DNA from: Clostridia bacterium
GTDB taxonomy: Bacteria; Bacillota; Peptococcia; DRI-13; SV3-B141
Direction: 5' to 3'
DNA length: 38,528 bases
Assembly (NCBI GenBank): GCA_018433015.1
Contig: JAHDSB010000033.1
Location: 1-38,528 of the forward strand
The notes under the pieces are model-generated. The model had not been told where the DNA came from. It made no database searches and saw only the letters and a program-made list of their open reading frames with translations. This document shows positions 1-38,528 of the stretch, piece by piece (the stretch's first letter is position 1; each line of letters begins with the position of its first letter). The position numbers were made by a program, and so were the translations under genes.

Positions 1-50
1 GTGTGATAATATTATTTCTTGTTTTTGCACTAAATTAATCATCCCCTGGT

Positions 51-80
51 CCCCCTATGAAATGTCATAGGGTTATTTTA
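51..80 (+). terminator. Rho-independent terminator-like hairpin at left edge
   Basis: Perfect 8-bp stem (53-60 with 65-72) around a 4-nt loop, followed by a T-rich tract TTATTTTA. It presumably ends a gene lying to the left of the window. The gene itself is not visible. Confidence 0.6.
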
Positions 81-140
81 TATTTCTCCTAGGGGAATTT
101 TCAAGTATTCTACTGGGGTAATTTTAGATTATCATAAACA

Positions 141-199
141 GCACTCGAAATCGTGTAAACCGCAAGGTTTCGTGGGTTCGAATCCCACTCTCTCCGCCA
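141..199 (+). other. 3' fragment of a tRNA-Ser gene, probable attachment-site scar
   Basis: From about 144 onward the sequence matches the 3' half of a class II tRNA. It has an anticodon-loop-like CTCGAAA and the 3' anticodon strand TCGTG, then a variable arm with 5-bp stem AAACC/GGTTT and GCAA loop. A T arm GTGGG-TTCGAAT-CCCAC and the acceptor strand TCTCTCC, discriminator G and CCA follow. Long variable arm plus discriminator G indicates serine; the loop would read anticodon CGA. No acceptor 5' strand, D arm or 5' anticodon strand lies upstream, so this is not a functional tRNA. Such 3' halves are what tRNA-targeting integrases leave at the far end of an inserted element. The polarity places the intact tRNA and the element to the left of the window. 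This origin is inferred; the truncation is seen. Confidence 0.75.
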
Positions 200-213
200 T
201 TCTAAAATAATGG

Positions 214-243
214 GTTTCACCAGTTTGAGGTGAAGCTTTTTTT
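214..243 (+). terminator. Terminator after the tRNA fragment
   Basis: An 8-bp stem (214-221 with 229-236, one G-T pair), 7-nt loop, then seven T. It was probably the native terminator of the tRNA-Ser gene carried along with the 3' fragment. A hairpin of closely similar arm sequence ends the zinc-ribbon gene near 4.7 kb. Confidence 0.7.
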
Positions 244-367
244 GTGTTTTAAAAGCTATTTTTCTAACCTTTTTCTAACTTACATTAACTACTGTTACAT
301 GGTGATGTAACGGCTAGATAGTGCTATGGTGGGAATATTTACTGGTTTATCTCAGTGGATTTATATA

Positions 368-396
368 TTGACAATAATAAAAATGAAATATATTAT
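368..396 (+). promoter_or_regulatory. Sigma-A promoter of marR-ftsH
   Basis: Consensus -35 TTGACA at 368-373, 17-bp spacer, -10 TATTAT at 391-396. The -10 box lies inside the 386-420 palindrome, so a protein bound there would block RNA polymerase. Confidence 0.75.
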
Positions 397-420
397 ATAT
401 GATTAATATATAATATATTT
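386..420 (+). promoter_or_regulatory. Perfect 15-bp inverted repeat, likely MarR operator
   Basis: Two perfectly complementary 15-base AT-only arms (386-400 and 406-420) are separated by GATTA. The palindrome covers the -10 box and ends one base before the AAGGAG ribosome-binding site of the MarR gene. MarR dimers classically bind such palindromes at their own promoters, so autorepression is the natural reading. A role as an RNA hairpin hiding the ribosome-binding site is the alternative. Confidence 0.65.
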
Positions 421-433
421 TAAGGAGATATAC

Positions 434-883
434 ATGAATATTTTTGATTTTAAGAAAAATATGTGGATTTATACAAGAAAAATCAATGAAAATACAAACA
501 AAGCTTTCTACCCTATATGTGAACAATATGGATTAACAATGTTGCAAGTAAGGATACTTATGGAATTATATCAGTATGGGTTTCATACCATTGGGAGTTT
601 AGCAAACAGTATAGATGTGGCTGGGGCTAATATATCTGCAATGTGTAAGAAACTTGAAAGAAGCGGTTTCTTAGAGCGTACAAGAGATAAAAAGGATGAG
701 AGAGTAGTAATGGTAATTCTCACAGAAAAGGGAAATGAGATCGTAGTAGAGATAATTAGAGCAATAGATGTGAAAATTTCACAACATATTAATGGTGAAA
801 CAGAAGAAACTCTGGAAGCCATAATTTTGGGACTTGAAAAATTAAATGATCTTTTACTAAGGATTAGTTCAGATGAGAACTAA
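434..883 (+). CDS. MarR family transcriptional regulator
   Basis: The 149-residue length and layout are those of MarR proteins: a helical N-terminus, a winged helix at roughly 35-105 (GLTMLQVRILMELYQYG, then SLANSIDVAGANISAMCKKLE) with a wing containing the DxRxVxxxLTEKG pattern typical of the family, and a C-terminal dimerisation helix. The start is ATG 434, preceded by AAGGAGATATAC. The gene lies 33 bp upstream of ftsH under one sigma-A promoter, so the two are probably one operon. The palindrome over the promoter suggests autorepression, relieved by an unknown ligand. MarR family members usually respond to small phenolics, antibiotics or oxidants; nothing in this sequence identifies the ligand. 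The family assignment is secure; the regulon is inferred. Confidence 0.9.
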   Translation: MNIFDFKKNMWIYTRKINENTNKAFYPICEQYGLTMLQVRILMELYQYGFHTIGSLANSIDVAGANISAMCKKLERSGFLERTRDKKDERVVMVILTEKGNEIVVEIIRAIDVKISQHINGETEETLEAIILGLEKLNDLLLRISSDEN

Positions 884-916
884 TATATTTTGTTATTTTG
901 GAGAGGAGCAGTTTAA

Positions 917-2743
917 ATGAAAGTACAAAAAGATCCCAAGAAACCCATTATATATTATTCTGTAATTGTAATGAGCATTGTGATGATTCTCAATGCTTTT
1001 ATTTTCCCCATGATTTTAAGACAAAAAATCACTCAGGTTGATTATGGAACGTTTTTAAAACAAATTGATGAGGGAAAGGTTAAGACTGTAGAGATTCAAG
1101 ATAATCAAATAGGCTTTGTTACCAGTGATAAAGGAAATGAAAATCTTTATGTAACTGGTCGTATGGATGATCCTGAGTTGGTTAATCGGCTATATAATGC
1201 AAATGTTAAATTTAACAAGGTTATTCCAAGAGAAAGCTCTCCATTTTTAAAATTTTTCTTATCTTGGATTTTTCCAATTATCATATTTATTGGAATAGGG
1301 CAGCTGTTTGCAAAAAAAATGCAAAGTAAAATGGGAGGTTTAGGGAATGCTATGACCTTTGGTAAAAGTAACGCCAAAGTATATGTTGAGGCCCAAACTG
1401 GTAAATCATTTGCAGATGTAGCAGGTCAGGATGAAGCAAAAGAAGCACTACAAGAAATAGTGGATTTCCTGTATGATCCCCATAAATACAAAGAAATCGG
1501 TGCTAATGTTCCCAAGGGAGCCTTGTTAGTAGGGCCTCCAGGGACAGGTAAAACACTTCTTGCTAAAGCAGTTGCAGGAGAATCCAAAGTACCTTTCTTT
1601 TCAATTTCAGGATCTGAATTTGTAGAGATGTTTGTTGGAATGGGAGCGGCAAGAGTTAGAGACTTATTTAAACAGGCTCAAGCAAAAGCTCCATGTATTG
1701 TATTTATAGATGAAATAGATACTATCGGTAAAAGCCGCAATTCAGGAGGGCTAGGTGGTAATGATGAAAGGGAACAAACATTAAATCAACTTTTAACAGA
1801 AATGGACGGTTTCGATGCAGATAAAGGAGTAGTAATCTTAGCAGCAACCAATAGACCAGAAACTCTTGATAAAGCGCTTCTTAGACCTGGAAGATTCGAT
1901 AGACGAATCCCAGTAGAATTGCCTGATCTATTAGGGCGTGAAGCGATTTTAAAGGTACATGCTAAAAAAGTTAAGCTAGGTGGAAAGATAGATTTTAATG
2001 CAATTGCCAGAGCTACATCGGGAGCATCAGGGGCAGATTTGGCCAACATCATTAATGAATCAGCTCTTCGTGCAGTAAAACTTGGTCGTAAGCAGGTTAT
2101 TCAAAGTGACTTAGAAGAGTCCGTAGAGGTTGTGATAGCTGGTTATCAAAGAAAAAATGCTGTGATATCTGAGAAAGATAAATTGACTATAACTTATCAC
2201 GAAGTGGGTCACGCTTTGGTTGCCGCAAAACAGAGTCATTCAGCACCTGTGCATAAAATAACAATAATACCTAGAACATCTGGGGCTTTAGGTTATACAA
2301 TGCAGGTAGAACAGGGTGAAAAGGTGCTTATGACTAAGGAACAAGTTCTAGATAAAATCACAACATATATGGGAGGACGAGCTGCAGAGGAGTTTATATT
2401 TAATACTGTCACTTCTGGCGCATCCAATGATATTGAACAGGCAACAAAAATGGCTAGAGCCATGGTTACGAGGTTTGGTATGAGTGAAAAATTTGATATG
2501 ATGGCTTTAGAAACTGTAAACAATCAATATTTAGGAGGAGATAATTCACTATTGGTATCTACTGAAACTGCTTCTAAAATTGATGAAGAGGTTCTTAAAA
2601 TTATCAAAGCTGCCCATCACAAAGCAACCCAGATTTTAGAGGAGAATAAAGAAAAACTACATGAATTAGCAAAGTATCTTTATGAAAAAGAAACTATATC
2701 AGGTGAAGAGTTTATGGCAATTTTATCAAATAATATTTGCTAA
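917..2743 (+). CDS. ftsH: ATP-dependent zinc metalloprotease FtsH
   Basis: A 608-residue membrane AAA+ protease that degrades misfolded or regulated membrane and cytosolic proteins. A first membrane helix lies at about 12-34, an external domain follows, and a second helix sits at about 110-130. The AAA+ module has Walker A GPPGTGKT at 206-213, Walker B IVFIDEID and the arginine-finger region LRPGRFDRR. The M41 protease domain has the zinc site HEVGH at 428-432 and a third ligand Asp at about 505 in [14 protein letters not shown] replaces the commoner HEAGH, but the metal and catalytic residues are intact. GAGGAG precedes ATG 917. The gene follows marR, not the tilS-hpt context of the usual housekeeping ftsH, so it may be an additional, regulated copy. 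The enzyme call is certain; paralogue status is inferred. Confidence 0.96.
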
Positions 2744-2933
2744 ATATAAAAAAGAAAAGAGTTATTGTAGTATACGAGAATATAATAATAAAACAAAAAT
2801 AAAGCAATAGAACTATATAAATATCAGATTCCAGAGTTAGAGTACCATAATCAGTTCTTAACATGCTATTGGTGAAGAAATAATTATCATCCTAAAAGAG
2901 GTTTTGTAAATTCTTATAACTGGAGGTATAACT

Positions 2934-3341
2934 GTGAAGGACAATGTTTTTGAATTTAAGATTTCAACAACAAAGTCTCAACAATTTGTAGACATCACGT
3001 ATTGTATTAATCAAGCTCTAGAAAAAACGCATATTAAAGATGGCATTGTGGTTATTTATTGTCCTCATACCACAGCGGGTATCACAATTAATGAAAATGC
3101 TGATCCCGATGTAGTAAGAGACATCATATCAGCCCTTAATAAGGTATTTCCTGTAGAGGGGGATTATAGACATATGGAAGGAAACTCTCATGCCCATCTG
3201 AAATCATCTTATATGGGTGCTGAGAAGATAGTTATAATAAACGAAGGTAAACCTCTTTTAGGAACATGGCAAAGCCTTTATTTTTGTGAATTTGATGGAC
3301 CTAGAATCAGAAAAGTATTTGTTAAAGTTATAGAAGGCTAG
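2934..3341 (+). CDS. YjbQ/UPF0047 family protein
   Basis: A 135-residue single-domain protein matching the YjbQ (UPF0047) family throughout. It has the HTTAGITINENADPDV segment at about 45-60, the histidine-rich GNSHAHLKSS block, and the closing GTWQSLYFCEFDGPRxRKVxV stretch, with conserved histidines that form a metal site in known structures. Family members have been reported to have thiamine-phosphate-synthase-like activity, but the physiological role is unsettled. The start is GTG 2934, chosen for the strong GGAGG at about 2922. About 190 bp of gene-free, AT-rich sequence separates it from ftsH; I see no clear structure there. It appears to be a single-gene unit. Confidence 0.88.
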   Translation: MKDNVFEFKISTTKSQQFVDITYCINQALEKTHIKDGIVVIYCPHTTAGITINENADPDVVRDIISALNKVFPVEGDYRHMEGNSHAHLKSSYMGAEKIVIINEGKPLLGTWQSLYFCEFDGPRIRKVFVKVIEG

Positions 3342-3400
3342 GTATATAGAGAGAGATTCAAAGGTATAAATATTAGCTAAAATAAATAGTAAAGGAAAGT

Positions 3401-4324
3401 ATGATGAAGATAGATAGGTTATTTTCCATTGTCATAATACTATTACAAAAAAATAAGGTAACAGCCCAAGAGCTGGCGGAAAGATTTGAAGTATCTACTA
3501 GAACAATATATCGAGATATTAATGTGTTATCTGCGGCAGGAATCCCTATTTATGCTAATAAAGGTAAGGGAGGAGGTATAGCTTTATTAGAAGATTATAC
3601 AATAAGCAAAACAATGATTTCTGAGAAAGATAGTGAGGGGTTATTACTAGCGTTGAAAACTATGCAAGCAATTAATTATCCAAATATTGAAACAATATTT
3701 AATAAACTATCTTCGTTATTCAAGAGTGTCAGTATAGATGATTGGATTGAAGTAGATTATTCAGAGTGGGATACAAGTACAGATAACATTAAAAAATTTA
3801 ATACTATAAAAGGTGCAATAATAAATAGTAAATGTATAAAGTTCAAATATTTTAATTCTTATGGTAAAAAAACTGAACGAAAAGTTAATCCTCTTAAACT
3901 TATATATAAAGGTCAAGCATGGTATCTATGGGCTTTTTGCAGGTTTAGAAATGACTTTAGGTTATTTAAAATAAATAGATTAAGGGATTTAAATGTTTTA
4001 GAAGAAGTTTTTAATAGAAGGGAACTAGCTAAATTAAAAACATATAAATATGAAATAAGGGATAGTATGATAAGTAAAACTGTAGATTTAAAATTGGAAT
4101 TTAAATCTACAGTTTTGTACCGCCTTTATGATTATTTTGATGAGAAAGATCTAATTAGAAATAGTGAGGACTCATATCAACTTAACATAACTTTTCCGGA
4201 GGGAGAATGGATCTATTCTTTTTTACAATCTTTCGGAGAAAATGTTAAGGTCATTTATCCACAAAATGTAAAGGATGAATTAATAAAGAGATTAGAAGCA
4301 AATCTTAAAAATTATAAAAGTTAA
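3401..4324 (+). CDS. HTH-11/WYL-domain transcriptional regulator (YafY type)
   Basis: 307 residues. The N-terminal winged helix at about 5-60 (VTAQELAERFEVSTRTIYRDINVLSAAG) is followed by a WYL domain centred near 150-195 with the diagnostic KGQAWYLWAFCR segment and the conserved downstream arginine (FRLFKINRL). A C-terminal WCX-like region (about 220-305) completes the standard layout. WYL proteins sense small molecules or nucleic-acid ligands and act as repressors or activators. AAAGGAAAG precedes ATG 3401; the next codon is also ATG, so 3404 is possible. The gene lies just upstream of a zinc-ribbon gene and two inverted repeats, one of which might be its binding site. The target is not known. 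Confidence 0.9.
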   Translation: MMKIDRLFSIVIILLQKNKVTAQELAERFEVSTRTIYRDINVLSAAGIPIYANKGKGGGIALLEDYTISKTMISEKDSEGLLLALKTMQAINYPNIETIFNKLSSLFKSVSIDDWIEVDYSEWDTSTDNIKKFNTIKGAIINSKCIKFKYFNSYGKKTERKVNPLKLIYKGQAWYLWAFCRFRNDFRLFKINRLRDLNVLEEVFNRRELAKLKTYKYEIRDSMISKTVDLKLEFKSTVLYRLYDYFDEKDLIRNSEDSYQLNITFPEGEWIYSFLQSFGENVKVIYPQNVKDELIKRLEANLKNYKS

Positions 4325-4330
4325 TCTAGA

Positions 4331-4350
4331 TATGACATACTGATGTCATA
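4331..4350 (+). repeat. Perfect inverted repeat, TATGACAT arms
   Basis: Perfect 8-base arms (4331-4338 and 4343-4350) with a 4-nt spacer, starting 6 bases after the WYL regulator's stop. The following TTTAATTT could make it a weak terminator; it could equally be a protein-binding palindrome for the adjacent regulator. Confidence 0.6.
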
Positions 4351-4352
4351 TT

Positions 4353-4381
4353 TAATTTGATATTGTTATATTATCAAATTA
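4353..4381 (+). repeat. Perfect 10-bp inverted repeat before the zinc-ribbon gene
   Basis: Arms TAATTTGATA (4353-4362) and TATCAAATTA (4372-4381) are perfectly complementary across a 9-nt spacer. The right arm runs into the AAAGGGAG ribosome-binding site. It is a candidate operator or an RNA hairpin controlling translation of the zinc-ribbon protein. Confidence 0.6.
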
Positions 4382-4395
4382 AAGGGAGTGTTTAT

Positions 4396-4656
4396 ATGGA
4401 TAATATTAAATATTGTCAAAGTTGTGCAATGCCCTTACAAGGTGAAGAATTGTATGGAACTAATGAAGATGGAAGTAAAAACCAGGATTACTGTTTGTAT
4501 TGTTATGAAAAAGGGGTTTTTAAAGGGAATATGACAATGGGGGAAATGATTGAATTTTGTATTCCTCATATGGTTAAAGCTAATCCAAATATAAGTGAAC
4601 AAGAAGCAAGAGAATGTATGTATAGATTCTTTCCAAAATTAAAAAGGTGGCGATAG
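4396..4656 (+). CDS. Small putative zinc-ribbon protein
   Basis: 86 residues from ATG 4396, chosen because AAAGGGAG lies 8 bases before it; a TTG start at 4357 would place the inverted repeat inside the gene. Two CxxC pairs (C7/C10 and C33/C36) form a likely zinc ribbon, with YCQSCAMPL and DYCLYCYEKG as the knuckles. The rest is a short helical tail (MTMGEMIEFCIPHM, ISEQEARECMYRFFP). This matches the putative zinc-ribbon family common in clostridia, often found beside regulators. No catalytic residues are seen and the function is unknown. Its tight position behind the WYL regulator suggests co-regulation. Confidence 0.82.
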   Translation: MDNIKYCQSCAMPLQGEELYGTNEDGSKNQDYCLYCYEKGVFKGNMTMGEMIEFCIPHMVKANPNISEQEARECMYRFFPKLKRWR

Positions 4657-4690
4657 TAGTACAATAAATTATAAAAATACTCATTCTGAG

Positions 4691-4718
4691 GCTTCACCGA
4701 TTAAGGTGAGGCTTTTTT
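4691..4718 (+). terminator. Terminator after the zinc-ribbon gene
   Basis: An 8-bp stem (4691-4698 with 4705-4712, one T-G pair), 6-nt loop, then six T. The arms closely resemble the terminator at 214-243. Confidence 0.85.
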
Positions 4719-4725
4719 GTGTTTT

Positions 4726-4754
4726 TTGGTGTTATTTTCCCTAGATGGTATAAT
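4726..4754 (+). promoter_or_regulatory. Sigma-A promoter of the MBOAT-DHHW operon
   Basis: -35 TTGGTG at 4726-4731, 17-bp spacer and a perfect -10 TATAAT at 4749-4754, about 55 bp before the MBOAT start and immediately after the upstream terminator. Confidence 0.7.
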
Positions 4755-4808
4755 ACCAAAGGAAGAAATGTTCTTAAAGGTTAAAAAATTGGAACGGAGT
4801 GAGAGTAT

Positions 4809-6227
4809 TTGGTATTTTCCAGTTTGACATTTTTGTATTTATTTTTGCCCATTAATATAATAGTTTATTTTTTAAATAAAAATGAAAAATATAGGAATTG
4901 GGTCTTAATAATATTTTCATTATTTTTTTATGCTTATGGTGAACCTGTATGGGTTTCATTATTAATTTTCAGTGCAACAGTGGATTTTTTTCATGGGAAA
5001 ATTATAGAAAAATATCAGGGACAATGGCGGAGTAAGGCGGCGCTTATAAGTTCAATAGTAATTAATCTTTCTTTATTAGGGTTTTTTAAATATTGGGGAT
5101 TCTTTATTAATAATGTTAATGTTATTTTTCAAGGAAATTTACCTTATCGTGAATTTATGTTACCCATCGGAATCTCCTTCTACACATTTCAGACCTTATC
5201 ATACTCAATTGATGTTTATCGTGGAGAGGTTAAAGCACAGAAAGAATATCATAAGTTTTTATTGTTTGTTTCCATATTTCATCAATTAGTGGCAGGTCCC
5301 ATTGTCAGATATAAGGATATTGCAGCAGAAATAGAACATCGCACTATTACCTGGGACAAGATTTCCTATGGCGTCAACCGGTTTATTCAAGGGTTAGGTA
5401 AAAAAGTATTGATAGCAAATACTGCAGGAAATATTGCCACTAAATTTTTAGATAAGGGATTTGATCAATTAACAGTAGCAGGGGCTTGGTTTGGCATTAT
5501 TATGTTTGCCTTCCAAATTTATTTTGATTTCTCAGGGTATTCCGATATGGCTATCGGATTAGGACGTATATTTGGCTTTACTTATAAAGAAAATTTTAAT
5601 TATCCTTACATAGCAAGATCAGCAACGGAATTTTGGCGTCGATGGCATATATCCCTGGGCAGTTTTTTTAGGGATTATGTTTATATTCCTCTGGGAGGAA
5701 AACGCAGGTTGCAATTAAGAAATATCTGTATAGTTTGGTTTTTAACAGGGCTTTGGCATGGGGCTAGCTGGAATTTTGTTGCCTGGGGAATGTTTTATGG
5801 TGCTTTAATTTCCCTAGAAAAAGTGTTTTTACTAAAAGTATTTGATAAGATACCTAAATGGATTTCTCATATGTACTTATTAGTAGCCATGTTAGTAGGC
5901 TGGGTATTTTTTTATTTTACAGATATGTCTCATGGTTTAACTTTTATTAAAATCATGTTTGGCATGGGTCAGGTTCAAATGATTAATACAGAGTTTATAA
6001 TCTATTTTATGAATAATAGTATCTTCTTTACTGTAGCAGCACTAGCTTCTACGCCCCTTATAAAAAAATTCTATAATAAAATTAGCAACAGTTTTTCAAA
6101 GAAGAGAATACTGCAAGGGCGAGTAATAGGGATCATAAATGCAAGTATAGTTACTATAGTTCTCTGGTTTTCCACAGCTTTTCTAGTAGGTGAGTCATAT
6201 AATCCTTTCTTATACTTCAGATTCTAG
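4809..6227 (+). CDS. MBOAT family O-acyltransferase (AlgI/DltB-like)
   Basis: 472 residues with about ten membrane helices. It has the family hallmarks FDFSGYSDMAIGLGR, EFWRRWHISLGSFFRDYVYIPLGG and GLWHGASWNF, the last holding the putative catalytic His at 317. Such proteins pass an acyl (usually acetyl) group across the membrane for O-acylation of surface polysaccharide, alginate or cell wall polymers. The start is TTG 4809, with GGAG upstream and an N-terminus (VFSSLTFLYLFLPI) typical of AlgI-like proteins. The stop is 11 bases before the DHHW gene, whose ribosome-binding site overlaps it, so the two are coupled. The polymer acetylated cannot be read from this sequence; no glycosyltransferases lie nearby. 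Confidence 0.93.
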   Translation: MVFSSLTFLYLFLPINIIVYFLNKNEKYRNWVLIIFSLFFYAYGEPVWVSLLIFSATVDFFHGKIIEKYQGQWRSKAALISSIVINLSLLGFFKYWGFFINNVNVIFQGNLPYREFMLPIGISFYTFQTLSYSIDVYRGEVKAQKEYHKFLLFVSIFHQLVAGPIVRYKDIAAEIEHRTITWDKISYGVNRFIQGLGKKVLIANTAGNIATKFLDKGFDQLTVAGAWFGIIMFAFQIYFDFSGYSDMAIGLGRIFGFTYKENFNYPYIARSATEFWRRWHISLGSFFRDYVYIPLGGKRRLQLRNICIVWFLTGLWHGASWNFVAWGMFYGALISLEKVFLLKVFDKIPKWISHMYLLVAMLVGWVFFYFTDMSHGLTFIKIMFGMGQVQMINTEFIIYFMNNSIFFTVAALASTPLIKKFYNKISNSFSKKRILQGRVIGIINASIVTIVLWFSTAFLVGESYNPFLYFRF

Positions 6228-6238
6228 GAGATGAGCAA

Positions 6239-7513
6239 GTGTCTATAAAACATATAAATATTGTAGTTTTTTTTGCTATCTTGATAATAATAGGTGCAAT
6301 TAACGTTTTAATCCCCCATGAACAAATTAAAATCGAAAGTGAGAATAGAATGACAAAACCTATGCCCGAGTTTTCTTTAGGAAAATTATTTTCCGGTGAT
6401 TATTTTAAGGAATTTGATGCTTTTTTTGCTGATAATTTTGTAAAGAGAAATACATATGTCTCACTAAGCAAGAAGATAAAAGCTTTTAAAGGTTTGGAGT
6501 GGGGAGATAAAGCAGAACTTGTTGATTATGCAGGGGCAAATATTGATCAAAAAGGAAATACTTATTGTATGGAAAAGCAGCGGGCAGAAGATAAAGAATT
6601 AACAAACAAAGGGGAGACTTTAGAGGGTACAGTGGAAAATTCTAACTGGGGTAAAATACTTATTTATAATAATGCAGCTATGGAACTTAATACTTATGAT
6701 GAAAAGGCTGCAAAAAATTATGCGGAAAGTATAAACGCTTATGCAGATCGTTTTAGTGAGATAAATGTTTATTCTTTGCTTGTTCCAACGCAAATTGAAT
6801 TTATAAATAATGAGAGATATCGAGAGCTAAGTGTCTCTGAAAGGCAAACTATTGCTGATACGCAAGGGTTTCTCAACAATAAAGTGATCCCTGTTAATGT
6901 TTATGATAATTTAGCTGTTCATTCAGATGAGTATATTTATTTTCGGACAGATCATCATTGGACTCAGAGAGGAGCTTTTTATGGTTATCAAGCCTTTGTT
7001 GAATGTTTAGGTGAAAAGAAACCTTCATTGAGTGATTATGAAAAAACTGATTATGGTGAGTTTCTAGGTAGTCTATATTTAGTAACTAGGAATGAAAAAC
7101 TAAAGGAAAATCCTGATTATATAGAACTTTTTGATCCACAAGTTTCCCATAAATATCAGAGTCTGGCTGAAAAAGTTTATTATAATGAGGGTCAGGTATT
7201 CGTTAAAAAATGGTTGAAAACTGCTGATAAGTATGCAGTATTTCTTGGTAGTGATCAACCTATAGTTAAAATTGAAACTAATCAAAATTATGGGAGAAAT
7301 ATCCTGGTGTTAAAAGATTCATATGCCAATGCATTAGTACCATACCTAATGGGTGTAGCAGATAATATTGTTGTTATCGATCCTAGACTTTTTACCGGGA
7401 AGGTAGACGATGTAATTGCTAAGCATGATATTACAGATATACTCTTTATTAATTATGCGTTAATTACTAGATGGGATGGATATGCTCAATTGTATAGCAA
7501 TTTGTTAAAATAA
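6239..7513 (+). CDS. DHHW/AlgJ-AlgX-like SGNH acetyltransferase partner
   Basis: A 424-residue extracellular protein anchored by one N-terminal helix (about 6-23). It has the signature DHHW at 238-241 (within RTDHHWTQRGAFYGY) and a C-terminal SGNH-type nucleophile block KDSYANALVPY with Ser at about 361. The layout matches DHHW and AlgJ/AlgX proteins, which take acetyl groups from the MBOAT partner and place them on polysaccharide outside the cell. The start is GTG 6239, 8 bases after TAGGAG. It is the second gene of a two-gene operon with the MBOAT gene. The two together look sufficient for acetyl transfer, but the acceptor is unknown. Confidence 0.88.
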   Translation: MSIKHINIVVFFAILIIIGAINVLIPHEQIKIESENRMTKPMPEFSLGKLFSGDYFKEFDAFFADNFVKRNTYVSLSKKIKAFKGLEWGDKAELVDYAGANIDQKGNTYCMEKQRAEDKELTNKGETLEGTVENSNWGKILIYNNAAMELNTYDEKAAKNYAESINAYADRFSEINVYSLLVPTQIEFINNERYRELSVSERQTIADTQGFLNNKVIPVNVYDNLAVHSDEYIYFRTDHHWTQRGAFYGYQAFVECLGEKKPSLSDYEKTDYGEFLGSLYLVTRNEKLKENPDYIELFDPQVSHKYQSLAEKVYYNEGQVFVKKWLKTADKYAVFLGSDQPIVKIETNQNYGRNILVLKDSYANALVPYLMGVADNIVVIDPRLFTGKVDDVIAKHDITDILFINYALITRWDGYAQLYSNLLK

Positions 7514-7543
7514 TTGACGTGATAGCCATAAAAAGAGTATAAT
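7514..7543 (+). promoter_or_regulatory. Sigma-A promoter of the ECF/radical-SAM leader
   Basis: -35 TTGACG at 7514-7519, 18-bp spacer, perfect -10 TATAAT at 7538-7543. It begins the base after the DHHW stop codon; transcription should start near 7550. Confidence 0.75.
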
Positions 7544-7549
7544 TTTCTT

Positions 7550-7779
7550 AGTAATAGTCAGTTTTAATAAAAAAGTTCAAATCAATCAAGGATATCCTTG
7601 ATTAATTTGTCCATATAAAAAGTAAGACCTTGCAAAAAAGATTTATCTAATTTGCGAAGGGATTAGTGCATATTAGGATCCATAAACTATGTTAACTTTC
7701 CTTTGGCAAAGGAAAGTTTTTTTATTGCCTTATTTTTAGATGAATTATCAGTTACATAAATTAAGGGGGAATTATTTAA
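7550..7779 (+). ncRNA. Structured 5' leader, candidate riboswitch or attenuator
   Basis: About 230 nt lie between the predicted transcription start and the ATG at 7779. The leader contains a perfect 20-base palindrome (7584-7603), a stem pairing 7628-7636 with 7651-7660 (one bulge), CTAAT/ATTAG and CATA/TATG alternatives, and a terminator at 7694-7723. CGAAGG at 7655-7660 can pair with CCTTTG at 7700-7705 in the left terminator arm, so an antiterminator is possible. I recognise none of the conserved cores of the TPP, FMN, SAM, THF, preQ1 or T-box classes. The regulatory role is inferred from geometry. Confidence 0.5.
7694..7723 (+). terminator. Strong terminator inside the leader
   Basis: A perfect 11-bp stem (7694-7704 with 7708-7718), 3-nt loop and continuous T tract to 7723. 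It lies downstream of its own promoter and about 55 bp upstream of the ECF gene, so it should act as a conditional attenuator, not as the end of the DHHW operon. Confidence 0.85.
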
Positions 7780-8336
7780 TGACAAATAATGATAATGTTA
7801 AAAAGCTCGTGCAAACATCCGTATTTTTAGCTTTTGCAATTATACTGCAGCTCATTGGTAGAACTTTTGTGCAAATCAATCCTTTATTAATAGGCCCGTT
7901 GATTTCTACAATTATTCTACTTACCACCTATGTTTGTGGATTAACTTTTGGAATATTGATAAGTATACTTATCCCTGTGTTTGCAATCCCTTTAGGAGCT
8001 TTAGCAGCACCTTTAATACCTTTTGCACCGTTTATAGTGATTGGCAATATAGTTTTCGCAGCTGGTTTTGCCATTGTCATGAAAAAAGGAAGGCTTGGTT
8101 TATACCTGGGAGTGCTATTGGGAACTTTAGTGAAAGTTTTATTCTTAAGTTTTTCAGCTACGAAATTAATATATCTACTTAAATTAGGCATCTCACCCCA
8201 AAGTGCAAAAATGATAGGTATGGCCTTTACAACACCACAAATCATCATATCATTGCTGGGAGGCGCCGTAGCTATTGTAGCTATAGAAATAATGAGGAAA
8301 AGGAAAATATCCAATATAGATATGAATTCTATATAA
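7779..8336 (+). CDS. ECF transporter S component, substrate unknown
   Basis: 185 residues, almost all hydrophobic, with five or six predicted membrane helices and a short positively charged tail. The size, the alanine-rich first helix and the G/P-rich central segment (PLGALAAPLIPFAPFIVIGN) fit substrate-binding S components of energy-coupling-factor vitamin or precursor importers. No ATPase or EcfT gene is nearby, so it would share a central energising module. The start is ATG 7779, 10 bases after AAGGGGG; a longer ATG at 7740 lacks a ribosome-binding site. It sits 28 bp before a radical SAM gene and behind a dedicated leader, implying import of a substrate, precursor or product of that enzyme. 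The family is fairly secure; the ligand is unknown. Confidence 0.8.
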   Translation: MTNNDNVKKLVQTSVFLAFAIILQLIGRTFVQINPLLIGPLISTIILLTTYVCGLTFGILISILIPVFAIPLGALAAPLIPFAPFIVIGNIVFAAGFAIVMKKGRLGLYLGVLLGTLVKVLFLSFSATKLIYLLKLGISPQSAKMIGMAFTTPQIIISLLGGAVAIVAIEIMRKRKISNIDMNSI

Positions 8337-8364
8337 CTACACCAATGAAAAGAGGTATCAATTA

Positions 8365-9348
8365 ATGACCATTCAAACAAAAACAGAAATACTGGAAATA
8401 TTAAATATGCCAAATGAAGAATTCAATAATTCTATAAAAAAACGGGCTAAAGAAATACATATACAAAATAATGATAATAGTGTTGATGTTATAGCCCTAT
8501 TTGGATATGACAATATCTGCAAAAACCAGTGCTTATATTGTGGGATGAGAGCAGGTAATTCCAAATTAAAAAGATATAGAATAGGCCTTGAAGATGCCAA
8601 GAAAACTGAAGATGCTGTAAAAAAATTAGGACTAAATAAAATATTTTTAATTTCTGGAGAAGATCCTAAATATGATTTTAAAGATATTTTATCTATGGTT
8701 GAATACGGTAAAGAATTAGGGCTATTTGTAAGCATGGCAGCCGGGGAACTTAGTTTTGAAAAGTATCAAGCTTTAGAGGCTGCGGGGTTAGATGAATATG
8801 TGTTAAAATTTGAAACCTCAGATAAAGATATGTTTGCTAAAATAAAACCTTCTACTACTTTTGCAAATAGAATAAAATGTATAAAGTATATAAAAAATAG
8901 CAAGATGAAGTTGGCTTCGGGAAATATTATTGGATTGCCTCAGCAAACATTAGAACAGGTTGCTGATGATATTATGTTAATGAAAGAACTTGAGATAAGC
9001 TGGGCACCAATTATTCCTTATATGCCGGTTCCCAATACACCTCTGGCCCAGGAAGGTGGCAGAGGAAGCATAGAAACTACTTTGAAAGAAATATCCATCT
9101 TGAGAATAATGATGCCCCAAGTAAATATTACAGCTCAGCAACCAAGTGAAGATCCTAAGAGTAGCTTGGCAGATGTGCAAGGAAATCTAAATGCTCTAAG
9201 CGCTGGTGCTAATATGCTATTTGTGGAAATGTTACCCCCAGCTTTGATTAAAGATTTCAATGTAATAAATAATAGAATGATTGAAGGCGTGGAAAAGGTA
9301 AATAAATTAGTTGAAATGTCTGAGATGAAATGGAACAAAATTAAATAA
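8365..9348 (+). CDS. Radical SAM enzyme of the BioB/HydE/PylB group
   Basis: 327 residues. The [4Fe-4S]/SAM motif CxxxCxxC lies at C52, C56 and C59 (NICKNQCLYCGMR), followed by the GEDP motif and a TIM-barrel pattern (ETSDKDMFAKI, GNIIGLPQQT, PYMPVPNTPLA). The spacing and blocks such as YCGMRAGNSKLKRYR and ISGEDPK most resemble HydE and PylB. I see no HydF, HydG or pyl genes here, and no C-terminal cysteine cluster. AAAAGAGG precedes ATG 8365. Pairing with an ECF S component suggests a cofactor- or vitamin-related conversion, possibly modification of an imported precursor. HydE, a methylornithine-synthase-like enzyme or a new activity are all possible. The fold and cluster are secure; the reaction is unknown. 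Confidence 0.88.
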   Translation: MTIQTKTEILEILNMPNEEFNNSIKKRAKEIHIQNNDNSVDVIALFGYDNICKNQCLYCGMRAGNSKLKRYRIGLEDAKKTEDAVKKLGLNKIFLISGEDPKYDFKDILSMVEYGKELGLFVSMAAGELSFEKYQALEAAGLDEYVLKFETSDKDMFAKIKPSTTFANRIKCIKYIKNSKMKLASGNIIGLPQQTLEQVADDIMLMKELEISWAPIIPYMPVPNTPLAQEGGRGSIETTLKEISILRIMMPQVNITAQQPSEDPKSSLADVQGNLNALSAGANMLFVEMLPPALIKDFNVINNRMIEGVEKVNKLVEMSEMKWNKIK

Positions 9349-9357
9349 AAAATAGTT

Positions 9358-9754
9358 AAGAACCGCTAGTTAAAGAAAATGAAAAAGTAGTATTAGATGG
9401 TGATTTTGAAAAAGTAATGGTAGATACTAACGTAGATGTAGATGTAACAGAAAATACAAAAATAAAAGAAATGGACATAAGCTCTGAAGCAAAAGGAGCT
9501 AAAGTAAATATGGGGCAGGGCAACTATAAATAACTTAGTAATAGATACGCAGGCTGTAATTACTGGAGACGGAAAAATCATAAAATCTCCACTCTGATAA
9601 TACGGGGAGTAGCTTGCTGGCAAGTAATGATGATTATGTCGATCTTTATGGGTGCTTAATTATGGATTTAGATCCAGGTACCTATTATGTAGTGGTAGAA
9701 AATTTTGACGCCCCTGATACTCTTTATTGTCATCTAGAAGTTACCAAAATTTAA
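9358..9754 (+). pseudogene. Decayed remnant of a secreted/surface protein gene
   Basis: Two protein-like stretches lie in different frames with no start codon. The first (about 9358-9532) reads ...KVVLDGDFEKVMVDT... and resembles the beta-rich repeats of S-layer-type surface proteins before a stop. A further fragment (LVIDTQAVITGDGKIIKSP) follows in a shifted frame. The second stretch (about 9578-9754) reads LLASNDDYVDLYG and then LDPGTYYVVVENF and ends ...LEVTKI-stop. This is the pattern of a bacterial pre-peptidase C-terminal (PPC) domain. Frame breaks and missing joins show a deletion-ridden pseudogene, or pieces of two genes. It accounts for the otherwise gene-free interval after the radical SAM gene. 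Confidence 0.6.
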
Positions 9755-9773
9755 GCATAGTACATTAACGATA

Positions 9774-9821
9774 AAGCAACCTGGAGCCCATCTTGTTATG
9801 GCCCCAGGTTGCTTATTTTTT
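9774..9821. terminator. Hairpin terminator between pseudogene and lysE
   Basis: An 11-bp perfect stem (9774-9784 with 9804-9814) with a 19-nt loop, followed on the plus strand by ATTTTTT. It can also serve the converging lysE gene on the minus strand, although the T tract there is short. Confidence 0.75.
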
Positions 9822-9870
9822 ATCTTATAAATTTAGTTGGTACTTTTTATTTGTCAATTATATTGAAATA

Positions 9871-10509
9871 TTAATTGGTTTGGGTATAGCTTGCCAAATC
9901 TTTATCTTTAGCTAGAATATTTTTAATACCAAAGTATATAAGTAAAATACCGACTGCAAAATTTAAAAAGCGAATAACAGATAGGGGGATAACTTGTTTG
10001 GTTATACTACCAACAAATGAAACTAGACTCAAAAACAAGAGAGTAGATAGTATACAACCTAAACCAAAATATTTTAAATCACATTTTTGCATATTTTCTT
10101 CTACAATTTTAGTTGCAAAGATACCCGCCCAAAAAACAATGGTGAGAGGATTGGATAATGCTAACACGACAGAATAAACAAAAACATCTGAACTTTCCAT
10201 AACATCTAATGTTAAGTTAGGTAATACAGTAATATTAAAAATACTAAATATAGAGTTTAAGCCGTAAAGAAAGAGAATGATAGCACCAAATATTCTCAAG
10301 AATCTTTTTGCACCTTTATGTCTAGCAAGCAAAGTTCCAACACCAAATATTGCTAATGCTATTTCTAATCCGTCAGTTAAGGCTGTACCAAGTACACCGG
10401 CTTCAGCAACAAAAAAGCCTTGTGTGATTGCTACCTGGAATATAAAGATACAGATAGGACCTATAGCAAGCTGAAGGATCATACCAAATCGAAATCCTTT
10501 AAAAACCAT
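9871..10509 (-). CDS. LysE/RhtB family amino-acid exporter
   Basis: A 212-residue membrane protein with six predicted helices. The N-terminal PIGPICIF-like segment (QLAIGPICIFIFQVAITQG), the GxxxTDGLEIALAIFGVGTLL block and the NPLTIVFWAGIF motif are typical of LysE/RhtB exporters, which expel amino acids by proton or ion antiport. AGGGAGG precedes the ATG. The gene starts 12 bp after the stop of an Lrp/AsnC regulator, giving the lrp-lysE arrangement in which Lrp senses an amino acid and drives its exporter. The exported amino acid cannot be deduced. Confidence 0.88.
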   Translation of the reverse strand: MVFKGFRFGMILQLAIGPICIFIFQVAITQGFFVAEAGVLGTALTDGLEIALAIFGVGTLLARHKGAKRFLRIFGAIILFLYGLNSIFSIFNITVLPNLTLDVMESSDVFVYSVVLALSNPLTIVFWAGIFATKIVEENMQKCDLKYFGLGCILSTLLFLSLVSFVGSITKQVIPLSVIRFLNFAVGILLIYFGIKNILAKDKDLASYTQTN

Positions 10510-10521
10510 AAATTAACCTCC

Positions 10522-10962
10522 CTAGATATTTAATTCTTCTTTTAAGGTTGATAAGCTAATTATAGTATTGGAGGTTACGACTCCTTTAATCCTTTTTAAG
10601 ATGTTAGTCAAAAAGTTTTCCAGTTCTAGCGTGTCTTTAACAAGAATTTTTAGTAAGTAATCATTTAGACCTGTGATATGGTGACATTCCAAGACGCAAT
10701 TATGTTTTACAATTTCTATTCTAAAAGTATCAATATTTACTGAGGTATCTATATTGACAAGGACAAAAGCTAACAAGTTGTAACCTATCTTCTCTCTATT
10801 GATCTTGACTGTATATTTTCTTATAATATTTGCCTGCTCCATTTTTCTTATTCTTTCGGCTACGGCTGGTACGGATAAATTTACTCGTTTACTAATCTCG
10901 GAAGCTGTGGCCCGGCTATTTTCTTTCAAAACTTCAACAATACTAAAATCTGTAGAATCCAT
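10522..10962 (-). CDS. Lrp/AsnC family regulator of the adjacent exporter
   Basis: 146 residues: N-terminal helix-turn-helix (about 5-55, ATASEISKRVNLSVPAVAERI) and C-terminal RAM/AsnC ligand-binding domain (about 65-140, with CHHITGLNDYLLKILVKD). AAGGAG lies 10 bases before the ATG. A plausible promoter (TTTACA, 17 bp, TAAAAT) lies upstream on the minus strand. Family members bind amino acids as octamers; here an exporter follows in the same operon, so local activation by the exported amino acid is the likely role. A palindrome AAACATT-A-AATGTTT at 11034-11048 is a possible binding site. Confidence 0.9.
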   Translation of the reverse strand: MDSTDFSIVEVLKENSRATASEISKRVNLSVPAVAERIRKMEQANIIRKYTVKINREKIGYNLLAFVLVNIDTSVNIDTFRIEIVKHNCVLECHHITGLNDYLLKILVKDTLELENFLTNILKRIKGVVTSNTIISLSTLKEELNI

Positions 10963-11194
10963 ACATGTGACTCCTTTTTATATTTTAAGTATATTTTAAT
11001 AATATAGCTATAAAATGTAAATAATTTTATAAAAAACATTAAATGTTTAGGTAAATATTAACCAAACTTAATATTATTCAATATCGGGTCGCAAGTATAT
11101 AAATTTTCTTTAAAATTTTAAGGGTTCATTGTAAAATTAAATGGAACTAAAAAAGTGGTAAAAAATAGAACCATAGCAAAACGAGGTGATATAA

Positions 11195-12376
11195 TTGTTT
11201 ACTAGTTTTCTCATCAAAACATTTATTAAAGATTATAATAATACTTCAAAGCCAGAGGTAAGAAAAAAATACGGGTTGTTAAGCGGTACAGTCGGTATTA
11301 TAATGAATATCCTTTTGTTTATCGTAAAATTTAGTATTGGCCTTGTAGTTAATAGTGTCTCCATTATGGCTGATTCATTTAATAATCTGTCTGATGTTTT
11401 CTCATCGGTTGTAACCATACTTGGTTTTCAGCTGGCCTCGAAACCGGCTGATGAAGAGCATCCCTTCGGACACGGTCGAATCGAATACATAGCAGGGCTG
11501 ATAGTATCATTTTTGATAATATTGATTGGTTACGAATTTATTAAAACTTCCTTTGACCGGATATTACATCCTGAACCATTGTTATTTAACCTAACGGCTT
11601 TATTCATTATTATTCTATCAATCTTCAGCAAGGTATGGCTGGCCTTGTTCAACCGCCGTTTGAGCAAGGCTATAGATTCTCAGGCTCTTGCCGCTACATC
11701 ATTAGACAGCTTAAGCGACTCTATTTCTACAGCCTGTGTTGCTATTGCTCTAATAGCATCCAGATGGACCAGCTTACCTCTTGATGGCTATATAGGTTTC
11801 CTGGTTGCAGGGATCATCCTTTATTCCGGCATAACACAGACAAAAGAAACCATTAGTCCTCTTTTAGGAGAAGCAAGCCCACCTGAGTTGGCTAAGAAGC
11901 TAACGAATATGGTTTTAAGCTATGAGGGCATAGAAAACGTACACGATTTAATAATTCATAGTTATGGTCCTGGTCGTTATATGGCTTCCATTCATGCTGA
12001 GGTACCGGCTAATAGGGATATTATGGAGCTTCATGAACTGATTGATAAAGTAGAACGTGAGGTATCTGAAAGGCTTGATTTAGTTCTTACCATACATATG
12101 GATCCTATTAATCAGGATAATTCAGAAATTCAATCTATCAAAAAAGAACTGGAAGAAATACTCTCATCTTATCCTGTAGTGCTTTCTTATCATGACTTCC
12201 GCATGGTGGGGAAAGGTGAGGTGAAAAATCTATTATTTGATATCGTTGTAAAACCGGGCATGAAGTCTAAGGAAGAGGATAAGCTAGCTAATGATATAGC
12301 ATCAGCCATTAATAAGCTTCATCCCCAATATGTTTGTATCATACAAGTAGATAAAGAATATACACCTATACCATAA
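11195..12376 (+). CDS. Cation diffusion facilitator transporter, manganese-type motifs
   Basis: 393 residues: six membrane helices in the first ~215 residues, then a cytoplasmic ferredoxin-like domain and an extended C-terminal region. The metal site in helix 2 reads NNLSD (NxxxD) and in helix 5 DSLSD (DxxxD). Zn-type transporters carry His there; N/DxxxD plus DxxxD is the pattern of manganese CDFs, so Mn2+ efflux is the best guess. HPFGHGRIEY is the typical loop. The start is TTG 11195, after GAGGTGATATAA. It stands alone between a divergent lrp and a convergent aminotransferase. The family is certain; the metal is inferred. Confidence 0.92.
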   Translation: MFTSFLIKTFIKDYNNTSKPEVRKKYGLLSGTVGIIMNILLFIVKFSIGLVVNSVSIMADSFNNLSDVFSSVVTILGFQLASKPADEEHPFGHGRIEYIAGLIVSFLIILIGYEFIKTSFDRILHPEPLLFNLTALFIIILSIFSKVWLALFNRRLSKAIDSQALAATSLDSLSDSISTACVAIALIASRWTSLPLDGYIGFLVAGIILYSGITQTKETISPLLGEASPPELAKKLTNMVLSYEGIENVHDLIIHSYGPGRYMASIHAEVPANRDIMELHELIDKVEREVSERLDLVLTIHMDPINQDNSEIQSIKKELEEILSSYPVVLSYHDFRMVGKGEVKNLLFDIVVKPGMKSKEEDKLANDIASAINKLHPQYVCIIQVDKEYTPIP

Positions 12377-12422
12377 GAGTTATTATGAAAAGAGGTTAAG
12401 CTTTAATTTCTATATAAAAATG

Positions 12423-12468
12423 AAAGAGCCAGGGAGTGAAGTTCAAGTACATACCCTGGCTCTTTTTT
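12423..12468. terminator. Bidirectional terminator between CDF and aminotransferase genes
   Basis: A perfect 12-bp stem (12423-12434 with 12454-12465) with a 19-nt loop and T tract on the plus strand. The minus-strand reading ends TTTCATTTTTA, so it can serve both converging genes. Confidence 0.85.
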
Positions 12469-12474
12469 TGATTG

Positions 12475-13635
12475 TTATCTTTGTATAAATTTTTTAATGC
12501 GGTTGATTGCTTCAATTAGTTGTTCCATGGATGATGCATAGCAAGCTCTTACAAAACCTTCACCACATTCTCCAAAAGCATTTCCTGGTACTACTAGAAC
12601 TCTTTGTTCCATTAGTAGCTTTTCACAAAATTCTTCTGATGTTAAACCCGTCGATTTTATACAAGGGAATGTATAAAAGGCACCTAAGGGTTCAAAGCAG
12701 TCTAATCCTAGTTCTCTGAAGCCATCCACCAATACTCGCCGTCTATGATTATATTCCTTCACCATTTCCCTAACACTGGAATCCCCATTTTTTAAAGCTT
12801 CCATGGCGGCATACTGAGCCGTTGTGGGGGCACACATGATGGCATATTGATGGATTTTAGTCATGGCCTGGATTAAAGCAGGGTGTCCACAAGCGTAGCC
12901 TAACCTCCAACCCGTCATGGCAAACGCCTTGGAAAACCCGTTGATGACCAGGGTTTTATCCTTCATTTCCGGAAAGCTGGCGATAGAGACATGATTATCT
13001 TGATAGGTAAGTTCTGCATAAATTTCATCGGATAGTACAATTAGATCCTTATCTTTTAAAATTTCTACAATACGGGATAAATCATCCCTATTCATTATAG
13101 CTCCCGTAGGATTATTGGGATAAGGTATAATAACCACTTTAGTTTTGGGAGTAATAGCTTTTTCCAAAAGATCCGGTGTAAGTTTAAATTGATCTTCAGC
13201 ACGGAGTTTAATACTTACCGGTGTAGCTCCGGTAATTCTAGTACAGCCCTGATATGCTACAAAACTAGGTTCAGGGATGATAACCTCATCACCGGCTTCT
13301 ACTAGAGCCCGAAGGGCAATATCGATACCTTCACTTCCCCCGACAGTAACAAGTATTTGATCTTTAGGATTATATTGCAGATTATATTTTCTTTGCTGAT
13401 AGTTAGCTATCTCTTCCCTTAATTGAATAAGACCTGCATTAGAAGAATAATGAGTGTGTCCTTTTTCTAAGGAATATATTCCTGATTCGCTCACATTCCA
13501 GGGAGTAGTAAAATCAGGTTCACCAACTCCTAGTGATATTACATCTTTCATTTCGTTGATCATATCAAAATACTTACGGATGCCGGAAGGAGGAATGTCT
13601 TTTACTTTTTTTAAAATAATATCCTCCACGTTCAT
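12475..13635 (-). CDS. PLP-dependent class I/II aminotransferase
   Basis: 386 residues, fold type I. It has GVGEPDFTTP near 36-45, the NPTG motif at 175-178, SDEIYAELTY and the Schiff-base lysine K236 in NGFSKAFAMTGWRLGY, with the distal substrate arginine in FVRACYAS. It most resembles AspB-like aspartate, aromatic or alanine aminotransferases. Its ATG overlaps the TGA of the upstream Lrp gene (ATGA), so translation is coupled. The operon is headed by a T-box leader, so expression should rise when one tRNA is uncharged; the specifier reads Cys or Ala, not Asp. Alanine transamination would fit the Ala reading. The substrate is not proven. Confidence 0.92.
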   Translation of the reverse strand: MNVEDIILKKVKDIPPSGIRKYFDMINEMKDVISLGVGEPDFTTPWNVSESGIYSLEKGHTHYSSNAGLIQLREEIANYQQRKYNLQYNPKDQILVTVGGSEGIDIALRALVEAGDEVIIPEPSFVAYQGCTRITGATPVSIKLRAEDQFKLTPDLLEKAITPKTKVVIIPYPNNPTGAIMNRDDLSRIVEILKDKDLIVLSDEIYAELTYQDNHVSIASFPEMKDKTLVINGFSKAFAMTGWRLGYACGHPALIQAMTKIHQYAIMCAPTTAQYAAMEALKNGDSSVREMVKEYNHRRRVLVDGFRELGLDCFEPLGAFYTFPCIKSTGLTSEEFCEKLLMEQRVLVVPGNAFGECGEGFVRACYASSMEQLIEAINRIKKFIQR

Positions 13636-14111
13636 ATGATGATAGCCTCCCTGTCATCTTTATATTTCTTTTCAAAAATTGTACCTTTATCTTTATATTT
13701 CTTTAATACAAAATGTGTTGCTGTACTCTGTACAGATTCGAGGGGAGCCAACTTATCTGATACGAACGACGCCACCTCTTTTAGGGTCTTTCCTTCGATA
13801 ATAATCGTTAGATCGAAACCTCCGGACATAAGATAGCAAGCTTTTACTTCGGAAAACTTGTAAATCCTTTCGGCAACTTTATCGAACCCTTCTCCTCTTT
13901 GGGGAGTGACCTTAACCTCGATCATAGCAGTTATGCTTTCATCCTTGGTTTTTTCCCAGTTTACCAAAGTGGTATATCCAACTATTACATTTTCTTCTTC
14001 ATATTTTTTTATGGCTTCTTTCACTTCTTCTACACTTTTTCCTGTCATTACGGCAATTTGTTCTTCCGAATAGCGACCGTTTTTTTCTAAAATCTTTAAA
14101 ATTTCTTCCAT
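13632..14111 (-). CDS. Lrp/AsnC family regulator coupled to the aminotransferase
   Basis: 159 residues from the ATG at 14111, with AAAGAGG 9 bases upstream. A longer start at 14165 would run into the T-box terminator and has no ribosome-binding site. The HTH region (EEILKILEKNGRYSEEQIAVMTGKSVEEV) is followed by a RAM domain (about 65-145, ACYLMSGGFDLTIIIEG). It overlaps the aminotransferase start by 4 bases. Minus-strand transcription comes from the T-box promoter, so both genes sense tRNA charging and, through Lrp, an amino acid. The family is clear; its targets are unknown. Confidence 0.9.
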   Translation of the reverse strand: MEEILKILEKNGRYSEEQIAVMTGKSVEEVKEAIKKYEEENVIVGYTTLVNWEKTKDESITAMIEVKVTPQRGEGFDKVAERIYKFSEVKACYLMSGGFDLTIIIEGKTLKEVASFVSDKLAPLESVQSTATHFVLKKYKDKGTIFEKKYKDDREAIII

Positions 14112-14144
14112 AAACAATAACCTCTTTTCTATATAATAATGTAC

Positions 14145-14445
14145 AAAAAATAAAAACTCCTCCATCCCTAAAGGGACGAAGGAGTATCTCGCGGTACCAC
14201 CCTAATTAGTGCCTGACGGCACTCTCTCATGCAGGACAAAACTTCTATCCTGTTCCTCTGTAACGTGAGGACACGTTTACCTCTAATGTGAAGTTAAATA
14301 ACTTCATTTCTCAAGGTCAAAAACTCGAGGGCTGCATTCAACATGGTTTGTTACCGGACTCTCACCGTTTTCCGACTCGCTTAAAACATAACATGCCTAC
14401 TCTTCCCTGTCATAGTTTTTACAATAATTACTATATGATAGGTTT
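14145..14445 (-). ncRNA. T-box riboswitch leader of the lrp-aminotransferase operon
   Basis: The invariant T-box AGGGTGGTACCGCG lies at 14203-14190, followed by a 13-bp terminator (14173-14185 with 14156-14168) and TTTTTATTTTTT. Upstream are the stem I landmarks AGTA, AGCGAG and GGTGAGAG, and the specifier-loop segment GAATGCAGCC around 14340-14330. The standard GAA-NNN-purine geometry gives UGC (Cys) at 14336-14334; one base further reads GCA (Ala). Uncharged tRNA should stabilise the antiterminator and switch on the operon. Confidence 0.93.
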
Positions 14446-14451
14446 CTTATT

Positions 14452-14480
14452 ATTATACTAAAGATTTAGCAAACATACAA
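14452..14480 (-). promoter_or_regulatory. Sigma-A promoter of the T-box operon
   Basis: On the minus strand: -35 TTGTAT (14480-14475), 17-bp spacer, perfect -10 TATAAT (14457-14452), placing the start near 14445, just upstream of stem I. Confidence 0.8.
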
Positions 14481-14513
14481 TACCAATGTTCTGAATTTGT
14501 GTTACATAGCTAT

Positions 14514-14561
14514 AAAAGCATTACAGCCGTTATTTCTAATGATTGTAATGCTTTTATTTTT
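14514..14561 (+). terminator. Hairpin with T tract between divergent promoters
   Basis: A perfect 12-bp stem (14514-14525 with 14544-14555), 18-nt loop, then ATTTTTT on the plus strand. No plus-strand gene ends here. It lies just upstream of a sigma-54 promoter and may insulate it from upstream transcription or act as a protein-binding palindrome. Confidence 0.5.
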
Positions 14562-14564
14562 TAT

Positions 14565-14580
14565 GGGCACATATTTTGCA
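14565..14580 (+). promoter_or_regulatory. Sigma-54 (-24/-12) promoter of the activator gene
   Basis: GGGCACATATTTTGCA has the invariant GG (14566-14567) and GC (14578-14579) separated by exactly 10 bases, with GGCAC and TTGCA cores. It lies 60 bp upstream of the activator's ATG. Confidence 0.7.
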
Positions 14581-14639
14581 ATATCTTTGATGTAATTAAT
14601 AAAAGTGGTTGAATAACAAAAAACGGAAGGTTGAGGGTC

Positions 14640-16409
14640 ATGTTAAAGAAAAGAATTAACAGCAGTGCCAGAAAGAAACTTTTCCTAAAGAATTACGAAT
14701 TAACATTATTAAAAGAGGCTTTAGATTCTGTTAAGTTAGGGCTGGTTATCTATTCTTTCAGACAAATAGAATACGTTAATATGAGCTTTTGTAAGCATGT
14801 TAACATGTCTAGAAGCAAATTGCTTGATAAAACTTCTGAGACATTATTACCGGAATTAAGATTATCAGAAGTATTATTGACTGGAAAGTCTTTAATGCAG
14901 GAGATAATAACAGTAAACGGTTCTCCTCTAGTAGTTGATGCTGCAAAATTCAGAGTCGAAGGGAAGGAAAAGGTAATAGCAATTGTTCAATTACTACATG
15001 ATCTGGAAGAAATATCTTCAGAATTTCAGACGGTAAAAGACTTAAATAGAGATATCAAAACGATTTTTGAGGCCAGTTACGATGTTATTTATGTGTCTGA
15101 TAGCCAAGGAACAACCCTTAGAGTTAGTTCCGCTTGTGAAAGATTATTTGGCTATAAGCAAGAAGAGTTGATAGGCAGAACCATTATGGATTTGGAAAGA
15201 GAAGGAGTGTATACCCCTTCTGCTACTAAACTTGCATTAGCAAAGAAACAAAAGGTTTCAGTAGTGCAGGAGACAAAGACAGGCAAGAGATTATTGGTTC
15301 TTTCTGTACCTATCTTTGATGAAAAAAATGAAATTGTTAGAGTAATAAATGCTTCCCGGGATATAACTGAGGTAAGCAAATTACAGGCTGAGTTAAAGGA
15401 AACAAAAGAATTATTAGAAGAATATAAAAAAGATGTTATGAAATTAAGAAAAGAACAATTATATAAAGAAAAAATGGTCTTTAAAAGTGCTCAAATGCAA
15501 AAATTAATTAATCTTGCAATTAGGATTGCAGATTTTGACAGCACAATTTTAATCTTAGGTGAAACAGGAGTGGGCAAGGAAGTTCTTGCAGAAACTATTC
15601 ATAATTCCAGCTCACGCTGCGACAATGCTTTTATAAAAATTAATTGTGGAGCAATACCGGAAAATTTATTGGAATCTGAATTATTCGGCTTTGAAAAAGG
15701 TGCATTTACCGGGGCTGTCCGAAGAAAGGTCGGGTTATTTGAGCAGGGAAACAAAGGGACGGTTTTTTTAGATGAAATAGGAGAAGTTTCTTTGACTTTG
15801 CAAGTTAAATTATTGAGGTTTTTGCAGGAAAAGGAATTTACCCGGGTTGGAGGAGTAGAAACTATAAAAGTTGATGCTAGGATCATCGCAGCAACAAATC
15901 GCGATCTCAAGAAAATGGTACTTGAGGGGCGCTTCCGAGAGGACTTGTATTATAGGTTAAATATTGTACCTTTAGTTATTCCTCCTCTTAGAGAAAGAAA
16001 AGAAGATATTTTGGTTTTATTAAATCACTTTTTGGAGTGCTATAACAGTAGATATTTGAAAAAGATAAGTTTTACTAGTGAGGCTATGAATATATTAATT
16101 TCTTATGCTTGGCCTGGCAATGTTCGTGAGTTGGAGAATACTATTGAAAGACTTGTTATTACCAACGATGATGATGCTCTAATTAATACAAACGATTTGC
16201 CGGATGTTTTTAATCAATACTTAGATGTTGAGGGTATTAAGATTCCTAAATTAATTCCCTTAAAAGACGCTATAGCTGAGGTCGAAGAAAAATTAATATC
16301 CAAGGCTATGGAAAAGTGTAAGACAACGACAGAAGCGGCTAAAATCTTGGGAATTAGCCAGTCTTCGGTAAGCAGAAAACTTCGCAAAATGAAAAAACAT
16401 AATTTTTGA
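14640..16409 (+). CDS. Sigma-54-dependent activator, PAS-AAA+-Fis
   Basis: 589 residues from ATG 14640, with GGAAGG 9 bases upstream; a TTG at 14631 abuts that site and is less likely. Two PAS-like regions (about 20-110 and 130-245, ending in VINASRDITEVSKLQ) and a short coiled coil (245-280) precede the AAA+ domain. That domain has Walker A GETGVGKE at 307-314, the sigma-54-contact loop GAFTGA at 354-359, and GTVFLDEIGE. A Fis-type helix-turn-helix closes it (TTEAAKILGISQSSVSRKLRK). It lacks a receiver domain, so a small ligand or redox cue probably acts through PAS. The downstream -24/-12 promoter with paired palindromes is the obvious target. It is followed by a terminator. The signal is unknown. 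Confidence 0.93.
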   Translation: MLKKRINSSARKKLFLKNYELTLLKEALDSVKLGLVIYSFRQIEYVNMSFCKHVNMSRSKLLDKTSETLLPELRLSEVLLTGKSLMQEIITVNGSPLVVDAAKFRVEGKEKVIAIVQLLHDLEEISSEFQTVKDLNRDIKTIFEASYDVIYVSDSQGTTLRVSSACERLFGYKQEELIGRTIMDLEREGVYTPSATKLALAKKQKVSVVQETKTGKRLLVLSVPIFDEKNEIVRVINASRDITEVSKLQAELKETKELLEEYKKDVMKLRKEQLYKEKMVFKSAQMQKLINLAIRIADFDSTILILGETGVGKEVLAETIHNSSSRCDNAFIKINCGAIPENLLESELFGFEKGAFTGAVRRKVGLFEQGNKGTVFLDEIGEVSLTLQVKLLRFLQEKEFTRVGGVETIKVDARIIAATNRDLKKMVLEGRFREDLYYRLNIVPLVIPPLRERKEDILVLLNHFLECYNSRYLKKISFTSEAMNILISYAWPGNVRELENTIERLVITNDDDALINTNDLPDVFNQYLDVEGIKIPKLIPLKDAIAEVEEKLISKAMEKCKTTTEAAKILGISQSSVSRKLRKMKKHNF

Positions 16410-16470
16410 TTTAGGCTTAATTTATAATTCTACTTTAACTTGTATTGAAATATGCGGATAAGAATAAAAA

Positions 16471-16488
16471 TTATGCAAATATGCATAA
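16471..16488 (+). promoter_or_regulatory. Upstream activator palindrome 1
   Basis: TTATGCA-AATA-TGCATAA, a perfect inverted repeat about 163 bp before the asparaginase sigma-54 promoter. The spacing is normal for an enhancer-binding-protein site. Confidence 0.55.
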
Positions 16489-16517
16489 AAAGCAAGCTGC
16501 AGCAGCCTGCTTTTTTT
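16487..16517 (+). terminator. Terminator of the sigma-54 activator gene
   Basis: Stem AAAAAGCA/TGCTTTTT (16487-16494 with 16508-16515) plus inner GCTG/CAGC across one mismatch, then further T. Its left edge touches palindrome 1. Confidence 0.75.
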
Positions 16518-16533
16518 GCTTGTGGAAAAATAT

Positions 16534-16551
16534 TTATGCAAAAATGGATAA
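16534..16551 (+). promoter_or_regulatory. Upstream activator palindrome 2
   Basis: TTATGCA-AAAA-TGGATAA, matching palindrome 1 in left arm and spacing with one arm mismatch. It starts exactly 63 bp after palindrome 1 (about six helical turns), so both would face the same side of the DNA. Confidence 0.55.
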
Positions 16552-16631
16552 AAATCATGTATTACATAATTAAAGTTTTTTCAAAACTTAGTGGTAATGG
16601 GCTTTTCAGCTATATTGATAAAAATAAATAT

Positions 16632-16648
16632 TAGGCACAATATTTGCT
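16632..16648 (+). promoter_or_regulatory. Sigma-54 (-24/-12) promoter of the asparaginase operon
   Basis: TAGGCACAATATTTGCT: GG at 16634-16635 and GC at 16646-16647, separated by exactly 10 bases, with GGCAC and TTTGCT cores. The predicted start is near 16659, giving a leader of about 100 nt. The remaining sequence between 16410 and 16758 contains no gene. Confidence 0.75.
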
Positions 16649-16758
16649 CTAAATTACAGGAGGGAAACAAGAAAGTTTTTTTTATTGGTAAACATAATTG
16701 AAGGAGGGTAGAGTAGATCGGTAAATGGTGATGATTTTTATTGTGAAAGGGGATAAAA

Positions 16759-17739
16759 ATGAGTATAGGTAAAGTTATTGTAATGGCTACCGGAGGAACA
16801 ATTGCTATGCGGTATGATCCAGTACGTAAGGGGGTTTTTCCTGCAGTTACCGGTCAAGAATTAGTAGAAGCCGTACCACCTCTTGCCCAAGTATGCCCTG
16901 TAGAAGTTCATGAATTTTGCAATATTCCTAGTACACATATGAGTCCGGAGATAATGTTGAAGCTATCTCAAAAAGTAGATGAAGTACTAAAAAATACGGA
17001 AGTTTTAGGTGTTGTCGTTACACATGGGACAGATACTATTGAAGAGACGGCTTATCTTTTAAACTTGTCGTTAAAGACCACTAAGCCTGTTTGTTTAGTT
17101 GGAGCTATGCGAAATTCATCTGATATAAGCCCTGACGGTCCCAAAAACATTCTATGTGCTGTAAAAACTGCTGCTTGTCCCCAAGCGGTTGGAAAAGGGG
17201 TTTTTATAGTTATGAATGAAGAAATTCACTCTGCTGTGGAAGCTACTAAAACCCATGCAGCTAATCCTAATACTTTTAAATCACCTTTTTGGGGACCTCT
17301 TGGTTATGTAGATGAAGATAGAGTAATTTTCCGAAGAGAGCTTATAAACAAGCAAAAAATAATAACTGATCACTTGGTAGAAGATGTTTATCTAATTAAG
17401 TTAACGACGGGAACTGATGATTTCCTTATCCAAGCTTTAGTTGATAAAAAGGTTAAAGGAATAGTTATAGAAGGAATGGGAAGAGGTAATATTCCTCCCA
17501 AGGTTGTTCCCGGAATAAGAAGAGCTAGAGCTGAGGGGATACCTGTGGTACTTGTTACCAGAACTTTAGGAGGAAGAGTTTTAAAGGGTTATGGTTATGA
17601 GGGAGCAGCTAAACCTTTGAGTGAAATGGGGGTTATCTTAGGAGGCGAAATAAGTGGGCAAAAAGCAAGAATTAAATTAATGCTGGCCTTGAGCCAGACT
17701 AATGATAACCTCAAACTTACAAAATATTTTGATGATTAA
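16759..17739 (+). CDS. L-asparaginase
   Basis: A 326-residue asparaginase/glutaminase. The first active-site block ATGGTIA has the nucleophile Thr14 and the second, THGTD, lies at 88-92 (T91, D92). GAMRNSSDISPDGPKN and the C-terminal domain (GIVIEGMGRGNIPP, VLVTRTLGGR) follow as expected. There is no signal peptide, so it acts in the cytoplasm: asparagine to aspartate plus ammonia, with glutaminase activity possible. AAAGGGG precedes ATG 16759. It is the first gene of a sigma-54-driven operon with a sodium:solute symporter 74 bp downstream, which points to catabolic use of an imported amide. The family is certain; substrate preference is inferred. Confidence 0.93.
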   Translation: MSIGKVIVMATGGTIAMRYDPVRKGVFPAVTGQELVEAVPPLAQVCPVEVHEFCNIPSTHMSPEIMLKLSQKVDEVLKNTEVLGVVVTHGTDTIEETAYLLNLSLKTTKPVCLVGAMRNSSDISPDGPKNILCAVKTAACPQAVGKGVFIVMNEEIHSAVEATKTHAANPNTFKSPFWGPLGYVDEDRVIFRRELINKQKIITDHLVEDVYLIKLTTGTDDFLIQALVDKKVKGIVIEGMGRGNIPPKVVPGIRRARAEGIPVVLVTRTLGGRVLKGYGYEGAAKPLSEMGVILGGEISGQKARIKLMLALSQTNDNLKLTKYFDD

Positions 17740-17813
17740 ATCATTTAAAAACTTAATACAAACTGAATTATTATAATCTCTTTAGCAGTTATAGAATGAA
17801 AGGAGTGGAGTAA

Positions 17814-19289
17814 ATGTCCTTTACTACCTATTTATATATAGGATTTGCTATATATGGGGCTTTTGTTTTGTATGTTGGATTTGTAGGAGCTAAAAGAATT
17901 AAAACCCTCAGTGATTTTTCCGTTGCTGGAGAGGCTTTAGGGCCAATACCTTTAGGTTTAGCTTTTACAGCTACTTTTTTTAGTGCAGCAACTTTTTTAG
18001 GATATGTAGGCTTTGCCTACGCTTGGGGGCAGACTGCTCTTTGGATTTTTTTGGCTATCTTCGGAGGATCAACTTTAGGTTTTATTGTTATTGCAAAAGG
18101 AGTTAGAGAGAGTAATACAAATATTAAAGCTCTTTCCCTTCCGGACTGGCTAGGGGAAATTTATAAGAGCGATGCTGTGAGAGGCCTAGTAGTATTGGTA
18201 ATAATGATTCAATTATTCTACGTAGGCGGCCAGTTTTCGGCTGGAGGAACGCTACTCAGTGGTTTACTTGATGTGGATTATCAAAAGGCAATCTGGATAA
18301 TTGCTCTAATTACCGTAGGCTATGTAACGCTAGGTGGTCTTTTTGCAGATGTTTACACCAGTATTGGTCAGACTATCCTAATGATGTTTGCCGGAGTGGT
18401 AGTTTTTGGGTCGGGCTTTTTCTTAATAAAAGGCGGACTTACTGGGGTTACAACAGCACTTGCTCAGCAAAATCCATATTTTATTACCCTTACTAATCCC
18501 GATGCTCTCCATATGTATTCGGCTGCAGCTATTTTTGGGGTTATTCTGGTGGAATTTGCTTTTGCAGGTCAACCCCAGTTATTAAGCAAAATTCTAGCCC
18601 TTAAGGATCCTAAAGATATGAAAAAAATGATATGGACTTGGATAGTGGCTTCTTTCTTGTGTTTGCTGGTGATTTTTGGGGGTTTATACATGTTGGTCAT
18701 TGATCCCACTCTCCCTAAGCCTGATTATGCGGTTGTAGAATATGTAAAAAGATTTTTACATCCCATAATGGGTACCGTTCTAGCGGTAGCAATTGTTGCT
18801 GCAATTATGTCAACCGCTTGTGGCTTATTATTAGTTATGACCACCTGTATTGCCAATGACCTATATCTAAAGATTTTTGTGAAGCACGGTATAATTAAGA
18901 CTAGTGAACAGAAGGCGAAAAAGAATGCCCTGATTATGACTAAAGTACTCCCCGCCATTTTTGGGATAATATCAGTTCTATTGGCGTTAAATCCACCTAA
19001 ATTTATGGGGGTAATGGTGTGGATAGGGATTTCCGGAGTGGCTTCAGCAACATTGGCTCCTATGATTATTGCTTTATTATGGCCTAAAAGGATTTGTCCT
19101 AAGGCAGCGATAGCAGGCTTAGTGGCGGGAGAAGGAGTATACTTATTCTTGTATATGTTTTCAAAGATAGAAAAGAGTGTTATGGCCGCTGGAGCATGGG
19201 GGGTAGTCGCAAGTTTTATTGTGATGTGGTTAATTTCTTCTTATACAATGAATAAAAACGAGGAAACTGCTCAGGTAAAACAATCATAA
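17814..19289 (+). CDS. Sodium:solute symporter family transporter
   Basis: A 491-residue polytopic protein with about 13 helices. Family features include TFFSAATFLGYVGFAYAWG in the first helices, GGLFADVYTSIGQTILMMFAG and AAIMSTACGLLLVMTTC, the last corresponding to the Na+-site helix (S/T-rich). AAAGGAG lies 7 bases before ATG 17814. Its place between an asparaginase and a 30-residue membrane peptide suggests that it imports asparagine or a related amino acid or peptide with Na+, although SSS members also carry acetate, proline and pantothenate. It probably shares the sigma-54 promoter upstream of the asparaginase; no separate promoter is evident in the 74-bp gap. Confidence 0.92.
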   Translation: MSFTTYLYIGFAIYGAFVLYVGFVGAKRIKTLSDFSVAGEALGPIPLGLAFTATFFSAATFLGYVGFAYAWGQTALWIFLAIFGGSTLGFIVIAKGVRESNTNIKALSLPDWLGEIYKSDAVRGLVVLVIMIQLFYVGGQFSAGGTLLSGLLDVDYQKAIWIIALITVGYVTLGGLFADVYTSIGQTILMMFAGVVVFGSGFFLIKGGLTGVTTALAQQNPYFITLTNPDALHMYSAAAIFGVILVEFAFAGQPQLLSKILALKDPKDMKKMIWTWIVASFLCLLVIFGGLYMLVIDPTLPKPDYAVVEYVKRFLHPIMGTVLAVAIVAAIMSTACGLLLVMTTCIANDLYLKIFVKHGIIKTSEQKAKKNALIMTKVLPAIFGIISVLLALNPPKFMGVMVWIGISGVASATLAPMIIALLWPKRICPKAAIAGLVAGEGVYLFLYMFSKIEKSVMAAGAWGVVASFIVMWLISSYTMNKNEETAQVKQS

Positions 19290-19319
19290 TTTTTTATTAT
19301 GATAAAGGGGGAATTCTCT

Positions 19320-19412
19320 ATGTTATGGGGAAGTACTATGCTCACGGCTTGGGTGATAGGCTGTGTTTTGACCGTAGTGATATCTTATATTAGTTTGGAA
19401 AAGTGGTATTAA
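19320..19412 (+). CDS. 30-residue membrane peptide, possible symporter accessory protein
   Basis: ATG 19320 follows AAAGGGGG by 9 bases, 30 bp after the symporter stop. The product MLWGSTMLTAWVIGCVLTVV... is one membrane helix ending in SYISLEKWY. Its size, position and aromatic C-terminus recall the small accessory proteins found next to SSS symporters in other bacteria. The excellent ribosome-binding site and the terminator that follows argue that it is real. It was too short for routine gene finding. Its function is inferred from context. Confidence 0.7.
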   Translation: MLWGSTMLTAWVIGCVLTVVISYISLEKWY

Positions 19413-19438
19413 TAATGATATGATGGCATATAATAAGA

Positions 19439-19471
19439 AATCCCCTATAGCACTTGGTGCTATAGGGGATT
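19439..19471. terminator. Bidirectional terminator between symporter operon and vanY
   Basis: A perfect 15-bp stem (19439-19453 with 19457-19471) with 3-nt loop, followed by ATTTC. It is very stable though the T tract is weak; it separates convergent genes. Confidence 0.8.
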
Positions 19472-19498
19472 ATTTCATAATGTATTAAGATTTTAATA

Positions 19499-20416
19499 TT
19501 ACTTCTTATTTTCAAGGGATTGTGGAGATTCGTTTTTTTCTGGATCTTCCAGATATTCTTCTAATGTTATATTTTTATCAAATATTTCCTTAGCACCATC
19601 TGCACCCACATATCTGATATGCCATGATTCATAACTATATCCTGTAATATCTTCCTTGCCTTTAGGATATCTGATAATGAAGCCGTATTTATAACAATTT
19701 TGGGCTAGCCACTGACCTTCTTGAGAGCTAGCAAAAGCTTCTGCTAATCCAAAGCTAACGTTTGGAGCAGTGACATCCATGGCTAGACCGGTCTGATGTT
19801 CACTTTGGCCGGGATAGGCCACATATTTCTTGGCCATTTCTTCGCCATCTTTTCTTACCTTGTTGTTATAGATAGCTTGTTGACGTTGATAAGATCTATA
19901 GCCGGAAACAGCATATAGATTAATATTTTCAGTTTCAGCAGCTGCAAATAACTCTTCCAGAGCAGTAGCAGCAACTTTTCTCAGCTGTTTTTTGGGCAGG
20001 TCTTCTTTAAAGGGAAAAGGAACTTGAGGTATGACTAAATCTTGAGGTACATAATCAGGAGGTAAGTTCCTTTTTTTATTTACTAGAACCAAAATATCAT
20101 CGGTATTCTTTACTATTAACTTTTCATTATCATCGAGATATGTACTTACAATTTTCTTTTTTTCTTTTATTTCTGTTTTGGAAGTGTTGTCTGGCTCCAG
20201 GGTGCGATTATCTGTATTTTTTGAGACAGCATCATACAGTTTGACTTCTGAGGAATTAGAATTCTTATTAATAAGAGGATTTATTACGGCTGAGGTTTTC
20301 TTTATTGTTAAAGCGTTAACGGCATAAAAGCCAATAAAAAAAATAAAGACAAGAATGACTACTGACATAATATTTCTACGACAAAAAAATTTTTTCATAT
20401 TTTTTCTTTGATTCAT
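19499..20416 (-). CDS. VanY/LdcB-type D-Ala-D-Ala carboxypeptidase
   Basis: 305 residues: an N-terminal membrane anchor (about 17-37), a Ser/Asn/Lys-rich linker and a VanY domain (about 140-285). The zinc motifs SGYRSYQRQ, GQSEHQTGLAMDV (SxHxxGxAxD) and ESWHIRYVG are all present. It trims peptidoglycan stem peptides outside the membrane. GGAGGA lies 7 bases before the ATG at 20416. It has its own promoter and terminator. No vancomycin-resistance ligases are nearby, so a housekeeping or sporulation/cell-wall role is more likely than resistance. Confidence 0.9.
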   Translation of the reverse strand: MNQRKNMKKFFCRRNIMSVVILVFIFFIGFYAVNALTIKKTSAVINPLINKNSNSSEVKLYDAVSKNTDNRTLEPDNTSKTEIKEKKKIVSTYLDDNEKLIVKNTDDILVLVNKKRNLPPDYVPQDLVIPQVPFPFKEDLPKKQLRKVAATALEELFAAAETENINLYAVSGYRSYQRQQAIYNNKVRKDGEEMAKKYVAYPGQSEHQTGLAMDVTAPNVSFGLAEAFASSQEGQWLAQNCYKYGFIIRYPKGKEDITGYSYESWHIRYVGADGAKEIFDKNITLEEYLEDPEKNESPQSLENKK

Positions 20417-20464
20417 TACTTTTCCTCCAAGTGTTATGTGTGATAAATATGGTTGTCCAAATCA

Positions 20465-20494
20465 ATCATAATAAGTAATAGCTCATTTTGTCAA
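20465..20494 (-). promoter_or_regulatory. Sigma-A promoter of the VanY-type gene
   Basis: On the minus strand: consensus -35 TTGACA (20494-20489), 18-bp spacer, -10 TATGAT (20470-20465), about 50 bp before the start codon. Confidence 0.65.
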
Positions 20495-20543
20495 TAATAT
20501 TATTAATATGATGATAATAACAACTTTTGGTCGAACAATACAA

Positions 20544-20572
20544 TTTACAGCGATCTAATGCAACATTATACT
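20544..20572 (+). promoter_or_regulatory. Sigma-A promoter of the merR-MATE operon
   Basis: -35 TTTACA at 20544-20549, 17-bp spacer, -10 TATACT at 20567-20572. A hairpin (20614-20625 with 20635-20646, one mismatch) lies in the ~95-nt leader between here and the merR start. Confidence 0.6.
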
Positions 20573-20674
20573 ATAGATATGGATATAATAAGGTGGAAAA
20601 TAAGGGTAAATAAAAAAGAGCTTCTTACTAAGATAGAAGCCCTTTTAAAAATTCAGTTGAGTTAGGTGCTAGCA

Positions 20675-21487
20675 ATGCAAAAAAGATTTTCTGTAGGGGA
20701 AATGGCCAAAATACATAATGTTTCTACACAAACTTTAAGATATTATGATAAAATAGGACTTTTTCGACCGGAGATTATAGATAATAATAAATATAGATAC
20801 TATACTTTAAATCAATTTGAACAATTAGATACCATAAAACATTTAAAACTTCTAGGGATGTCTTTAAAAGATATAAAAGGATACTTGGAAAAAAGGAATA
20901 TTGTAAACACAATCAAATTGCTTAACAAACAAAAAAATTTAGTTGATAAGAAGATTAGAGAACTTAATATTATAAGAAATAAAATTGATAATAAAATCAT
21001 AAGTATTAGAGCATGTGCTGCCAAATATCAAGATAGCAAGATAACTATAAAAAAGCTCTTGCAGAGAAATATGGCCATTATAAAATTAAGTGATAATTCA
21101 GATCTGGATTTTGAGTTATCGTTGAAAAAATTACAAAAAATAATTGGTGACGATTATCTTTTTTTACCTGGTAATATGGGAGTAATGTTAGCCAAAGAAA
21201 ACTTACTTAGGCGTAAATTTGATAAATTTAAAGCAGTTTATTTTATTCTTGAGGATGAGTCGAGAAAAAATACAGCAATTAAGGCATTGCCTCAAGGTAA
21301 ATATGCCTGTATTTATCATCAAGGATCTTATGATAGTACTTATAAGACCTATGAAAAATTATTAGATTATATTGAAGCAGAAAATTATAAAGTTATAGGG
21401 GACGCTTTAGAAATAAGTTTAATTGATACCTCTGTAGTGAGAAATGAAAAGGATTATTTAACAGAAATTCAAATTCCTATCAAATAA
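20675..21487 (+). CDS. MerR family regulator with GyrI-like effector domain
   Basis: 270 residues from ATG 20675, preceded by AGGTG; a GTG at 20666 lacks a good site. The N-terminal MerR winged helix (FSVGEMAKIHNVSTQTLRYYDKIGL) is followed by a coiled-coil dimerisation helix (about 75-115) and a C-terminal effector domain (about 125-268, with ALPQGKYACIYHQGSYDSTYKTYEKLLDYIE) like that of BmrR/BltR drug sensors. Its neighbour is a MATE exporter 62 bp downstream, so it is probably a drug- or metabolite-responsive activator of that pump. The ligand is unknown. Confidence 0.9.
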   Translation: MQKRFSVGEMAKIHNVSTQTLRYYDKIGLFRPEIIDNNKYRYYTLNQFEQLDTIKHLKLLGMSLKDIKGYLEKRNIVNTIKLLNKQKNLVDKKIRELNIIRNKIDNKIISIRACAAKYQDSKITIKKLLQRNMAIIKLSDNSDLDFELSLKKLQKIIGDDYLFLPGNMGVMLAKENLLRRKFDKFKAVYFILEDESRKNTAIKALPQGKYACIYHQGSYDSTYKTYEKLLDYIEAENYKVIGDALEISLIDTSVVRNEKDYLTEIQIPIK

Positions 21488-21515
21488 TCTTGACATTATA
21501 GCTACTATAACCTTT

Positions 21516-21549
21516 AAAATAACCTCTGATGCAAGGAGGTTATTTTTTT
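21516..21549 (+). promoter_or_regulatory. Hairpin that contains the MATE ribosome-binding site
   Basis: A perfect 11-bp stem pairs 21516-21526 with 21536-21546 across a 9-nt loop. The right arm includes the MATE ribosome-binding site (AGGAGG), and the T tract continues to 21549, the base before the start codon. It can therefore act as a merR terminator and as a translational lock on the exporter. Confidence 0.65.
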
Positions 21550-22911
21550 ATGAAACATAATTTAGATTTACAAAATACACCTGTACCCAAGTTATTTTTA
21601 AATTATCTTATCCCGACAGTTACAGGGATGCTTGTCATGTCTTTACATATAGTTATCGATGGTATATTTGTAGGGCGAGGCGTGGGGAGTGATGGCTTAG
21701 CTGCAGTTAATATTGCCGTACCATTATTTTCTTTTTTCATTGCTACAGGTTTATTGATCGGGTTAGGAGGAGCTACAGTTGTTGCAATAAAATTTGGTGA
21801 AGGTAATGATGAGGAAGCTTGTAGTATTTTTACCCAATCCATTGTGTTAATTGTCATTGCTGTATTAATCGTCATGTTTCTTTGTCAAATTAATTTAGAA
21901 AAATTAGCTTATGCATTAGGTGCTAATGATAGAATCTTGTTTCAAGTAGAAGGATATATGAAAAATCTATTATATTTTGGGTTAGTTTATGGTCTTGCAG
22001 ATGCTCTTAGTTGCTTTGTAAGAAATGACGGAGCACCCCTTTTATCTATGATATGTATGGTGGTTGGAGCCGTGATCAACTGTGTTTTGGATTATGTGTT
22101 CATCTTTATTTTTAATTGGGGAGTTGAAGGGGCCGCTTTAGCAACAGGTATAGGGAATACAATAAGCACCATTATTTTATTAATGCATTTTATCTTAAAA
22201 AGAGGAAAATTAAAATTTATAAAAACCAGCTTTAATTTTAGTGAGATAAAGCGAGTTTTAAAAGTTGGATTTCCTAGTTTTTTAACGGAAATATCAATGG
22301 CTGTAATTATATCCGCCCATAATTTAGTTTTAATAAGTATAACAGGAGAATTAGGAGTTTCTGCCTACAGTATAATCAGTTATATTAATACATTAATTAT
22401 CCTAATATTTTTGGGGATAGCTCAAGCCGTTCAACCAATTATAAGTTTTAACTTGGGAGCGGGAGAATATAAAAGAGTGCAAGAGAGTTTTAAACTAGCT
22501 GTTAGAACAGCAGTTATTGTAGGAATTTGTTCTCTTTTAACAGGTCTATTATGGGGAGAAAATATGGTGAAGATGTTTATAGTAAATAATAACGCACTAA
22601 TTGTTCTGGCTACAGAAGGGATAAAGCTATATTTTATTAACTATCTGTTTATGGGGTTCAATATAGTAGTTGCCACATATTTTCAGGCTATAGAAAAACC
22701 AAAATTCTCTAATATAGTAACTGTATGTAGAGGTTTACTTTTTGTAATAGTAGCTCTTCTTATCCTACCCAGGTTATTAAATGTGAAGGGCGTGTGGCTG
22801 GCTGTTCCAATAGCAGAATTATTAACGATTCTTGTTAGTGTATTTTTATTGAAATCTGTTCCCGTTGTCAAAGAATTAAATGTTGATAACAGTGTCAAAA
22901 TAAGCATATAA
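21550..22911 (+). CDS. MATE family multidrug/metabolite exporter
   Basis: 453 residues, twelve predicted helices in two pseudo-repeated halves (start NTPVPKLFLNYLIPTVTGML; second half FPSFLTEISMAVIISAHN), typical of the DinF/MepA-like MATE branch that exports drugs or metabolites with Na+ or H+. The start is ATG 21550; an ATG at 21529 would put the ribosome-binding site inside the coding region. It lies in an operon with merR and is preceded by a hairpin containing its ribosome-binding site. A small germination-type gene follows after only 25 bp. Confidence 0.93.
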   Translation: MKHNLDLQNTPVPKLFLNYLIPTVTGMLVMSLHIVIDGIFVGRGVGSDGLAAVNIAVPLFSFFIATGLLIGLGGATVVAIKFGEGNDEEACSIFTQSIVLIVIAVLIVMFLCQINLEKLAYALGANDRILFQVEGYMKNLLYFGLVYGLADALSCFVRNDGAPLLSMICMVVGAVINCVLDYVFIFIFNWGVEGAALATGIGNTISTIILLMHFILKRGKLKFIKTSFNFSEIKRVLKVGFPSFLTEISMAVIISAHNLVLISITGELGVSAYSIISYINTLIILIFLGIAQAVQPIISFNLGAGEYKRVQESFKLAVRTAVIVGICSLLTGLLWGENMVKMFIVNNNALIVLATEGIKLYFINYLFMGFNIVVATYFQAIEKPKFSNIVTVCRGLLFVIVALLILPRLLNVKGVWLAVPIAELLTILVSVFLLKSVPVVKELNVDNSVKISI

Positions 22912-22936
22912 TTTAAGATTTTTTGAGGTTGATAGA

Positions 22937-23164
22937 GTGGGAATTATATTAACGTTTATATTCCTAGTTATCTTTGTTATTCAAATTGCTGACTTAATAC
23001 AAAAAAGGCAATGGAAAGAAATTATGGTGCTTTCTGTATTATTATTGTTAGGAGCATTGTACAGTTTAGGCCAACTCTATGATTGGCCGTTACCTAATCC
23101 CAATAGAAAGATGGAGCAAATTTCTGAACCCTTTTGTAGAATGTTAAAGAAGAGATTTTTATAA
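22937..23164 (+). CDS. Small two-helix membrane protein, GerXD-like
   Basis: 75 residues: two hydrophobic segments (about 2-18 and 27-46) joined by a basic LIQKRQWKE link, then a polar tail. It resembles the 68-residue protein encoded at 24278-24484 in the germination operon (shared LI-K-x-x-WKE and LLL-A patterns). Such small D subunits occur with GerA-type receptors in Bacillus and relatives. The start is GTG 22937 with GAGG 8 bases before. It follows the MATE gene and ends one base before the stop codon of the convergent second GerB gene, so it may be transcribed from the MATE operon. The role as a germination modulator is inferred. Confidence 0.6.
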   Translation: MGIILTFIFLVIFVIQIADLIQKRQWKEIMVLSVLLLLGALYSLGQLYDWPLPNPNRKMEQISEPFCRMLKKRFL

Positions 23165-23165
23165 G

Positions 23166-24251
23166 TTAAGTTTTCATTTTAGAGCGAATAATTGAAGTAA
23201 GCCATAGTATTATAGTAAGACCTAAGGGAATTGAAATGTAATATAATTGAGAAATACTAAAGGCATAAGACATTTCTACAAAACTGTCATACATGAAGAG
23301 GGAATATGCTATTGCTAAAAGATTCTCTGGAACAATCAAAAACCGATGATCGGTAAAGTTAAATAATTGGGAAAGACCCAAAACTGTAGCATATGAAAAC
23401 AGAGAAACTCTGATAAATACCCAGGAAACCCATAGTAAGATGATAAAGACTTCAATGCGTTCAAAAGGTTCAAACTTGGAAACCCTTGATAATATTAAGA
23501 GGGGGTAATTTAATATTTTAAGTAAATCAGAACCAAAAACTAAAATATTAATGATGCTGAAAATAGTTAGAATAGCTCCGCTTAGAAATACTGCATATAT
23601 CCCTATTTTAACTAAAGATCTTTTATTATTAACACAAGGGGCAAATATACCGAAAACAAGTCCTAAAGAAAGCCAATCCAAGGGACTTAATGTTGCTATC
23701 ATTAAAGGCATTATAGACGATTCCATAAAAGGTTGGAGGTTGGTATAATCTCCTTGTTCTATACTAAACAAACCAATGATGAAAAGGGATATGAAGCCTA
23801 AAGGAAAAATAATTTCTGCACATCTTCCCATAACTTCAAGACCGCATTTCACCGTATATATTGAAATTAAAGAAATGAAGATTATAGGAACATTAATAGA
23901 GGTCTCAGGCATAAAGGTTATTACAAGTTCACCAAATTCCCGTAATGCTAAACAATGAATTATGAAAAAGTAATATATAAACAGAGCGGCAAACAGTTTC
24001 CCTATAAATCTACCTAAGATAAGGGGACTATATTGTATGATTGTATGTTCGGGATATTTCTTACACATAGCTCCTAAAGGGTAATAGAGCAGCAGTGCAG
24101 CAAAAAATGTGGACAGGATAACCGGTATCCATCCATCTTGATTGACGATTTCTACAGGTGTGGTAGGTACAAAGAGGACAGCAGTAGAGATATTTGCTAA
24201 TACAATTAATAAGAAGGCCTGTCTACTAGTGATAAGAGATTTATTTATCAT
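23166..24251 (-). CDS. Second GerB-type germination receptor permease subunit
   Basis: 361 residues, about ten membrane helices, APC-superfamily spore permease like GerAB (ITSRQAFLLIVLANISTAVLF at the start; GQDGW-type NQDGWIPVILS loop). GerB subunits bind the germinant in the inner spore membrane. This is the last gene of the operon and is 27 bp downstream of the small D gene. It is clearly distinct from the other GerB at 24481-25578, so the operon carries two different permease subunits, either of which could pair with the shared A and C subunits. No terminator follows; the stop lies one base from the stop of the opposing gene. Confidence 0.9.
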   Translation of the reverse strand: MINKSLITSRQAFLLIVLANISTAVLFVPTTPVEIVNQDGWIPVILSTFFAALLLYYPLGAMCKKYPEHTIIQYSPLILGRFIGKLFAALFIYYFFIIHCLALREFGELVITFMPETSINVPIIFISLISIYTVKCGLEVMGRCAEIIFPLGFISLFIIGLFSIEQGDYTNLQPFMESSIMPLMIATLSPLDWLSLGLVFGIFAPCVNNKRSLVKIGIYAVFLSGAILTIFSIINILVFGSDLLKILNYPLLILSRVSKFEPFERIEVFIILLWVSWVFIRVSLFSYATVLGLSQLFNFTDHRFLIVPENLLAIAYSLFMYDSFVEMSYAFSISQLYYISIPLGLTIILWLTSIIRSKMKT

Positions 24252-24277
24252 TTAAGGCATGGCTCCAATCTTAAAAA

Positions 24278-24484
24278 CTACCGTAAAATATATTTAATTA
24301 ATATTTCTATGCCTTTTATTAAACTGGGAAATTCAAAACCCATTGCTAGCAAAATACTTGCTATGAATGCAATGAATAAGAGAAGGAGAAATACAATTAA
24401 CTCTTTCCAGTATTTTTTGCGAATAAGTCCGGGAACTTCTATTGCAATAATTCCTAAAAATGTAAGGATGACTAAAGAAATCAT
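24278..24484 (-). CDS. Small GerXD-like membrane protein
   Basis: 68 residues with two membrane helices (about 2-18 and 29-50) and the linking LIRKKYWKEL segment. It matches the small D subunits that accompany GerA-type receptors in Bacillus and influence germination. Its ATG overlaps the TGA of the upstream GerB gene (ATGA), so the two are translationally coupled. A paralogue-like gene sits at 22937-23164. The call rests on size, topology and position. Confidence 0.75.
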   Translation of the reverse strand: MISLVILTFLGIIAIEVPGLIRKKYWKELIVFLLLLFIAFIASILLAMGFEFPSLIKGIEILIKYILR

Positions 24485-25578
24485 ATTTGGTCTCCTTTAG
24501 TCTTTTTAGGTAATCCTCTGACAACTGCAGTAACTAGCAAAAATAAAGGTATACCTATTTCAAAAGGAAAACTATAAAGAGGATATATCTCTAAAGCAAA
24601 AGGTATCAATTCACTAATTGCACCATAGTTAATTACACCCAGTACTGTAATAATTACACCAAAAGGAAAAACCAAGGGATGATAAGTGCGCAATTTGAGT
24701 AATTGGGCTGTTCCTAATACTAATCCATAATATAAGATGGATATTTTTAAAAATCCCATAGATATAAAGTTAATAGATACGACAATCTCCATCCTAGTTA
24801 AAAAATCACCTACGTCAACTATTTTTAAAGTTTCATAGGTGGGATATTGGAAAATACTTAGTAGATCACCCATAACAGCAGTATTTCTAGCGGCGGATAT
24901 AGCAATAAGTAACCCCGCAATGATTATAGCTAATAGTGATTTCCTAGCTTCTACGTATTTATTTAAAAAAGGGAATATCATCATAAAGATAATGGTTTCA
25001 CCAAATGAAACAGAGTTTACAGCGTTACTGGCTTTGAAAAAATCTTGGACAGAAACATTCCTTAGAGGTAACAATTTGGAAAGATCCATTTCTTTTAGTA
25101 GAATAAATAAATCAAAAAAATACAAGAAAATGATCAAAGAGACGAGAAGTATACTACATCTGGCAATTACTTCAATGCCATTTTTTACAGCCAGCGCACA
25201 TACAAATATTGTAGCTATTAAAAAGACGATTAAAGGTGTTTCTGGATATACAATGGTAAAAAAATCTCCATAATTCCGTAAATGTAAGGAAGCTAAATGT
25301 AAAAAGTACCAGAGGAAACCCAAGGAAACTATTTTACCTACTAGAGGTCCTAAGATAAATTCGTTTATTTCCACGAGGGTTTTTCCAGGAAAGCGTAAGG
25401 CTAGAGCTGTGTAAATGCTGGCAAATAATAGGCCTTCAATAATACTCACTAAGATAGCGAGCCAAGCTAAATTTTTAGCAGGCTGGGTTGGTAGGAATAG
25501 CATAGATAAGCTTGAAACAAATCCCATTATTAGAAAAATTAATTGATAACCGGGAATTTTTCCTGTCTCCAGGTTCAT
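24481..25578 (-). CDS. GerB-type germination receptor permease subunit
   Basis: 365 residues, about ten membrane helices, spore permease (GerAB) family, with GKIPGYQLIFLIMGFVSSL at the start and the conserved early PGKTLVEINEFILG segment. It is the ligand-binding integral membrane subunit of the germinant receptor in the spore inner membrane. It lies 27 bp after the GerC gene and overlaps the small D gene by 4 bases. The germinant cannot be inferred from sequence alone. Confidence 0.93.
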   Translation of the reverse strand: MNLETGKIPGYQLIFLIMGFVSSLSMLFLPTQPAKNLAWLAILVSIIEGLLFASIYTALALRFPGKTLVEINEFILGPLVGKIVSLGFLWYFLHLASLHLRNYGDFFTIVYPETPLIVFLIATIFVCALAVKNGIEVIARCSILLVSLIIFLYFFDLFILLKEMDLSKLLPLRNVSVQDFFKASNAVNSVSFGETIIFMMIFPFLNKYVEARKSLLAIIIAGLLIAISAARNTAVMGDLLSIFQYPTYETLKIVDVGDFLTRMEIVVSINFISMGFLKISILYYGLVLGTAQLLKLRTYHPLVFPFGVIITVLGVINYGAISELIPFALEIYPLYSFPFEIGIPLFLLVTAVVRGLPKKTKGDQI

Positions 25579-25605
25579 TTTGGACCCCCTATATTAAGTT
25601 GCTAA

Positions 25606-26790
25606 TTATTCCTCTGTTGAGGGAGAGATTGGTTTTGTTATTAGACCTGAACGGCGCAACTTAGCTTGTACTTCTATATTTACTTTAAGGTAAGGAAATA
25701 ATTCATCCCATTGCTTTTCAAGGTCCTTCCATAGTAGAGGGTATTTGCGATGAACGACCTCACCAAAGCCAAAAATATCTGCGTTATACTCTTGAGACTT
25801 TTTTAGGGCAGCAGTTATTTCCCGGTGTATTGCAGCAGCTTGCAGGAGTTCAAGGGAGTGCCAGAGTGGAAGTTCTGTCAAGTTTTTTGGACTATCCTGT
25901 TCATTTAAAGTTCCTTCTTCCTTAATCTTTACTGTAATAACTAATTGTCCATCCTTTATATCAGCGTTAATTTTATTGTTAGCCCTAATAATTTCCAAAC
26001 TGGCTCTTTTGGTACCGTCATCTGTTTTAACATTTATAATCCCACTTTTTACTTTACCAATTACCCAGAGATAGCCTCTAGATTCTTCTGGAGTTAATTC
26101 ACCTACCATTTTTCCCTTCTTAAAAACAGCTGTGCCGGCAATTCGGGCATGTTTTTTTTTATTTATTTCCTGTACTTCCACTAAAGGAGCTACAGCAGCG
26201 GAAGTTTTACTGAGTAAACGTTCAGCAATATCTTTTAAGGTTATTTGCGGAGCTTGGGATGTGGCCCCAAGATCCTTAATAATATCGTTAATATTCATAG
26301 CCGGTATAGTTTCTAGATCTGTTTCCGTTGTTAGTATTTCATGGGCTGTTCCTTTGGATACAAGGACATTAACCATTAACCTGGTTTCATGATCGCGAAC
26401 AAAGAAATCTATATATTTTTCTATACCTTCTTGTGCTATTTCTTTACCGAAGACAAAAATCTGATTATGACTCCAATACAGTTTACGACTGGCGATTTGG
26501 GTGATTTTTCTGATAGCCTCAAAGCTAGTGGTAGCAACACCTTCAAAGTTAACATAAGGTTTCCCAGTAGCACTTCCCCCAGATTGAGGGGATTTTATTT
26601 CGCCAACCTTAAAAACTTGTGCAGTTATTTTAATCTTATCTTTGTTTTCTTTATCTATGCCACCGGCAGCAACAATAGCTATTTTGTCTAATTCTCGCCG
26701 ATTCCAACAGCCGGACATCATAAAAGGTATTAAAGTTAGTACAAGTAGTAGGACAACCATTTTTTTTATCTGTAAAGAAAATTTATTCAT
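25606..26790 (-). CDS. GerC-type germination receptor lipoprotein
   Basis: A 394-residue lipoprotein with a signal peptide and lipobox ending MMSGC, acylated Cys at 28, followed by WNRRELDKIAIVAAGGID, the canonical GerC start. Conserved internal segments include IASRKLYWSHNQIFVFGKEIAQEG and AGTAVFKKGKMVGELT, and the C-terminal domain runs to about 390. It anchors the receptor complex on the outer face of the spore inner membrane. It lies 37 bp after GerA and 27 bp before GerB in the same minus-strand operon. Confidence 0.93.
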   Translation of the reverse strand: MNKFSLQIKKMVVLLLVLTLIPFMMSGCWNRRELDKIAIVAAGGIDKENKDKIKITAQVFKVGEIKSPQSGGSATGKPYVNFEGVATTSFEAIRKITQIASRKLYWSHNQIFVFGKEIAQEGIEKYIDFFVRDHETRLMVNVLVSKGTAHEILTTETDLETIPAMNINDIIKDLGATSQAPQITLKDIAERLLSKTSAAVAPLVEVQEINKKKHARIAGTAVFKKGKMVGELTPEESRGYLWVIGKVKSGIINVKTDDGTKRASLEIIRANNKINADIKDGQLVITVKIKEEGTLNEQDSPKNLTELPLWHSLELLQAAAIHREITAALKKSQEYNADIFGFGEVVHRKYPLLWKDLEKQWDELFPYLKVNIEVQAKLRRSGLITKPISPSTEE

Positions 26791-26827
26791 TATTACACCC
26801 CGAACGCCAAAGTATCATCTAATTTAC

Positions 26828-28429
26828 CTAATCTTTCTTAGGGGGAGGTTCCGGTTTTAATCTGAATGCTTGTCTTTGAGGATCAATCCAACCAATAGTT
26901 CTGGGTCGGGCAAACATATCCCAGAGGGGAACTCTTATAAATACATCTTTGAGATCTCCAGTACTTAAAGGAGCTAATGGGGAGAGATAAGGGGTACCAA
27001 AAGATCTCAAAGCACACATATGCACGAGAACACCTAAAATACCTATAGCAATGCCAAAAGCCCCTAAAAAGCCGGCTAAAAGAGTTAAAAAAATCCGTAA
27101 AATACTTCCTACATCAGTTTGTGCTGGAACAACAAAAGAGGCAATGGCTGTTAATGCTACCACTATTACCATGGGCGCACCTACAAGCCCAGCTGATACG
27201 GCAGCATCACCTATTACTAAGGCTCCCACAATACTTATGGCCTGACCCACGGGGCGGGGGAGACGAACTCCTGCTTCCCGTAAAATTTCAAAAATTATAC
27301 CCATGCCGATAGCTTCTACCATGGCAGGGAAAGGCGTACCTTCTCGAGCGGCAGCCATAGTAAGTAAAAGGGGTGTGGGAATCAATTCTTGATGAAAAGT
27401 GGTGAGGGCAACATATAAGGCAGGAGATAAAATACTAAGCAAAAAGGAAAGAAAGCGTAATAATCTGAGGATACTGGTATAATACGCCCGTGAGTAATAG
27501 TCCTCAGCTGTTTGAAAGCTTTCTACAAATAACATGGGTACAGTTAAAACAAAAGGAGTTCCGTCGACTAATATGGCAGCTCGTCCTTCCAAAAGTTTTG
27601 CAGCGATAACATCAGGTTTTTCGCTGTTAGCGATGGTAGCAAAGGGAGAAAAAGGGTTATCTTCGATATATTCTTCTATGTATCCTGATTCCAGGATAGC
27701 ATCGGTGTCAATTTGGTTTAAGCGTCGCTTAATTTCTTCAATTAAACGAGGATTTACTATTCCTTTTAGATAAGCGATAGCGACATCAGTTTGAGTTCTT
27801 TTTCCTAGTACTAATGTTTCCAAAGTAAAATTAGGGTCTTTTAACTTGCGGCGCAATAGTGTTGTATTTGTTCGCAATGTTTCAGTGAAAGATTCCCGTG
27901 GACCTCTGACCGTTGCTTCTGTTTGAGGTTCTGTAATGCCACGGGCTTCCCAGCCACGGGTACTGATTATTAAAGCTTGATTAAGGTCATTTATAAGTAA
28001 GATAGAGTCACCTGATAAAATACTTAGTATTGTATCTTGAACTGCATAAGTTTTTTTAACTTCTCCCACGGTAATAAGTTTTTGTTGTATATCTTCTATA
28101 TTATTCCATGAAGAATCTTCATCACTTTTACTTTGGGGATATTCATACATCAGGGGTAAAAGTATAGATTCATTTACTGTAGTTTTATCTACCATTCCAT
28201 CTAAAAAGATTAAAGCAGCTTCAATGTTATTACTGCCAAAAGTAAAAGTTCGTATAATAATATCGTTACTAGTACCTAAAATTTTTTTTAACTTGGCAAG
28301 GTTTTGCTGGAGATCCTTTGTTAAGAGGGTAGTAGCTGGATCTTTTTCTGGTTCTTTATTTTTATCTTGTAGTGGATTATGATGGAGTAGATGTAAGAAA
28401 TGTAATTTCCTCATAATAAAACGAAACAT
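26828..28429 (-). CDS. GerA-type germination receptor A subunit
   Basis: 533 residues: soluble N-terminal half (about 40-290), membrane domain of about five helices (about 300-490) and a proline/lysine-rich tail. Diagnostic segments include GWEARGITEPQTEATVRGPRE, IEEIKRRLNQIDTDAILESG, PTPLLLTMAAAREGTPFP and the GRPVGQAISIVGALVIGDAAV-like block. It forms the germinant receptor with GerB and GerC. AAGAGG lies before the ATG at 28429. An AATACTA similar to forespore SigG -10 boxes occurs on the minus strand at 28482-28476, but I cannot find a convincing matching -35. It is first in the A-C-B-D-B' operon. Confidence 0.94.
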   Translation of the reverse strand: MFRFIMRKLHFLHLLHHNPLQDKNKEPEKDPATTLLTKDLQQNLAKLKKILGTSNDIIIRTFTFGSNNIEAALIFLDGMVDKTTVNESILLPLMYEYPQSKSDEDSSWNNIEDIQQKLITVGEVKKTYAVQDTILSILSGDSILLINDLNQALIISTRGWEARGITEPQTEATVRGPRESFTETLRTNTTLLRRKLKDPNFTLETLVLGKRTQTDVAIAYLKGIVNPRLIEEIKRRLNQIDTDAILESGYIEEYIEDNPFSPFATIANSEKPDVIAAKLLEGRAAILVDGTPFVLTVPMLFVESFQTAEDYYSRAYYTSILRLLRFLSFLLSILSPALYVALTTFHQELIPTPLLLTMAAAREGTPFPAMVEAIGMGIIFEILREAGVRLPRPVGQAISIVGALVIGDAAVSAGLVGAPMVIVVALTAIASFVVPAQTDVGSILRIFLTLLAGFLGAFGIAIGILGVLVHMCALRSFGTPYLSPLAPLSTGDLKDVFIRVPLWDMFARPRTIGWIDPQRQAFRLKPEPPPKKD

Positions 28430-28655
28430 AGTTTTTTCCTCTTTTTATAATGGGGGTAAACTTTATATTTAAATATAGTATTTGGAATGAAGGATTTTAT
28501 TATTAGTGCTATGTTCAAGAAGTTAAAGAATGAATTGCATATGCTTAAAAGGAAAGAATAATATTGAAAAAAATATATAAACATGTTAATTTTATTTTTA
28601 TTAAGATATTTTGTGAGAATTTAAGTTTATTCTATATAGGAAAGGATTAATCAAA

Positions 28656-29531
28656 ATGAAAAGACCAGTATCCAGAGTAGCAGCTATCCACGATTTATCA
28701 GGCTTTGGTAGATCATCTTTAGCGGTAGTGATCCCCATTTTATCTACCATGGGAATACAAGTTTGTTCTTTACCTACAGCAGTATTATCAACCCATACAG
28801 GAGGTTTTACGGACTATAGTTTTGTAGACTTGACTGATTCAATGGAAGAATATATCGAATCTTGGTATAAGATAGGTATTGATTTTGACTGCATATATAG
28901 CGGTTTTTTGGGTTCACCCCGTCAAATAAATATCATTTCAAATTTTATTGATAAATTTTCAACAAACAATCCTGTAGTAGTAATTGATCCAGTTATGGGT
29001 GATAATGGAAAATTATATCAAACTATGAACGATGAAATGGTTAGAGAAATGAGAAACCTTATTAGAAAGGCGGATATTATCACACCAAATTTTACTGAAG
29101 CAGCTTATCTTTTGGACAAACCTTATAACTTACAAATACCGGTAAAAGAGATTAAGGAATGGTTGAAAAAGCTGACGGAATTAGGACCTAAAATAGCTAT
29201 TATTACCAGTGCTCCCAGTTGTGATTCTGATAAGCGAACTAGTGTTATAGCCTATAATAGGGAAGATGATCGTTTTTGGAAGGTCAGTTGTGTGTATATA
29301 CCTGCTCATTATCCGGGAACAGGCGATGCTTTTACTAGTGTTATAGTAGGAAGCATTCTACAGGGAGATAGCTTGCCTATAGCTTTAGATAGGGGTGTTC
29401 AGTTTATTACGGCAGCTATCAGAGCAAGCTATGGATTTGAATATCCTAATAGAGAAGGTGTTTTATTAGAAAAAGTTCTGGGTAATTTAAAAATGCCTGT
29501 ACTTTCCAGCAGCTATGAACTAATGGAATAA
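28656..29531 (+). CDS. Pyridoxal/pyridoxamine kinase
   Basis: A 291-residue ribokinase-fold vitamin B6 kinase. It has the N-terminal IHDLSGFGRSSLAVVIPIL, TGGFTDY and DPVMGDNGKLY segments, TPNFTEAAYLL and the anion-hole GTGDAF with the catalytic Asp at 224. It phosphorylates pyridoxal, pyridoxamine or pyridoxine in the cytoplasm, salvaging vitamin B6. AGGAAAGG precedes ATG 28656 by about 8 bases. It is a single-gene unit ending at a strong terminator. De novo PLP genes (pdxT, pdxS) lie at the right edge of the window, so both routes exist. Confidence 0.93.
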   Translation: MKRPVSRVAAIHDLSGFGRSSLAVVIPILSTMGIQVCSLPTAVLSTHTGGFTDYSFVDLTDSMEEYIESWYKIGIDFDCIYSGFLGSPRQINIISNFIDKFSTNNPVVVIDPVMGDNGKLYQTMNDEMVREMRNLIRKADIITPNFTEAAYLLDKPYNLQIPVKEIKEWLKKLTELGPKIAIITSAPSCDSDKRTSVIAYNREDDRFWKVSCVYIPAHYPGTGDAFTSVIVGSILQGDSLPIALDRGVQFITAAIRASYGFEYPNREGVLLEKVLGNLKMPVLSSSYELME

Positions 29532-29539
29532 TTATAATA

Positions 29540-29573
29540 AATAAGGGTTCCTATTCCAGGAACCCTTATTTTT
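29540..29573 (+). terminator. Terminator of the pyridoxal kinase gene
   Basis: A perfect 13-bp stem (29540-29552 with 29558-29570), 5-nt loop, then TTT. Confidence 0.85.
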
Positions 29574-29686
29574 GTAATATTCCTTTAACAAGAAATGTAA
29601 CTATTTTGTTAATCTTTCTAAATTTGTTTACTATATAATCTACATAAGGATTTATGTATTTCTTTGCAAGGGAGTGAAACAGATTA

Positions 29687-31042
29687 GTGAAAAGATGGCT
29701 TGCCTTTATCATGGTTGCATTAGGATGTACATTGTTTCTAGGTTGTACAGCTGAGTTAAACCCATTTTCTTTAATGAGACCTCCTTATCAGGCTGGTGAG
29801 AAAAAAGATATAACACAAATAGTCAATAGTTTTTTACCTTCTGATACTAAGCTGGTTATACCGTTAAATCCTGAAAAGGCCAGTGCTTTCAAGCTATTTG
29901 ATATAGATGGAAATGGCAAAGAGGAAATAATATTTTTTCATAAAAATTTACAAAATAGTTATGAGCTAGGAGTAACGATATTAGAAGAAAAAGAAGGTCA
30001 GTGGATGCTGCGCGAAAAAATTAAAAACATGGGGCAGGATATAGATTATGCTGATTTTCGTGATGTGACAGGTGATGAATTACCGGAACTAATTGTTGGC
30101 TGGTCTGGAGGTAAAGGATATAATAGCGAACTAACAGTGTATTCTTTACAAAAAAATAGCAAAACAATAATAGATAACAAAAAGTACCAATATTTAGCAA
30201 CAGGGGATTTAAATGATGATGGTAAAAATGAAATTGTCATAATGCTGAGGAATGAAAAAGAGATACCCGGTACTGAAGTTCAACTCTATCAATATGTAGA
30301 CGGAAAATTACAACAGACAGATATGGTTGAGTTTGAAGGTAGTTATCCAGGGCAGATTACTATTGGTAAGGCAACGGAAAGTAGGCAAGGTATATTTGTG
30401 GAGATAGGAGTAGGAGCCCATTCAGCTTTTACCCAGTTATTGGTATTAGAAAATGGCCAGTTAAAAAGCGTAATTAAGCAATATGAGAATGATTTACCTA
30501 TAACATTCAAACCGTATGGTTTATATAGCAAAGATGTAGATGATGATGGAATTATAGAGATTGGAATGCAGACCCAACCTCCAGGATCAGAACATCTGGC
30601 TATGGTAGAAATAACTTGGATTAATAATTGGTATAAATGGAATGGTAAGGCTAACTTGATATGGGTTAAAGAAGAAGTCTCCGACTACTATGAGGGTTAT
30701 CAATTTGATATACCTAAGAATTGGCATAATAAATATACATTGATTAAAAGAGAAAATGAAAAAGAAAGAGTTATGGATTTTTATTTTATTGGGTCCTCTC
30801 ATAACAAAAGAGAACTATTACTGTCTATCATTTCAACCTCAAGAGAAGATTGGTTAAGGAAAGAAAAAACATTAACTCCCGATAGTTATTCAGTATTAGG
30901 GGAAATTAATAACAATGTATTAATAGTTCAGGTACCAACTAAATATCCAGAACTTACAGGGGCTTTGTTAGCAGAATATAAGAAAATGGTTCTCTCAATC
31001 GAGAAATTTAAGGAATGTTTCCAGTTTATTAATTTATTTTAG
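29687..31042 (+). CDS. Lipoprotein with FG-GAP/VCBS-like repeats
   Basis: 451 residues: signal peptide and lipobox ending LFLGC with acylated Cys at 20. Repeats carrying DxDGNGxEE-type loops follow (FDIDGNGKEEI, RDVTGDELPEL, GDLNDDGKNEIVI, DVDDDGIIEI), as in beta-propeller FG-GAP/VCBS proteins that often bind calcium. The C-terminal third (about 330-450) is different and may be a second domain. The start is GTG 29687. It lies 37 bp upstream of a response regulator and histidine kinase and probably shares their operon. A role as an extracytoplasmic sensor or target is inferred; function unknown. Confidence 0.8.
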   Translation: MKRWLAFIMVALGCTLFLGCTAELNPFSLMRPPYQAGEKKDITQIVNSFLPSDTKLVIPLNPEKASAFKLFDIDGNGKEEIIFFHKNLQNSYELGVTILEEKEGQWMLREKIKNMGQDIDYADFRDVTGDELPELIVGWSGGKGYNSELTVYSLQKNSKTIIDNKKYQYLATGDLNDDGKNEIVIMLRNEKEIPGTEVQLYQYVDGKLQQTDMVEFEGSYPGQITIGKATESRQGIFVEIGVGAHSAFTQLLVLENGQLKSVIKQYENDLPITFKPYGLYSKDVDDDGIIEIGMQTQPPGSEHLAMVEITWINNWYKWNGKANLIWVKEEVSDYYEGYQFDIPKNWHNKYTLIKRENEKERVMDFYFIGSSHNKRELLLSIISTSREDWLRKEKTLTPDSYSVLGEINNNVLIVQVPTKYPELTGALLAEYKKMVLSIEKFKECFQFINLF

Positions 31043-31079
31043 CGTTAAATAAAGAGTATGGATTTTGTAGGTGATTAGC

Positions 31080-31781
31080 GTGATAAAAGTTTTAGTATTA
31101 GATGATGAAGATGCTATCCGCAGTTTTATACGGGTTAATTTAAAACGCCATAATTTTTTTGTAATAGAAGCGGCTACGGGAGAAGAAGCTTTAGAAAAAG
31201 CAGAGCAAAATAAAGATATAAAAATAGCGTTACTAGATATAATGTTGCCGGGGATTGATGGTTTAGAAGTATGTAAATGTTTAAGAAAAGAGTATCCTAC
31301 TATAGGAATTATTATGCTTACAGCTAAGGGGCAGGAGGATGATAAAATCACAGGCTTATCAGGAGGAGCTGACGATTATGTAGTCAAACCTTTTAGTCCC
31401 AATGAATTAATTGCCCGCATTAATGCTTTGTTACGTCGGATGAATGTTCTGTCCCCTCAGGAAAATACACAAAGAAAAGCTTTGTTTTCCGGACCATTTA
31501 TGGTGAATTTAGATAATAGAAAAGTCCTTAAGAACGAGCAAGAACTTGAATTAACACCTAAAGAATATGGGATAATTAAATTCTTTATAGAAAATGACAA
31601 TAAGGCTATGAGCAGAAATGAGATTTTAGATGAAGTTTGGGGCAAGAACTATGTGGGAGATGTGAAAGTTGTTGATGTAAATATCCGGAGGTTGAGGCAA
31701 AAGATAGAAACAGATCCAGCAAATCCTCAATTTATAGAAAGAGTTTGGGGATTTGGCTATTGCTGGCGAGGTGGGGATTAA
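31080..31781 (+). CDS. OmpR-family response regulator
   Basis: 233 residues from GTG 31080, which has AGGTG just upstream; a GTG at 31071 overlaps that site. The receiver domain (1-115) has the acidic pair DDED, the phospho-acceptor Asp at 53 in LLDIMLPG, and the conserved Lys in VKPFSP. The C-terminal winged helix (about 135-230, LTPKEYGIIKFF, NEILDEVWG, VDVNIRRLRQKI, GFGYCW) is OmpR/PhoB-like. One base separates its stop from the TTG start of the partner kinase. The regulon is unknown. Confidence 0.93.
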   Translation: MIKVLVLDDEDAIRSFIRVNLKRHNFFVIEAATGEEALEKAEQNKDIKIALLDIMLPGIDGLEVCKCLRKEYPTIGIIMLTAKGQEDDKITGLSGGADDYVVKPFSPNELIARINALLRRMNVLSPQENTQRKALFSGPFMVNLDNRKVLKNEQELELTPKEYGIIKFFIENDNKAMSRNEILDEVWGKNYVGDVKVVDVNIRRLRQKIETDPANPQFIERVWGFGYCWRGGD

Positions 31782-31782
31782 T

Positions 31783-33171
31783 TTGCAAGGAATAAAAAAG
31801 CGGTTAGTAGTGCATTACAGTATTGTTATTCTCTTAACAGTAGTAATTTTAGAGGGTGTATTTATTTGTGCTGTAAGGCATTATTACTTTGGTAGTGTAG
31901 AACAATCATTAGTTAATGAAGCTTCTGTTGCTGCCGCTCTAAACAACAAATATTTAGGTGATTGGTATTATTCATTAAAAGATAAAGCTAAATATATTAT
32001 GGATAATATTGATGAAAATGAGAGAGTGTATGTGCAAGTTGTAGATAGAGTGGGAAATATTGTTTTGGATTCTAACGGTTTTGTACCTCAACAGAAGATA
32101 ATAACCCCGGAAATAAAAGATGCGTTAGCTGGTAAAACAGGAGTATGGAAAGGTAAAAATCATACAGGGGAACGTATTTTATCAGTTGCTAACCCCATAA
32201 AATTTGGTGACAGGATAGCAGGAGTTTTGCGGTATGTAGTTTCTCTGGAAAATATTTATCAGGTTGTTAATAAAATAATTGCTATAACAATATTTATAGG
32301 TCTAGTTGTAATTTTATTGTTATTGGTACTGAGTCAGCTCATGGCAAAGAGCATTATCACACCTCTTAAATCAGCAACCATAACGGCGGGACAAATGGCG
32401 GCCGGTGATTTTTCCGTTAAAGCAACTAAATACAGAGATGATGAAGTAGGTAAACTCGTAGACACCTTAAACTACATGTCAGAAGAAATTGTAAAAAGTG
32501 AGAAGATAAAGAACGATTTTATATCTTCCATATCCCATGAGTTGCGGACTCCTTTGACCTCTATTAAAGGATGGGCCGAAACTTTGTTGACGGGGGAAAT
32601 GGAAGATAAAGAAGAAACAAGGGAAGGATTAAAGATAATAAGTAAAGAAACTGATAGGCTGGTGGGGTTGGTAGAAGAGCTGCTGGATTTTTCTAGATTA
32701 TATACAAAAAAATTAACTATTAATATCCAAAAAGTAAAGATAAATAATATTTTAGAAGAAGTTAAGCGCCAGTATGAAATTACGGCAGAAGACAAAGATG
32801 TGCAACTACAGTTAACTGTTGATGAAGAGATAGCGGAAATCAAGGGAGATTTTAATCGCTTGAAGCAAGTTTTTATAAATTTGATCGATAATGCCCTTAA
32901 ATTTACACCTAATCAAGGTACAGTTCAAATTTCTACAAATAAATTAGAAAATAATATTGTTATTAAAATTACTGATAATGGTGTAGGTATCGCTGCCGAT
33001 GATTTGCCAAGGGTAACAGAAAAATTTTTTAAAGGAAGCAGTAAAAGGTCCGGCAGTGGCCTAGGTTTATCTATAAGTAAGGAAATCATTGAGCTACATG
33101 GTGGTCATATGGAAGTTACTAGTACAGCAGGAAAAGGTACAACAGTTATCATATATTTGCCCGCAGATTAA
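31783..33171 (+). CDS. Sensor histidine kinase
   Basis: 462 residues from TTG 31783, chosen for GAGGTGGGG just upstream; a TTG at 31753 lies inside the regulator gene. A first membrane helix (about 8-28), extracytoplasmic sensor (about 30-160), second helix (about 165-188), HAMP (about 190-240), HisKA with His252 in SISHELRTPLT, and the ATPase boxes NLIDNALKFTP, DNGVGI and GSGLGLSISKEI complete a standard kinase. The linked lipoprotein may act with its external sensor. The signal is unknown. Confidence 0.93.
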   Translation: MQGIKKRLVVHYSIVILLTVVILEGVFICAVRHYYFGSVEQSLVNEASVAAALNNKYLGDWYYSLKDKAKYIMDNIDENERVYVQVVDRVGNIVLDSNGFVPQQKIITPEIKDALAGKTGVWKGKNHTGERILSVANPIKFGDRIAGVLRYVVSLENIYQVVNKIIAITIFIGLVVILLLLVLSQLMAKSIITPLKSATITAGQMAAGDFSVKATKYRDDEVGKLVDTLNYMSEEIVKSEKIKNDFISSISHELRTPLTSIKGWAETLLTGEMEDKEETREGLKIISKETDRLVGLVEELLDFSRLYTKKLTINIQKVKINNILEEVKRQYEITAEDKDVQLQLTVDEEIAEIKGDFNRLKQVFINLIDNALKFTPNQGTVQISTNKLENNIVIKITDNGVGIAADDLPRVTEKFFKGSSKRSGSGLGLSISKEIIELHGGHMEVTSTAGKGTTVIIYLPAD

Positions 33172-33259
33172 ACTAAAATTCATATAAAACTAATTAATAT
33201 CTAGACTTTAGAATTTTAAAAAGATACAATAGATATTGTGTCATTAAATATAAAATATA

Positions 33260-33288
33260 TTTACTTAAAATAAAAAATATATTATACT
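33260..33288 (+). promoter_or_regulatory. Sigma-A promoter of the PutP-like gene
   Basis: -35 TTTACT at 33260-33265, 17-bp spacer, -10 TATACT at 33283-33288. The predicted start is about 33295, at the edge of the hairpin that follows. Confidence 0.65.
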
Positions 33289-33296
33289 CTTTCCAA

Positions 33297-33335
33297 ACTA
33301 GTAGTTAATGACATACATTAATTACTAGTGTTTTT
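33297..33335 (+). terminator. Hairpin and T tract at the predicted start of the putP transcript
   Basis: A 14-bp stem (33297-33310 with 33316-33329, one G-T pair), 5-nt loop, then G and five T. It lies 125 bp after the histidine kinase stop but downstream of a promoter, so it may be the kinase operon terminator, a 5' attenuator, or both. Confidence 0.6.
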
Positions 33336-33375
33336 ATGTATAATTTCAATTTTGCAAAGGAGGAATTATTTTACA

Positions 33376-34851
33376 TTGGATAATATAATAATTATTATTA
33401 CTTTTGTGGTGTACTTATTTTTAATGTTATGGGTTGGAGTATTGTTTTATAAAAAGACTAATAAGATGTCTGATTATTTTTTGGGAGGAAGGAAGTTAAA
33501 CAGCTGGGTTACTTCTTTAAGTGCACAAGCCTCAGACATGAGTGGCTGGTTATTAATGGGTTTGCCCGGTTATGCTTATGCTGCTGGGATGGAAGCAGCA
33601 TGGATAGCTATAGGTTTAGCAGCGGGTACTTATTTAAATTGGAAATTTATTGCTAAACGTCTTCGTAAATATACTCAAATTGCAGGGAACTCTATTACCT
33701 TACCCGATTATTTCGAAAATAGATTTAAAGATAATTCAAAATCCCTACGCTTAATTTCAGCTATAATAATTTTAGTATTTTTCTTAATTTATACGGCCTC
33801 CGGCTTCGTAGCAGGAGGAAAATTATTTAATACAGTATTTGGAATCCCCTATATAACGGCGCTAATTATCGGTGTATTTGTAGTAGTTTCGTACACTTTT
33901 TTAGGTGGTTTTATGGCTGTTTGTTGGACCGATTTATTTCAAGGGATGTTGATGTTTTTTGCAATTATTATAGTGCCCACAGTTGGTATTAATTTAGTTG
34001 GGGGACCAAGCACAGCTATGAATATGTGGGATCAGATAAGTCCGGAACTGTTAAATCCTTTTACAGCGTTGGATGGTACCACATTATCCTTTATTACAAT
34101 AATTTCCGGATTAGCTTGGGGAGTAGGATATTTAGGGCAACCTCATATTTTAATCCGTTTTATGGCTATACGTTCTGCCGATGAAATTAAAAAGGCTAGG
34201 ATAATTGCCATGGTGTGGGTTATTATTTCCTTAACAGCTGCTATTTTTGTTGGTTTAGTAGGTATGATTTATTTACAAGTGCCTCTTAAAGATGCAGCTA
34301 TGGAAACCGTGTTTATGGTAATGGCCAAGAATATATTCCCTGTAGTTATAGCGGGAATATTTTTAGCTGCAGTATTAGCGGCTATTATGAGTACGGCTGA
34401 TTCTCAATTATTAGTTACCGCGTCTGCTATTTCCGGTGATATATATAAAGTATTTTTCAGAAAAAAAGCTTCTGAAAAAGAATTATTATGGGTTAGTAGA
34501 TTCACCGTTATTGGAGTGTCTATTATATCCTTCATATTAGCCTTAAATCCCAATAGCTCGGTGTTGAAGTTGGTTGCATATGCTTGGGCCGGTTTTGGGG
34601 CTGCTTTTGGTCCTGCTGTTCTCCTTTCTTTATTCTGGAAGAGAATGACCCGCAATGGAGCCCTGGCTGGTATTATTACGGGAGGGATAACGGTAATAAT
34701 TTGGCGAAATCTAACGGGTGGAATTTACGATTTATATGAAATTGTTCCTGGTTTCCTTTGTGCTCTTATTGCCATAGTCATCGTAAGTTTGCTTGATAAA
34801 GAGCCTTCCGGAGAGATTATTGCTGAATTTGATAAAGCAACCATAGAGTAA
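33376..34851 (+). CDS. putP: Sodium/proline symporter (PutP/OpuE-like)
   Basis: 491 residues from TTG 33376, 12 bases after AAAGGAGG; a longer in-frame start would bury that site. The PutP hallmark SDMSGWLLMGLPGYAYAAGMEAAW, the NWKFIAKRLR loop, the LPDYFENRF segment and the Na+-site helix AAIMSTADSQLLVTASAI are all present, with about 13 helices. It imports proline with Na+ for nutrition or osmoprotection. It has its own promoter and a leader hairpin, and a terminator follows. Confidence 0.9.
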   Translation: MDNIIIIITFVVYLFLMLWVGVLFYKKTNKMSDYFLGGRKLNSWVTSLSAQASDMSGWLLMGLPGYAYAAGMEAAWIAIGLAAGTYLNWKFIAKRLRKYTQIAGNSITLPDYFENRFKDNSKSLRLISAIIILVFFLIYTASGFVAGGKLFNTVFGIPYITALIIGVFVVVSYTFLGGFMAVCWTDLFQGMLMFFAIIIVPTVGINLVGGPSTAMNMWDQISPELLNPFTALDGTTLSFITIISGLAWGVGYLGQPHILIRFMAIRSADEIKKARIIAMVWVIISLTAAIFVGLVGMIYLQVPLKDAAMETVFMVMAKNIFPVVIAGIFLAAVLAAIMSTADSQLLVTASAISGDIYKVFFRKKASEKELLWVSRFTVIGVSIISFILALNPNSSVLKLVAYAWAGFGAAFGPAVLLSLFWKRMTRNGALAGIITGGITVIIWRNLTGGIYDLYEIVPGFLCALIAIVIVSLLDKEPSGEIIAEFDKATIE

Positions 34852-34870
34852 AGTAAAATATAGAGTGAGT

Positions 34871-34906
34871 AAAACATAGGTCAATTTATAAATTGATCTA
34901 TGTTTT
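34871..34906 (+). terminator. Terminator of the PutP-like gene
   Basis: A 16-bp stem (34871-34886 with 34891-34906, one G-T pair), 4-nt loop, and a T tract. Confidence 0.85.
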
Positions 34907-35087
34907 TTCTTTTTTGGGGCAGCCCTCAAACATTATTATTTGTTTTTAGGGAAGTATAAAAAAGTAATATAGTACCTGGAGGTTAATCCATGGGACTTTG
35001 AGGTTATGGAGTGCTTGATATTACTTAAAACAAAAAGGAATAAATAATTAAGTAAGTTATATATTACCTATAAAAGGAGGGATAAAG

Positions 35088-35468
35088 ATGCAAGGTAAAA
35101 TGCTGATTAGCGATGAAGTTTTTTTAGAGATTGCCAAAACTGCTATGTTAAATGTAAATGAAGTATCTTTACAAGAGCGCAAAAGTACATTAGGAGGGAT
35201 AACACAGATTTTTGCTGAACGTTTTACACCACAAATATCTGTGAAAAAGTATGATGATGAAGAGGAAGAGGAAAAGAATTCGGTTGCATTAGATTTAAAG
35301 TTGACTTTGCTTTATGGCGTAAGTATACCTGAAACAGTTAAACGGGTACGGGAAACAATTACTAAGGAAATAGAGGAAATGACGGGATATAAGGTAGAAT
35401 ATATTGATGTTTATGTTGATAAACTTATAAAGGCTGAAAAATTACAATCAGAAGAAGTTAAAGAATAA
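35088..35468 (+). CDS. Asp23/Gls24 family envelope-stress protein
   Basis: 126 residues matching the Asp23/Gls24 fold: ISDEVFLEIAKTAMLNVNEV at the start, then an acidic loop and VALDLKLTLLYGVSIPETVKRVRETITKEIEEMTGYKVEYIDVYVDKL. Family members are small cytoplasmic proteins linked to cell-envelope stress and alkaline shock. AAAGGAGG precedes ATG 35088. A terminator follows within 15 bp. Function in this organism is unknown. Confidence 0.85.
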   Translation: MQGKMLISDEVFLEIAKTAMLNVNEVSLQERKSTLGGITQIFAERFTPQISVKKYDDEEEEEKNSVALDLKLTLLYGVSIPETVKRVRETITKEIEEMTGYKVEYIDVYVDKLIKAEKLQSEEVKE

Positions 35469-35480
35469 TATAGGGCAGAT

Positions 35481-35509
35481 ATGCTTCGCTAAAGGGCGAA
35501 GCATTTTTA
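35481..35509 (+). terminator. Terminator of the Asp23/Gls24 gene
   Basis: A perfect 9-bp stem (35481-35489 with 35496-35504), 6-nt loop, then TTTTATTT. Confidence 0.85.
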
Positions 35510-35682
35510 TTTATAACCCCCAAAAGGTGGAGTATTAGCGGTTGCAGCAAAAGGACAAAATATAGTATCGTAGATATGCAGGAATTCTATTTTTAGAAAT
35601 TGAATAACAAACTATTACCTTTGTTTAAGACTATTAAAAAGACCTAAATGGAAAAAATAAACAGTAAAGGAGAAGACAAGAT

Positions 35683-37074
35683 ATGGAAAAAACACTAATA
35701 AAAAAAATAATAAGAAACCCACAAGAATATATAAATAAACGTTTAAAGCTTAATGGATGGGTAAAAACAGTGAGGTCATCTAAGGCTTTCGGTTTTATAG
35801 AATTAAATGATGGATCAATTTTTACTAATCTTCAGGTGGTATTCGAAGAGGGGTTATCTAATTTTAGTGAAATATCAAAACTTCTTATCAGTTCATCCCT
35901 TGAAGTAGAGGGTATTTTAGTAGAATCTCCCGGAGCAAAACAGCCTTTTGAATTAAAAGCAGAAAAAATAGAGATATTGGGGACCTCAAGCCAGGATTAT
36001 CCTTTACAAAAGAAGAGGCATTCTTTTGAGTTTTTGCGGTCAATGGCTCATTTAAGGCCTCGAACCAATACCTTTTCTGCTGTGTTCAGAGTTAGGTCCA
36101 TAGTTTCTTATGCTATACATAAGTTTTTTCAGGAAAGAGGGTTTGTTTATGTTCATACTCCTTTAATAACAGGTAGTGATGCTGAAGGGGCAGGGGAGAT
36201 GTTTAGGGTAAGTACCCTTGATTTGGCTAATCTTCCTAAAGGGGAAAAGGGCTCCATAGATTTCTCACAAGATTTTTTCGGAAAAGAAACTAATCTAACG
36301 GTGAGCGGACAGTTGAATGTAGAAACTTATTGTATGGCTTTTAATAGAGTGTATACTTTTGGTCCAACCTTCCGGGCAGAAAATTCTAATACACCTAGAC
36401 ATGCTGCAGAATTTTGGATGGTAGAGCCGGAAATAGCCTTTGCTGATTTACAGGATAACATGGCCCTGGCCGAAGATATGTTAAAATATGTGATAAATTA
36501 TGTGCTAGAAAATGCACCGGAAGAAATGGAGTTCTTTAATAAGTTTATTGATAAAACCCTTTTTAATCGCTTGAAAAACATTGTGGATTCTGATTTTGCA
36601 CAAATTACATATACTGAAGCAATTGACTTATTGAAAAAAGTAAATGACAAATTTTCTTATCCCGTAGAATGGGGTTGTGATTTACAAACGGAGCATGAAC
36701 GCTATTTGACAGAGAAAGTTTTCCAAAAACCAGTTTTTGTTATTAATTATCCCAAGGACATTAAAGCCTTTTACATGAGACTTAATGAGGACGATAATAC
36801 TGTGGCAGCCATGGATTTGTTAGTACCGGGAGTAGGAGAGATTATCGGCGGTAGTCAAAGAGAAGAAAGATTAGATGTATTGGAAAAAAGAATGGAAGAT
36901 CTAGGACTTAATAAGGAAGATTATTGGTGGTACTTGGAGATTAGAAAATATGGTGGAACTAAGCATACGGGGTATGGTTTGGGGCTGGAGAGGTTAATCA
37001 TGTATCTAACCGGAATGACAAATATCAGGGATGTTATCTCTTTTCCCAGGACTCCAAAGAATGCTGAGTTTTAA
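35683..37074 (+). CDS. asnS: Asparaginyl-tRNA synthetase
   Basis: 463 residues: N-terminal OB-fold anticodon-binding domain (about 20-105) and class II catalytic core. The core has the motif 2 region [21 protein letters not shown] and the motif 3 block [15 protein letters not shown]. It charges tRNA-Asn with asparagine and ATP. AAAGGAG lies before ATG 35683. The preceding ~170 bp is gene-free and shows no T-box. A cyclophilin gene follows 51 bp downstream. Confidence 0.95.
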
Positions 37075-37125
37075 TATGATTATTTGATTCAAGAATATTG
37101 TTTATGAAGAAAGGAAAGATGATTA

Positions 37126-37647
37126 ATGGCTAATAATCCTGTAGTGACTATTGAAATGGAAGGGGGAAACAAAATTAAGGCTGAACTTTATCCTGAAATT
37201 GCTCCTAACAGTGTAAAAAATTTTATTTCCCTGATACAAGAAAATTTCTACGATGGTTTAATTTTTCACCGTGTGATACCGGGATTTATGATTCAGGGAG
37301 GATGCCCGGAAGGATCAGGGATGGGAGGCCCTGGTTATGGTATCAAAGGAGAATTTAGCGATAATGGGTTCCCTAATACATTAAAGCATGATAGGGGAGT
37401 ACTCTCTATGGCTAGAGCTATGAGCCCTAATTCTGCTGGTTCTCAATTTTTTATTATGACAGAAAAAGCTCCCCACCTAGATGGTCAATATGCTGCTTTT
37501 GGAAAAGTGATAGAAGGAATGGAAGAAGTCGATAGAATCGTTAAAGTAGACAAAGATTTTATGGATAAGCCTTTAGAAAACCAAACCATGAAAAAGGTTA
37601 CTGTAGACACTTTTGGAGTTGAATATGGAGAAGTAGAAAAACTCTAA
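37126..37647 (+). CDS. Cyclophilin-type peptidyl-prolyl cis-trans isomerase
   Basis: 173-residue cytoplasmic cyclophilin. It has FHRVIPGFMIQGGCPEGSGMGGPGYGIKGEF with the catalytic arginine and GSQFFIMTEKAPHLDGQYAAFGKV with the conserved FFI and H-D-G segments. It speeds proline isomerisation during protein folding. GAAAGGAAAG precedes ATG 37126. It may share the asnS transcript; a strong bidirectional terminator follows. Confidence 0.94.
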   Translation: MANNPVVTIEMEGGNKIKAELYPEIAPNSVKNFISLIQENFYDGLIFHRVIPGFMIQGGCPEGSGMGGPGYGIKGEFSDNGFPNTLKHDRGVLSMARAMSPNSAGSQFFIMTEKAPHLDGQYAAFGKVIEGMEEVDRIVKVDKDFMDKPLENQTMKKVTVDTFGVEYGEVEKL

Positions 37648-37682
37648 AGTGGATTTTTCTCAGTGGGGTTTAGTACAATGAC

Positions 37683-37728
37683 AAAAAAGGTTTCGTGACG
37701 AAGCTAATTCGTCCACGAAACCTTTTTT
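37683..37728. terminator. Bidirectional terminator between cyclophilin and pdxT
   Basis: A 15-bp stem (37683-37697 with 37714-37728) extended inward by ACGAA/TTCGT, with A tract on one side and T tract on the other, so it works for both converging genes. Confidence 0.9.
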
Positions 37729-37731
37729 ATT

Positions 37732-38340
37732 TTAAGCTAATGAGAGATTGGTAGTACTTCTTATATGATTTTCTACCAGCTTTATAAATAATTTGTGAAA
37801 AGCAATATTCGTAGTTAATTCCGGATGAAAGGAGGTAGCTAGCAAATTTCGCTGTTTTACAGCGACTATCCTGTTATTAATAGTTGCTAATACTTCTACA
37901 TCTTTTCCTACTTTTTCTATCCAGGGAGCTCTGATAAAAACTAAAGGAAAGTCTTTTATAGATAGTTGGGGGATATCTAGTGAACAAGTAAAACTCTCCA
38001 ATTGGCTACCGTAGGCGTTGCGTCTTACAGATATATCCATTATTCCTAAATGTACATAATCCTCGTTTATTATTGTCTTAGCCATAAGAACCATACCTGC
38101 GCATGTTCCCCAGAGGGGCATTCCTTCTTTAACCCTCTTGATAATAGGATCCGCTAGCTTAAAATCCCTTAGGAGTTTGCCTATGGTAGTGCTCTCTCCT
38201 CCCGGAATAATTAACCCTGCTACTAATTCTAAATCATGAATTGTTTTAACTCTCAAGGGCTGTACATTATCAATAAGACCCAGTGACTTTATATGTTCAT
38301 CAACAGACCCTTGTAAGCCCAGAACACCTATATTAATCAT
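37732..38340 (-). CDS. pdxT: Pyridoxal 5'-phosphate synthase glutaminase subunit
   Basis: A 202-residue class I glutaminase. It has GLQGSVDEH at the N-terminus, the IIPGGESTTIGKLL oxyanion region, the nucleophile Cys80 in LWGTCAGM, and the His172/Glu174 pair in SFHPELT. It makes ammonia from glutamine and passes it to PdxS for de novo PLP synthesis. The ATG lies two bases after the pdxS stop, so the genes are coupled. The length matches the family. Confidence 0.95.
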   Translation of the reverse strand: MINIGVLGLQGSVDEHIKSLGLIDNVQPLRVKTIHDLELVAGLIIPGGESTTIGKLLRDFKLADPIIKRVKEGMPLWGTCAGMVLMAKTIINEDYVHLGIMDISVRRNAYGSQLESFTCSLDIPQLSIKDFPLVFIRAPWIEKVGKDVEVLATINNRIVAVKQRNLLATSFHPELTTNIAFHKLFIKLVENHIRSTTNLSLA

Positions 38341-38342
38341 GC

Positions 38343-38528
38343 TTACCAGCCTCTATCTGCCAGAATATTTTCAGGGTTTATTTGAGGTATTTCCAGTCCA
38401 TACATTGCTTGCCCCAGGTCTTCCGATACCTCAGCTAATATTTGAGGGTCATTATAGTAAGTTGCGGCCTTTACTATGGCTTTAGCCATTTTTTCAGGAT
38501 TGGAAGATTTAAAAATCCCGGAACCAAC
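38343..38528 (-). CDS. pdxS: PLP synthase subunit PdxS, C-terminal part only
   Basis: The last 61 codons of PdxS are in the window and the gene continues off the right edge. [21 protein letters not shown] is the conserved phosphate-binding end of the barrel, and the tail reads ...LADRGW. PdxS builds PLP from ribose 5-phosphate, glyceraldehyde 3-phosphate and PdxT-supplied ammonia. The stop codon is separated from the pdxT ATG by two bases. Confidence 0.94.

Follow-up and report, generated by a model that had tools for sequence, protein, structure and literature searches.

The window, that is, the whole 38,528-nucleotide stretch of DNA analysed, contains a compact plus-strand unit in which a promoter and a leader precede two genes. 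The sigma-70-type promoter (TTGACG-18-TATAAT, positions 7514-7543) matches the consensus at 11 of 12 positions and is followed by a structured leader that includes a terminator (7574-7724). The first gene (7779-8336) encodes a 185-residue S component of an ECF transporter and the second (8365-9348) a 327-residue HydE-like radical SAM enzyme with a CxxxCxxC motif at residues 52-59. The start of the S component was set by its ribosome-binding site: position 7779, with the site AAGGGGG and the same start in C. aestuarii, is preferable to 7740. The S component is a membrane protein that matches PF12822 barely above the cut-off (E 1.3e-7), and the match of its 85% identical homologue in C. aestuarii (locus L041) is likewise weak yet above the cut-off; the predicted structure has a pLDDT of only 52. 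Behind the enzyme lies a coding-like plus-strand stretch with a broken frame (9350-9770), possibly the remnant of a cell-surface protein gene. Elsewhere in the window, on the minus strand, a T-box leader (14169-14422, 126 bits) is located upstream of genes for an Lrp/AsnC-type regulator and an aminotransferase.

A block spanning positions 7566-9333 is 80.5% identical in nucleotide sequence to L041, with sharp borders and unrelated flanks, and a promoter (TTGACA-17-TATAAT) is found at the equivalent place in C. aestuarii. Thus, the promoter, leader, S component and enzyme constitute a conserved unit, in agreement with the original prediction of a self-contained unit with its own promoter. Comparison of the two sequences suggests that the unit has probably been transferred horizontally between distant Clostridia.

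The enzyme matches the radical SAM family PF04055 (E 9e-16), and its best NCBIfam model is HydE (TIGR03956), for which its 175 bits fall short of the cut-off of 254.6. Its full-length relatives score 167-202 bits with this model, compared with 441-547 bits for the canonical HydE proteins of the same genomes. PylB, BioB and HydG-ThiH, which belong with the enzyme to a common radical SAM group, give lower scores (110, 103 and 46-61 bits, respectively), all far under their cut-offs. With all scores below the family cut-offs, identities as canonical HydE, PylB or BioB were rejected. In a tree of 30 HydE-family sequences with HydG and BioB, the enzyme and ten relatives form a separate clade (95/95) outside the supported HydE clade (98/85). 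The phylogeny supports assignment of the enzyme to a HydE-like sister clade that is distinct from HydE, PylB and BioB. The pairing of an S component with an enzyme of the HydE group was therefore correctly recognized at the outset. Firm clustering within HydE, if the genome also encoded HydF and HydG, had been named as evidence against a new function; the window's genome does encode HydE, HydF and HydG, but the enzyme falls beside the HydE clade rather than inside it.

The predicted structure of the enzyme (pLDDT 86.5) matches that of T. maritima HydE (3CIW, 7O1O) with a TM-score of 0.90, and the matches to PylB (0.82) and BioB (0.81 or less) are poorer. The likeness to HydE also includes the CxxxCxxC, SGED, GE and other motifs, the same regulatory RNA, and TM1266 and HydF as neighbours. 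In contrast, the sister-clade enzyme scores 80 bits below the HydE cut-off, is tied to importers and has a remodelled pocket. The HydE-invariant residues Q106, R154, M223, G225, G227, T267 and the next threonine (7o1p chain index) are replaced by I, E, W, P, I, Q and Q, respectively. These positions surround the barrel and are themselves invariant in the paralogue clade; in TmHydE, some of them are presumably in contact with complex B, the product of HydG. Because pocket positions of the HydE family have changed, the substrate of the paralogue may differ from that of HydE.

The movement of the block as a unit between distant Clostridia and the presence of a canonical HydE in the window's genome would also fit a degraded or redundant HydE duplicate that has no special function and is carried on a mobile block. 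This is highly improbable, as the reading frame is intact, C52, C56 and C59 of the SAM motif are invariant, 87 positions are invariant in 11 relatives, and the promoter, the RNA switch and the pairing with an importer are conserved.

The leader comprises a hairpin P1 (CAAAU...AUUUG, 7578-7609), a conserved core P2 (CCUNNNRNAAAAG...UCURAU...RAGG, 7628-7661), a hairpin P3 (GCAUA...UAUGU, 7668-7692) that is clear only in the window and L041, and an intrinsic terminator with its U-tract (7694-7724; hairpin 7694-7718). Folding stability is characterized by z = -2.9 for the leader and z = -5.2 for hairpin 1 by itself. The 3' strand of P2 (7655-7662) has an alternative partner at 7698-7705, with which it would form an antiterminator duplex of -12.3 kcal/mol, a value equalled by 0.6% of shuffles. 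The structured leader with an attenuator that was originally proposed is thus upheld. Compensatory changes between the window and L041 leaders occur in P1, P2 and P3. In an alignment of eight leaders, both partners have changed at 11 of the 19 pairs, P1 alone having nine such two-sided pair changes, and 0 of 500 shuffles were as good. A terminator follows the RNA in 11/11 leaders. The antiterminator, formed by the P2 3' strand and the next bases with the 5' arm of the terminator, lies at or below the 5% level of shuffles in nine of these; the antiterminators of L041 and the L328 hydG leader are no better than chance by this measure.

An Rfam search with the leader gave no significant match, and the gathering score of no known riboswitch or leader was reached; a known riboswitch, T-box or PyrR leader was rejected on this basis. 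Nor did the literature searched describe such an RNA element for hydrogenase maturation genes. As in transcription-attenuating riboswitches, a covarying aptamer-like domain is combined with an expression platform in which antiterminator and terminator are mutually exclusive, whereas the lack of an Rfam match and the link to maturation of the H-cluster set the leader apart from them. The best reading is that of an undescribed riboswitch-like attenuator common to the unit and the canonical maturation genes, and such an RNA may sense a metabolite.

The link to maturation genes comes from searches for the same RNA elsewhere. A covariance model derived from two sequences, the window and L041 leaders, with the terminator omitted, was run on 80 whole genomes. 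The three best matches outside the training sequences immediately precede hydG of C. aestuarii (75 bits), a hydE-hydG locus in G121 (41 bits) and the TM1266-hydE-hydF-SsuABC operon of the window's own genome (39 bits); a weaker match precedes TM1266-hydE-hydG in G012 (27 bits). Besides one antisense artefact, the unit and the hyd operon account for all matches in the window's genome. With refined models, the RNA was also found in G295, in G378, at two sites in G385 and at one more site in G121; models untrained on G378 recovered the G378 copy (80 and 61 bits). The leader was originally described as private to the unit. That description no longer holds, since the RNA is found immediately upstream of hydG, hydE or TM1266-hydE/F/G, including a TM1266-hydE-hydF operon, in seven genomes, the window's and six others.

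The core pattern CCUN3RNAAAAG..UCURAU..RGG occurred only at maturation genes and the unit in the 2.93 Mb examined, with zero matches in reversed control sequences. Most loci in this set had been chosen for hyd genes or enzyme relatives, and the 80-genome search is thus the less biased test. The RNA is lineage-restricted: of 100 HydG and HydE neighbourhoods, 3 carry it, and it is absent from the ABC-type operons. Weak matches to the leader model at L295, L264, L296 and L297 and on antisense strands lack the core pattern and were not counted; the L295 match (2032-2130), which lies in front of a gene resembling TasA/camelysin and scores 40 bits with R2 and 32 with R3, is probably due to chance. 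Taken together, membership of the unit in a regulon with canonical maturation genes is well supported.

A control other than metabolite sensing is possible, though not likely: the leader may be a binding site for a protein, most simply for a small TM1266-family protein that would bind P2 and control both its own operon and the unit. TM1266 is the first gene after the RNA in G000, G012, G121 (hydF site), G295, G378 and G385, is also encoded in G120, and belongs to a family named as a putative regulator of the hydrogenase system (TIGR03959). To our knowledge, however, RNA-binding activity has not been ascribed to this family, and TM1266 also heads operons devoid of the leader RNA, namely L289, L315 and the ABC-type operons. 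The riboswitch-like attenuator remains the preferred reading of the leader.

Two canonical hyd operons resemble the unit in that a solute importer is encoded together with maturation genes behind the leader RNA. In the window's genome (C19; L037:4320-8005), SsuABC-like importer genes lie directly behind canonical hydF in an operon that starts with the leader RNA, and the SsuA-family binding protein is above the TIGR01728 cut-off. In C. aestuarii, similar genes lie directly behind hydG (L288:2949-4001), again in an operon starting with the RNA. These operons differ from the unit in that their importer is of the SsuA/NMT1 ABC type and their HydE is canonical, whereas the unit has an ECF S component.

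A species-wide scan found relatives of the enzyme in twelve further genomes (45-79% identity), giving 13 carriers in total. An S component stands beside the enzyme in only one of the twelve, at L041. The proposed association of the two genes is therefore preserved as a conserved block in C. aestuarii, but extends to just two genomes among the 13. At most other loci the enzyme is encoded behind an NMT1/SsuA-like ABC importer; altogether an importer adjoins the enzyme at 10/13 loci, the exceptions being L042, L049 and L050. An AGCS symporter in L042 was rejected as a partner, since the two genes are separated by a hairpin resembling a terminator and by a distinct promoter. TM1266 heads the importer-enzyme operon in L043-L045 (above the cut-off in L043 and L044), and HydF is downstream of the enzyme in L046 (above the cut-off) and in L051, where its gene is broken by the contig end. 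The view that no known pathway genes accompany the pair must consequently be revised: relatives of the enzyme adjoin TM1266 and hydF, and the RNA is common to hyd operons. [FeFe]-hydrogenases are encoded in 13/13 carriers, most with intact H-cluster motifs. The TSCS motif of the hydrogenases, in which a serine replaces the proton-relay cysteine, was dropped as an indication of another cofactor because it also occurs in genomes with full HydEFG.

The paralogue might instead make or remodel another, vitamin-like cofactor, the RNA being shared through a metabolite common to both pathways. The changed HydE-invariant pocket residues, the vitamin-importer fold of the S component and the full HydEFG set of the window's genome are consistent with this proposal. 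It is nevertheless quite unlikely in view of the adjacency of TM1266 and HydF in separate lineages, the hydrogenases of every carrier, and the finding that, the artefact aside, RNA matches in the window's genome are limited to the hyd operon and the unit. The sharing of the RNA by hydG, hydE, hydF and TM1266 operons and the genes adjoining the enzyme's relatives argue instead that the unit belongs to H-cluster maturation.

H-cluster assembly involves HydG, HydE and HydF together with the glycine cleavage system. HydG makes the Fe(CO)2(CN)(Cys) synthon, which HydE converts to the diiron [2Fe]E; installation of the bridge falls to HydF and aminomethyl-lipoyl-H-protein (PMC12752695). Our preferred reading, which we consider fairly probable, is that the unit is a side unit of this pathway that combines precursor import with conversion by the HydE paralogue, under an attenuator shared with the canonical genes. 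Formation of the P2 helix would allow the terminator to form and transcription would stop; otherwise, the 3' strand of P2 would pair with the 5' arm of the terminator and transcription would continue. The S component may bring in a small precursor by way of a shared ECF module, by analogy with the SsuABC-like importers of the canonical hyd operons. The paralogue would then use radical SAM chemistry to turn this precursor into a component of the [2Fe] subcluster, or to load such a component, which would be handed to HydF and the hydrogenase. The unit would not be needed for known maturation, because the window's genome already has HydE, HydF and HydG. Accordingly, of the undescribed salvage or remodelling reaction first proposed, import plus remodelling probably survives, while the pathway appears to be H-cluster maturation rather than that of an unknown vitamin. 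The parts are ordinary and the combination is new: a HydE paralogue and an ECF importer linked by an undescribed attenuator RNA to H-cluster genes. The literature searched described neither an RNA switch nor an import step for H-cluster assembly. Through the shared attenuator RNA, the signal sensed by the cell becomes directly accessible to study.

The occurrence of the importer-tied paralogue in genomes lacking HydG bears on the old puzzle of [FeFe]-hydrogenases without maturases. Such genomes have been noted (PMC3226654), and hydG is missing in acetogens (PMC9431212). Complete HydEFG is encoded in the genomes of the window, C. aestuarii and L042. Neither HydG nor canonical HydE is found in the other 10 of the 13 carriers; eight of these also lack HydF, and most are metagenome bins, although three correspond to genomes listed as 99-100% complete. 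The background sample comprised 399 genomes of the phylum, of which 298 had a strong [FeFe]-hydrogenase match, and HydG was undetected in 81 of the latter, including the single-contig genomes G145, G146, G232, G272, G336, G390, G395 and G401. HydG is absent more often from carriers (10/13) than from other hydrogenase genomes (80/296), with a Fisher p of 0.0004 that ignores relatedness and bin quality.

These figures, and the in vitro bypass of HydG and HydE by synthetic [2Fe]E (PMC12752695), raise the possibility that the paralogue and its importer fully replace both enzymes, so that hydrogenases mature without HydG from an H-cluster precursor imported from outside. We regard full replacement as rather unlikely. 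Nearly all of the 81 genomes without detected HydG also lack the paralogue, which indicates that other routes or missed genes exist and that the paralogue cannot be a general answer to missing HydG; the additional loss of HydF and the prevalence of bins among the HydG-less carriers weigh in the same direction. A more elaborate version, also unlikely, holds that in some Clostridia an external H-cluster precursor is taken up by ECF or ABC importers and readied by the paralogue, independently of HydG, for use by HydF or the hydrogenase, and that a new class of riboswitch co-ordinates this route with hydEFG by sensing an H-cluster intermediate. The SBP/ABC importer was rejected as a marker of HydG absence; it is not specific, because genomes with and without HydG contribute about equally to its strongest orthologues.

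Further observations concern the surroundings of these genes. A small gene of about 96-113 codons without a Pfam or NCBIfam match lies directly behind hydG in L288 (2696-3034) and L293 (3298-3585), and may encode a new maturation accessory protein. Operons with TM1266 and an NMT1-like ABC importer, and without a HydE-like gene, are found at L261:6504-9195 and L262:6449-9039. At L276:4177-10581, genes for a Crp-type regulator and an NMT1-like importer lie beside a putative hydrogenase-like gene and a gene for a SpoIIE-like phosphatase.
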